A DNA stretch of 64,000 nt from Hericium rajendrae (taxonomy: Eukaryota > Basidiomycota > Agaricomycetes > Russulales > Hericiaceae), in NCBI GenBank assembly GCA_033439255.1, contig CM065881.1, positions 186,001 to 250,000 of the forward strand, in the 5' to 3' direction. Within the stretch, counting starts at the first letter, position 1. Every line of letters starts with the position of its first letter. The notes below the pieces were generated by a model. That model was given only the letters and a program-made list of their open reading frames with translations. It made no database searches and was not told where the DNA came from. Positions 1-64,000 of the stretch are shown in pieces. The position numbers and the translations under genes are program-made.

Positions 1-561
1 TGACAATTGGGCGTTCCGCGAAGACGAGCTCGCCTGCCACGAGGCGGCGCGCGGCAAACATGCCGAGTCCTGCGCCTGTGACGCGCGCAATGCGATGAGC
101 GGGCGAAGAGGGAGATGGAACGGGCTGCGGAAAGCCGGGGAGGGCAAGGATGCGCTCTTTCAGACCAGATGGCAACGCGCAGTTGGTCGATCCGCCGGGT
201 ATGTCCTTGCCAGGTGCGGGAGGAAGGCAGGTAATGACGATGCCCCGCGCGCCGAGAGGGCCTGTGCCATGGACAGGCATGCTCGCATCCTGTGGGACCG
301 CGCTAATACCTGTTTGCTTTGCGAAGGCGGACACCAGTTCGTGTGACAAGCTGCCGCCTCTGCAGAACGGCTTGTGCGCTTTCCAGTGCTTTTTCTGGCA
401 TTTCTCTCCCTGTAAAGCAAACTCAGCGGCGCCTAAACAATAAAGGCGGCGTCGCCTACACAGTAAGATGCCTTCTTGCAGCTGGAGCAGGTGAGCAACG
501 CTTTACCTGCTGTGGCAATGGCGTAACATTGGTGGCAGACGGTGACGTGGTCGGATACCAT
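1..561 (-). CDS. SET/MYND (SMYD-like) protein, 5' part only
   Basis: Partial gene running off the left edge. Exon 1 is 561-460 and exon 2 is 409-1, with a 50 bp GT-AG intron (459-410). The start ATG at 561 is the first one after an in-frame stop. Exon 1 plus exon 2 make a MYND zinc finger: CHQC, then CSSC, then YC, GEKC and QKKHWKAHKPFC. The intron falls exactly after YC, as in the paralogues at 4.0-5.5 and 56.9-58.5 kb. After about 120 residues comes the start of a SET domain (GAGLGMFAARRLVAGELVF). SMYD proteins are lysine methyltransferases in which the MYND finger is usually a protein-interaction module. The NHSCxPN and catalytic tyrosine motifs would lie outside the window. Family assignment is secure; substrate is unknown. 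Confidence 0.85.
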
Positions 562-885
562 ATTCTCGAGGATGCAGGAGAGAGCGGCGGTAGAAGTTGA
601 GGAGAAGAAGTAACTGGGGATGCCATCGATTCAAGTCCTCTTATTGTCAAAATGGGAAGAAGTCAAAGCGGGCCAAAGAGATCAAGCTCAAGGTTTGCCA
701 GGCAACTCCGATTTCACGTCCCGACGCGACGCGTCTTTCGCGCTCACGTGAGCGCGTCAGTGGTCAATCGGCCGGAAGTATGGAATTTGCTCGTCTTCAG
801 CTAGAGAATTTTTGGTACAATACACTCTAGATTACATAGCTATTATACATATCCAAGTCTCGTAGTCACTGCTTTCGCACTGCCC
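562..885. other. intergenic, no gene seen
   Basis: Upstream of the SET/MYND start and downstream of the FunK1-A stop (that gene ends at 886). Short frames here have no family resemblance. It probably holds the promoter of the SET/MYND gene and the 3' UTR of FunK1-A. Confidence 0.5.
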
Positions 886-3021
886 TCAAGTCTCCCTCCT
901 GAGAATCTTCATAATTCTTTTGTAAGTGATTCGACCGCCTAGCGTCTCCTCGTCCCAAGGCTTCTGCTTGCTGGAGGACAATACGTCGTCGCTTTCGCTA
1001 GGCTCTTCATCATCGTCATCATCGTCAACGGTACCGTCATCATCTTCATCGTCCTCCTCGTCCTCCTCCTCGCCGTCTATTGCCACTACACCCACGCCGC
1101 TGCCGTCATAAGGATCATCTCCGTCTGTTGTCGCTTCTGCTGCAGGTTGCACAGAAAGGGTCGCCGATTCGGCCGCATTCACATGTGCATTTCGGGCAAA
1201 GTGAGCGTCGCCCAATAGGTTCATGAGCGGCTTGATCCAGGTTTCCAAAAGTGGCTTGAAACGCGGCTTGATGGCGTCATAAATCAGCTCTCGTTTTGGT
1301 GAGGTCGGGGCACAGAGAACATGGAATTTGTGCTCTTCGATGGCTTGCCAGCTCCCTCGTGCCCACTGGTGAAGGACGGGTGATAGTTCTTTCTCCTGCG
1401 TGCCGTCGAGGTTGAATTGGACAGCGCACCAGACCAGTATGTAAACGAAAGACTCGAGGTCGTGTCGATACAGATGCCTCGGCGGCTTATCGGCTAAGAG
1501 TTCCAAAGCCATGAAAGGGGCCGTTCCTGTCCGGTGTCGCGCTGTAGCGCCGGCGCGAGAATTCGAGTTTTCCGAGACGATCTCGCTGAGGTCCCAGTCA
1601 TTCAGAATACCGGTGATGCCGTATTTCACTGTGCGTATAAACATCAAATTGTTCAAGCTCAGGTCTCCGTGTAGAATATTGGCCTTCTTATAGACATAGT
1701 GATGACCTGTTCAGAACTCGGCGGTAAGATTACAAGGCAAAATCAGAGCAAGGCAAGACTTACAGCCCACGAGGTCAACAAAGGCCTTCTTGAAGTCCTT
1801 AAGGGAGCGAATTTCCGAGAGATGGAACGCATGATTGGAGACCACAATTCGAATGACGCGTAGTTCGGGATATCCCTTCAGCGTCATACGCGATCGTGGA
1901 AGAGAGAGGGCGTTTTCGTCTAGAGTCGCTGAAAAGTGGAGTTCGGGGAGATGGCGTCGCCATCTCTTGGGAACTTTGGCACGGAGTGTGCGCAAAAGCG
2001 TGTCCTCTGCCGGGCGCGTGGCCACGGGCCAGCTGAGCTTCGCCACAAGGTCCCGATTCTTTTTGCTGAACCCTTCAACGCCCCGCGGTTCGACGCGCAG
2101 AACGACGGTTCCCCGACCAACGATGCCACACTGCACATAGAGAGCATGCCCTTTTACTGTAAAAGAAATGTCGCCTGCCACTGGTTTTCCGTCGCAGTCT
2201 GCCACTTCGCTGCCAGGAAGAGTGAGAGTTGCATTGTCGACGGTTGTTGGCGCAACGGAGGGTGTTGGCTCCATCAGTAATGGTTCATAGCCAAAATGAT
2301 TGCGATCACAGCAATACAGGGCGTGAGCGACGAGAACCAGCTTTTCCTGGTTTACCTCGCTCTGGATATCGAATTCCTCGGTTTCGATGCCACCGATGCG
2401 ATCGAAGTACCAGAGAAACATGAGCTTTCCCCTCATGAAGATGCCTGTAGTGTAACGCCGGTTGCCTATGTCGGACATGGACTCGAGGCTGCGGAGGCTG
2501 CGGACGGTTGCCTCATTGATGATGTGTATCGAGCCCATAGGTTCGAATTTGATCGCTGAGGGCATCCCGGTGTTCAACGCTGTCCTGGCCTGTTCATCTG
2601 CATTCTCCAAGATAGCGCACAAAGGCTTATACATCAGCGGCTCGGTAGAGGACTCGACGAACTCTTTGTGAAGGTTCTCGGGCCGGACAAACTGTGACCC
2701 CCAGCGCTGCCAATCAAGTGTGTCGCGTTTCAAGCCCCAGACGTTCTCGACGAATTCGTAAACATCGGCATGTCTCTGAAGGTATCCCATGAAGTCGTTG
2801 CGAATTATGGGTTTGACGATTGCTTACACACGTTTCGCACCGTAAGCCTGATGAACTGAGGTGGGACGTGGCCGGAGTGGCGTAATGTCTGGGCCCTGGG
2901 GATAACAGCATGAGCAAGCATAGATGGACTCAACGTCGACATGCTTACCACTGAAAGGAGGTCCGTTGTGCAGTTTTTTGCTTTGGGGAGTCGAGGTCGG
3001 ATTGTTTGGACCTGGAGACAT
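886..3021 (-). pseudogene. FunK1-type protein kinase A, nonsense mutation in the N-terminal part
   Basis: Closest relative in the window is gene P (59401-62075). Exons by homology: 3021-2949, 2888-1764 and 1706-886, all in phase. In exon 2 a TAA at 2826-2824 lies where P has a glutamine codon, in the block aligning with P residues AYSGKTVQADIKPLIR. The middle linker between the N-terminal domain and the GNRRY block is also much shorter than in P (roughly 150 residues missing). The kinase part is otherwise open: GRGTVV loop, KLSWPV strand, a catalytic loop reading HGDLSLNN instead of HRD, LNDWDL, ARHRTGTAPFMALELL and YRHDLESFVYIL. The C-terminus has a long run of Asp/Glu, like P. A start at Met 2790 could still give a shortened protein, so full loss of function is inferred. 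Confidence 0.75.
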
Positions 3022-4014
3022 GGTGTCGATAAGTGGGACGGTGAGGGAAAGAGCTAGGACATACCTGAAAAGCCGGCTCAGTCTTATAGTGCTCTGGATT
3101 TGGCCTGAGTGGACTTGGATGTGGACGCTTTGACTGCGAGCAATACAGGACTACACCGTATGAGACAAACCAATGGGAGTGCGCAAGCCACGAGCCGTCG
3201 AACTTGTCTGCGCGACCTCAAGGACAATCAAACTCCGCGGCACTACCACGTGATCGTGTTTTGGACTCCGGCTCGTCTGTAGAGAACTGTTCAGAATATT
3301 GTTCGCCAGCGCAAAACAGCGAGCAAGCGTCCCTGAAACTGTTTCAGATAATGTATATTCGCAAATCTTCATATCTGCACAAACCTCTGACTAAGTCTTA
3401 CTATATCCAATGACGTTCAAACTCAAGTTGGACAGTGTTGTAGGGCTATATCACCGTATGAACTCGTCACACAGCCTCTCCTCTGCTCATTGCGAGTTCA
3501 AAACTTTCGCTACTATTGCCATGCTGAACAAGAGATCCCATGTTGCGGTCTGGGATGTGACGGCGTGGACCGTCGGACAAAGAAATCCCTTTTTCCTTGC
3601 CAGCTCGGGAACGGCGCGTACAGACCAGCTAATGTCCGACTCACTGATGACCGGCAGCAGGGCCTTGCGCATCTTGGAAGTGGTTGCCATGGCATTCACG
3701 CTGGAGAGACTGAGGACTTGCCATACGCGACCGTTTTGGGCATTGGCCGGGATGCAACACATGAAGTGAACGATGAAGCGTCAAAGCTAACAATGTGCTT
3801 GTCGATAATGATCAAGGAAGACAGACGGCTCCTGCAAGGCTTGATTCTCTTGGCTCTGGGATGTGGTATGGAGATCGCTCGTCTTCCATGAGATATTTCG
3901 CCGGCGGGATGCATTACAGAGTACACAATTATGTGTAGCGACGTCAAAGAGATGCGCTTCAGGTATGAGATCTGAATCGTGATACAAAGCAGTATATGGT
4001 CAATGAAAACATGC
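3022..4014. other. intergenic between FunK1-A and SET/MYND 2
   Basis: About 1 kb. Several short overlapping frames on both strands (the longest about 130 codons) show no domain, no paralogue in the window and no consistent splice pattern. The part next to 3021 should be the promoter of FunK1-A. I see no gene here that I can support. Confidence 0.4.
3247..3256 (-). promoter_or_regulatory. E-box-like motif upstream of FunK1-A, shared with gene P
   Basis: Read on the minus strand this is CGATCACGTG, about 225 bp before the FunK1-A ATG. The same 10-mer lies at 59200-59209, about 190 bp before the ATG of its closest paralogue P. CACGTG is a typical bHLH site. Its presence at similar distance in both paralogues suggests conserved control, but a 10 bp match is weak evidence by itself. 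Confidence 0.35.
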
Positions 4015-5532
4015 CTATTTCCCCTGCTCGTGTGCTTTGATACGCAACCGCATGTTCCAAAAGGCGTACTGCTCCGGATCTGGATAGAATGTCCAAATCA
4101 GCTCATCTTCAGCAGACCATGCCGCCAACTCTGCCTTGCTCAATTTGAATTCAGATATCTTCGCGTAAGCCCGAAGGTATTCTCCCCGGTCCCCCAAACT
4201 TGCATATGCGAGCCCGAGAACCACAAGATGCTGTCGATATAACCTGTCGCTCTGCAGACCTTCCTCCGTTATGAGATGCAGAATCCGCAAGCTCCTTTCG
4301 ATGAGATAGTCGACTGGTTGGGAAACATCCATGAGTGCCTTGCCTACAGCCTCCGGAGCGATCTCAGAAGCAGCTATCTCCTCGCGGTGTGCATCAGATA
4401 CCTCGGGAGAGGAGCAAGAGGGGCATGTACACATGAAACCCCGGCAAGAGAGGTTCTCTTGACGGCTCTCCGCCGATTGGCAGACTGTCAAATCGATATA
4501 CGAGAGCATAATTTGGGAGTCGGCCGGGACATCGCGTACCACGTGAACTGCAAAAGAGAATGACGAGATGTCAAAGCTGATGACGGCGTTCGGGCTGCAA
4601 CTATATCGCGGTGAAGGTAAATATTATGCTTATCCAGGAGAGACATGCAATTTACCTGTGGTTTATCCTAGACAGCACAGCGCAGGTCCCACCGAGCCTA
4701 AATACCGAGTCCACAAAAAAACCCGGGATCGCCGGTCTCATTTCTGATGCAATAATGGCCCATGCGTTCGTTTCGAGGATTCCATGCAAGACATGAGGAG
4801 TTGCATGCGTACGGGAGTTTTCCAACGCCAGAAGTTCGGTGGCATTCTCATGCGACATACGATCCGACAGCCGCTCCAGCAATGCTTCGCGGCGCTTTAA
4901 CAGATCCTTTTCTGCCTTGGCACGCTCTCCTCCAAGGACAGTGATACCCGGCATCAAAAGAGGGGCGATAACAAGGGCTCGTTCCGCAAAGACGAGCTCG
5001 CCGGCAGCGATATTCCGCGTCGCGAACATGCCGAGGCCCGCTCCGGGCACCGGTGCAATTCTGTGAGCAGGAGAAGTTGGTGACTGGATAGGGCGCGGAA
5101 ACCCTGGCTGGGTGACGATGAGCTTTTTCATCCCAAGAGGAAGAGCACATTCTGTGGTGTCCTTGGGAGCAGCGAATTCGGGAATAGACGTCAACATGAG
5201 ACCTGCCATTCCATGTGGGAGAGCCTCCTCCTTGGGGAAAGGTATTGTCTGTGGGGAGGTGGACAGACCAAAGGTGCTGTAAAAGGGGACCAAGACATCA
5301 TCTCTACGCCGAAAAGGCGTGCCCGATTTGCCACAAGACAGCCTATGAATCTCCCAATGACGACGCTGACAATCCGCGCTCTATGCATGCGGTTAGTCCG
5401 ACTGCATTATACTATGAAAGAATGAAAACAAACGCAGTAGGACGCCCTTTTGCACTTCGAACAGATCTTCCAAGGTTTAGCTGGTGCTGCAGGTGAATTG
5501 CAATGGTTGCATGATACAGTAGAATCAGACAT
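4015..5532 (-). CDS. SET/MYND (SMYD-like) lysine methyltransferase candidate 2
   Basis: Exons 5532-5434, 5380-4656 and 4600-4015; introns of 53 and 55 bp; about 469 residues. The chosen start gives MSDSTVSCNHC, matching the N-termini of the other two paralogues; in-frame Met codons at 5535 and 5598 are alternatives. A MYND finger spans the first intron (CNHC, CSKC, YC, then SADCQRRHWEIHRLSC). The SET domain begins at GAGLGMFATRNIAAGELVF. The hallmark RINHSCSPN is split by intron 2, followed by the YID motif. A cysteine-rich post-SET stretch (CRGFMCTCPSCSS) and a helical TPR-like C-terminus complete a typical SMYD layout. All key motifs are present, so the enzyme looks functional. Target lysine unknown. 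It lies between FunK1-A and TGS1. Confidence 0.88.
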
Positions 5533-6191
5533 CATGAAGTAAAAATCGACTGAGATGTTTGAGAGCGAAGGGTCAGAGCGAAGAGGGAGAAAAGACACGT
5601 CCCGTAGCCGTCGCGCTCTGAGCTATATGATGGAAAAGAAGCGCATCCTTGATTGGCTGGCCGAATAAGGCGTAAGTCCTTCCGCGCAAGGAAAGCATCC
5701 TACAAGGTCAGATTATATGCGCCTGTATGCCAGCAAAGATCTGTTCTGAACGCAGAAAAATGGTGTCTTTTAGCGCCAGGTCGACATTTTGCTAAGAAAC
5801 GCAATGAAGCATCAGTCAACGGAGTCCAACCATCTTCTCGATTCTGAGGCAGAAACGGTACGCCATGTTGAACGTTGGCAGCCAAGACATGAAACGAGAC
5901 AATACAACGGGACAGCAAATAAAAATTCAAAGCATGCGTTCAGATCACAACCTTTAGCATGTCGTTTAGCGTTCATTCTTGTTCAAGAGATCAAGCATGT
6001 TGCAACAATCGATCCTCCCGCTGAAGTAGAATTCAAATATCGAAGGTTAACGCCAGAAAATGAACGCCTGCAAAGTCTACAATCAGCATTTATTGGAGAA
6101 GAAGAGCATAAGTCCGTGACACCAAAACTGACCAAGATGTCGACGATATGCCTCGCATTTGGAGCCAGTACTACACGGTCAGGGACCCATG
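5533..6191. other. intergenic between SET/MYND 2 and TGS1
   Basis: About 660 bp. It should hold the promoter of SET/MYND 2 and the 3' UTR of TGS1. A plus-strand frame at 5789-6253 (154 codons) has no recognisable domain and runs antisense into the TGS1 3' end, so it is not called. Confidence 0.45.
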
Positions 6192-7346
6192 TCACTCGAA
6201 AAAATCCTCCTGTCCCGCTACAAGCCCGCCGAAATAGCACGTCAACGCTTTGAGCTTATTGCCCATCCACTCTTCTTCGATCTCGATCATCTCGCCCGCG
6301 CCCTCACTGCCCTTGCGCTTCCCGTTCTTCGGCCCCTGCGATCCTGGACTACCACCATCCGCCAACTCGGAAATCTCTTCCAATCGCGTATTGCGTGGCA
6401 GAAACAGAGCAATATTGGGCGTGATCTGCCGCGTCAACTGGACCAGCTCCCGCCCGTGAACAGGCTGGATGCTAGAAAGCGAATACTCCGGGTGTACGTC
6501 GTTCTGTTCCACCGCTGCGTCGTCGCCCTCCTCACCAGATGGGGGGCTCGTGTTGCCTGAAAGGTAGGAAGGTCCACCCCACGGCGGGCTCAGGAAAACG
6601 ACGTCGATCTTTCGCGCTTTTGTGTTCGAGCGCTGGGAGCGCGCAAAGTCGAGATAATCTGCGAGGACGAATTCGATGCGATCCTCGACGCCATAAATAA
6701 CGGCATTGTGCCGCGCGAGGGCGAGCCGTGTCGCCGACGTGTCGAGAGCGATGACTGCATAGACACTTATGAAGTCTGTTTGGAATGATAGAATTGATGG
6801 ATGCGTACCTCGCTCACACGTCTTGGCAAACGCAATTGCGTTTCCTCCGACACCGCAGAACGCATCAAGTATCGTCGTACACCGACAGCGGTCCGCGATC
6901 TGATTTGCGATGGCTTCAGGCGTCACACTATACCAACCCTCCTCATCCAGGAGACATCCCTCGTCATAGAGTGAAAAGAACCTATAGCGCTGCGAGAAAT
7001 CTGGCACGCTGTCGTCAGTCAGTCCGCCAGAACATGTAAACAAGAGCCCGATGCCTCACGTACATTTTTGCAGGTGTTCTGGGACCTGAGATGCGTCCGA
7101 GTAGTACGATACCAGCCCAGTCGCGTCGAGCCGTTCATATCCAGATCCGAGCATTCCCACTTTCCGCTTCTTTGATGGCCTCTCGTTCTCTGCAACATCG
7201 CTCGTTGTCGCTACCAGGGATGTGTCCGCGATAATCGTGGTCATGGTGGACTCGGCTTCGGGCGCATCTGCGGGTGGTTTGTCGAACGCCTGGAGCATGA
7301 ATCTCGAGACACCTGCATAGTTGGGCTTGGTGCGTTTCTTTCCCAT
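6192..7346 (-). CDS. TGS1: trimethylguanosine synthase (snRNA/snoRNA cap hypermethylase)
   Basis: Exons 7346-7064, 7000-6809 and 6754-6192, in phase, about 345 residues. The enzyme turns the m7G cap of snRNAs and snoRNAs into 2,2,7-trimethylguanosine using S-adenosylmethionine. The first exon is a lysine-rich, poorly conserved N-terminus (MGKKRTKPNYAGVSRF). The catalytic core follows: YFSQRYRFFSLYDEGCLLD and WYSVTPEAIA, motif I LDAFCGVGGNAIAFA, the acidic motif VIALD, ADYLDFA, and motif IV SPPWGGPSYL, which binds the guanine. The acceptor at 7001 rejoins K-Y-F exactly as in other TGS1 proteins. The C-terminal part after SPPWGG carries an acidic and glycine-rich insert. Single copy here; the inverted duplication starts just upstream and does not include it. 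Confidence 0.93.
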
Positions 7347-7665
7347 TCGAAATATAAGTGTACAGAGAAGAGATATGTGCGGACAAGCAAATGGCAATGC
7401 AAGGCAGCTGCAGGATGGCGGCGTCGATTTGCTCGAAGGGCGCTTAGTTGCGTTACGTAATATACGAAATCCAGCATCCAACATGCGTCAATATTGGCTC
7501 GTTGCTTGTTCGAAGACAACGGTATATACATAGCGCGCCAAAGCGACAATCGAATGGTCTATGAAGGTGGAGATAAGGTATTCGGGGAGATATTCAACTT
7601 AGATAGGAATAAAATCAAGAGAAGTGGCCGAGCGATGAAGGATGTCGTCTAAAAGACTCCGAGGG
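7347..7665. other. intergenic between TGS1 start and Zn2Cys6 gene 3' end
   Basis: About 320 bp holding the TGS1 promoter and 5' UTR and the 3' UTR of the next gene. The outer limit of the inverted duplication falls here (about 7421): sequence right of that point matches 32.36-32.63 kb on the other strand. Confidence 0.5.
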
Positions 7666-10600
7666 TCAGGCAAGGCATTCACCAATTACCACTGCATCAT
7701 TCACAAACGTCAGTATTGGTTGATTCCGGCGTGCGTGAGAGCAGTATGGCTCACCGATGGACATCCCCGTGCGCAGCATAGAGTACTACGAAGGTTACAA
7801 CATGACATCATGTTGGTCAGTCTAACAAAGGACCGGTCGAAACTGAAGACTCACTTCAATATCGTCTCCGTGTAGTACGGCCATGTCTCCATGCAGAAGC
7901 GTCACGCTCAACACCTCATGCGGGTCTCGTTTCTTACTCTTCGTCAACACTGGCGTTGGCTTCTTCAGATCCTTTCTGACAATCGAGAGGACCACATCGG
8001 CCCCAAGGCAGAGCAGCGTCGTGTATATGGCTTTGCAGTGGAATGTGCCGCGGCTCTACACAAACATACAGATACAGCTTTCAGAACAAGCTTACAAACA
8101 CGAAGACGATGATGAAAGAAGACAGACCTTGCTCTCGGCGAGGCAAGCCTGCATCTCCAATTTCTGTGTCTTCAAAGAAGTCTCGAATCGAAGACTTCGT
8201 TGAGCCGCGCGTTCCATGAAACGCGCCGCCTGCAGAAAACATGAAGCGTCCACGTCTTTAGATTCGAGAGTAGATTCATCGAGTGATAATGATGACGCCG
8301 AAAACATGGTAGCACCGGGCCCTCGCTCGAGAAGGACCTCGCGCTGGATCTTGGTAAACAGCTCTGTTGGCTCTGTCTGGGCATGAGGCAGATTCGAAGT
8401 GAAAAGGTGCCATACGTCCATGTCTCCAACATGTGAAACGCGATCGTGCTTCGCCATTGGAGGACCCATCGGTCTTTCACCCGGTGATAGGTCTGTGATA
8501 GAGGGAATGTGATACTGATATACGGACCTCCCGTCTGTAGAGTCGAACCTATGCCGAGTGACGAGACCGTCCGCATGGAAATCGTCTGGAGCTACACATA
8601 CAGCGATGCGACACGGGTCGCGAACAGAGGTGATGTCGGCCGCCCATCCTTCCTGCCGACGGTGCTCCATGACATCACCAGTTTCACCAGCACAAACTCT
8701 GCTTTCGCAGATCCGATGACGCAGGTAGCCCTGCACATTGACCCTTCCGCATTTGTTGCAGTACCATCCGAGTGGGAAAGAATCGCCAGATGACGAAGTC
8801 GCAGAGAACGGAGCAATTAGATCGAGGGGCAGGAGGGATGACACGAACGGGTCGGCGCAGACATCCATCATGGAGCCTTTGCTTGCACCCTGGCTCGCTG
8901 TTTCCCACCATGGTAGGGAGGTGGACTCTAGCCATTTGAGATAGCCTTCGTCCATGTCGTCGTGAAGCAAAGCTTCACCGCCGGGAACCCATTGCATATG
9001 CACTTTCCAACATCTCCGAACGACGGACTGACTGCTAGAACATCCCGATGAGGAAGGATCAACCGCAGACGAGGATCGGTGCGTGCTCTCCTGCGATAAA
9101 ACATTTGAGAGGCATCTCGCTCGATGAACGCTATACGTACTTTGATAGAGGTAAGTCTAAACAGCCCAGCCCACATGTAGCCGATTTCCTCAGGCAGCTG
9201 CCACGGAACCAACGGCGACTCCTGCGAGAGGATTACAGAGACCAGCTCGCCTTGCGACAGGCATCCGATCAGTCTTGCGACTTCCGGTGGATAAGGTGGT
9301 AGTGCAGAATCTATCGTACTGGCGGACGAAACCAACGAAGTGGCGCGTGAGGGAGAGCGAGAGTCATGAGGATCCAGCCCAGAAGGCAGCACATCTACTA
9401 GTATGGGCACAGAGGATGATTCATCACCGGGCAAGACTGATAACGCCCCTTGATCATGGCCTTCCGACAACCCAGCTAAGGACGGCGCAGCCGGAGATGG
9501 AGACATAGTCATGGAGTGTGACAGAGCAGAGCCTGACGTGGAAAGATCCACACTGCGAGATGAATCCGAGATGAAACGATTCGCGTGCATGAGCGTCGTT
9601 GAGTCATCAGTCGGATGGGATATGGAATGTATGAGAGTAGTCGTCGAAGTGTCTCCTATTATCGAGGCTACGGCAGAAAGAAGTGGAGTGTCGTCTAAGA
9701 AGGCACGTACGACTGATTCGAGGGTCTCCTTCGAGCAGGGCAACGTCGCGCTTTGCTGCATAGCGTCGGCTGCAGGAAACTGTGGCGCCGCCTCGTTACC
9801 TTCCGGGATCAAGAAATCGGGCATTGGCCGGTCGTAAGCGAAATTGAGATGCTTCAAGCCGTCCATACTCGAGGATCCGACGCTTTCTCCCTGGAAGTTC
9901 ACAGGGCGGTGGGAAAGCCTGCCGGAAAGTGACAGCTCGGGCGAAGACGGTCGGTCAATGCTCATTGCGTCGCTGGCATGTTCGTCAGACCTATTGGATG
10001 TCGCGGTAGTGATAGCGCAAGAGCCATCGTCTGCATTCGATCCTGCATCCTCGACCTTAGGGCATGTGATCGTAGCTTCTCTGACACTACGGATGACGAT
10101 CGAGGGATTAGTATGGTGAGATATCCTGATGCATGATGGAGACATAATCATATGATATAAAGTCCAATAGAAGCTGCACCGCCCATACCAGCGATGGCGT
10201 TGGGTTCGCTTTGAGACGCGTGTTTGCGAAATAATATGCCAGCCAAAGAACAGGAAGTACTGACATTGAGAATATGATTTCCCGACCGTTCCAAGTATCA
10301 TCTTCCCACTTCCCGAGTGCGTTGTCACTGTCATCTTGACCCGGGAATATGAGAGTCGGAATGTCTACACCCTCGAACATAATATCACTGCCCGGCTTCG
10401 TGAGTGAAGGGATGACAGAAGACAACTCGGTACGGTTCTGCAGGAAGGAGACCACACGACACAAAAATGTCAGCACGATGAATGAGCGGAATACAAGGAC
10501 ACGCACGCCTGTCCATATACGTGGATGAGTTTCAATAGCCTTGCGGACACAAGTTTGTAAAACAGGTTGTATTGAGATCTTGGGCACTTGCCACGTTGGT

Positions 10601-11319
10601 GGGTCTGATCGAGGAGCTGCCGGAGTCTGTCAGGCTGAAGATCCTCTCGCCAGGTCGCAAAGCTTACTTTTGCGTTGACGCTTCGCCTTGGCTTTCGGGA
10701 CGGACAGCTTCGACGGCCCTGCCTCAGCTTCGTTCGAGCGACGGGCTTGTGCCAAAGGGATCGAGAGCGAAGACGTGTCCGAGTCAACAGGTCCAGAGCT
10801 CCGTAACTTGCGTTTCTTCAAAGTCGAACCGCAACTATCGAGTCGTACATCCTGAATCGCCTTCCTCGGGAGAGACTGTCGCGCACTACGATCAGCGACG
10901 CGACGCGGTCCAGTCACCGAATCTACAATAGCTCTGCTCTGTCTAGGTTCCTTGCGCGCGCTCCCGTCCCGGTTGGGCTGGGACTTCTTTCGGACGGGGG
11001 ACCTAAAGTTGTTCTTACCTAGATGATCCCATCCTGTCCGACTGAACCTGCAAGTTTCTCCATATTCCTTGCATCTCGCACACCCCAAGACCTCACGTGT
11101 GCACCTCTTTTTCCGATGGGTGCAGAAGTCGCAGCGCTTTGCCACGACCGGGGAGGGATCATTCGGTAGGATATAGATGTCTTTGAGGGGTATATCAAGA
11201 TCGTATTGAACGAGAATATCTGACGATTTGGCACGTCGAATACGAGGATTCCATTGCAGAGCATGAGGGGGAATGTCGGTCGAGTTTGAGGAAACGTAGG
11301 ATCCAGTAACTGAATCCAT
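7666..11319 (-). CDS. Zn2Cys6 protein with zinc-knuckle and possible 2OG-oxygenase-like C-terminus (intact copy)
   Basis: Eight exons fit in phase: 11319-10668, 10586-10507, 10437-10265, 10086-9141, 9090-8128, 8055-7855, 7785-7755 and 7691-7666; about 1023 residues. Residues 63-90 form a perfect fungal binuclear cluster, C-x2-C-x6-C-x6-C-x2-C-x6-C, flanked by basic residues, so DNA binding in the nucleus is expected. The middle is Ser/Pro-rich and disordered. A second cysteine set (GWYCNKC ... HRICESRVC, about residues 726-750) looks like a zinc knuckle. The last 90 residues (HGDMAVLHGDDIE, then RTGMSIVVIG) resemble the end of AlkB-type 2-oxoglutarate oxygenases, but the usual metal histidine after the YY/YS position is not seen, so activity is doubtful. 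Same exon plan in the arm 2 copy. One gene rather than two is an inference from phases. Confidence 0.7.
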
Positions 11320-11691
11320 GAGTCGATGAGTTCAGTTATGAGAGGAGGTCATGGGAATGGGCTATGATGTCGACGAACTTCGACCAGTATATGTTTCATA
11401 GGAAATAGACCTGTGATGTTCAATAACGACGGTTTCTCATGCGAAGAATTGGTACTGTCAACTCCAGCGTCTAACCCGGTCCGCCGCTCCGCCGTATGAT
11501 CAAAGTCAAAGGCAATAAGTAAGTATGAGCGAACCATTTTGCGAGCATCGTACAAGCTGGTATAGCATTTGAATAAAGCAATACACAAGTGCATCACTCA
11601 ATAATATTGTACAGTAAAATCCTTATGGAGACGATACACAGATGGTCTTCAGCGTGAAGTTGACAGTATAGTAGGTTATCGGGGGACGAAA
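11320..11691. other. intergenic between FunK1-B and the Zn2Cys6 gene
   Basis: About 370 bp, shared with 26399-26770 in arm 2. It holds the FunK1-B 3' UTR and the promoter of the Zn2Cys6 gene. No further gene seen. Confidence 0.5.
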
Positions 11692-14133
11692 TTACTGAAG
11701 ATCAGCAGCGAGCTCAGGGATAGCAGGGTCCTCTCCTATCGTCGTCATGAACTTCTCGAAAGTCATCAACCCGCCTCATGACTCGTTCCATGCATCTTCT
11801 TCTACCTGACGAGATGTTGCTGCGCTCCTGGATATGGTTGCCCATTTCGATGACTGAGTATACTGGTTCCTTCCTCGGTTCAGTTCCGCGACCCGGACTT
11901 CGTTGACCAGCATGCACAGAGGCCAAATCCACTCCGATATAAGAGGTCGAGATGCAGGTCGAATCTCCTCGAGAAATAGATCGAGCTTGGTTTTCACATT
12001 TGAGAAGAGTTCATGCTTGGCGGTGTAGATATTTCTCCAACTGCCATCTGTCCATCCATATAGGAGGGGGTGGCACTTTCGTTCCGTCCCGTCCAGATCC
12101 ATGTGCATAGCACAGAAGATGAGGATGTAGATGAAGTATTCCAGGTCGTGCCGGTACAAGTGCTGGGGCGGGTCATCCATGAGAAGGTCAAGAGCCATGA
12201 ATGGCGCTGTCCCCGTTTGGTGACGCGCGGAAGGAGCGTCAGGTGTCTGGTCGGCTTTGCATTTCTTTCCTAGATCCCGGTCGTTCAAGAAATCCAAAGC
12301 CTTGTTGTCGTCATCGCGGCCAAAGAGAAGATTGTTGATGCTTAGGTCTCGATGTAGGATTTTCGCTTTATGAATACGATTCTGTGGCCTGGCCGACACG
12401 AGTCGTCAGGGGGAATCGAAACACGACGAAATTGTCAGTACTTACAGCGTATGACTTGCAAGAATATCGCTTTGAACTCCTCCAGAGAGCGCGCTTTCGC
12501 CAGCCCCTCCGCACGTTGTGCTATCAATATTCTTAGCACGTGTTCCTCCGGTGCATCATCCAAGCAGTTCGTCAGAGTACGTGGCAGGTCCAAAGCATCC
12601 CTGTCGAGTGTCATCGAACAGAACAGTTCCGGAATATGCCTGGACCATGTCGGGCCAATCATCGAACGGATTTCGCGGATGAGCGCGTCCGCTGCGACGC
12701 GGCACCTCACCAGCCAGCTCAGCCTCGCAACGAGATCGCCCTTCGGCAAATCCAAAGCTCCCGTGTCCTTGGCCGCAACGGAATAGACAACAGCACCGCG
12801 CCCGACGATGCTGTATTGAATATGAATCGTCGTGCCTCCTAAACCCTGGAAAGAAACATCGTGATCCACCCGGACAGCCGAACCGTCGATAGTATGCTCG
12901 GCGGAAAGATGAAGGACGTTATCCTTGATGGTGGAGGGATTGACGATCTCGGTCGGTGGTCGGAGTAGGGGCTCAAATCCGAGATGGTCCCGGTCCCAGA
13001 CAGACATGGCGACAGCGACGAGCACGAAGAGTTTGGAATCCGCCTTGTCGAGGATGCTGAATTCCTTCGACTTGACAACTTCAATGCGATCGTAGTACCA
13101 CAGCGAGACCTTGTCCCCACGAACGAACAAACCTGTAATATAGCGTCGATTGCCAACCGACAGAAAGACCTCGTTCATATAGCCTACGAGCTGAGCCCGG
13201 TCATTTGTCGCCCGCGTAAGCTTGACCTCGGCTGACAAGTGGAGTACCTCGGAGCTAGGTGGGATGATAATCTCGTCTTCGCTTTGAACGGTCGCCAACG
13301 GCTGAGGGCTGCGTTCCGACTTCTGACGCTTGGTCGGCGGTCCATTGGCGGTCACTTCGCGCCTCCTCTTCGCGCCTGTTGTCGAAAGCATATCCAGGAG
13401 CTGGCGTTCTGGAGCTGACATTGTAAGTCCAGACTTTGCCTTGTTCTTCGTTTCGGCGATGAGCCACTTTTGAAACTCGCCAACGATCGGCACGCCGTTC
13501 CAGGTAAGGACACCAGCTACGGCGGAAGTCTCTTGGTCATGCAGTCCCGCCATGGGTTCCCCGATCACGTCTGGTTTGCGGCCATTCTCCCTATTCCACC
13601 ACCCAGTGTATCCCTTGATAGATTCCGTGTCGAGCTTGGGGTCAATACGGACAGTGCCCCTGCGGATGGGCCCAACAGTCTCGCACCATTGTTTGAAAGT
13701 GTCATCGAGCATGTCGCAAAACGGCTCATAGTATGCTTTCTCGTCGGAAACCTTGTACTTGTCGTGCAGCTCAGTGGGAAGTCGGTACGTCCAGGTATTC
13801 AAATCGAGATCGGCATCGTCGAAACCCCAAACGCTCTTGACGAACTCCTCTACGTCGATAAGGCCTTGCATGTTATTGATATCTTCTTTGAGCTGGAGGT
13901 TGACAACATCTTTGACAGAAATGCAGTCATTGATTGTACTTGGACCGGACTTGACGGGCATGGGGCCTACGCTACAGTCAGCATGATGAAATAGGAATAT
14001 CGTGAACGCGGTGCTCACCGAGCGTATCAGGCAATGGATCGTGCACAAGGCATTCTTGACAAGGTAGAATGCGCTTCGCCGTCAGGGGTATGTTGCGGGG
14101 CGTGACTGGTGTGCTCGTACTTCGGGGAGGCAT
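11692..14133 (-). pseudogene. FunK1-type protein kinase B, frameshift and nonsense in the kinase exon
   Basis: Exons by homology: 14133-14019, 13966-12446, then a third exon beginning near 12392. Exons 1-2 are open and carry the N-terminal FunK1 domain, the Lys/Arg-rich linker, GNRRYITGLF, YYDRI, the GRGAVV loop and the KLSW-type strand (here RLSW). In exon 3 one base is missing just before the catalytic loop compared with paralogues E and C, so the frame of HRDLSINN is lost. Further on the DWD motif reads NDRD, and near the end CGA has become TGA (about 11777), ahead of the ancestral TAA at 11692-11694. Three independent defects in the catalytic half argue for a dead kinase, although the 5' half could still be expressed. 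Promoter conserved with C and J. Confidence 0.8.
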
Positions 14134-14920
14134 GACGCAAATGGGTCAAAGTGCAGAGGGGAAAGAGGGATGGGTCTTACCTTCAACCAAGCGCGGCCGG
14201 TCTTATATACCTTGAGAGATGTAGACTTGGGCGGATAGACATGAACGAAGACAATGGACTTGGAGACCATGCTGAGGTAGACGCATGACGCTGAGGTTAA
14301 AATCAAGTTGAAACTTTGAAATTGCCACAAGAAACAAAGGCGCTTCGTGGAGTCGTATCGATCATGTGACCGCGTCGACAGTCCTCCAAATGCGATTTTC
14401 GCTTTGCAATGCTCCTCTGATTTTCGGTACAATCAGTAACTGAGTAAGGGCTCTACATCTTTTTATCTCAGTATGCACGGTACTGACATCGAGAAGCACT
14501 TCTGTAGATCTGTGCACGCCAGGCGGTACGTACTTCATCGATATCTTCCTATCGCGTCAGTGACAGCGGGCTCGCAGCGCTGTCGTGTTGAATTGCGACT
14601 GCAGCGTGGTGTTGCCGCCAGTAAAGTGAAGTTTATTGTTGTAGAGTCATGAATCACGACAAACAAAAGCTTGTAAGTGAGAGATCTGCGGGTGCTCCGG
14701 CGAGATCAGTGCTGTAGCCACGCGACAGCTATTGTTTCGCAGAAACATTTTCTCCGCCTTGTCATTCAGCCCCGATGTTCATTGTTCAAAGCCATGCGGT
14801 TCTAACTATTTGAATCTTGCGTGGTCATCACGATTTGCGGAAGTTCGTGTATGAGTATTTGACTTTCCGAGTTCTGATCCTCGCCCCTCGCCCGTCACGT
14901 TCCTCATGCTCATCTCGGCC
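14134..14920. promoter_or_regulatory. shared upstream region of FunK1-B (-) and D1 (+)
   Basis: About 790 bp between divergent starts. The left third is the conserved FunK1 promoter block. Around 14724-14741 lies GCTATTGTTTCGCAG, recurring upstream of D2 (24930-24945, with one change), M (43.41 kb) and gene C (19676-19690). About 1.58 kb from here into exon 2 of B (about 13.1-14.68 kb) is missing from arm 2. Confidence 0.5.
14182..14380 (-). promoter_or_regulatory. conserved FunK1 promoter block (B)
   Basis: About 200 bp nearly collinear with 19190-19386 (gene C) and 43721-43937 (gene J). In transcription order: GCGGTCACATGA, then CGAAGCGCCTTTGTT, CAATTTCAA, CAACTTGATTT, CCTCAGCNTCATG, and a TATA element (14204-14209) about 70 bp before the ATG. 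Conservation of non-coding sequence across three genes, in the same order and spacing, supports a shared control region. Confidence 0.65.
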
Positions 14921-15848
14921 ATGGCCATCCATACTACTGAACACGTCCCGAAGCGGAAACGAGATTCGACTGTCGACAATGAAGTAATCTCGTGCATCAT
15001 AGTAAAGCGGGAACATCACGGTAGTATGATAAGTTTTCATCGAACGGTGGACTTTTTGCTGACTGCTTTGCAGGGATGATACGATGGAGAGCCTATCGCG
15101 AGCTCCCATGTATTGCAGTCACAACAGAATTCAGCAATCTCGACCTCACTATCCTCAGCGACAATGTCCAAGGCGTCCCGGACAGCGCTCTCAAGAAGTC
15201 CCAGCGCAATTTAGTCAAACCAATCCAATTACAATACTTGCAGAACGTCGTATCCCTTGACGATTTCAAAAGTGTCTCCATCTCATCCACTGTGAGTTGT
15301 TCTCCACTCGTGACCCGACTCCCACCTAATCAAAACGTCGCTCAAAGACCACAGGATCGCCCACAACGAGATAGGAAGCCTGCGCCAGGATCTACACGTG
15401 ACAATCTCTTCTTCATGCGCGAAGACGGCGGTGCACCGTCGGGCCTTCTGCATGATTGGGACCTAGCGAAGGTATATCCAACAATGAGGCGCCCCAGCGG
15501 CATGGACGTTACTGCACAGGGACCGCGCCATTCATGGCACTCAATTTGTCCCAAACTAATCGACCTTGGCACAAGCACTGGCACGATCTGGAGTCGTTCA
15601 TTTGCATCCTCCTCTGGTATGCCGCCCACCTGAACCTGGACGGGACGGTGGAGCCGCAACATCCACTCCTACGTGAGTGGGCGGAAGGCACTTGGGACAA
15701 GATTCGCAATACCAAGAAGATGCTCGTTTCGACGCCGAAAGAAACCTTCGGTCGTCTCTTCGATGAGGTTCGACCTGCGTTTTCCCCCTTTATGGAGTGC
15801 ATCGAGAAGCCTCCTAGTATTCGACCGTCGAACAATAGCACTACATAG
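14921..15848 (+). pseudogene. short FunK1-like gene D1, several frameshifts
   Basis: Same plan as the short genes I and L. Exon 1 (14921-15020, exactly 100 bp as in those genes) encodes a basic N-terminus; exon 2 starts at 15074 and holds QRNLVKPIQLQYLQ; a third exon holds the C-lobe. One base is missing near the end of exon 2. The catalytic loop reads like RQD in place of HRD, and the frame shifts between it, the LLHDWDLAK segment, and GTAPFMALNLS/HDLESFICILL. Its C-terminus ends RPSNNSTT in place of the usual EDPxIxEL tail, as in D2. It is divergent from FunK1-B with about 790 bp between starts. Confidence 0.7.
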
Positions 15849-16692
15849 GTAGTTAAGTACATTGCTGCATTCTCATGTTCAAATTTGACAATGAAGTGAC
15901 GATATGTATTCAGCTTGCGCCAGATGGCAGTGGCGTCCTCTCCCATCGGCGTCATAAACATCCTGGAAATAATTAATTCACCTTGTTTCTCCTCCGTCAG
16001 ACGTGACTGGGACGGCGACACAGCCCTAAACGCTAAAGGTCAGTCTTCAGGATTGTTATGCTCGGTCTGCGCCCGATTGAGCCGGACACAACGCCCGCAA
16101 CCCACGCCCGCACAAGCGGCCGACATGGAGGCCGCACCTTCTAAGCGCTCACCCACCTGCTTGAAAAGCAGATACCGCCCGCCGACTCAAGCGCGGAGGT
16201 AGTGCGCGGATAGTATTGTCGAGATCTAGGTGCATCGCACACCAGGCGAGTACGTAGGTGAATGCCGTGGCGAGGCATGGGCGACAAGCTCGAGCGCCGT
16301 GAAGCAGGCTGGACCCGCGCGGCGGGGAACGCGGTGCTTGCGTTCATGTCAAGCAGGAGAACTCCTGGTGCGTGGAGATAGTGGCCATTCTCGGAGAGCG
16401 GGGTGGCGTGTGCGCCGTCATCGCGGATGCCCTTCCGCGCTTGTAAAGCAATAGTGGTCGGTGGAGGACAAGGATGACGACCTAGTGGATACTGCCCCGC
16501 CGCTCCCTGTGCGCCGTAGTACGATATAGATTAAGGGCAATATGAGTGAATCATGTTGCCAGCATTGTATGAACAATGATAACATTCGAATAGATCCATA
16601 TATAACTATAATGCTATTGTATGGTACACGTCCTTATGCGAACGGAGCGTGAGGCCAGTCGAGGGTATAGTAGGAGGTGATGAAGCAAATTA
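15849..16692. other. intergenic, junction of arm 1 and spacer
   Basis: About 840 bp between the D1 stop and the FunK1-C stop (convergent genes). The inverted repeat ends near 15890. A stretch around 16.2-16.5 kb is GC-rich, but its frames match no family. No gene supported. Confidence 0.4.
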
Positions 16693-19134
16693 CTAGGGGT
16701 TGGCAGCGAGCTCGGGTATTTCGGGGTCCTCTCCTATCGTCGTCATGAAGTTCTCGAAAGTCATCAGCCCTCCTCGCGTCTCGTTCCATGCATCCTCTTT
16801 GGCCTGCTGGGCTGCGGTCTTGGCCTTTCGCTTCCATATCTTGCCATAAATATTGTCGTCGCGACTTGACTGTTGTTGTTGGATATTCTTGAGTAGCTCG
16901 CACAAAGACACGATCCACTCTGTCAGGATAGGTTGGAATGCAGGCTGAATGTTTCTGAAGATAGGGTCCAGCGTTTTGAAATTCGAAAAGAGGTTGTACT
17001 TGGCCTGATATATATCGTTCCATGTGCCTTCCGTCCATGAATCCAGAAGAGGATGACGTGACTGCTCCGTCCCATCCAGTCTCAAGTGCATAGCACACCA
17101 GACGAGAATATAGATGAAGGATTCCAGATCGTGTCGGTACAAATGCTGGGGCGGGTCGTCTTTGAGAAGTTCAAGCGCCATGAATGGCGCTGTCCCCGTT
17201 CGGTGGCGTGCGGAAGGAGTGTCAGGCGTGGAATCGGTCTTGCAAGTCTTTCCTAAGTCCCAGTCGTTCAAGAGACCCAAAGGCTTGTTGTCGACGTCGC
17301 GGGTGAAAAGAAGATTGTTGACACTTAGATCACGATGCAAGATGTTCGCTTTCACGAATACGACTCTGTGGCCTGTCCAACAGTGGTCAATCAGTGCATT
17401 GAAACGAAGCGAACAGATTAGCACTTACAACGCACGACATGCAGAAAGATCACTTTGAACTCCTCCAGAGACCGCGCTTTCGCCAGCGCCTCCGCACGTT
17501 GAGCTATCAATATCCGTAGCACGCGTTCCTCAGATGCGTCATCCAAAGAAGGCATCAGAGTACGCGGCAGCCCCAAAGCATCCCCGTCGAGCGTCATCGA
17601 ACATAGCAGTTCGGGGATGTGCTTGGACCACTTCGGGCCAATCTTCGAACGGATGTCGCGGATGAGGAAGTCCTCTGCGGCGCGTGTCTTCACCGGCCAG
17701 CTCAGCTTCGCAACGAGTTCGCCCTTCGGCAATTCCAGCCCTCCGGTGTCCTTGGCCGCAACGGAATAGACCACAGTACCACGTCCGATGACGCCGTATT
17801 GGATGTAGAGAGCCTTCTTTCCTAAAATTTGGAAAGAAACATCGTGCTGCACCTGGACACCCGAGCCGTCGACGATGTGGTTGGCGGGAAGAAGAAGGAT
17901 GTTATCCTCCACGGTGGAAGGACTGACGACGTTGGTCGGTGGGTGGAGAAGCGGCTCGAAGCCGAGATGGTCGCGGTCGCAGACGGACATGGCAACAGCC
18001 ATGAGCACGACGAGCTTGGAGTCCGCCGGGTCGAGGATGCTGAACTCCTTCGTCCTGACGACTCCAATGCGATCGTAGTACCAAAGCGACACCTTATCGC
18101 CGCGAACGAACAGACCTGTAACGTAACGCCGGTTGCCAACCGCCGCGAAGATCTCGTTGGCGTAGCCTGCGAGCTGGATCTGGTCCCTTGTAATGGGTGT
18201 AAGTTCGGTCTCGGCTTCCAGGTGGAATATCTCTGAGCCAGGCGGGGTGGTAATCTCGTCCTCATCCGAGTCCTGAATGGTCGCCAGTGGCTGAGAATTG
18301 TGTTCCGACTTCTGTCGCTTGACCGGTCCATCGGCGCTCATCTCGCGCCTCCTCTTCACGCCTGCAGACGAAAGCATATCTAGAGGATGGAGTTCCGGAG
18401 CGGACATGGGAGGTGCTGGCTTGGGCGGCGGGAGCTGCGCGATGAGCCACTTCTTGAACTCGCCGACGATCGGCATCCCGTTCCAGGTAACGACACCGGC
18501 AACCGTGGATATCTCTTTCTCCGCCAGTCCCGCTAACGCCTCTCCAAACACGTCTGGGTTGCGCTGATTCTTCTCCTTGAACCATCCAGTGTAACCCCGG
18601 AAGCGCTTCTTGTGGGGGTTGGGGACGAGTTGGACCGTGCGCTTTCGGATGGGCCCGGGAAGCTTGCGCCACTGATCGAAAGCATCGTCGAGCATGTCGC
18701 AGAACGGCTTATAGCGATCAACCTCTTTAGGAACCCTGAACTCAGCTTGCAGCTTGGCGGAAGGCTCGAACATCCATTCGTCCCAGCGAAGATCGGCCTG
18801 GTCGAAGCCCCAAACGGCCTTGACGAACTCCTCTACGCCGAGGAGGCCTTGCATACTGCGATCGATGTCGTCTTTGAGCTGAGGGTAGACGATGTTCTTG
18901 ACGAAAACGCAAGCGTCGGTCGTACTGAGGCCGGACTTGATGGGCGTGGGGCCTACGGTACGGTCAGCATTTTGAGATATGAATATGCTGAACGCGATGC
19001 TCACCGAAAGTGGTAGGCTGGGGGTCTGCCACGACGGGTCCCTTACGAGGCAGGACTGGCTTAGTGGAGGGTTTCTTGCGGGGCGTAACCACAGGCCCAG
19101 ATGGTGTGTTGATGGTAAACTTTCTAGGTGGCAT
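16693..19134 (-). CDS. FunK1-type protein kinase C, long form, intact
   Basis: Exons 19134-19005, 18952-17429 and 17372-16693, all phase-consistent, about 777 residues. Exon 1 is a short basic leader (MPPRKFTINTPSGPVV). Exon 2 carries the FunK1 N-terminal domain (VEEFVKAVWGF), a KRRRE/KRQK nuclear-type basic linker, GNRRYVTGLFVRGDKVSLWY, the glycine-rich GVIGRGTVVYSV and the lysine strand KLSWPVK. Exon 3 carries the catalytic loop ILHRDLSVNNLLF (HRD at about 564-566), LNDWDLGK in place of DFG, ARHRTGTAPFMALELL, the LYRHDLESFIYIL helix, and the ending TFENFMTTIGEDPEIPEL. FunK1 is an expanded agaricomycete kinase family of unknown substrates. Every catalytic position is present, so this is one of the likely active kinases of the array. 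It sits alone in the spacer between the two inverted arms. Confidence 0.9.
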
Positions 19135-19189
19135 GATGCAAATGGATCACTGAGGTGCAGAGTAGGGGGAAAGTGATTGCCTTACCCAA

Positions 19190-19386
19190 GCGCGGGCGGC
19201 CTTATATACCTTGAGAGATGTGGACTTGCTCGGTTATTGATGACGACAAATATGAACGAAGACAATGGAATTGCTGACCATGAGGTAGCCGCATGAGGCT
19301 GAGGTTGAAATCAAGTTGAAATTGCGACAAGAACAAAGACGCTTTGTGGAGCCCACGCCTCGGGCAGCGTCATGTGACCGCGTCCT
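19190..19386 (-). promoter_or_regulatory. conserved FunK1 promoter block (C)
   Basis: Same ordered elements as upstream of B and J: GGTCACATGA, CAAAGCGTCTTTGTT, CAATTTCAACTTGATTTCAA, CCTCAGCCTCATG and TATATA (19203-19208), about 70 bp before the ATG at 19134. Confidence 0.65.
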
Positions 19387-20993
19387 TAGTCCATCCCCGA
19401 CTCCGCTTTGCCCTCTCGCCTGACTTGCGTCTATAGCTTCAAGTGGTACGTAAGAGCCTTATTCACGCCTCTGGAGTCCAGTATCAAGCATCGGCGAGGC
19501 TACCTAGCTAACAATGTTTGTCGCTGCTCTTGCCTTGACGGCAACAAAACGGGGTCGCGTCGAGTCAAATTGGACCGCCGGTAGTACATTTGAGTCAAAA
19601 AGGATAGCTCGCAGAGAGCATGCCTTCGTATAGTTCCGCGAAATCAATGCTGCCACAGCTTGTAACTAAATGAGAGCTATTGTTTCGCAGTAATTGCGAG
19701 CGAAGCGAGCATATCTCGCCTAAGGACTGAGGCTCGCAAACAAACAAGGCCAAATTCTGCGCTGCGCTGCAGTGGCGCTGGGCAAAATTGAGCTCAAGTC
19801 GTGTTCGTCGCGCTAAATGCACGTCAATTTCAACAGACCTCAGCATGAAACTTCGCACAACTGAAGCCATGTATCCTTGGATCTACTGGCTCAAATTTTA
19901 TGTAGGGTTCATCACTAGAAATGCAAGATTTGAGGCAGGTAAACTCAAATTCCGCCCCTTGCGCGCGTATGCCACCGCCTGCCACGAGGCCATAAGCATA
20001 TGCATGCTATTGTTATTGTCTTTGTCTTTGTCAAACCGCGTTGCTGCACAAAATACATTAACTGACTGCACGTCTTGGTGTCTCGCACTCTACTGTAGAT
20101 GAATTTTCCAGACCTGTGGATACTAGCTCGAAGTGCGTAGCGAGCATCCATCGCGACTGCGAATCCATATTAGATTCCTTGCTTTGTCATTCGGGCATCC
20201 TAACGCTCGGTTCGTCATTCAGTAGCTCCCTGCTGCATCCCGGCCGCGACCCACGAGTCACAAGTCAACGCCCGTTCTTTAATTCATTCAAGATTTCAGT
20301 TCTTGATATCGTATGCTTGTATTTTACCGCTGCGCATGGCTATTCCAACTGAACGTGCCCTGCAATAATGGATTCATGGAGTTCTGACTGAGTAGTTTCC
20401 TATGGACAACGTGCTTGAATGTTCATCGCGAGGTCTTCTGAATAACGATCACAGCCGGACCTGCTCCGCGATTTTCCATCGGGCTGTCACCGGACGGTAA
20501 GTAGTCTTTGCTAATCATTCTGGTGCATATACTTAAGTTGCACGCGCTCACCATCGAGGGTCGGTATCTAGTGGACCAGTCTCGAAGACAGCGAGACTTC
20601 TTTGTCCTTATATCCGAAGTGCTGGAAGCTTGACATTTAAAGAGCTTCTGTAGAATCTAGCAAGTGTAGTCAATTGCGTGATGGAGCCAAAGCACTGATG
20701 ATGGCGACCAATTTGCTCCCGCCCGGCCAGTGGCCGGATATAGCTCTGCTACATCCAAAACGAGCTTTTCCGCACCGGCGAGAGAACATAGCGCACGGTT
20801 GCCAGACGGCACCAGCACCGCTGAATATGCCGGCCGACGAGCATCATAGTGTCGTGAGCCATTCGCATCAGACTTACATATAAGAAAAGGTATATCTGGA
20901 CTTCAATCCGTACAAAGCACAATTCGCTCGCGCGATCCGACCGACCCTAACTCCTACATCGAAGACACCGCCACATCACCCGCACCCACCGCC
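19387..20993. other. intergenic, about 1.6 kb, no gene seen
   Basis: Between the FunK1-C promoter and the 3' end of the HUA1-like gene. A copy of the short-gene upstream motif GCTATTGTTTCGCAG lies at 19676-19690, but no short FunK1 gene follows it. The region looks like a decayed divergent partner site. Frames up to about 100 codons lack any family likeness. Confidence 0.4.
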
Positions 20994-22457
20994 CTACGAG
21001 AACACGCGCCCGACACCCCCACACCGCTCGCACTGCACCTCCTCAAACAGGAAAAACGGCACCGTCCCCGACCCGCCGCAGTTCACGCACAGCCGCCCGC
21101 CAAGCCGCGGGTCGCCCGGGCGCAGCACGAGCGCGCCCGGCGGCGGCGCCTGGCCCCACCCGAGCAGGCGCGCGCGGTTCGTGCTGCCCATCGCGCCGCG
21201 CATGCCCATCTGCGGCCGGCTCTGCGGCTGCGAGACGACGCGCCTGTGTGCCGAGGGCACGGTGGAGGCGGACTGCGGCGGCGCGAAGGAGGGCAGCGGG
21301 CGCTGGAAGGACATCTGGCGGTTCGAGCGGCTCGCGGCGGCGGTCGTCGGGTATGCGCTCCACGGCGAGTAGGCGAGCGCGCCGCCGAAGGGGCGCGCGT
21401 ACTTTGACCAGCACCCGCGGCACGGGTGGCTCGGGTCATAGTTCTTGTACCCGGTGTTCTTGCCTGCGAGCACGCAAGGCGCGCACGGAGCGGGTCAGTA
21501 CCAGCGCAGGAACAGAGAGGGGCGCGTACATTTGTGGCATTCGAAGCCTGCGGGGTAGACGAGCAGCTGGCCGTCGTGTAGCAGCGGGTGCCCCGGCACA
21601 GGCTCGCGCGTGGGGCGCCCATCGTCGGGCGCCGCGCCGGCGCCCGCACGGCTCCCACTTGCGCTCGGCGCACTCGAGTTGGCGGAGCGCGGGCGGCGCG
21701 CGGGCGGCTCACCCGGCGGGGGCGCATAGCGCGGCTGAGGCACGGCGGATGGCGTGCCGTTCGGGTCGCCCGCACCCGCAGCGTAGAACTCGCGCGCGAA
21801 GTCAGAGAGTGGCGCGGGCGTCTCGCGTGCGGAGCTCGCGCGGCGTTGCGTGCTGCTGCTGCTGCCCGTGGGCACGGGACTCAGGGGCGGCGGCACACGA
21901 CGCGGGGGGCCGGGCGGCGGGGTGTAGTACGGCTGCGGCGCCGGAACCGGCGCGGGGGCAGGTGGGGGCTGGGCAGCGCGCTGGAAGGGGCGGCGCGGGC
22001 CGAAGTCGACGGAGGATTCACCTTCGTCGAAGTTGGGCGCAGGGGTGTAGGCGGGCGGGAGGTCCGTGGAGAGGAGGTCGGCATCGACGATGGGGGGAGG
22101 GGAAGGGCGAGCGGGGAGGACGGGAGGTGGTGGGCTGGGGCTTATCGGTGGGGGTGGTGAGATGGTGACCGTGGGGCGCGGTGGGACGGGGGGCGCGGGC
22201 TCGGCGGGCAGGCGGGGGCTTGTGGATGGAGGGTGCGCCGGAAGATCGGGGAGGTGCTCGGGAGAGGGCGAGCGGGAGTCGGGCGGCGTGGACGCAGGAC
22301 TGGATGGTGGATGGTGAGGTGGCGGAGGGCGTGGAGGCGGGCCGGGGGGCGGGGCGTAGTCGGGTATCGAGGCCAAGGGCAAAAATGGCGAGGTGGCCGA
22401 CGCGCCCGTAGAGGCGGGAGTGATGGCGGGAGTGCGGAATGGGTTTCGCGACGACAT
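20994..22457 (-). CDS. HUA1-like proline-rich zinc-ribbon protein
   Basis: Exons 22457-21530 and 21463-20994 with a 66 bp intron; about 465 residues. The first 300 residues are very rich in proline (poly-P runs, PPAY motifs such as LPPAYTP), suiting SH3/WW partners such as Rsp5-type ligases. The C-terminal part is cysteine-rich: FECHKC, KNTGYK, HPCRGCW, then CVNCGGSG and CERCGGVGRVF, a DnaJ-like CxxCxGxG pair. Yeast Hua1, a cytosolic protein linked to actin patches, has the same combination of PPxY and J-protein-like zinc motif; the assignment is by this layout only. GC content is much higher than in its neighbours. A degraded copy of exon 2 lies at 33.5-33.8 kb. Confidence 0.7.
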
Positions 22458-23664
22458 CCCTGTTGGTTCTAAGGACGAAGAGACGAGGGTTTGTCGTTGT
22501 CGATGTCGACGAGGAGGTCAAGACGCTGTGCAGTGTGCACGGCACAAGCACCACCACCGCAGTCATTGTCTTACGTAAACAGCCTTAACCCTAGCATGGG
22601 TCTGCACCAGCATGAGCCCTTCCTCCCGACCGCGACAAGCATCATTTCTGTCCAGTTTCAGTACTGTCTTGATTCTGGCCCCATGAATGGTAAGTCTTTA
22701 ATATCAGACGCTCTCTTCATGCTGCGTTTTGAGGTATACCGATCAACGTGTGTGCCAAAGCTCGCTGATGTTGCGTTCCTGCTACGGCTCTGTGCGTCAG
22801 TCGTTTTGCGTATTGGCTCTTCCTTTCGCGTTTAGCTGCTTCCCACCATAGTCATCCAAATCGAACAAGCCAGCTGCTCAAGCAGAGACTAGTACATGCC
22901 GAATAAGATGCCCCCATGTGCTGCCAGGTGCGTGTGTTTAATATCTTCCCGGCACTTGTGCGGTATCATTGACGGCCCCACAAGTCAAGACGCGCATGAA
23001 ATCCAACCTTGGATTCGCCTGGAAAGGCGATTTCGATCAGCCTTGATGCCCCGCACCTGCCCTGTGTACCTGCGATGAGAAGTGCACCGCAGCATGTCAC
23101 ATTAATTCTGCCGTGATACCTGTCGCATGCATGTCTTGTCGCTGTATTACTGCAGCTCGTCTGCTCTGAGTCCTCCCCGGCCGTCATCCTTATCCTCCGC
23201 TGGCCATAATTTTCTGCAGACCCCAGAACAGCATACCTGAAGACGGCGCATTCGCCGCCGCGATCTGAACACGAATACTGTCTTGACCCGCCGCGGGCCC
23301 TCCTCGACTGGGACACGGGCACCACGTCCCCGGCCGCGTGGCTCCATCCCCGCTCGACCTGCTTGCCCATGCCCGCCGCAGCACCCCTGTGTCTTCGTCT
23401 GGTATGCGATGTACTTGGCCTCGACGGCACCGCCAGCGCGCCATTTTCCTGCTCGGATGGGCGGGTCGACCCTGCTCACGGATCCACGACAAGTTGTTGC
23501 TCTTTGAGCAGGTGGGTGGGCAGCTCGGAGGTGCGGTCTGCAATTTGGCCACTTGTGCGGGCGTGCGTGCTGCCATTATGTCGGTGGCTTAATTGGGCAC
23601 AGACTAAGCATGCCAATCGTGGAGACGGCTGTTTTTTGGAGTCGAGTTCCGGCCCTGGTGGGCG
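22458..23664. other. intergenic between HUA1-like gene and D2
   Basis: About 1.2 kb. The part near 22.74-22.83 kb (GTGCGTCAGTCGTTTTGCG) resembles 32.80-32.85 kb, so the HUA1-like upstream region was also copied to the far side of arm 2. No gene supported; several overlapping frames on both strands at 23.2-23.6 kb have no recognisable domain. Confidence 0.4.
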
Positions 23665-23700
23665 CGTAACTTGGGCATGAGAATGCAACAAGGTATGTAC

Positions 23701-24752
23701 CTACGTAGTGCTATTATTCGATGGTCGAATACGAGGCGCCTTCTCGGTACACTCCATAAAGCGTTCGTAAGTCATCAACTCTTCTCCCATCTCGTCCGAC
23801 GCCTCCTGTATCCAGGTCGCTTCGGACTCACAGTCGCATTCACCGGAATAGAAAAGATCCAATTCGCGCTTCCAGATCACGCACTGAACCTTGCAGTGCA
23901 GGTGACACAAGCGAGAGATCCAGTGCGGCACGAGCGGGACAAAGGCAGATCGAACCTCATTGAAGAGACGACCGAAGGTTTCTTTCAGTGTCGCAAAGAA
24001 CATCTTCTTGGCCTCACGAATGTTGTCCCAGGTGCCTTCCGTCCACCCACGTAGTGAGAGGGTGTTGCAGTTGCACCATCCCATCCAGGTTCAGGTGGGC
24101 GGAACACCAGAGGATGATGTAGATGAACGACTCCAGGTAGTGCCAGTGCTTGTGCCCAGGTGGGTTTGTCTGGAGCAGACTGAGCGCCACGAATGGCGCG
24201 GTCCCTGTGCAGTAACGTCCATGCCGCTGGGGTGTCTCATTTGTTGCTTACGTCTTCGCTAGGTCCCAATCGCGCAGAAGGCCCGACGGTGCCTCGATGT
24301 GGACGATCCTATGACCTTCGTACGAGACAGTGTTGATTAGGTCGGCATCGGGAGACGAGTGAATAACGACTTATGGACAAGATGGAAGAAGACAATTTTG
24401 AACTCGTCAAGGGGCACGACATCGCGTAGGTATTGTAAGTAGTTGGATAGGCTTGACCAAATTGCGCTGGGGTTTATTAAGAGTGCCGTCGGAGACGCTT
24501 TGTGCATTGTCGTTGAGGATCATGAGGCTATGATTCGTGGCTTCAGCTGCCACTGCAGTTACGGGGGTGCTCGCAATGGGCTTTGAAGCGCACCGTCCCT
24601 GCAAAGCGTCAGCCGAAATCCATCCCTTGATGAAAATACATGTCACACCATCGTGATGTTCTCATATACGCGACGCACACGATTGCTTCATCGTCGACGG
24701 CTGAATATCGTCTTTGCTCCAGCTGCAGAGCTTGTTCAGTTTGGATGGCCAT
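23701..24752 (-). pseudogene. short FunK1-like gene D2, degenerate
   Basis: Counterpart of D1 in arm 2. The start ATG at 24752 opens MAIQTEQALQLEQRR, like MVIQAEQLVEQRK in gene I. Later pieces are QRNLVKPIQL (about 24.45 kb), HWHYLESFIYIILWCSAHLN (about 24.1 kb) and a tail EELMTYERFME ending RPSNNSTT at 23701. Catalytic-loop sequence is missing or unrecognisable and the frame changes repeatedly. Unlike D1 it keeps the stretch before the tail (TYERFM), so the two copies decayed differently. Confidence 0.65.
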
Positions 24753-25002
24753 GGCCGTGAGGAGCAGTAGGATACTGTACGTGACAGGCGAGGGAGAGAA
24801 CTCAGAAAGTCAGACACAGGCGCGGACCTCCACAGAATGTTCTAGTTACGAAGAAATCTAAATAGCAGAAGTACGCAGCTTTGAACAATGAACTGAGCAT
24901 TGGGCCCAGGGCTGAGACAAAGCGGGAAAAATAGTCCTGCGAGACAATAGCTGTCGCGTGGCTACAGTGCTGATCTCACCAAAATATGCGCAGATCTCTC
25001 TC

Positions 25003-26398
25003 TGCTACGATCGCATTGGAGTCATCAAGTCAAAGGAATTCAGCATCCTCGACAAGGCGGATTCGAAACTCTTCGTGCTCTTCGCTGTTGCCATGTCTGT
25101 TTGCGATCGCGACCATCTCGGTTTTGAGCCGCTACTTCACCCCCCCACCGACATTGTCAACCCTTCCACTGTCAAGGATAACACTCTTCACCTTCCTGCC
25201 AAGCATACCGTTGACGGCTCGGGCATCCAGGTGCACGACGATGTTTCTTTCCAGGTGTTAGAAGATGAAGCGATCTACATCCAATATGGCATTATCGGGC
25301 GCGGGACAGTCGTCTATCCCGTTGCGCCCAAGGAGACGGGCGGCTTGGAGCTGCCCAAGGGCAAACTCATCGCGAAGCTGAGCTGGCCGGTGAAGAGCCG
25401 CGTTGCAGAGGACGTCCTCGTCCGCGAAATCCGTTCGATGATTGGCCCGACATGGTCCAAGCATATCCCTGAACTGTTGTGTTCGATGACCCTCGACGGG
25501 GACGCCTTGGGTCTGCCACGTTCTCTGATGCATTCTTTGGATGACGCGTCGGAAATTCGCGTGCTACGGATATTAATAGCTCAACGCGCAGAGGGGCTGG
25601 CGAAAGCGCAGTCTCTGGAGGAGTTCAAAGCAATATTCCTGCACATCGTGCGCTGTAAGTCCTGATATCTTCATTTTTCTGCCACTCACACTAACTATCT
25701 GACATCGGACAGGTCACAGAGTTGTATTCGTCAAGGCGAACATCCTGCATCGAGACCTAAGCGTCAACAATCTTCTATTCACCCGTGATGACGACAATAA
25801 ACCGCTGGGTCTACTGAACGACTGGGATCTAGGAAAGAGATGCAAAACGGATGACAAGCCTGAAACACCTTCCGCGCGCCACCGAACGGGGACAGCGCCA
25901 TTTATGGCCCTTGACCTTCTCAAGGACGATCCGCCCCAGCACTTGTACCGGCACGACCTAGAATCCTTCATCTACATCCTCATATCTTGTGCCTTGCATA
26001 TGAATCTGGACGGCACCGAAGTAGCACGTCATCATCTTCTGGAGAAGTGGACGGAAGGCACATGGGAAGACATCTACAACGTCAAGTTCGTGCGCTTCGC
26101 AGATTTGGGCCAGCTTCTTCCTCTTTTCGAGGCGGTCCGACCTGCATTTGAACCACTCGTACGAACGTGGATCGTCCCTTTGTGCGACTTACTCGTTCAA
26201 GTCCGGAACCGGATCTCGCAGCAGATAAACGATCGTCTTCGGTCAGATTATGGTCTCGTACCCAAGATCAATAATGCATCCACAAAGGCGGAGGAGGATG
26301 CATGGAACGAGACACGAGGAGGGTTAATGACTTTCGAGAAGTTCATGACGACGATAGGGGAGGATCCAGTTATTCCTGAGCTCGCTGCTAATCCCTAG
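25003..26398 (+). pseudogene. FunK1-type protein kinase E, 5'-truncated
   Basis: FunK1 similarity begins abruptly at 25003 in the middle of the exon 2 equivalent (YDRIGVIKSKEFSI). Upstream sequence is instead the short-gene promoter region. Exon 1, the promoter and the first half of exon 2 are absent, and no ATG opens the frame. From there on everything is open: GIIGRGTVVYPV, KLSWPVK, intron 25655-25712, ILHRDLSVNNLLF, LNDWDLGK, ARHRTGTAPFMALDLL, LYRHDLESFIYIL, TFEKFMTTIGEDPVIPEL, stop at 26396-26398. The C-lobe is better preserved than in its twin B. A short transcript starting from the D2 side cannot be excluded. Confidence 0.8.
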
Positions 26399-26770
26399 TT
26401 ACTATATTTCGCGTCTACACAGCCTACTATACCCTCGTGCTCGACTTGAGAAGGCCATCCATGTAGAATTTTTCCCTGGCCTGGCGCCTCATTCGCATCA
26501 GGACGTGTATACCCTAAGTAGTGCTGTCGTTATATGTTGGATGTATTCGAATGCTATGCCTGTTTTTGCCATGCTGGCGAAACGATTCGCTCATGTTGCG
26601 GGCGCCTTGGTGAACAGGGAGCGGCGCGGCGGCGGACCGGATTATAGATCGCATGAGAAACTTTCGTTGTTGAACATCACAGGATTATTTCCTATGAGAC
26701 GTATACTGGTCGAAACTCATCGACATCGTAGCCCATCTCCATGACATCCTTTCGTAACTGAAACTCGCTT
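26399..26770. other. intergenic between FunK1-E and the arm 2 Zn2Cys6 copy
   Basis: About 370 bp, counterpart of 11320-11691. No gene seen. Confidence 0.5.
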
Positions 26771-29700
26771 ATGGACTCAACCACTGGGTCCTATGTCTGC
26801 TCAGATTCGACCAAAATTCCCTCTCATGCTCTGAATTGGGATCATCGTATTCGACGCGCCAAATCTTCAGACATTCTCGTTCAATACGATCCTGGAATAC
26901 CCCTCAAAGACATATATATCCTACCGAATGATCCCTCTCCGGTCGTGGCAAAGCGCTGCGACTTCTGCATCCGTCGGAAAAAGAGGTGCACACGTGAGGT
27001 CCTGGGATGTGTGAGGTGCAAGGAATATGGAGAAGTTTGCAGGTTCAGTGAGACAGGATGGGATTATCTAGGTAAGCGTAACTTCAAGTCCCCCACCCGA
27101 AACACGTCGCAGCCCAATGGGGTCGGGAGCACGCGCAAGGAGCCTAGACGGAGCAATAGCGTTCTAGGTTCGGTGACTGCATCGCGTCGCGTCGCTGATC
27201 GTCGTGCGAGTCTACGTCAGTCTCTCCCGAAGGAGACGATTCAGGATGTGCAACTTGACGGTCGCACGACAAGTTCGAAGAGGCGCAAATTACGGAGTTC
27301 TGGTCCTGTCGATTCAGACGCGTCTTCGGTCTCCATTCCTTTGACACAAGTCCATCTCCCGAATGAAGCTGAGGAAGGACCGTCAAAGCTCTCTATCCCG
27401 AAAGGCAAGGCGAAACGTCCACGCAAAGGTGAGCTTTGCGACTCGGTAAGAGGATCGCCAGCCTGACAGACTCCGGCAGCTCCACGATCTGACCCACCAA
27501 CGTGGCAAGTGCCCAAGATCTCAATACAACCTGCTTTGCAAAGTCGTATTCGGAAGGCTATTGAAACCCATCCACGTATATGGACAGGCGTGGGTATCCT
27601 TGTATTCCGCTCATTCATTGTGCTGACATTTTTATGTCGTGTGGTCTCCTTCCTTCAGAACCGTGCTGAGTTGTCTTCTGTCATCCCTTCACTCGCGAAA
27701 ACGGGCAGTGATATCATGTTCGAGGGTGTAGACACTCCGACTGTCATCTTCCCTGGTCAAGATGACAGTGACAACGCACTCGGGAAGTGGGAAGATGATA
27801 CTTGGAACGGTCGGGAATTGATATTCCCAATGTCAGTACTTCCCCTTTTTCGTTGGCAAATTCTCTCGCAAACACGCGTCTCAATCAAAGCGAACCCAAG
27901 GCCATCGCTGATATGGGCGGTGCAGCTTCTATTGGACTTTATATCATATGATTATCTCTCCATCATGCATCAGGATATCTCACCATACTAATCCCTCGAT
28001 CGTCATCCGTAGTGTCAGAGAAGCTACGATCACATGCCTTAAGGTCGAGGATGCATGATCGAATGCGGACGATGGCTCTTGCGCTATCACTGCCGCGACA
28101 TCCAATAGGTCTGACGAACATGCCACCGACGCAATGAGCATTGACCGACCGTCTTCGCCCGAGCTGTCACTTTCCGGCAGGCTTTCCCACTGCCCTGTGG
28201 ATTTCCAGGGAGAAAGCGTCGGATCCTCGAGTATGGACGGCCTGAAGCATCTCAATTTCGCATACGACCAGCCAATGCCCGATTTCTTGATCCCGGAAGG
28301 TAACGAGGCGGCGCCACAGTTCCCTGCAGCCGACGCTATGCAGCAAAGCGCGACGTTGCCCTGCTCGAAGGATACCCTCGAATCAGTCGTACGCGCCTTC
28401 TTGGACGACATTTCACTTCTTTCTGCCGTGGCCTCGATAATAGGAGACACTTCGACGACTACTCTCATACATTCCATATCCCATCCGACTGATGACTCGA
28501 CGATGCTCATGCACGCGAACGGTGTAATCTCGGATTCATCTCCCAGTGTGGACCTTTCCACGTCAAACTCTGCTCTGTCACACTCCATGACTACGTCTCC
28601 ATCTCCGGCTGCCCGTCCTTAGCTGGATTGTCGGAAGGCCATGACCAGGGGGCGATATCAGTCTTGCCCGGTGATGTATCCTCCTCTGTGCCCATGGATG
28701 TGCTGCCTTCTGGGCTGGATCCTCATGACTCTCGCTCTCCCTCACGCGCCACTTCGTTGGTCTCGTCCGCCAGTACGATAGATTCTGCACTACCACCTTA
28801 TCCACCGGAAGTCGCAAGACTGATCGGATGCCTGTCGCAAGGCGAGCTGGTCTCTGTAATCCTCTCGCAGGAGTCGCCGTTGGTTCCGTGGCAGCTGCCT
28901 GAGGAAATCGGCTACATGTGGGCTGGGCTGTTTAGACTTACCTCTATCAAAGTACGTATAGCGTTCATCGAGCGAGATGCTTCTCAAATGTTTTATCGCA
29001 GGAGAGCACGCACCCATCCTCGTCTGCGGTTGATCCTTCCTCGTCGGGATGTTCTAGCAGTCAGTTCGTCGTTCGGAGATGTTGGAAAGTGCATATGCAA
29101 TGGGTTCCCGGCGGTGAAGCTTTGCTTCACGACGACATGGACGAAGGCTATCTCAAATGGCTAGACTCCACCTCCCTACCATGGTGGGAAACAGCGAGTC
29201 AGAGTGCAAGCAAAGACTCCATGATGGATGTCTGCGCCGACCCGTTCGTGTCACCCCTCCTGCCCCTCGATCCAATTGCTCCGTTCTCTGCGACTTCGTC
29301 ATCTGGCAATTCTTTCCCACTCGGATGGTACTGCAGCAAATGTGGAAGGATCAATGTACAGCGCTACCTGCGTCATCGGATCTGCGAAAGCAGAGTTTGT
29401 GCTGGTGAAACTGGTGAGGTCTTGGAGCACCGTCGGCAGGAAGGATGGGCGGCCGACATCACCTCTGTTCGCGACCCGTGCTACATCGCTGTGTGTGTGG
29501 CCCCAGACGATTTTCACGTGGACGACCTCGTCACCCGGCACAGATTCGACTCTACAGACGGGAGGTCCGTATATCAGTATCATATCCCGTCTATCCGAGA
29601 CCTATCACCGGATGAGAGACCTATGGGTCCTCCAATGGTGAAGCGTAATCGCGCATCGCATGTTGGAGACATGGACATATGGCACCTTTTCACTTCGAAT

Positions 29701-30234
29701 CTGCCTCATGCCCAAGTAGAACCGACAAAGCTGTTCGCCAAGATTCAGCGCGAGGTCCTTCTCGAGCGAGGGCCCGGTGCTACCATGTTTTCTGCGTCGT
29801 CATTATCACTCTCGAAGCTACTCTCGAATCTAAAAACGTGGACGCTTCATGTTTTCTGCAGGCGGCGCGTTTCATGGAACGCGCGGCTCAACGAAGTCTT
29901 CGATTCGAGACTTCTTTGAAGACACGGAAATTGGAGATGCAGGCTTGCCCCGCCGAGAGCAAGGTACGTCTTCTCCCGTACTCGTGTTCATAGGCTTGTT
30001 TTTACAGCTGTACCTTCTGACGTAGAGCCGCGGCACGTTCCAATGCAAAGCCGCACACACGATGTTGCTCTGCCTTGGGGCAGACGTGGTTCTCTCGATT
30101 ATCAAAAAGGATCTGAAGAAGCCAACGCCAACGCTAACGAAGAGTAAGAAACGAGATCCAAACGAAGTGTTGAGCGTGACGCTACTGCATGGAGACATGG
30201 TCGTACTACATGGAGACGATATTGAAGTAAGCAA

Positions 30235-32165
30235 GACACGGCGGAGCTGGCGCTCCGCCAGTCTTGTTGAAGGTTAAAATCAATGTTCTTATTCCATTCG
30301 ACCAGAAGTCATCATCAGTCATATTCGACGAAAGGTATTACAGATAGCACTCTGTACATGGATAAGAGCCATATTAAGTAGTCCATCAGAGTGCCGTTAT
30401 TGGCAGACAGGTGAAACTACAACCTATACAGATAAAATAAAACGTACGAGAATTGTTTGAGCTGGCATTCTTCACCATCATGTGATGGGCAGCGTAAAGA
30501 TCAAAGTTGTCGGTGACGAAGCAGATGTGGAAATCTGGCGAAAAGGGAGGAAATTTGGTGAATGACGCGGGGAAAGGACCCATTTCGGCATACTAGCGGG
30601 CGCGACTGAAAGGTATCTCCAAAGCTCTATCACCCAATGATACCAATACCCAAATCTGCGTGGTCCTCAGTAAACGCTGCATCGATCGCGAGCGAAGCGG
30701 GAGACGACACACCGTCACGCGCAGCACGTCGACCGCGACGCGCGTGTTCCGCAGATACACCATGTGCATCGCGAACATGGAGATGGGGTACGTCATCGAT
30801 GCGGTGCTCAGGCAGACGCTGCCCAACGGGTAGTGCGCATTGAGCATGCGCGCGATCGCACTATATCTCGGTCAGAAGCGCGAAAGAAAACAGGAGACGG
30901 CGGAACACACGTGATGTAGTCCTTCGCAATGTAGCCCGCCGGGTTGCCGCCGTTCTTCGCACTCAGGAACAGAATCTTCACCTTCGGCGTGGCCGACGGC
31001 GCGACGGCGCCCGCGATGCGACGCAGCGCGAGGCCCAGTTTGATGATGCGACTGCTCGATGACATGCAGATGCAGGGGTGCGCACCTCGTCCAAAGCGAG
31101 CGAGGTACATAGACGGCGATGCTGCTGCGCAGGCCCACGAGGTATTCCGCGTTCGGCGCTGGGGTGATGTCGTGTCCATATGAATTGATGTGGTACAGCC
31201 AGGAGATCAGTGCGTCGAGTGCGCGGGTGTCCGTCACGTCATGGCAGAAGAGCATGTTGTGGCGCGGCGGGAAAAGCACTTCGTCAGCGTTGGAAATGAT
31301 CCGCTCGTCTGACTCGTCAGGGATGAGCGCGAGCAAGGGCACGCTGTGTGGGATGGGGCGAGACCTCTCGCGCTACTCGACAACGTGCGCGCCGTTCGCG
31401 AGCTCAGCAGTGATCGTGATTATATGGTTCGTCACGATGGTTCGTCACGATGGCTGGCAGGATGCTTGCCTGCGTACAGATGTGAGCTTAAGTCATGTAA
31501 AAGGTCGGATTGGGGATATCTGGCTGTCAGTGAGGGAGAGGAACAGGAATATGGCCGATGGGAGCGAGCAGAGGAAACCCTGTTTGGCCGGGAAGAAATA
31601 ATTGCCAATGCTGCACACCGCACATCTCAACCGACCACGAAACAAAGATAGAAATACGGGCGCACCTCCCGTTCATAAACGGAAAACACCCTAGTCCCGC
31701 ATCACGAACTGATCGTAGCGCAGAAGAAGGACGCGACGGCGCACCTCGCACGGCCTCTTTCCGATCGGAGGGGATGCCCGCCCAGAGCGCATTGCTCCTC
31801 TCGACGATAACGCGCCATGCGTCACGCATAGCCTGTCCAGATGTCACAGGCAGGCACCAGGAGCACACATAGGCCGTCGAGCGGGGAGTGCGGCGGCATG
31901 GTCCTGGAAGGGAATTGAGTATTTTATTCCTTCCTTCCATGCTTTTAGGGTCCATCGGGATCCACGGCGAGCATATTCAGTAGTGTTTCAGCAGAAGAGA
32001 TTACATGATATCCGAGTGCGGGATGACGTTCGATCCGCAACGATGTGTCTCGGAAGATGGAGCAGTCTAGCAAAGTGTACAACCAAACACGACCAAAGGC
32101 GAGAAAGACGCGCGAGGATGGTTACAACCAAACATGTACAATTGCTGCGCAGTGTGGAGGGTAAG
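30235..32165. other. about 1.95 kb insertion in an intron of the arm 2 gene
   Basis: Sequence on either side (GAAGTAAG at 30224-30231; CTTCAGTTTCGACCGG near 32.18 kb) is contiguous in arm 1. No terminal inverted repeats or clear target-site duplication were seen, though GTAAG occurs at both ends. No transposase, reverse transcriptase or integrase motif found. Exact ends uncertain by some tens of bases. Confidence 0.65.
30593..31400 (-). pseudogene. unidentified gene fragment inside the insertion
   Basis: Minus-strand pieces look like exons of a real protein, with intron-like joins near 31.09 and 30.88 kb: one includes PLLALIPDESDERII, another KVKILFLSAKNGGNPAGYIA, a third ARMLNAHYPLGSVCLSTA. 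I do not recognise the family. There is no start and no open continuation, and the coding character fades past 30.7 kb, so it is probably a captured or decayed fragment. Confidence 0.3.
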
Positions 32166-32629
32166 AGTAGAGGAATCTTCAGTTTCGACCGGTCCTTTGC
32201 TAGACTGACCAACGTCATGTCATGTTGTAACCTTCGTAGTACTCTATGCTGCGCATGGGGATGTCCATCGGTGAGCCATATTGTTCTTAAACACGTCGGA
32301 ATCAGCCAATACTGAAATTTTTTGAATGATCCAGTTGTGATTGGTGAATGCCTTGCCTGACCCTCCGAGTCTTTTCGACCACATCTTCCGAGTCCATCGC
32401 TCGGTTACTTCTCTTGATTTTATTCCTATCTAAGTTATATGCCTCCTTTAATACCTTATCTACCTTACTAGACCATTCAATTGTCGCCTCGGCGAGCTAT
32501 GTATATACCCTTTTTTTTCGAACAAGCAACGAGCCAATATTGACGCATGTTGGGATGGCGAGTGTCGAGATGCTGGATTTCATATATTACGTAACACGAC
32601 TAAGCGCCCTCCGAGCAAATCGACGCCGG

Positions 32630-33509
32630 TGTCTGACACTTGTCTGACTCACTGGACGACCTTTCCCAACTGCTTTTCTTGCCAGTTGTAGTCTCCGATA
32701 TCCGATGCATTCATCACATTGAGTGTCCACATAAGTATACTGAGATTACGGACATGAACGTGCGCTGCCACTGCGCTCCAATTTTCGATGTTTTACGTCC
32801 GTGATCCTGCTAGAGGTCTGCGCGTCGGTCGTTCTGCGCATCGATTCTGAGCATTGTTATGTGGTGGAAACATGTCGTGGGCAGAAGCTCGATTCTGCAA
32901 GCAATCGGAGGCAGGTTGACACAAGGTATGATGCTAACTTTGTCGGTTTACACTTTGTCGATCACAAAATAGACTTACCAGCATGGCTGATATGCGCACC
33001 TTTCTCAGAAAATACTACCTCACAATCCCGGGTTTTCAAGCTCTATTTCTCGGTCCGTTTTTAAGTACCTCGGAATTTTGCGTGAAAACTTCACTATCCA
33101 GCTGCAATCGCTTTAAAGGTTTCGTCCTAATCACCTTCATCTAGCCAGTCTCGCAGCTAACTGTTAACATCCCCAGACGACGTTCCTAGCTTGGCTCGGT
33201 GCTTTCGGTGCCCCGCACCTGCAACAGGTCAACGTCGTCACGTCGACCTTCCTGGGAGGCTTGTGGAGCATCTCGTGCTTCGACGAACGCAGGCGGAAGC
33301 TGCACGAGCCTGGCACCTGATCATGGGCACCGAAAGCGCGAGCCCGTGCTGAGGCACCCATTGCTGCGTGATGGGTAGCTGCTCATCTACTTTGCGGGGT
33401 ACAAGTATTACAGTCGTTCGTGGCCTCTTCTGTCCCTCCGCTCTTACTGATTTCTTCACCCTACCCCTTTGCCTCGCGCGCGCTTGCAGGCAATGACTCC
33501 ATGTATTAG
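32630..33509. other. intergenic right of arm 2
   Basis: About 880 bp. A short part (32.80-32.85 kb) resembles the upstream region of the HUA1-like gene. Otherwise nothing recognisable on either strand. Confidence 0.4.
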
Positions 33510-33800
33510 AACGTCAGCCCGAGCCACCCGTACCGTGCGTGTTGGTCAAAGCACGCGTGCATCTTCGCCGGCGTACTCGCCTACTCGCCGTGGAGCGCGG
33601 ACCTGACGATCGCCGTCACGAGCCGTTCGAACCGGCCGATGTCCTTCCAGCGCCCGCTGTCCTCTTTTTCCTTGCCGTACTCCTCCTCCTTCGTTCCCTC
33701 AACAGTCCCGACCGTCGCGTCGCCCGCGACGTCCGCAGCGGACAGGCGCGTCGTCTCGAGCCGGCTGCAGCTCGGCGTGCGATGGGGGGGACGGGCTCGG
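33510..33800 (+). pseudogene. degraded copy of exon 2 of the HUA1-like gene
   Basis: Strong similarity to 21150-21440 read on the minus strand, including LAYSPWSA, SRSNR and MSFQRPL segments. The C-R-G-C-W site is changed to a Y/R form, the proline-rich exon 1 is absent, and the C-terminal CxxCxGxG pair is not seen. It lies just outside arm 2, in opposite orientation to the intact gene, as expected if the copied block once reached further. Confidence 0.7.
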
Positions 33801-34358
33801 GTAGGGCCGCCGCCGGGCGAGCGCAATGGATTCAGCAGCAGCAAGGCCAGTAGTGCGCTATTTGGTACGTTCTCTGATAGCAGTAGGTGCGGAAAAACTC
33901 AAATTGGAAACAGCAGAGCCATATCTAGCCGGCGGAAGCAAATTGACCGCCATCGCCCAATTCTTCTGTTCCATCATACACCTGCATTCTCCGGATTCTA
34001 CAGCAACTCATGAACCGTCAAATACGGTCATAGAAGACTGTCCACCTCTTATTCAAGGTATGAAATTTTCTTTTCCCTGCTCCCCCCAGTATTGACTGCA
34101 GGATGTCCTCCAGAACCGACAAAACAAAGATAAAGGGGTTTCGTCATCTCGACCCGGACCAGTACATATCCTACTGAGCGCTGAGCTTCGGGACATTGGT
34201 TCTACCGGTAGTAAGCTAATTTCTGAAGGCGTGTTTGTATCCTGCTAATATACGTCTAGGCTCCACATCGCTAAAGTCGAGTCTGGCCGAGACCCCCCCC
34301 CTCTGAGCATACCAGAGTAGTTGTTGATCCACAACTCAAGGAAGACATCGAGCCGAAT
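33801..34358. other. degraded 5' end of FunK1-G and flanking sequence
   Basis: At 34261-34358 the sequence still encodes the FunK1 N-terminus (STSLKSSL and then VVVDPQLKEDIEPNMQ), but the two parts are in different frames, separated by a run of nine C residues (34292-34300). A run of eight would keep the frame. Left of this, an ATG at 34102 opens only about 23 codons. Confidence 0.55.
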
Positions 34359-36505
34359 ATGCAGCGCCCCGTCGACGTGAAACGCTTCGTTAAGAGTGTC
34401 TTGGGCTTCGACGCCAGCCATTTGCAGTGGGGCAATTGGGAGTTCACACCACCTACGCCGTTGCACGAGCAGTACAGGGCCAGCAACGATGAGCCTGGAC
34501 GCTGTCAGCCATTCTGCGACATGCTCGATGATGCTTTTTCTCAATGGAGCTCGTGTGCACCAGTCAAGCAGTCACGACATAAAACCATTCATTTCAGGCC
34601 AACGACCGGACAGAACATTTCTGGACGTAGCGATGTCACTAGAGCCGACCGCCGTAACCCAGACATTCACGGCGAAGCACTGCGGGGGCCTGTTGGTAGC
34701 GCCTGGGCCACAATTCTCTTTGTTGGGGAGTTTGTGAGGACCTCAAATCTAGACGAAGAAGAGCCGAACATCACTGGAGATCCCGAGTCTTCACGATCTA
34801 CTGCTTCAGTTCCTTCTGTCGGTGATACAGGAGCGGGAGCTAGTGCGAAGAGGAAGCTATCAATCTCAGAAGAAGCTAACAAGGCCTGCAAGACGAATTC
34901 CGAGTCCTTTCCGTCAATCCACGTCAAAGAACCAGCAGTTGGTGGGATGGAAAGTGCTGCTCCCAGGCTCAGCCCGCCTCCGCAAGGCAAGGCTCTACGA
35001 CTTACGAGTGACCAGGTCCAACTCGCTGGGTATGCGAGCGAGATTTTTAAGGCGGTCGGCAATCGACGTTACGTTACAGGTATCTTTGTCAACGATGACA
35101 AAGTGTCACTCTGGTACTATGATCGGATCGGTGTCATGCGGTCAAGGGACTTCAACATGTTCAAGGATCTGGAGCTTTTTGTGCTTTTTGCCGTCGCCGT
35201 TTCTGTCTGCGACCGGAAGCACGTTGGATACGAGCCGCTGCTCAATCCCGGGCCGGCCGCTGGCGCGAACGATATCGTCTTATCCACCGTGGAGAACAAC
35301 ACCCTCTGCCTCGATAGCAGACACGCTGTCGATGGCTCAGGTGCTCCGGTGTATCACGATGTTTCATTTCAGATCATAGGCAAGCCGATCTACATTCGGT
35401 GTGGTATCGTGGGCCGCGGCACCGTCGCCTATGCCATCTCGCCCAAGGATGATGGAGGCTCGGCATTAGGGGCGGGCGAACTTGTGGCTAAGTTAAGCTG
35501 GCCAGTGAAGACCCTCGTCGCAGAGGACGCCCTCATCCGCGACATCCGCTCGAACAGTGATCCTGCGTGGTCCAAGCATATTCCGGACGTCTTGTTTTCG
35601 ATGACCCTCGACGGGGAGGCTTTGGATCTGCCGCGTAAACTCATGGGTTCCTGGGATGGCCAGGCAGAGGATCGTGTTCTCCGAATCTTGATAGCTCGCC
35701 GTGCGGAGGGCCTAGAGAAAGTGCGGTCTCTGGAGGAGTTCAAAACGATATTCTTGCAAGCCGTGCGCTGTAAGTCCTGGCATCTTCGTCTCGTTGCGAC
35801 TTCCATTCGATCGACTCATGTTGGACAGGTCACAGAGTTGTCTTCGTGAAGACGAACATCCTGCATCGGGATCTGAGCATCGACAATCTCCTCTTCACTC
35901 GCGATGATGACAACGTTTCGGCTCTGGTGAACGACTGGGATCTGGGTAAAGTGTACAAGCGAGATGAGAGGCCTAGTGCATGTCTTCGAATGGGGACAGC
36001 ACATTTCATGGCTCTCGATCTACTCAAAGGAGACCCGCCCCGACACATGTACCGGCACGATCTGGAATCATTCATCTATATTCTCATCTGGTGTGCTATG
36101 CACTTTGACCTGAGGGGGAATAAGCAATCACTTCATCCGCTCCTCAAGCCGTGGACAGAAGGCACATGGGAAGACATCTATGATCATAAGGTCAAGCACT
36201 TTTCAAGCTTGGTCAATATCGATCCTCTTATCAGTGCAGTTCAACCTGCATTTGAACCACTCGTACAGAAATGGATCCTTCCCCTGTGCAACTTACTCAT
36301 GGAAGTTCAAAGCCAGATCTTGGAGCATGAAAACAACTATATCCGATCGAAATGGAATATGATATCTGAGACCGAAAGCATGCCCCATCAAGCAGAGCAG
36401 GATGCATGGAATGAGACGCAAGGAGGGTTGATGACTTTCGAGAATTTCATGAAGGCGATAGGAGAGGACCCCGTTATTCCCGAGCTCGCAGCTATTCCCC
36501 AGTAA
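34359..36505 (+). CDS. FunK1-type protein kinase G, 5' end probably frameshifted
   Basis: Exon 34359-35769, intron 35770-35828, exon 35829-36505; about 695 residues from the first usable Met (MQRPVDVKRFVKSVLGF). Relative to C and J the leader exon and about 35 N-terminal residues are lost to a poly-C frameshift. The rest is open: a basic linker with KRKL, GNRRYVTGIFVNDDKVSLWY, GIVGRGTVAYAI, KLSWPVK, ILHRDLSIDNLLF (HRD about 483-485), VNDWDLGK, GTAHFMALDLL, MYRHDLESFIYIL, ending TFENFMKAIGEDPVIPEL. Two substitutions in usually fixed positions stand out: the ARHRTGT loop reads CLRMGT, and GTAPFMA reads GTAHFMA. Catalytic residues are kept. It may be a recent pseudogene or an active kinase translated from the internal Met; a miscounted homopolymer in the assembly is a third option. 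Confidence 0.7.
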
Positions 36506-37889
36506 ATCTCCTTATAGTACATCATCAATTTGACGCTAACAAGTGTCTATGTCTCATGCCTCATAGCGCTTCGTCCCACACCTCTGTAACATAATTAGTG
36601 CGGTAGTTTACTCTTAGCTCTATTCGAATGGCGTACCTTTTTGTTTCATGCTGGCGAAGTTTCTCACTCATGTGCTGGACTCGTATAGAAGATGGTCACT
36701 CTGTATTTGAGCAGACGATTCTCCTGGGTCCTTGATCAGTCTCGAATGCACTCGTACCCACTGACGTTCTCTGTTACCGACCAGGTTACAATTGCACCGC
36801 AACCACTCTTTACGAGCTACAATGCCTATCTTGCAAAGTTATAGTATCCGGTCTCACATTCGTCCCAGGCTACACCGTTGATTGGGTGCCGCCACTAATG
36901 CACTCCTCGGGGTATTGCCAGTGCATGTGCCGTTCATACTGTAAGCCTCGACCGTCTCGCGTCTTTCTCCACACGACATCCTCCGCCGCGTCTGTTAACT
37001 TTGACGGAACACCCGCGTCCTCTCGCGTCTCGGTATATGCGACACTCGACCCTGTGCCGTGGTCGTGAGGTGTGCGTTTGAGGAGCACAATTTGCTAGTG
37101 ATGGCATTGCCAGGTTCCAGACTAACAGTATGTCGTCTTTGCCAGCTTCAAGAGCTTCAAGAGGAGACCTTACATACTAAGATGCGTGCGCGGGCGTCCT
37201 GCCTTCATGTACATAACTCGATGGCCTGTTGCAAGCAACGGAAATTAGGTCGGCTGCAGGAGAACACAGGGTGATCTTAAGGCGGACGAGCTGGAGACTG
37301 GAGGAAGACGTATTTGACCTCTTCGAGGAATAAGACATATCCAAGAACCGCGCGTGAACCGGGCTGACCAGCCTGCGCTGCGCTGTATTAGATCCACCTC
37401 GACAACGCGTTTTGCAGGTGCGTGGAGTATCACGAGACCGAGCAGACTGCTGGCAGCTCCAACCATGGGCGCACGCAACGGGAGTACAAGCATGCCGTCG
37501 ATGCATGTAGCCAGTCAAGTTCCATGACTTCATGAAATCGAACCATACCAGCATGATCTGATTTCTGCGGGAAGGACACGAGTCGGAGGGAGGGCGTCTC
37601 TCCGGCCGAATTTGGTTTCCGCTTTGGCAGCCGGGTTTGTCTGGTTTTTCTGAACATGGTGGACAACCGCAGAGTAAAAGGCGGACGCGCTTGGTACATC
37701 CTGGTATACCAAACGGAGACACGGATGAAATGAACAAGTTCTGTGAGGTAGGGGCCGATACGCCGGGTGAACAAAGAGAGCGGAGGCAGTACAATTATAG
37801 GACTCACTATCAGCTCCGTTTAACGCAGGGTAGTAGACAGATTAAGATACCAGTTGCGCTGAACATGACATGAAATTGAAGAGCCCGTC
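36506..37889. other. intergenic, about 1.4 kb, no gene supported
   Basis: Overlapping frames on both strands (the longest about 205 codons at 37177-37794 on the minus strand) are low-complexity, Ser/Arg/Cys-rich and share no motif with any family I know. No splice pattern gives a coherent product. Confidence 0.4.
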
Positions 37890-38600
37890 CCTTTGTGAGC
37901 AGCTCAGCGCTTTGTCGTGTTGGACTTGCGTTGGGCTATGTAGCGCGTCCTGTAGCACCCACGGCCAAGATGATCTCGGCCACAATGACGCAAAGCCACA
38001 GTAATGAGGAGCAGCTTCTCGTCGTCCTTTCAGGCATCAGACTCTTCCGACTTGATAACGCCGATGCGATCAAAGTACCAAAAGAGACGTTGACTGCACC
38101 GTGAAACGCATAGCTATAATGTAGCATCGGGTTCTCATTCAGGATATGCAATTGAGTACGTAGGACGCCAAGAGGATTCCGTGCTGTGTCAAATTGGACA
38201 CGTTCGGCCTAGAGAAAATGGACAGGAGGAGCTCATCAGCCTCTGATGAGCACGTGTCGAAGCTAGATTTCAGAGAATATTCGATCCTGTGGACTTTCGT
38301 GGGTCGTTCTCGTTCTGATGTGGCTTTCCGTTTGCTACCAGTTGGCAAGGGCCGAAGCTCCTCCAATCGAACGGACGGCTTATCATTGGCCTTGAATACT
38401 GTCTTGGCCTCCTTGCTACATGCATTGGGCTCGCTGAGGATGCAGTCAAGTACGTTTTGTGCAGTGGCCGACTGAGAACCCCCGATTTCCCGACTTAAGA
38501 GCGGAATATTTGGGGCTCCAGACGGACTCGACAATCTGAAGAACGCCGAAAGACGCCGATGCAATCCTGGAAACAGCTTAAGGATCTCATGGCAGACGGC
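37890..38600 (-). pseudogene. FunK1 fragment N (middle part of exon 2)
   Basis: Minus-strand sequence near 38.04-38.09 kb encodes LFWYFDRIGVIKSEE, the block before the kinase N-lobe in long FunK1 genes. Upstream of it lie a GSKRKA linker like that of gene P (TGSKRKAVS) and a piece resembling the YALELLS helix. Stops and frame changes separate the pieces; no kinase C-lobe follows. P and A are the nearest relatives. Confidence 0.6.
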
Positions 38601-39458
38601 GCACCAATGAGTTTGTCAGAGGCATGCACGCCAGCACTGAGCTTGACTAGACACTGCTCGAAGAGAAACAGCCTGCGCCAAGCCTGCGCAATCAGATCTT
38701 CAGATTATATAACGGAACAGCGACACACGCACCTCCATGGGCTGCTATCTCCCGAGATACCTTGTATTGATGAGTAGAAGCAAAGTTCGTCACGCTGCAG
38801 ACCAACGACGATCCGGTTTTTGCGTAGAGGCGGTACTTGGACAATCATTTGGGAGCCAGATACCTATTTTACATTCGCGCGTAAATGCGGACACTGGGCA
38901 TGAGAGCAATGGTGGATTGACACTTACGGAAAACAATGAGAACAGAAGGCCACAGATTGGTCGTGAGTCGGAGGAACAAAGGATACCTGCAGCGTTGCGC
39001 GGCCGCCTGACTGCTTTCTTCGGCAAGGCGACGACTGAGACAGGCCGAGGCCGAGCGAAGGCCGCACGATTCTCGCGCTACACGGGCCTCATAACGACAA
39101 GACCTCGCCTGCGTGCATGACAGAAAGAGAATCCCAGTCAAAACATTCAGAGAATATTGTATCGCAGAATAGTAGATCGCTACGAATTCATGATCAAGCC
39201 ACAGCTGTCATGTGCGAAGACGTACCAAAGGAACTTCGGACAGCTCGCTATTCTTCCGGGAGGTCGTCTATGACCTAAAAATCCAGATGATAATGCAATT
39301 AGAAATCGCCCATATTGACACCCTGGAACTCGATAGTTATTCCCGAAATCAAGACGCCCCGAATTGCTCATCCTAAGAGTTCTCTCTGGCGATGATGCCA
39401 CATGTTCTGTCCTGTATGATTCGGATCGTTCACATCACACGTTGCGCAGAAGCCTGAG
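38601..39458. other. intergenic, no gene supported
   Basis: About 860 bp between FunK1 fragment N and the gag-like gene. Near 39.40-39.45 kb the minus strand has an open piece with CATCDVNDPNH and HHRQ that might be a last exon of the gag-like gene, but no convincing donor connects them. Confidence 0.35.
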
Positions 39459-40497
39459 TCAATCGCGCTGATTGATGTGAAGCCGTCCATCGACTGTGAA
39501 TGCGACGCGTCCGCCGCCAAGGGCAGCAGCATCCAAAGCTTGGTCCATCTCGCGCGCGAACTGGGTATAATCTGGGACACCCATATGGCGAGCGGAACGG
39601 TTGATACCAACCAGTTCATGAGACTGATTGAAGCCATCCAGGCGCTTTGAACCAATACTGTCATTGTCCGAGAAGGTAGAGCGCATTGGACTTGTGGTGA
39701 ACGACGAGCTTTCTGCTTCACGAGCGAATTCGAGGTAATCAGGGATGGGCTGATCAAATGAGTTGTCGGCGTCCGAGGTGGCCGAGTCCAAGCCCAAGAT
39801 CATTTGGCTGTTCTGCTTTGGCCGAAATGCGGTGCTTTGGCGATCCGCAGGGACGTCGCAACTAGGGCCAGGTGGTTTCTGCGCCAGAGCAGCCTGCTCT
39901 CCGTCAGAAATGAGAGCCACGGATGCGTCTGGAGCTGGACCTAGTAGTGAGTTCGTGTCGAAAGTCTCGATATCGCGCACTTACCTCCATTTGTATCGTC
40001 TTTCAGCATGCTTTTCAGCTCTTCCGTCTCCTGGTACTTCATGAGCGCTATCACCACCTCCAACAAGTCATCGCCCTTCCCGCCCCTTCGCTCCAACTTG
40101 CTTCGCACCTTCGCCCAGCTCGGATGCAAATGTGCGATCACGCTATCGACGATGGCCCGCGCATCGAGCGTGTGGCCGGCCAGGAAGAGGGTGTCGATAG
40201 CCGCCGTGATGTCAGTGATGTACGTGAGAATGGGGCGGGTGGGGTCGTGCGATGGACGGAAGATGCGCTCGTGTAGACGGGCGAGGGTGTCAGCGTTGGC
40301 GTGCATGTCGAGGTCACGACGGGAGTATGGCGGCGGCGGTTGAGACAGCAGGACCTCTTGCCAGAGCTTTAATATTCAGAGATAAGGGCCATAAAAGCGT
40401 CTCAGGGACATGCGGCCGTGCGTTGGCCATCACGGTCAAAACAAAAGACCTGGACAAAAACAGACAAGGCATGGACGGCTGGGAACGCCTCAGCCAT
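39459..40497 (-). CDS. small protein with possible gag-like (UBN2-type) domain
   Basis: Exons 40497-40450, 40366-39985 and 39940-39459 fit in phase; about 303 residues. The start and first exon rest on a weak GTCTTT donor. Residues about 17-140 (LWQEVLLSQ, ILTYITDITAAIDTLFLAG, IVDSVIAHLHPSWAKVRSKL) have the spacing of the gag polypeptide of Copia-type elements: a helix pair followed by a leucine-rich stretch with H-P-S-W. The rest is Ser/Asp-rich without a zinc knuckle in frame. No protease, integrase or reverse transcriptase lies nearby, so it would be a stand-alone or domesticated gag, if real. The family call is tentative. Confidence 0.45.
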
Positions 40498-41461
40498 GAC
40501 AAGGCGTGGTGAGCAGGACGCGTCGAAACTTACCATTCATTGTTGCCGAACTATCGCAGTGCTAATGGCCTGTGCCAAAATGTGAGATAAGTATGCCCAA
40601 GGATAAGGACCGTCCATGTTTCGAACTTCCAGGCTGAGTGGCAGTGGCAAGCTGGCAGTCGGTGCCGCCATTATCGCGACGGCGACCGGCCCTAAATGCT
40701 CTAAACGCCGAATCAGAGAATCGACACAACTTGAACATGACTATTGTTGCGACCATATAACTTGCTATTGACCAGTGGACGTGCTAGTGAGATATATTCA
40801 GGTGCTGTTGCTGCTTCAAATTTACCGCCCTGTGCATTGAAATCTGCATTTGTACCATCATTCTTGTCGTTTCCGTCCTGCGGCCAGTATACCATGCAGA
40901 TGGTGCATCTTATTTCAGGGATTCATAAAGTCTGACGGAATGCTTCAATGCAGGGACAGTCGCAATACTCAGTTTGGCCTCGAGACTCGAAGCCCCATAC
41001 CCCGTGCAATAGACGATTTTGATGTACGGAAGTCGAGTCACGTCCATTCTGCGAATTTGCCTCTGGGAGACACGTATCGCGTTCCCTGAGATGGTTCTAC
41101 ATAGCAGACCTCGTCCTGCTGTCGTACCCTAGGATCGTACGCGCACAGCTCGACGGTGCGTAGTGCTGAAAACCGGGCAGGTTAAGTAGTCTCTCTTGAA
41201 GAAAGTCGGAATGCTTATTCCGCTGCACGTTCTTAATTCACGATCGACATGTCTAGTCGTCATATGCCCCACGAGTATGGCTATAGATGCTAGATGTCAG
41301 GTCGCGTTGTTCCTACTTCTTTTGTTCATCGTGAGTTCATTGTCTAGGTGTCACAGCCACGGTCACTTAAGTCCACACTTACGCCTTTTGACACCGGCCC
41401 AAGGTCTCATGCACACCTCTCTATTATCTCAATACTTATCCCCGCTCCGAAATACTGCGCC
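40498..41461. other. intergenic upstream of short FunK1 I
   Basis: About 960 bp. It contains the promoter of gene I. Short frames only; nothing else recognised. Confidence 0.4.
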
Positions 41462-42553
41462 ATGGTCATCCAGGCTGAACAGCTTGTCGAGCAGCGGAAG
41501 CGGAAACGACAACCAGACTCTGCGTATACGCTTACACACCGCTCGTTGTACCGCGCAGATGGTACGCTTTATGTTCACGAATCCACGACGTCCGACTGAC
41601 CTCCTCGTAGGGACAGTAAAATTGGAAATTTCTCGCGAGCTCTCCCAGATAGACGTATCGACGGAGAACATGCTTAGCCTTACAGAGATCTCTGTAGCTG
41701 CCACTATCCACCGCGCATCCAACAAAGCGCAGCGCAGTCTAGTCAGACCAATCAGTCCTCAATATTTTTCCCATATCGAGTCCTTGGAGGAGTTTATGTA
41801 TATTTTCCTCCAGCTTGTTCGCTGTACGTCATCCCTTCCAAATCTTCGACCGAAGCTAGCTTAGATGTCTCATCACGCATAGGTCACAGAGTTGTCCATG
41901 TGAAGACGGGCAGCGTCCATGGTGATCTGAACCTGAACAATTTAGTCTTCATGCGTGACGAGGGAGGCACTCCTTCGAGTCTTCTGAATGACTGGGATGC
42001 AGCAAAGCTCGTTCCTGCGGATGAGACCCATCACATGCTCGCCGCACGTCAACGTACCGGAATAGCCCCCTTTATGGCTATCGACCTCCTTTGCGAAGAC
42101 CTTCCCCTTCATCTCTATCGTCACGATCTCGAATCGTACATGTACATTCTCATCTGGTATGCCATCCACTTCAACTTGAACGGTTCTCAAGCGCAATGCA
42201 TCCATAGGGCTGTGGAGGGCTGGGTGCATGGCACTTGGGCCATCATCGGAAGTCAAAAAGGCCAGTTTTTCGCCAGCCAGGCTGCGCAGTACAGAAAATC
42301 GATCTATGACGCGATCACACCGGCCTTCCGTCCTGTTCAGACATCGATCCAGAGACTGGTCCTCATGTTTAATGATGGTATCCGTGCGCGAATGGACCGG
42401 ACCGACATACTTGAGCGCTTGGAGTTGGAGGATGATGTGGAAGCTCCAGAAGCTTGGAACGAAGATACCTTGAATGAAACCGTAACTTACGAGAAGTTTA
42501 TGGCTGCGATTGGTGAGGACCCATACATCACCGAGCTCGATGGTCAGGCCTAG
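41462..42553 (+). CDS. short FunK1-like protein I, C-lobe-only pseudokinase candidate
   Basis: Exons 41462-41561, 41611-41823 and 41883-42553, in phase, about 327 residues. Exon 1 (100 bp) encodes a charged leader with RKRKR. Exon 2 replaces the whole N-terminal domain and N-lobe with about 70 residues, ending IESLEEFMYIFLQLVRC, which equals the last helix before the FunK1 catalytic exon. Exon 3 is the C-lobe: VHGDLNLNNLVF (HGD, residues 117-119, in place of HRD), LNDWDAAK, RQRTGIAPFMAIDLL, LYRHDLESYMYIL, ending TYEKFMAAIGEDPYITEL. There is no glycine-rich loop and no ATP-binding lysine, so ordinary kinase activity is not expected. The open frame and clean splice sites argue that it is kept by selection. 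Related to J, K and L. Confidence 0.82.
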
Positions 42554-42839
42554 GATAACATGATTTGCCGCTATTGCATAGCGACCGCCATGATTTACTT
42601 TGAATGATATACTGCTGTCTCGTATAAATGACCAGAGTTAGAATGTATGGATCTCATTGCCTCGAATATATCTGAGGATCCCATTACCGACTACTTATAC
42701 AACGCAATCGGCCAAGAATATTTTTCGATACACAACATGAAGCGGCTGCAGGTCATCAGGCCTCCCGTCTCGTCCGACATATCCTGTTCACCAATCGTGT
42801 CGGGCACATGTCCTCATTCTGCTGGAACGCGATTGGATT

Positions 42840-43380
42840 CACGCTGTGCGACCAGGCACTGACTTGGGTGGCACAAATGCAGGTCGAATCTCGTGGAGAT
42901 GACCGATGCTTGTCGATCTCGAAAAGAAGATATCCTTGACAGGTTCAAGTGGACGACGCACCAGAGGAGGATGCACACGAAGGAGTCCTGATGGTGCCGG
43001 TACATGTACCGAGGCGGTACTAATCGCCTGAAGGACATCCACGCCGCGCGTGCGTCTTATCTGCTGGACATGCCTTCGCCAAACCTCAGTCGTGCAGACG
43101 GCCCGTCGAAGCAACGTCGTCCTTCCCATCTCAACGTAGAGAACTCTGTGGCCTGTGCACGAAGCCTTGATCAGGGAAACGACGGGTTAGGAGTAAATAA
43201 CGACTTCTCCGTCAGGAGAGCGTGTGATGGGCTTTCAAGCGCACCCTTCCTGGAACGCAGTCAGTCAAAATGCCATGAGCTGAGAGTTCAGAGACTCAAA
43301 TGCAAGGGCGGACTTCTGCAGATTATGAAAGCCACAGAATTAGAGAAAGTGGACCAGCGTGGCTACTTTGAACAATGAGC
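42840..43380 (-). pseudogene. short FunK1 fragment M
   Basis: Minus-strand pieces: RVRLKAHHTL near 43.25 kb (like GxVHLKxxRxL of exon 2 in the short genes), GRLHDxGLAKACPADKTH near 43.07 kb (DWD region with a stop in place of W), and RYMYRHHQDSFVCILLWC near 42.98 kb (the YRHDLESF helix). Frame changes and stops throughout. It is divergent from the intact long gene J, as D1 is from B and D2 from E, and shares their upstream motif. Confidence 0.6.
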
Positions 43381-43720
43381 TCTGCATCACGGCCGAAAAA
43401 GCGGGGAAATTATTGCTGCGAGACAATAACTAGTACTGACGCGTGGCTACAGCTCTGATCTTGCGGAAACGTGCGCAGATCAGATCTCCCTTTATGAGTC
43501 GTGCTTTCTTGACTCATAACACCACGCTGAAGTGACAATTCGACGCGACAGCGGTTGCTGTCGCCGACAGGGTACCGCCTGACGTGCAAAAATCTACAGG
43601 ACTACTGCTCAGTGTCAATATGTTACATACTTAGCTAAGAATGTGCAGAGTCTTACTGATGGTATCTATCCTGGTGACTGGAAAGTTGGAGGAGCAAAGC
43701 AAAAGTCGCGTCGGGGATGA

Positions 43721-43937
43721 CTGTCGACGCGGTCACATGACGACACCCGAACGGTGGGCTCCATGAAGCGCCTTTGTTCTTATTGCAATTTCAACTTGAT
43801 TTCAACCTCAGCCTCATGTGGCTACCTCATGGTCGGCAAGCTGCCATTGTTCTCGTTCACATTTGTCGTCAGCCACAGCCGACCAAGTCCACATTTCTCA
43901 AAGGTATATTAGCCAGCCAGCCCGCCCTTAGTTGAAG
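43721..43937 (+). promoter_or_regulatory. conserved FunK1 promoter block (J)
   Basis: Same ordered elements as in B and C: GTCGACGCGGTCACATGA, GAAGCGCCTTTGTTCTT, CAATTTCAACTTGATTTCAA, CCTCAGCCTCATG, GGCTACCTCATGG, and a TATA-like GGTATATTAG at 43903-43912, about 85 bp before the ATG. The 5' UTR part TTGAAGGTAAG is shared with B as well. Confidence 0.65.
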
Positions 43938-43991
43938 GTAAGCACCGTCTACTCCCTGTGTTGCCCTTTCCCGTTACCGACCCGCATCATC

Positions 43992-46418
43992 ATGGCTCCT
44001 AAGAAAAGCAACCCTTCGACCGACCAAAACAAACGCGACCGCACGCAGAAGATCCTACAGTGTGCTGGTCCGACGAAGAAGACGATAAACGGTGAGTTCA
44101 TTCTCGTGCGGTTTGTCACGCCTGACGGAGTGATTGACTATTGCATACAGGCCCTACGCCTTTGAAGTCCGGTCTCAGCTCCATAACGGCACCACATTTC
44201 GTCAAGAACATCGTCGATCCGCAGCTCAAGGACGACGTCAACAGGAATATGCAAGGCCTACTCGACGTGAGCGACTTCGTCAAGAACGTCTTGGGCTTCG
44301 ATGAGCAGGACCTGAAGTGGCAAGAATGGACGTTTACGCCACCCGTGTCGCTCTACGACAAATACGCCGCATGCAAGCAGGAGCCCTCCCGATATGAGCC
44401 ATTCTGCGAGATGCTGGAATATGCCTTGAAGCAATGGGACGACAACACAAACCCTGAACGGAAGCGCACTATCCGCCTTCGGCCAAATAGAAATGGCAAG
44501 AAGATCAAGGGCTATAAGGGCTATGAAAAGCCGAACGAGCGGGACCCGGATCTCTTTTCGGTTCTCCCTCATGAAACTGACGACAAGATCATTATCCAGT
44601 GGCGCGGGATTACCATTGTCGTCGAGTTCAAGAAATCGGGAACCCGAGCAGCAGATCGACTTAAGGCTTTGCGCGAAACGGGTCATTTCGCATCCTGCCC
44701 GGATCCTCCATTAACGGTTCCCAAAACATCCTCGCGCCCGAAGCGGAAGCTGCATTCCGTCGATGAACCCAACAAAGCGCAGAAGACTGGGCCTAGCTCT
44801 CTCCCATCGTCACGCATCAATTCCCAGCCAAACGAACCCGATGTCTTCTCTGCCACAGGCTCTACCGTTGTCCAAGATGGTCCCATTCCACGCGCCACAG
44901 ACGATCAGATTCAACTTGCAGGATATGCGAACGAGATGTTCGCGTCGGTCGGCAACAGGCGCTACGTTACAGGTATCTTCGTGGACGACGATAAGGTGTC
45001 GCTCTGGTACTATGACCGGATCGGCGTCGTACGGTCGAAGGCATTCAGCTTCTACGAAGATCCTAAGCTATTTGTGCTTGTCGCCGTTGCCGTCGCCGTC
45101 TGTGACCGCAAACACTTTGGATACGAGCCGCTTCTCATTCCGGAGACAGAGGTCGTCAACCCATCGACTGTGGACAACAGCGTTCTCAACCTCGAAGTTC
45201 AACACACTGTTGACGGTACAGGCGCTCCAGTCCAGGGCCCTGTTTCATTTCAGGTGCAAGGCGAACCCCTCTACATTCAATACGGAATCATCGGCCGAGG
45301 CACTGTTGTGTACTCTGTGAAGCCTAAGGAGAAGGGCGGCTTGGCATTCCCAGAGGGCAAGCTTATCGCGAAGCTGAGCTGGCCTGTCAAGAGCCGCGTC
45401 GCCGAGGACTTCCTCATCCGCGACATCCGCAAGAAGATCGGTCCGACATGGTCGAAGCATATTCCGGAAATTTTCTGTTCGATGACGCTCGATGAAGCCG
45501 CATTATCTCTTCCGCGCACTTTAATGGGTGCCATGGCCGGGATCCCCGAGGACCGTGTCCTCCGCCTGATGATCACCCGTCATGCCCACGAGCTGAAGGA
45601 CGTCAAGTCTATTGAGGAATTTAAGGCCATCTTCATTCGGCTTGTACGATGTGAGCATACCCATCTTTCTTTTCCGCATTGCTTTACTAACTGTCTCGTT
45701 TTCAGGCCACCGAGTGGTATTTGTGAAAGCAAAGGTGCTGCACAGAGATTTGAGCGTGGGCAATCTCATGTTCCTACGTGAAGGCGACGAGGACCCCTTG
45801 GCGCTTCTGAACGACTGGGATCTAGGAAAGCTGCTCGCTGCGCAAAAGGAATCCAAAGAAGCTAAGGAATCCGGGGAGTCTGAAGAATCCGGAGAATCTG
45901 AAGGATCCGAGGAATCCGAAACGCCTGCCGCTCGTCATCGTACAGGAACAGCCCCCTTTATGGCCATTCAACTCCTTGATAAAAAGCCTCCCCCCCACCT
46001 CTATCGCCACGATCTCGAGTCGTTCATGTATATCCTAATCTGGTGTGCCCTCCACTTCAACCTGAACGGCTCTGAGGTGTCAGGTGTCAGTGAGCTTGTG
46101 GCGGATTGGACGTACGGCAGTTGGGGGAGTATTCAGAAATCGAAAGCATTCCTCTTTTCAGCTGGAAACTCATTCAAAAACGAGATCCTCGACTCGATCA
46201 CACCAGCCTTCCTTCCTATAAGCATATGGATTAACGGGCTGATCCGCATGTTCCGTGCCGGTGACCAGGCCCGGATAAACCACGAGGACAGCCTGGAAGA
46301 CGCTAAGGGCCAAGCCACTGTTGCTTGGAACGAAGATACTCTGAACGGAACTGTCACTTACGAGAAGTTCATGGCTGCGATTGGCGAAAAGCCATACATC
46401 GCCGAGCTCGACGGTTAG
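43992..46418 (+). CDS. FunK1-type protein kinase J, long form, intact
   Basis: Exons 43992-44091, 44151-45650 and 45706-46418; about 770 residues. Leader MAPKKSNPSTDQNKRDR. Exon 2: LLDVSDFVKNVLGF, VEFKKSG, a basic linker, GNRRYVTGIFVDDDKVSLWY, GIIGRGTVVYSV, KLSWPVKSR. Exon 3: VLHRDLSVGNLMF (HRD 546-548), LNDWDLGK, then an acidic Glu/Ser repeat inserted before ARHRTGTAPFMAIQLL, LYRHDLESFMYIL, ending TYEKFMAAIGEKPYIAEL. All catalytic residues are present. The N-terminal two thirds group with B, C and G, but the last 150 residues (WNEDTLNGTVTYEKFMAAIGE) match the short genes I, K and L, so J looks like a hybrid of the two subfamilies. Promoter block conserved with B and C. Confidence 0.9.
45846..45921 (+). 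repeat. Glu/Ser-coding tandem repeat in the activation segment of J
   Basis: Imperfect repeats of a 6-15 bp GAATCCGAA-type unit encode a stretch such as ESGESEESGESEGSEESE between the DWD and RTGT motifs. Paralogues have about 10 residues here and no repeat. Being in the activation loop, its length could change substrate access, and such repeats vary readily between strains. Confidence 0.7.
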
Positions 46419-46753
46419 GATAAGTAAGTATTAGTACTTATTCCGAATTGGTCGCTATTGGATAGTGACTATATGATTTATGAATAGTCGCGTCGTCTCC
46501 TCTATATGACCATTATGATTGAATGATGCTGTGTGTTATGATACATAAATGTACGTTGTGTAGAGCGCCCACCCTGACCCTCGTTTCAGTCTTGCCCGCG
46601 CTTGCCAGTGCCCGCCGCTTTGAGTCTGCAGAAATTAAGTATCATCTCTCCGACGTCGTCGACCACGGTGAGGACTGCAGCTTGAATCAGCCGTCTTGTT
46701 TGTCGCTGATATACTCATATAATGTTATATACAGACCATTGACCATCCCACAG
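46419..46753. other. intergenic between J and the NOP8 fragment
   Basis: About 335 bp, the 3' UTR of J. Parts resemble the 3' flank of short gene I. Confidence 0.4.
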
Positions 46754-46998
46754 ATGGACAAACCGATCACGAAAAGACTGCACATTTCTGGCCTCACGCC
46801 CGCCATCATGCCCGATAGCTCCCGACACTCTCCGCCCCCCTGCCTTCATAGTCTCCCAAAGGCAGAGTAGACACTTGACTCAAACTTCGCTCAGGAACGA
46901 CATGTCTGACCACCTTCAATACCCTCAGCCTTCAGCACCCTCATCGCCCTCGACGGCCTTGGCGCCCTCGATGTGCTCGGTCAGCCACGGCTTGACAG
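46754..46998 (+). pseudogene. fragment of the NOP8-like RRM gene (5' end)
   Basis: From the ATG at 46754 the sequence matches the start of the gene at 53905 (MDKPITKRLHISGLTPAI against MDEPITKRLHISGLTPAI), including about 15 bp before the ATG. After about 60 bp the frame is lost; a further match (ALDGLGALD region) appears near 46.95 kb. Exons 2-4 are absent. It lies downstream of J, as the intact gene lies downstream of short FunK1 L, suggesting one duplicated block. Confidence 0.75.
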
Positions 46999-47679
46999 GC
47001 AACCTCCGACAGGTATAACGCCATGACTTTAAATCCTTTTCCGCATGCTGCAGCCATCTCTCGTTCTGTCTACGCCATCATTGGTTTAGGCATGCCAAGG
47101 CGCACAGATCCGTCTACATATGATTCCGTCACAGAGCTCTTCTGCCCCGTTCTGGAGGCACGCATCATGCAACTGGCCAGCGCGTCCACGTAGGCGAGGC
47201 TCACCATGGCTCGCCATATTGCAAGGTGACTCTCGAATGGGGAAAAGAGGTGACGAATTCAACTGGCTTGTGACGAGAATATGCCTCGGGAATGTGTCAA
47301 TTACGGTACGTTCTTGCTTTTGAACCTGCTGTCTCTGGTAGCATATCTCATTGTGGGTTGATCTGCAGTGGTGTGCCTTCCAAGCGTCGCTCAGTCCAGT
47401 TGTCACTCACTGACAGAAGGCATCTGTCGCCACGTCGAAGCAGAATATTTGCCGCTCTTTTCTCCAACCGGCACCTGCAGCAAACGTTCACTGAGCTTGG
47501 CCTGTGTCCCGCCCCGTTCTGGGAGAAAGGATCGTGAGCCTAATTAGTATGCTTTTATGTGTTCATGCTGCCTTAAAGGAAATTCGCAGAGGCTGTCTGT
47601 CATGAAACAGATTGTCAAGAATGGGGCGAACTTAACAAAATGATCAACAGCTTTCGGAGGGTGAGACCATCGGAGATAC
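46999..47679. other. intergenic, no gene seen
   Basis: About 680 bp with no recognisable coding sequence on either strand. Confidence 0.4.
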
Positions 47680-47745
47680 ATCATGTACGAGAATTTCGTG
47701 GATATGCTTACTGAGGATCCAGTTATCGCAGAGCTCAATGATTAG
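47680..47745 (+). pseudogene. FunK1 C-terminal tail fragment O
   Basis: Encodes MYENFVDMLTEDPVIAELND and a TAG, the characteristic FunK1 end (TYENFMxxIGEDPxIxEL). No other kinase sequence precedes it, so it is the last remnant of another FunK1 gene. Confidence 0.6.
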
Positions 47746-47920
47746 GACAGCTACTATGTGAGTAGCAGTCTTCACCAGTCGCACGCCCTCTGCTCATACG
47801 CCACGTGGGTCTATCGTTTCCGTGTTCAAGCCACTAGCGTATGGCCAAAGACGTTCTCCCTGCGTTTTTGTGCTCTGTCAAAGCCCGAGGACTCTCATGT
47901 CTCTTCTGTATCCCGTCAAC

Positions 47921-49028
47921 ATGACAGCTCCAATTGGTTCCATCATGCCCACCCCGGCTGGACAAGCTGACCAGCGGAAGAGAAAACGGAAACGACAATC
48001 GGACCTAGTGTGCACACTTGTGCACCACTCGCTATGCCGCGCAGATGGTAAATTTCGTTACCGCCATTTTGTGATGTCTGGCTGACTGTTTCGCAGGGGT
48101 CATACACTTGAAGTCCTGTCGGGAACTCCCTCGGTTGAACATTTCGACGGAGCACAGCGTGCTTGACCTTGCAGATATACCTGTGCTGCGCAGCTCCCAC
48201 AGCGTGCCTAATCTAGCACAGCGCAACCTAATCAGTCAGATCCGTTCGCAATACTTACGGGATGTGTTGTCTCTCGAGGAGCTCAAGTCCGTTTTCATCC
48301 AGGTCGTCCGCTCATCCTTCATCAGTCTTCAGACCACAACTCGCCTGATCGTCCCTTCATCCATAGGTCACAGGGTTGTTTACGCGAAGACAGGAAGCTT
48401 GCATGGCAACCTGGGCCCGAACAAATTTATGTTCACGCGCGATGACGACGGCGCGCCCCTGGGCTGTCTAGACGATTTGGATTCAGCGAAACCCGGATTT
48501 GGGGACGAGAAATCGACAACGCCTGCCGCTGATACTCGTGCAGGCGAAACCCTTTTTTGTGGCCATTGAACTCCTTCGTGAAGAGCCTCCCTCCAACCTG
48601 TATCGCCACGACCTCGAGTCATTCATGTATATTCTGACCTGGTGTGCCCTTCATTTCAACCTGGATGGTACTGAAGGGCTGGGTATCAGCGATCCTGTGG
48701 CGGTTTGGACACACGGCACTCGGCAAAGCATCCAAGATGCGAAGTTATTCCTTTTCTCATCTGAAGTAAGATTCAGAAACAGAATCCTGGACTCGATCAC
48801 ACCGGCCTTCCTTCCTATACGAAGATGGGTCAAAGGACTGATCCGCTTGTTCCATGCCGTCACAAGGCCAGAATGACCCGGAACGACGACCTGGACTCGG
48901 AAGCTGAAGAGGAGGCCCCTCATGATTGGAATGAAGATACGCTTAACGGAACCGTAACTTACGAGAATTTCATGGCTGCGATTGGTGAGAAGTCACATAT
49001 CGCCGAGCTCGGTGGTGCCAATAGGTAA
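47921..49028 (+). pseudogene. short FunK1-like gene K, splice-site loss and frameshifts
   Basis: Same plan as I and L: exon 1 47921-48047 (leader with QRKRKRKRQSD), exon 2 from 48097 (GVIHLKSCRELPRLNIS to FIQVVR). The donor expected after VVRC is gone: CGCTCATCC stands where paralogues have CGCT followed by GTAAGT or GTACGT. In exon 3 the catalytic loop reads LHGNLGPNKF (Asp lost) and DDLDSAK stands for NDWDLGK. A frameshift lies near 48555 (before AIELLREEPPS) and another near 48865. The end TYENFMAAIGEKSHIAEL is kept. Confidence 0.75.
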
Positions 49029-49229
49029 GTTAGTTGAAAGCTGTTCTCATGCTATACGAATACAGGTGTCTCAATGCCACGTACTCTTGATTATTATAAG
49101 AGACTGTATTGCCGGGTGCGTGCCGCCATCGTATTAACAAGTACCATCTCTCGAGTTCGGATTGAAGTTGAACAGACCGTTCGAAACGGTACGAGTGACA
49201 TGGTTCGGCCAGTCATGTGCCAGGAGCAT

Positions 49230-51361
49230 TCACTTCTCATGTGAGAATTTGACCGGCTTGACGAGGGATGTGGCCCATTCAGATCTTGGTTTAATTGAGC
49301 ACTTGAACGGCATCGGATGGCTGAAAATTATCATTATACCACGTACACCCCACTAGAAGAAAGGAAAATACCTAATCGTCGCGTCAGTATATTCGACTGC
49401 CGGTTCAATTACGATACCGTCTTCTACTGCCTTCGAGATATCGAAGACAGATAGCAGCATCGCACATGCGAGGAATAAGGATGCGTCTGCGAGAACCATA
49501 CCTGCGTGACGGAAAGCTTCAGTCAATTGTCGAGATACTTGATCTCGACCGGACGTACCAGGACAAGCGCTGCAAGAATGAGGATCAGTCTCCAGTATGA
49601 CAGTCTTGTTCAACACCAGCTTACCGCCTCCCAAATCCAAATGTGAAGGTGTGCGGATCAAGCTCGGCATCCCTGTGCTCTGACGTGATGAATCGCTCAG
49701 GGATGAATTCCATAGAATCATGATAGACATCCTCGTCATGCAAGAATTTCCTGCCACAATACAGGTCAGCTCGCGGACATCGGAGAGAACACACGACGTA
49801 CCAAATGTTCGATATGACGATGGAACCCTCCGGGATCAGATATCCGTTGTAAATATCGTCTTCGATCAGCCGATGCGGGACACCTTCAATTAGGGCGTAA
49901 GGCCGATTTTGCTGACAGAACTGGCAAGCGCCACACACCGAGCGGTCCCACAGGATTCCAGCGCAGTACCTCTTTCACCACAGCATTGACATACGGCAGC
50001 TGGTCACAGTCGCGCATGGTGGGCAGACGCTCGCGGCGCAAGAGCGCGTCCAGTTCGGCTTGCGCCTTGCGCTGCACTTCTGGGTACAGAGTCATCGCGA
50101 GGATAAACGAGTGGATTGCGGAGACAGTCTGCAATACTATTCGTAAACATCGAATGATATGCAGGACGGCCAGCTTACTGTGTCGGCGCCGCCTGAACAT
50201 TCGCGACTCAGCTGTATGTGACATGGCAATTTCGGAGACTGCTGCTCACCAGACATGACTGACGAAGCTGCCCATTTGATACTCTCTTCCTTTTCTGGAC
50301 TGACTTGGCCGTTTTCCAGGAACACTGACGTGAAGGACGGCAGAGCGTTACCATCCGCCTGAGAAGTGAAAAAGATCAGTGCCATTTTGACCTGCAGCGA
50401 CGAATATGACCTCACTATGCGATTCTTGACATACTTGTGCGGCAGATTCACCATTGCTGTTACGTCGGCGGCCCACTCCTTCGCTATCGACTGCCATGAT
50501 GATCCAGGGAACCAGGCAGGCAGGTATTTCACTGTCAAGCACCAATCAGTCTTATACTCAAATTTTTTTAAAGCACGAAATACTCACGAATCGGGAACGT
50601 ATCGACTAGAAATGCGCCTGGTGTGGTCGCCTCGGAGAAATGTTCCGCTGCCTTCTCAGCGAGGTCGATGAAATGATCGTCCTTCTCCTTGATTTCGTAC
50701 CCATGAGAAAGTTTGAGGATGATAGCACCCGCAGTCCTGATCGGCGCACAATGCCAGAGTTAGTACGAACCATCCTGGACAGACGGAGACACATACAACC
50801 GGATATGCTGTGCGAACTCCTCCGGCCGCTCGAGTATGCGCCTGCAGAGCCTGTGCGTCTCGACCTCCACAATGGGGTAATATGGCTCGAACTTGGTTCT
50901 CGAGCCAAAGAAGCGGCTGAACATGCGCCGATAGTCCCGCATCGTGTTGCCATAGCGCATCAGCGCGAGCCCCGACTTCCACCCGATGGCTTCGCCGGCC
51001 ATGTGCAGCACGGGCCGGTCGGAGTAGATCCTGCTACGTTTGTCGAGTAGGTCTGTAGCGGCCTGTGCGGAGTTGAGCACGACGATGTGCTGGCCGAAGA
51101 CAGAGAGGTGGACGATCCCGCCTTGTCGAGTTGTAAAGATGGTGAATTGCGAGAAAGTGGAAATCGCGCACCATACATCGGTGCCCAGCGCGTGAAGGTG
51201 CGCCAGGCGTATGAGGTGGGCATGTCCAAGACGTTGCCGATAAGAGGGAGTCCTTTCGGCCCTGGTGGAAGCGGCAGGCGTTTAGAAGGAAAGAGCATAC
51301 GCTTGAGGATGGCCAGTGCAACGATCGCAAGACAAGCATCTAACCAGACGAGAGCTGCCAT
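49230..51361 (-). CDS. cytochrome P450 monooxygenase
   Basis: Twelve exons fit in phase: 51361-51172, 51121-50800, 50736-50588, 50531-50416, 50358-50250, 50192-50179, 50128-49939, 49883-49802, 49750-49625, 49569-49559, 49501-49372 and 49320-49230; about 509 residues, normal for the family. An N-terminal membrane anchor (WLDACLAIVALAIL) is followed by the proline hinge PLPPGPKGLPLIGN. The I-helix oxygen-binding motif GGADTT is built around a 14 bp micro-exon. Next come the ExxR motif in KEVLRW, PERF, and the heme loop FGFGRRACPG, whose cysteine lies in an 11 bp micro-exon. It ends SHPMPFKCSIKPRS. An ER-bound class II enzyme needing P450 reductase; it resembles basidiomycete P450s loosely annotated as O-methylsterigmatocystin oxidoreductase-like. 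Substrate unknown; no other secondary-metabolism gene lies near. Confidence 0.93.
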
Positions 51362-52211
51362 GTTGAAGCGTGAATGATTCAGAAACCTTCCTGGATGCGA
51401 TTGTGAGAAGGAATGCCGTCAGCGTGAGACGCAGCTATCAATGGATGTTGGGAGCAAAGTGTGATGGAAAGCCAAGATTGGGCTATTTGAACTCCTCCGC
51501 ACCAGAGCACACATGGGGCTAAGCATGCGCGAAGTACGCATCGACCATACCTACAATCGAGATCATTGCGGTGTCTAAAGGATGATCACCGGACTAAGAT
51601 CGTCCTGCAGGTCGTCCGCGTATTTGATGACCCAAAGAATATGATACCCAGTATGGTGTTTGTCGGCGAATTCCACGCCCCGGATATAGTAGACTCAGGT
51701 CGAATACGTAGATACGGTCGTAGCAGACTGAGACAACGGCTTGGGCGGTATTTCGGTGGATGATGCACTCCGTCCTCAGGCTGTAGCGAGCTTGGTAGCG
51801 AGCAGCCTGACTTCACCATACTCTCGAAAGAACCTTGGCTCCGGCTGCAAAGACTGCAAAGTTTATCACGACGTCCAAGCTCGATCGGTTTCGTCAGACG
51901 AGATGCCAAATACGGTGTCTCTGCATGCACGTCCGCCGCGCAAGAAGCAACATACGAGTGATGGATACTTGCGCGTACTTACCAGCAGATTGCGATTGGG
52001 CAGCTATGGACAATGCATCATCGAATCTTAAAGGATCGCTGCGATGTGCACGCAGCCTGCGTATGGGCCTCAGGCACGAAACGCGCGAGCCTTCGGCTGA
52101 ATCCATTCGAACTAGAGCAGCAACCCAACCATACACAACATTGCAGCAGCATACACTATACAGGATCAGCATGCGAAGGCCGATCGAGCAGATTGCGGAA
52201 CAAACCATGCA
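51362..52211. other. intergenic between P450 start and NOP8-like 3' end
   Basis: About 850 bp: P450 promoter and 3' flank of the next gene. A minus-strand frame of 114 codons (51586-51930) has no domain or splice partner and is not called. Confidence 0.4.
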
Positions 52212-53905
52212 TCACACCTCCGCGCCCTCTCCCCCGCGCCGCCGCCGGCTCTTAACTGCTTCACGATGGCGCCGTTTCCACTCGCGCGTCAGCTCGCCAC
52301 GCTGCTCCTCCCACGCGCTGCGGATCTCCGCCTCGCTCTGCGTGCGGCGCCACGCTGGCGCATGGGCACGCGCGCCGTGGCGCGGAAAGAAGAGCGGCTT
52401 CGTGGTGTCCAGCTGGAACGTCGATTGCGGGTGGGTTGGAGGGAGGGTGACGGTCGTGGGTGCTGCTGGGGTGGGAGCGGCGGCAGCGGCAGGGAGGGGA
52501 GAGAGGTCGAGGTCGAGATCGAGGTCTACGTCGAGGTGGCCGAGGAGGGAGAAGCCGGCTATATGCGCGCGGGTCACGTTAGGTCGACCATTGCTGTCGA
52601 GGATACAAATGAAAGCACGCACCTTCGTCCTCGCGCGGCGCGAAGAGATCTTTCAGTTTTGTACTTGTGCTCTGCACGGCGGGTTGCCCCGGCTTTTTTG
52701 TGGGAGACGGCTCTGGGGACGGCGGCTCGGGTACCGCTTCAGGCACGTTGTCGACGGCGTCTACAGCCTGCGGCGCGACGTTATCCATGTCGACGTCGGA
52801 CCCGACACTCTCTGCGCCGCCCCATTCGTCCGTTTCGCCGAACATGTTCTTCAGAAGATCGAGCGTTTTGACTTTCTCCGCGGTGAGCGAGTCGCCGGGC
52901 TGCGATACGGATTTTGATGGTGTCGTCTGTGTTTGTGAGGATGGGATATTTGCCATGGCGATTCTCTGCGTTTTTGTCGGTGGAATGATTGCCGTCTGGG
53001 CGATTTTCGAGGTCGATGCTGGGTCTTCGTCCACCTCGCTAGCCTCGGGATGCGTCTCGTCCATCACCTCCTCCTCCTCGCTCCCGCTCTCGCTCTCATC
53101 GCTATGGGTCACTGTCCCAGCGTCCATCGAGCCACCCTGCGCCACCGCAGCACCCACCGCCTCCAGAAACACGCCCTTCACATGCGTACTGCCATACCTC
53201 AGCGGATCGATTGTCCGCCTCCGCGCCCGCGTCGGTGGCTCGCGCTTCCGCTTCCGCTCCTTCTTCTCCTTCTCGCTCTTCCCCGCCTTCTTGGTCTTGG
53301 CCTGGACTTCAACGGGCGGGTCGAGCGGGCGCGCAGGGCGCATGCGCACGGGGCGTACGAGCCGCCCGAGCGGCGTGACGCGCCACTGCGGGCGCTGGGC
53401 AACGTTCTCGGGCGTGATGAGCGACATGTCGGCCGCCTGCGCGCCATGCGTGCGCGAGCGTTTGCGTGGGGGCGCGGTGTCCATCTCCTCATTTTCGCGC
53501 GCGATTCTGCGTTTGTGATATGTTAGTTGGTGGGCGAGCGGACAAGCGGTAAGGGTGAGCAGGCGAGACGCACCTCTCGCGATAGTCAGGCTTCGCTTCG
53601 CCGAGGCGGAGCCGGGCACCCTTCCAAGTCGACCCGCTAAGGACGTTCATGCCTGCATGTCGTCAGCGCAATCTGAATGCGAAAGAAAAGTCGGACGCAA
53701 AAGACGCACATTTCGCGAGCTTGCCCTTGGTCGTATCGAGCGTGACATAGGCATACTTGCGCGGCTGGCCGAGCGCATCGAGCGCGCCGAGGCCGTCAAG
53801 AGCAGTGAGGGTGCCGAAGGCGGCGAGGCGGGCGGAGAGGGCGTCGGGGGTGATGGCGGGCGTGAGACCAGAAATGTGCAATCTTTTCGTGATTGGTTCG
53901 TCCAT
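52212..53905 (-). CDS. NOP8-like nucleolar RRM protein
   Basis: Exons 53905-53710, 53652-53574, 53506-52623 and 52558-52212; about 501 residues. The N-terminal RRM (residues 1-90) has RNP2-like LHISGL and RNP1-like YAYVTL, split by two introns, and ends MNVLSGSTWKGARLRLGEAK. Then come a basic KKAGKSEKEKKERKRKRE stretch, an acidic Ser/Glu region, TLDLLKNMF, and the C-terminal signature LFAPREDEAGFSLLGHLD, FFPR and WKRRHREAVKSRRRR. This layout is that of Nop8/NOL8, a nucleolar factor of 60S ribosomal subunit assembly; the call rests on the layout and the AGFSLLGHL signature. An Asp-Leu repeat (LDVDLDLDLDLS) follows the signature. A fragment of its 5' end lies at 46.75 kb. Confidence 0.8.
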
Positions 53906-54301
53906 CTATGGGATTGTCAACAGTCTTTCATAATATTATGTGCCGTGCATCAGCAACAAAGAAGATAGTGGAGAAACTGCTATCCTCACCGTATAGTCGA
54001 CAGCGTCGAAGAGGCGACAACTTCTTCAGAGCCATAACTTTAAGCGCTCTAGGAAAGCGAGTGACACAAGGGTTAGGGTGGGCGCTTGGTGGGCGCTTAG
54101 AGTTATTCTCAATTTCGGCGGGCAACTGAGTCCTTGCGGACGCAATGGAGGACAGATTTTATTCAGATCATGAGTATCATATGTTGTAGTCTAAAGACTC
54201 GGTATCCGTGAACCACACTTTCATAAGTATACGAGGCGACATGACTGTATATAAATTATATTAATAATGGCCGCTTTGAATAGCGATGAATTCGGGCGAT
54301 C
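53906..54301. other. intergenic between NOP8-like start and FunK1-L end
   Basis: About 395 bp: NOP8-like promoter and 3' UTR of L. The last 15 bp before the ATG are copied at 46.74 kb. Confidence 0.45.
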
Positions 54302-55384
54302 CTAAATATCGAGCTGTGGGCCTTCACCAATCGCAGCCATGAACCTCTCGTAAGTTATGTGGTTATTAAGGGTATCTTCGTTCCAATTATCGGGAGCAGC
54401 CTCCTCCTCACCCCACTCCACACGATCAAGGCAATCGTCCCGTTCCTTTCTGGCACTGAAACCGTGGTCAAACATGAGGGTGAGGTTTCGAATCCATCTC
54501 GCCAGGGAACGGAAGGCCGGCGTGATCGCGCTGTTGATCAATTGCCTGTGGATCCGACCATCATTGGAGAAGAGTCGGCCTTTCGCCATTCTGATAGCGT
54601 CCCAAGTATCATACGTCCAACGCGCCACAGCCCCGTTGATACCTGGCGCTTCGGAGCCGTTCAGGTTGAAGTGGAGGGCGCACCGGATTAAGATATAGAA
54701 GAATGATTCGAGATCGTGCCGATAGAGGTGCGGGGGAGGCTTTATACGAAGGAGTTCAATGGCCATAAAGGGGCCTTCGCCTGCACGACGACCAGCGGCG
54801 CGCGTTGTCGATGTCTCGCCCGCGAAGATGGACTTCGCCGGATCCCAATCGTCCAGACAGCCCAGAGAAGTGCCGTCGCCATCGCGCGTGAACAGGAAAT
54901 TGTTCAGGCTCAGACTCCCATGCAGGCCTTTCGTCTTCATGTAAACGATTCTGTGACCTAGGCATGAAAGAACGGTCAGGCATGTTGTGTCTCAAGGCTG
55001 ATAGATGACTTACAGCGGACGACCTGGATGAAAACGGACTTGAACTCTTCGATAGATGACACATCCTGTAGGTATTGCGGACGGATCTGCTTGACTAGGT
55101 TGCGCTGTGCTGGATTGGCCAAGTGGTGCGAGGTGCATGGCACAAGCATAGAAGTCTCTGCAAAGTCGAGCACTTTGTGCCCCATGGAGATGCCCATTTG
55201 AGGGAGCTTCCGATAGGCCTTTAAGTGTACGATCCCTGCGAAACGGTCAGCCAGACATCATAAGATGGCGCAAACGAAACATGCCATCTGTGCGGTATAG
55301 CGAGCGGCGCACGAGCGTATATGCTGGATCTGACTGCCGCTTGCGCTTCCGGTGCTCAGCTAGCTGTTCAGCCTCAACGACCAT
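54302..55384 (-). CDS. short FunK1-like protein L, C-lobe-only pseudokinase candidate
   Basis: Exons 55384-55285, 55235-55014 and 54957-54302, in phase, about 325 residues. Exon 1 is 100 bp (MVVEAEQLAEHRKRKRQSD). Its intron has a GC donor (GCATGT) where I and K have GT. Exon 2 carries QRNLVKQIRPQYLQ and FKSVFIQVVRC. Exon 3: LHGSLSLNNFLF, so both Arg and the catalytic Asp of HRD are lost (HGS, residues 120-122), DDWDPAK, GRRAGEGPFMAIELL, LYRHDLESFFYIL, ending TYERFMAAIGEGPQLDI. No N-lobe. With the Asp gone it can hardly be an active kinase; the intact frame suggests another role, perhaps binding or regulating long FunK1 kinases. Neighbour of the NOP8-like gene. Confidence 0.8.
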
Positions 55385-56448
55385 GATGCGACAGATCGAA
55401 TCGGAAATACTGGGGCGGCACAGGAGAAGCGGGAATGAGGTAATAGGCCTGTTAGCTTGTTTTATGTGAAAAGGAACGAGGTTGTCGATTAGAGACGTAA
55501 ATGTGGACTCCTGTGACCGTGGCTGTGACACCTGACAATGGACAAAAACGACCGATGAGCAAAAGTCGTTTGCTCAAGCGAGAACGAGGCAAACGGGGTA
55601 AATATGACAAAGCGATGCACAACACGCCCTGCGAAGATATATAGAAACCAATCCGAGGGACAAAGCCAGCATCGTGGAACAAGAAATCAAATACTCTCAC
55701 CATTCACCATCCCATACCGCCCATGAAATCATTCCATGCATCCTGTAGGATCAAAGCTAAGAAAAATAAGATTGAGCACCAGGATTTTTTTCTCCTGAAG
55801 TACCTATGACAAGTTAGTACATTACAGCACGCTAGTCAAGAAGACAAGTCCCGCGATGACCAGGGTCGCACTCGCCTGCCTCACATGTCGATCCTGAGAC
55901 AGAACTTCGATTTGAGGAGCTGCTCCAGCTGCGTCAAGAAGGTTACCTTGCCTTCCCGATTGTCTACGCTGAAATATGTTGCATCATAGACGTACGACCT
56001 GCTACGACAGACCTAAAGCGCAAGGAGAATAATTGAATCATAGTCAACGCAAAACAAGCGCGGAATTTCCATCTCCAGAGGAAATTTCTCAAGGCGAGAC
56101 GAGAGTTCAAGAGCATTATCCTATGTTGAAGCAAGGTGTCAGCCTTCGGATTCCGCCAAAACGAAGCACACGATCTACATGGTATCCGTAACGGACTCAC
56201 GGAGCAGCACTTGCTCGCTTCCCCGATCTCCCCTGGACTGCTCGAGCCGCTTTAGCTGTAGCCTCCTTGTTCGCTGGCGCAGCTTGTAAACGATATATCA
56301 ATGGCAGGAGTAAGTGTCAGCCTGCCTTGCAGCTATCCTGTAACCGGCGTGAATCAAGTTGAATGAAGCAGGCACAGACTTCGCCAGCAGCGAAACATAT
56401 GGTAGGCTGAAATGGAGTCATGAATTATAACTTTTCATACCTGTACAT
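55385..56448. other. intergenic, about 1.06 kb, no gene seen
   Basis: Promoter of L at the left. Short frames near 55.5-55.7 and 56.0-56.2 kb on the minus strand have no recognisable features. Confidence 0.4.
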
Positions 56449-56531
56449 GGCTACCTGGCGCAATGGCTAGCGCATTTGGCTTCGATTGCCTGGATACCAA
56501 AAGGCTGCAGGTTCGAGTCCTGCGGTGGTCA
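56449..56531 (+). tRNA. tRNA-Arg(TCG) with 10-nt intron
   Basis: Full cloverleaf: acceptor GGCTACC/GGTGGTC with two G-U pairs, D stem GCGC/GCGC, anticodon stem TTTGG/CCAAA, T arm GCAGG-TTCGAGT-CCTGC, discriminator A at 56531. The anticodon TCG is at 56482-56484. Bases 56486-56495 form a 10-nt intron one base after the anticodon, the canonical position for nuclear tRNA introns. Reads CGA (and other CGN if A/T-modified) arginine codons. Confidence 0.9.
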
Positions 56532-56533
56532 AC

Positions 56534-56538
56534 TTTTT
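56534..56538 (+). terminator. RNA polymerase III T-tract after tRNA-Arg
   Basis: Five T residues start three bases after the tRNA end, the usual minimal Pol III stop. Confidence 0.6.
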
Positions 56539-56896
56539 GCAGGCTTATTCAACTTTAATGCTTTGTGTCCCATTTCTACGAGCCCAGGCATGCAACAACA
56601 TTCGTGATATTAATCGAGAGTTGTGCGAGGATATTAGTGCTTTGCCATCAGGAATCGAAGAACAGAAGACTGAGATTCAACTTGAGTACTATGCTCTTTA
56701 CATTATCTCCCCACGCAGAGAACAAATGCATGTACATAATACATACTATCCCATCCCTACGGCATGCCGAGTTTAGGCAAGCTATCGCTGTTCATCACCA
56801 AAGGACGGCATTCATCTGATCACTAAATTTTTTAGACAGTACATACTTACGTAGACATACGACAGACTTCCTCTTCACTTATTACCTCTCAGAGAC
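56539..56896. other. intergenic between tRNA-Arg and SET/MYND 3
   Basis: About 360 bp, probably the 3' UTR of the SET/MYND gene. Short plus-strand frames only. Confidence 0.4.
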
Positions 56897-58489
56897 CTAG
56901 TCCGATTTCAACATCGCCTGCAAGTCCTGCATTGAGCGTGGGCCGCCCTGCACACGTACCCGCCAAAACGGATGCATCTCCGGCACGGCAGGCGCCGTGT
57001 CGCGGAACCCCTCAATCTTGACGGGCCTTATACCCTGCACCAACCCCACCGAACGCTTGTGTGCATCCAGGTATCGCTCGCGGTCGCCGAGGGCAGCGTA
57101 TGCCAAGCACAGCTGGCTGAGGTGCATACTGTAGGCCTTCGATGCCTCTGCACCTTCTTGTCGTAGGAGCTCCAGTGCCCGCAGGCTCGGCTTTGTGAGG
57201 TAATCGTCCGGAAGGTTGCCTTTGTTGAGCAGCCACGGGAACATCGCGGTCTGCTCCAACGCGGGCAGTTTTGCAAGCTCACGGCGCTGCCGGTCACTAG
57301 TTTCAGAGTTTACACAGGAAGTGCAGGTGCATTGAAAGCGGAAGCTCGCAAGTACGGCCTGGCGCACGGCCGTGGGCGCAAGGAGATCGGTGTAGCTGCC
57401 AGTGATCTCCGTGCCGGCCGGAATAGACCGCACGGTATGGAGCATGAAGGCGAAGGAGGGGAGGTCGAAGTGCAGCGCTGCGTTCGGGCGGCAGCTGCGG
57501 GCGTGGTTAGCGCCGGCGAATGGATAGGCATGGGCGTGCATACCTGTGGTTGAGATGCGACAACGTCTCGCACACCCCGAGGAACTTCAGCTGCTCGTGT
57601 TCAACCATGTCAGGAATGACCATTGCCAGCAGTAACGGCATAATGCCAGACCCGTTCGTCCGCGCCACGCCCCACAGCGGGCCACACTCGTCGCGCGGAT
57701 GCACATTGGGCAGCGCTCGGTAGGCTGTCCTCTATCTCCAGCTGTCAAGACCCGTCTGCGTATAGCGACGGCACACGCACCTTCTCGTGCGGCAGGGTCT
57801 TCACCAGTGCCTTCATCACCGCTTCCTTATCCCTGATCGCGTGCGCCCGAAATTCGGCTCCCCTTTCATTGCCTGCAAACGTCGTGCACCACTCCGCGCT
57901 CGACACGATCAACAGCGCGCGCTCCGCAAAGACGACCTCGCCTGCGTCGATGTCCCGCGTCGCGAACAGCCCCAGACGCTTCCCTTCGACTGTCGCCACG
58001 CGCAGCGCCGGCATACGCGGCTCGGGTACAGAGTGCGGGAAGCCGGGCTGTGTGAGGATGGGAAATTTCATGGCTGCAGGAATCGCACACGCCGTGTAGC
58101 CGCCAGGCGCGCATCGCGCAGGATCATCGTACTTCGGGGGAATAGTAGTTATGAGGGTGGGATGTAGCCAGACCGGGCATGGGCCTTGGGCCGGAGTAAG
58201 AGGCGCATCGGCGTCGCGTGCAGTGAATAAGAGGGGCTCGATGGGACTACATTGAATGAGGTCGGGTGATTTTCCACTGGGCGCGGAGAGCAGCGGATGG
58301 CAGAAGCGTTTGTGGGTCTTCCAGTGCTGCTTCTGGCACGTACGATTCTGCTAGGATGTTAGGAGTGCGGACGAGATGGATACATAGGCCACGCACACAG
58401 TAGAAGGCTTGTTTGCAGCGCGCGCACGCGCGCAATGGGCTGCCTCGCATAGAGGGCGCGGAGCATTGATGGCAGGATTCCCCAGACAT
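56897..58489 (-). CDS. SET/MYND (SMYD-like) lysine methyltransferase candidate 3
   Basis: Exons 58489-58397, 58347-57781, 57731-57544 and 57494-56897; about 481 residues. The start chosen gives MSGESCHQC, matching the paralogues; Met 58549 is an alternative. MYND finger: CHQC, CARC, YC, NRTCQKQHWKTHKRFC, with the first intron again right after YC. SET domain: GLFATRDIDAGEVVFAERAL, LNHSCRPNAALHFDLPSF (split by intron 3, as by intron 2 in gene 4015-5532), SYTDLL, and cysteines of the post-SET CTCTSC. The helical C-terminus is TPR-like. It has one extra intron (57732-57780) compared with the paralogue. Divergent from FunK1-P. Key motifs intact; substrate unknown. Confidence 0.88.
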
Positions 58490-59400
58490 TTCGAGGCAGG
58501 CTGACTGAAGGAGGCGACGAAGAAACAGGCGACTCGCGTCAGCCTCCATCTCTTATAAGGCCGCATTGAAGTGCTTTTCCTGACAATTTGATGGGACTAT
58601 TGTCAATTTCGGCGTGCATTGTTTTGAACATGGACAAAGACGCTCTGGGGCGTGGCGGAAAAATCAAAGCGCGCTGAGCTTTTCATCAGCATGTCAAAGA
58701 GATGTCCGAGCGAAGACTGTCATTGTAATAACACAATACGAGAAATTGTGTGGTCTAGAGATAGAAAGATCTGAAAATTATGCGATCAGACAGTCGTGTG
58801 TTAATCGAGCTTCATGGAACATACGCTTGGTGACATCGTTCTGTGTAATTGTCGAAAGTACCAAGATGACTTGCATGGAAACGATTTGATACACACACTT
58901 TACCTGTTGGGATTACATCTAACGTAGAGCCATCATGATCTAGGATGTCTCAAAGCGACCCGATGGTAGACCCGAAGTTCCCTGTCAGTCTGTCACTTGA
59001 ATGAGGTGACGCAAGTCGGCATGGAGCCACGAGCCTGGGCAAAGCCAGGTCCACAATTTCGATATTGAACGAAACGAGATCGTCCCTGTGGGGCGTTGCC
59101 TCATTATAGAGCACATTTATTCGGAGGCAAGAGCGAATGTAGTTGAAAGGCTGCAGAGTCCACGATGGCCGGTGACTCCGTCTGAAAGGAATAAAGACGC
59201 GATCACGTGATGAGTCCCCGTCGCGGGGATTCAATTATTGTTCGCGAGGCGGCTTGGTGGCCTGCAGCCTCGTGCAATTCCTCCATTGTCCTCAACGGTC
59301 ACGTCCACAACGCCCACAGTTGAACTTTCTATAAGAGAAGCTCAGCTCCTCAGGTAAGTCACCTTCTCCATCCACGATCTCACCTTCGCTCACCTGTACC
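58490..59400. promoter_or_regulatory. divergent upstream region of SET/MYND 3 (-) and FunK1-P (+)
   Basis: About 910 bp between divergent starts. CGATCACGTG at 59200-59209 lies about 190 bp before the P start, and the same 10-mer occurs at similar distance before FunK1-A. A direct TATA-like CTATAAGAG lies near 59328. No coding sequence recognised. Confidence 0.45.
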
Positions 59401-62075
59401 ATGGCCGATAATGCAGAACCCGGAATCGCACCGGTTCACGTTCTTAACGTTCCAGTCACCCCTCCCAAACGCGCGACTCTTCAACAAACCAAATTAGAGT
59501 TTGCCGGTATGTCCAGACTCAATGTTCCTTGATCCTGGCTGACGACGACCGTCATTCCCAGGCAGTACGCCACTTAAACCAGGACTCAGCTCGATTGCCT
59601 ACAGTGGGAAAACGGTACAGGCAGACATCAAACCTCTGATCCGCATAGACGCCATGGGTAACATCCAGGATTGCGTCGACGTCGAAAAATTCGTTGAAGC
59701 GGTCTGGGGATTCAAAGCAGCTGATCTGAAGCTGGAAGAGTGGGCGTATCTCCCATCGCCTAAGACCCTTGACGCACTCGAAAAGATCTTTGATGAGAAA
59801 CGTGGCGAGATCAATATGTATGGTCATGTATGCGACCTTTTCCGGGATGCATATCGACAGGCGAAGGCCCACTTGAAGATCGAGGTCAAGGCGGCTATCG
59901 AATTTCTCCCCATGGGCTCGACGCAGATGAGGACTGCCGGACAAAACTTCGTTCAGCCTGATATTATGGGCGTCGGCACAGAGGCCGCCGCACGTCTGCA
60001 GAAGACGGGGGAGACAGGGCCTGTGACGACTTTAGACGTTCATCTGTGCTTTGAAGGTAAGGTGAATACTGGGTCTAGTGTCAAGGCTCAGCCCCAAGGC
60101 CGCGCTTCCACGCCATGTCATAGAACAGCCAAGCGTGCTGCCGCGGCCAAGTCATCTGCAAAATGTCAAATGCTTCGTAGCAAAGACAATCGGGTCTCGG
60201 CAAGGCATAATTATCCACCCCCTGTGTATACCCCCACTTCCACTGATCGAAATCCTCCCGCCCTTGACGAGCATTACCACGCATCGACCGGAAGCAAGCG
60301 GAAGGCCGTCTCCGACACCGCTCTACCAAACAAGGCCCGGAAGGCGAGCGAGTCTCCATTGGACCCGATTCCCGATGTCTTCTCTTCCGGAGCGGCAGAG
60401 GAAGTCAGAAATGCCATCGATCCGAACCCGGGTCCTGCTGGGATTCAGCTGAAGCAGAATGAGCTCCAGCTGGGCTCGTATGCGCTAGAGCTCTTGTCAC
60501 AAGTAGGCAACCGGCGTTACGCGACGGCGATATACATCAGGGGGCGGTTTATCTCCCTCTGGTACTTCGACCGAATTGGCGTTCTCAAAACTTCAGAATT
60601 CAACTACTTAAAGGGAATACAACCAGATCCGAAGAAATTACTCCTCGTTGCTGTTGCCCTTTCCCTCTGCGATCGTCATCATTTTGGTTATGAGCCCTTG
60701 CTTCGCCATCCTTCCCCGACACCTGCGCTCGCAACGGTAGAAGGAGCAGACCTCGTTCTTCCCGCTGGCGAGGTTGAGAACCGCCAAGGCGACAAGATAC
60801 CCAACGCGATTTCACTTCGGGTGCTGGAGAAAGCGCTGTATGTGCAATGTGGTATTGTAGGACGCGGGACGGTCGTTTTGCGTGTGGAACCCCCGGAGGA
60901 AGAGAAAGCAGGTCTACCTTCCAAATTCTTCACGAGCAAGGACCTTATCGCGAAGCTGAGCTGGCCTGTCGCTACGCGCGTAGCCGAAGATTCGCTCATC
61001 CGCATCATCAAGTCAAAGATCCCGCGTAGATGGCGACGCCATCTCCCCGATCTTCAATGTTCGGTTACTCTGGACGAGGACGCCCTATCACTTCCACGCT
61101 CTCATCTACAGAAATTCGCAGGAACTCCCGAAGGGCGCGTACTGCGAGTTCTGATTTTCACTCGCGTGCTCCCCTTATCCGAACTTAATTCATTGGACGA
61201 CTTCAAAAAAGTTTTCGTGGATCTCATTCGCTGTAAGTGTTTTCTATTTGAGTTGAGCACGCAGCATCAAACTAACATGTGAAATTACAGGCCATCGCGT
61301 CGTTTATCAAACGGCCCACGTCATCCACAGGGATCTCAGCTTCAACAACGTCATGTTCAGCTTGACCAGTGGGCAGCTGCCGTATGGTGTCCTTAACGAC
61401 TGGGACTTAGGCCAGAATTTGCAGCGGCCGCGCGATACAAATAAATCCGATGCGCAAGCGACGGCTCGTCATCGGACAGGGACAGCGCCCTTCATGGCCT
61501 TAGAGCTGCTCCTCGACAACCCTCCCCGGCATCTCTATCGACATGACTTGGAGTCTTTCGTTTATATCCTCATTTGGTGCGCTGTCCATCTAGATCTCGA
61601 CGGCCACGACGATCAGGTGGACCCCGCTGTCCGTCAATGGTCCCAGGGAAGTTGGCAACAAATCTACAATCACAAGAGGGCTTTCCTAGTAAGCCCTGAG
61701 CACGCGATGAGCACGGTCTATAAGGCGGTCAAGCCGGCCTTTAAGCCCCTCGTCAAGTCTTGGATTATACCCCTTGTGGGCATGTTGAGCGACGCGTACG
61801 GGGAACTCGCGATTCAGGAACGCCGCGGATTGATCAAGGAAGAGGAAGAAGTCATTCCTAACGTGAACCAGCCTGACAAGCCCAAGAAGGCGTATTCGTT
61901 TACCCCTGCTGCGGACCCAGAGAAAGACGTGGAAGAGGAGGAGGAAGACGAAGAAGAACACGTCATCGACGAGGACGACGAGGTACCATGGGACTACGAG
62001 ACGCTTGGGGGCCAGCTCACGTTTGAGAACTTCATGAAGATCATTGGGAAAAGCTCAGTCATCCCGGGCTTGTGA
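59401..62075 (+). CDS. FunK1-type protein kinase P, long form, intact, acidic tail
   Basis: Exons 59401-59506, 59562-61232 and 61291-62075; about 853 residues. Leader MADNAEPGIAPVHVLNVPVT. Exon 2: STPLKPGLSSIAYSGKTVQA, VEKFVEAVWGF, a KRK-containing linker, GNRRYATAIYIRGRFISLWY, GIVGRGTVVLRV, KLSWPVATR, RRWRRHLPDL. Exon 3: VIHRDLSFNNVMF (HRD 605-607), LNDWDLGQ, ARHRTGTAPFMALELL, LYRHDLESFVYIL, a run of Glu/Asp (about 25 residues), and the end WDYETLGGQLTFENFMKIIG. All catalytic residues are present, so it is probably an active kinase. It belongs with broken gene A to a distinct branch marked by the RRWRRHLP block and acidic tail. Introns sit at the same phases and places as in C and J. Confidence 0.9.
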
Positions 62076-62458
62076 TGCCCCTATATTTATTCATTGCCTA
62101 CACGGATGTACTTAATCATGTACTCCAGCACTATATGTAACTTACTAGATCCTCATCTGATAGCATATGCATATAATACGACTCGTTGACACGGGCAACA
62201 GGCGGAAACACCGGTCCAACAGAACTCGAAAACATCTTCTTAATACATCGTGGATCGGATTCTTGTGGATAGATAATCTCGCTGACAAAGGTGCATCAAC
62301 TGCTCGATCGTTAAATTGATAGCGGTACTACGATTGTAGAATGACCGTAGCATATAGCACGAAGTCGGTACGAACTAAGTACGAAGTCAGGGACAAGCCA
62401 GGTGTCGGTAATTCCCAAGATCAAATATTGAAATTTTCATGAGATCATGGGATTCGAC
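62076..62458. other. intergenic between FunK1-P and tRNA-Ile
   Basis: About 380 bp, FunK1-P 3' UTR and tRNA 5' flank. No gene seen. Confidence 0.45.
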
Positions 62459-62532
62459 GGCCGACTAGCTCAGTTGGTTAGAGCGTCGTGCTAATAACGC
62501 GAAGGTCTTGGGTTCGATCCCCACGTTGGCCA
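62459..62532 (+). tRNA. tRNA-Ile(AAT), no intron
   Basis: Cloverleaf: acceptor GGCCGAC/GTTGGCC, D arm GCTC/GAGC, anticodon stem TCGTG/CGCGA with loop CTAATAA (anticodon AAT at 62493-62495), T arm TTGGG-TTCGATC-CCCAC with one mismatch at its base, discriminator A at 62532. Anticodon A34 would be edited to inosine to read ATT, ATC and ATA. Confidence 0.9.
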
Positions 62533-62551
62533 TTGGAACTGAACTTGCCAG

Positions 62552-62557
62552 TTTTTT
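62552..62557 (+). terminator. RNA polymerase III T-tract after tRNA-Ile
   Basis: Six T residues about 20 bp after the tRNA; further T-runs follow. Confidence 0.5.
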
Positions 62558-63038
62558 ATTTTTATTTTTGTCTGTTTCTCAACAGACATTCGCATGGTAG
62601 CATGGAACGTTGTGTAGTGATATGAAAGGTCGACATAAGATGACTTTCGTTCACATTATGTTCTGTGCCCTACTGACAGCTCTGACGAGACAGGAACAAG
62701 CTGCATACAGTACAGTAGACATGATCGCAACGATAAAACGTTCCCGCACACAATTTTACCCGGAATGTGCAAGTGAGACAGACAGAGTCCACATACCAGC
62801 CCATAACGCACTGGCCGATACCTTTCCCGGTGTATAAAACATTGAGAAGGTCATCGGAGGATGGTTACGCCACGGTACGCTTCGCATGCACATTCACTAG
62901 ATTCACCTATGTTAAACTTGGTATTATGAACACCCCTCGTAAGTAAGTGTTGAACTACTTAAATCTGCACAAAGCGTCAACATAGAACACCACCACGAAG
63001 CGCCACCGCTCACCTGGTATACAAATCCGCGAGCGTCC
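62558..63038. other. intergenic before the glycine-cleavage T gene
   Basis: About 480 bp, mostly the 3' UTR of the minus-strand gene. A 75-codon plus-strand frame (62610-62837) has no recognisable feature. Confidence 0.4.
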
Positions 63039-64000
63039 TCAGCCGCGCCAGTACCGCGGCTTGATAAACGGCATGGGCGTGAGTACGGCGGGGCGCGCCT
63101 TGCCGCGCACCTCGACGGCGACCTCCATGCCCTTCTTGTGCCACCCGTTCTGGATGTAGCCCATCGCGATGTTCTTGCCCAGCGTCGGGGACGGGATGCC
63201 GGAGGTAACGTGGCCTGGGGACCGAGATCGTCAGTGTCAGACTCTGCCAAGTAGAAGCGGATAGGGCAGCTCACCGATTATGTCCGACGTGGAGGGCGCG
63301 AGGATTTTAGCGCCGTCTGTTAGGGGGATGAGTGAGATGCATGCGAGTATGGTGCGGATCTAACGTACGGCGCGCAGGTGCGCCCTCGACGATCAGGCCG
63401 ATGCGACGTCTCGGCGGGCCATCCTTCAGGTGCTTCAAGACACCCTCGGCGCCGATGAAGTCGGCCTTCTCCCGCCTGTCCTTGCCTGGAATTATACATT
63501 AAGCAGGTGCAGAGACGGGGATGGAATGGTCGCACCGATGACCCAGGACAGAGCGCCTTCGACGGGCGTCGTGTCCTCGTCGAGGTCTTCGCCGTACAGG
63601 CACATGCCCGCCTCGAGGCGGAGACTGTCGCGCGCGCCGAGGCCGGTCAGCTGGACGGGTGGCTTGGAGAGCAGCTTCGCCACCCTAACGGTGTATGCTG
63701 GAGGAATGGAAATCTGTGCAATTTGAGAACAAGTAAGTCGCTAAGTGAATAAAGAGGCGCAGTTGTATGCACCTCGAAACCGTCCTCGCCTGTGTAGCCG
63801 CCGCGGGCGACGTGGAGGTTGAAGCCGTCGATCGGAACGAACGCGGACTTGCCGAAGGTCAGCTTGCTCAGGTCGAAGGAAGTCAAGCCTTGGAGGTAGG
63901 CTGCTGCTTCAGGCCCTGCGGAATGCCGAATATCAATTTCAATGACATAATATGGTGGAATCTCGAGCATATTTACCCTGCAACGCCAGCAGACCCCAGT
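63039..64000 (-). CDS. glycine cleavage system T protein (aminomethyltransferase), 3' part
   Basis: Runs off the right edge. Exons seen: 64000-63977, 63915-63773, 63713-63536, 63485-63369, 63316-63275 and 63214-63039, all in phase, ending PRYWRG and stop. The T protein moves the methylene carbon from the aminomethylated H protein to tetrahydrofolate in mitochondria. Family motifs in order: [107 protein letters not shown], and the C-terminal [14 protein letters not shown]. The N-terminal transit peptide and folate-site start are outside the window. A core metabolic gene, intact as far as seen. Confidence 0.95.

Follow-up and report, generated by a model that had tools for sequence, protein, structure and literature searches.

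To our knowledge, known pseudokinases mostly retain two lobes. The kinases considered here belong to the Pfam entry PF17667 (Pkinase_fungal, labelled fungal protein kinase), for which, like the initial annotation, we use the name FunK1. The accessible portions of three reports describe FunK1 as an expanded family of unknown function (PMC3203195, PMC3591445 and PMC6001611). A PF17667 profile search of the Hericium rajendrae genome (46.8 Mb assembly) returned at least 127 matches counted exon by exon (107 of 128 candidates scored), many of which cluster on contigs C4, C2, C3 and C7. One match, at C1:1002605, was set aside because its frame reads as a CK1-type kinase.

The locus described here lies in a window of 64,000 nucleotides (bases 186001–250000 of C4). 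It contains long FunK1 genes such as J, together with two short genes, I and L, and several disabled copies. Like the long genes, I and L encode a FunK1 C-lobe (that of J shares 53% identity with I and 52% with L), carry the YRHDLESF helix and have an intron before HRVV, at the same place in J as judged from the frame change; the TYEKFMAAIGE tail is also found in J. Unlike the long genes, they lack the first 250–260 of the 387 profile positions and possess an exon 1 of their own.

Anatomy of the short genes and their relics

Both I and L are intact three-exon genes, encoding 327 and 325 aa, respectively (Table 1). The plan proposed in the initial annotation, a 100-bp first exon with an RKRKR leader, a second exon of approximately 215 bp and then the C-lobe, was recovered in both, as were the open frames. 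The introns are 49 and 56–59 bp long, and intron 1 of L starts with GC instead of GT. Exon 1 opens with ATG in I, L and K and follows the consensus MV(I/V)xAEQLxExRKRKRQxDxAYTLxxRSLYRxDG in I and L, while exon 2 of both genes retains the closing part of the N-lobe/hinge region, up to VRC. The linker of long FunK1s also has a basic stretch, which may or may not be homologous to the exon 1 RKRKR.

Against PF17667, I and L scored 75.6 and 75.3 bits (cut-off, 24.1), with matches beginning at profile positions 261 and 252. The glycine-rich loop and ATP lysine, which had been reported missing, were absent from both genes in the profile alignment, as they were from K, and the αC region was absent from I. 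A profile built from nine long FunK1 N-lobes, which scored 549 bits on J as the positive control, aligned to the short proteins solely within positions 285–347 of 347 (29–56 positions) and detected no N-lobe above noise in the 1.5–5 kb that precede I, L, K and D1 with filters off (best, −1.8 bits). A genome-wide protein search with exons 1 and 2 of L gave ten matches, six of them at I, L, K and D1 (E of 2e-7 or better) and the other four (E of 0.04–0.5) at the N-lobe ends of long genes; the exon 1 part matched L and I alone, and exon 1 of K was found by local search. These results support the view that I and L are genes lacking an ATP-binding lobe rather than 3′ pieces of longer genes. Having neither a glycine loop nor an ATP lysine, their products would not be able to act as ordinary kinases.

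The initial annotation had further held that the catalytic residues were lost, which was borne out for L and K and not for I. L reads HGSLSLNN and LDDWD, without the catalytic Asp, and K reads HGNLGPNK and LDDLD, while I reads HGDLNLNN and LNDWD and keeps both the Asp and the Asn of the catalytic loop. Elsewhere in the 13-row alignment, every full C-lobe has HRD, save for HGD in a long gene at 1704–889 (−), whose 645-aa frame keeps DWD. In the activation segment, RTGT has become RAGE in L and K and RTGI in I. I and L, being kinase-fold sequences devoid of a glycine loop and ATP lysine and, in L, of the catalytic Asp as well, fit the sequence definition of pseudokinases. Disabled reading frames, the mark of pseudogenes, were found in K, D1, D2 and M and not in I or L.

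Table 1 Features of the short FunK1 genes, their relics and gene J, in window coordinates
Feature	Position	Strand	Description
52-bp stretch upstream of I	41335–41386	+	
Gene I	41462–42553	+	Intact, three exons
Gene I exon 1	41462–41561	+	100 bp; basic leader, MVIQAEQL..RKRKR..YRADG
Gene I exon 2	41611–41823	+	213 bp; ends in the hinge/αD part that closes the N-lobe region of long genes
Gene I exon 3	41883–42553	+	FunK1 C-lobe: HGD, DWD, YRHDLES, TYEKFMAAIGE
Matching stretch upstream of L	55543–55493	−	
Gene L	55384–54302	−	Intact, three exons
Gene L exon 1	55384–55285	−	100 bp
Gene L exon 2	55235–55014	−	222 bp; GC-donor intron ahead of exon
Gene L exon 3	54957–54302	−	FunK1 C-lobe: HGS, DWD
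J, long FunK1	44138–46418	+	N-lobe and C-lobe with HRD; stop-to-stop limits of two large open frames
K, broken short copy	47945–49016	+	Exon 1, 47945–48047; exon 2, 48097–48312
D1, short-copy relic	15073–15809	+	Exon 2 open at 15073–15282; C-lobe broken
D2, relic	24478–23728	−	Exon 2 and C-lobe pieces; disabled
M, relic	about 37639–37200	−	Stop-ridden; weak exon 1–2 match (E of 0.5–0.7); readable HRVMYMKAG stretch
FunK1 C-lobe relic between I and J	43125–42937	−	May be of short or long type

K, D1, D2 and M, listed as relics at the outset, are each disabled, the match of M being weak. K carries two frame changes in exon 3 and has lost the donor of intron 2. The coordinates of D1, D2 and M are assigned here, as none had been given earlier.

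A 52-bp stretch upstream of I and L is 86.5% identical between the two, compared to 66.8% across the I–L gene alignment. No third copy was found in the window (up to three mismatches) or in a genome search that skipped very common words; the stretch is absent ahead of K and was found at the two intact copies only. On the simplest reading, it would be an element of the promoter or of the 5′ leader.

AlphaFold models of exon 3 alone had mean pLDDT values of 58.3 for L (residues 1–74 below 50) and 57.0 for I, and are not interpretable because exon 2 was omitted, the input was a shallow, eight-row window alignment and no long FunK1 control was included. Foldseek searches of the Protein Data Bank (PDB) with these models returned nothing at E ≤ 0.001. 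A PDB sequence search with a C-lobe profile recovered 38 different sequences with E values up to 1, the best being 0.012; the ones inspected were ordinary kinases, aligned over the catalytic half.

Origin of the short clade and selection after truncation

To place the short genes, 15 C-lobes including that of K were gathered, from which w12 (broken) and L31 (short frame) were excluded, leaving 13 for the tree. I, L and K formed one clade (support, 97/93), in agreement with the codon tree, and its sister group was the pair made up of J and L28, a gene on C3 (95/83). J is the closest long relative of the short genes inside the window. J and L also have a 3′ flank in common, with the start of a downstream gene, in two blocks (46646–46815 versus 54013–53844, 78.6% identity, and 46928–46989 versus 53821–53760, 84%), a sign that segments have been copied inside the cluster. 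Together, the tree and gene structures show the short genes to be derivatives of a J-type FunK1 that were copied within the cluster to give I, L and K. Since these three form one clade and have exon 1 and the truncation in common, the truncation is older than their split, and their own branches record evolution without an N-lobe.

Selection was assessed by ω, estimated from paralogues within one genome with a purpose-written codon-model script that was not checked against a published program; 204 of 317 codon columns were kept, and eight of the 13 sequences entered the branch tests. The one-ratio ω was 0.38, with 0.55 in the short clade and 0.30 elsewhere (p = 0.0004). As the sequences compared are distant paralogues, gene conversion and saturation may have affected all of these estimates. 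On its own branch, I had ω of 0.42, L of 0.48 and K of 0.47, all three below 1 (p = 0.0014, 0.021 and 0.0065, respectively). Because K has the same ω as I and L and is now broken, the constraint may lie in the past.

The two halves of the C-lobe behaved differently. Before YRHDLES (catalytic loop, DWD and activation segment; 75 codons), ω was 0.705 in the short clade versus 0.174 in the long genes (p = 1.1e-6); after it (αF to tail; 129 codons), the values were 0.49 and 0.37 (p = 0.18), and here ω stayed under 1 for I, L and K individually (p = 0.041, 0.0083 and 0.0034, respectively). The contrast between halves was reached in none of 109 random column splits (150 set, 109 counted) and, without K, in none of 100. 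Taken branch by branch, ω of the catalytic half was below 1 in I (0.38, p = 0.042) and could not be distinguished from 1 in L (1.19) or K (0.61, p = 0.31); relaxation was therefore greatest in L and least in I, the keeper of HGD and DWD. When each gene was taken together with the stem and the other short genes were omitted, ω over the whole of exon 3 was 0.54 for I (p = 0.093 versus 1) and 0.75 for L (p = 0.45), and the catalytic half of I was 0.83 (p = 0.77 versus 1).

The exons ahead of the C-lobe were also compared. Exon 1 of I, L and K had ω of 0.27 (p = 0.0024; 32 codons), and exon 2 had 0.66, not below 1 (p = 0.11), which became 0.48 (p = 0.0009) with D1 added. In neutral simulations of L-sized frames, not one of 1,000 was stop-free over the branch length of L, nor any of 1,000 over that of I, while 76 of 1,000 were open at 0.3 changes per codon. 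Within the reach of a paralogue comparison, these results indicate that constraint on the catalytic and activation half was lost clade-wide once the genes were truncated, while purifying selection continued on exon 1 and the αF-to-tail half.

A second N-lobe-less array

A further group of such genes was found on C3 at 3.539–3.553 Mb (loci L019 and L020), where six tandem FunK1 copies (S1–S6) are discernible. The PF17667 matches listed in this array start at profile position 307 or later and hence exclude the N-lobe. Exon 2 encodes a C-lobe of 211–234 aa in the five copies that could be read through and keeps DWD and YRH(D/E)LE without HRD, while exon 1 of S1–S3 is 145–151 bp long, starts with MASDE or MAQDE and ends at the same intron position. 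Exon 1 of S6 contains a stop, and S4 is broken; accordingly sampled, with S4 excluded, S6 used for exon 2 only and exon 1 taken from S1–S3 alone, the array gave ω of 0.48 for exon 2 of five copies (p = 2e-12) and 0.43 for exon 1 (p = 0.005). The order of the halves was reversed, with 0.32 before YRHDLE and 0.62 after it, so the half-specific pattern appears to be a trait of the C4 clade and not of N-lobe-less FunK1s generally.

A single origin of all short FunK1s was rejected (approximately unbiased test, p = 0.006), although a long branch leads to the C3 copies and calls for caution. One could speculate that the N-lobe was lost at least twice among the FunK1 genes of this one fungus, each loss being followed by local amplification under purifying selection, to yield recurrent one-lobed regulators that would modulate nearby active FunK1s through the αF–αI face; we consider this broader scenario rather unlikely.

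Candidate roles and comparison with known systems

The explanation that we favor, tentatively and with not quite even confidence, is that I and L encode C-lobe-only FunK1 pseudokinases kept for binding, which would compete with or tune the long FunK1s. The short genes descend from a J-type FunK1, are missing almost the entire N-lobe as well as the N-terminal domain, have a short basic exon 1 of their own and were copied within the cluster to give I, L and K. Constraint appears to have been lost in the catalytic and activation half, with exon 1 and the αF-to-tail half staying under selection. The initial annotation had suggested decoys or regulators of the neighboring full-length FunK1s, for which C, J and P would be candidate partners. 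The basic leader may bring the short proteins to the nucleus, and the kept αF–αI and tail face may bind a partner of the long FunK1s, whether a substrate, a scaffold or the long kinase itself, through which the short proteins could compete with or tune the adjoining active kinases. A pseudokinase retained only for binding predicts constraint on the retained part and a relaxed catalytic half, and the pattern of the I, L and K clade fits this prediction. Also in its favor are the intact frames of I and L, the 52-bp stretch seen only at these two copies and the separately derived C3 array, itself constrained; less favorable are the GC donor of L, the stem-inclusive ω values of I and L, the ω of exon 2 without D1 and the reversed halves of the C3 array.

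A close rival, because K is broken at the same ω and other relics are found in the vicinity, holds I and L to be remnants of FunK1 birth-and-death: partial duplicates, constrained temporarily, that lack a lasting role of their own and are bound to decay like K, D1, D2 and M. K, D1, D2, the relic between I and J and, weakly, M share the window with I and L, and the same clade includes broken copies, so that I and L may themselves be on the way out. The elevated ω of the short clade relative to the long genes, the GC donor in L and the J–L flank, by which segmental copying is seen to occur in the cluster, are likewise what such turnover would leave. However, the truncation predates the I–L–K split, and the frames of I and L are open at branch lengths where no simulated neutral frame was. 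In addition, relaxation is limited to the catalytic half, and exon 1, which is unmatched in long genes, is constrained. We regard turnover of this kind as a serious possibility, albeit a somewhat doubtful one.

More specific to I, and in our view very improbable, is that this protein, unlike L, still binds nucleotide or transfers phosphate, its HGD, Asn and DWD working as in aminoglycoside phosphotransferase (APH)-like kinases, possibly with a long FunK1 providing an N-lobe in trans. APH-like kinases usually carry HGD. The HGDLNLNN and NDWD motifs of I are intact, HGD also occurs in the long window FunK1 that keeps DWD, and I may not be purely a binding protein because its catalytic half is below 1 on its own branch; against activity, the glycine loop, ATP lysine and αC region are missing, and the catalytic half is no longer below 1 once the stem is included. 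Equally improbable is an error in the gene models whereby I and L would be the 3′ exons of longer transcripts whose N-lobe exon lies at another place, for although an acceptor-like YAG precedes the 52-bp stretch in both genes and the frame is open onward to the ATG, the best upstream N-lobe match is not above noise even with filters off, the differences inside the 52 bp look unlike coding sequence by eye and exon 1 starts with ATG in I, L and K.

If the short genes do act on the long ones, as the favored binding role would have it, they would be natural dominant modulators and a direct route to the substrates of FunK1, a large kinase family specific to fungi. In structural terms, too, a protein under selection that comprises hardly more than the C-lobe of a kinase would be out of the ordinary. 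In the openly accessible literature, as far as searched by title, abstract start and passages, no description of an N-lobe-less FunK1 or of paired short and long FunK1s was found.

Among described systems, the candidate pseudokinases of the Aspergillus Ffk and SRPK-like groups are alike in their lineage-wise expansion and loss; they are unrelated to FunK1, and N-lobe loss goes unmentioned in the available part of that account (PMC3591445). I and L resemble pseudokinases generally in being kinase-fold sequences without ATP-binding residues, here with a catalytic half that is also relaxed. They differ from examples such as the GCN2 pseudokinase domain, as presented in the accessible part of its source (PMC12394161), in that one lobe is nearly gone. 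In Mad3/BubR1, parallel to the situation proposed here, kinase function has been deleted or mutated away in one of two duplicates and persists in the second; as far as the accessible text goes (PMC3591445), the kinase domain is deleted in Mad3, whereas in I and L part of the kinase domain remains.

Catalytic motif and features in the window

HGD by itself is no sign of a dead copy, since one long FunK1 carries it yet retains DWD and an open frame.

Further features of the window
Feature	Position	Strand	Remarks
Long FunK1, C-lobe	889-1704	-	HGD in place of HRD; DWD retained; open frame
Additional relic of a FunK1 C-lobe, flanked by I and J	42937-43125	-	strand opposite to I and J
Gene adjoining L	from 53905	-	begins MDEPITKRLHISGLTP...

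Flanks of I, J and L

Upstream of the two intact short genes, I (41335-41386) and L (55493-55543), lies a 52-bp stretch with 86.5% identity between them, and it was seen only there. Some 260 bp ahead of the long FunK1 gene J (43143-43397) share 84% identity with the sequence ahead of its relative on contig C3 (L028:3380-3638). After J, 46646-46989 matches 54013-53760 beside L. The fragment 3' of J repeats the start of the L-adjoining gene (MDEPITKRLHISGLTP...) together with the sequence preceding that start; J and L thus have a common 3' flank.

A second array of short copies on C3

A second tandem array of FunK1 copies without an N-lobe was located on C3 (L019:3333-7900 and L020:990-7375; G000:C3:3.539-3.553 Mb). 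These copies likewise lack HRD, their dN/dS is below 1, and the array is derived separately from the short genes in the window.
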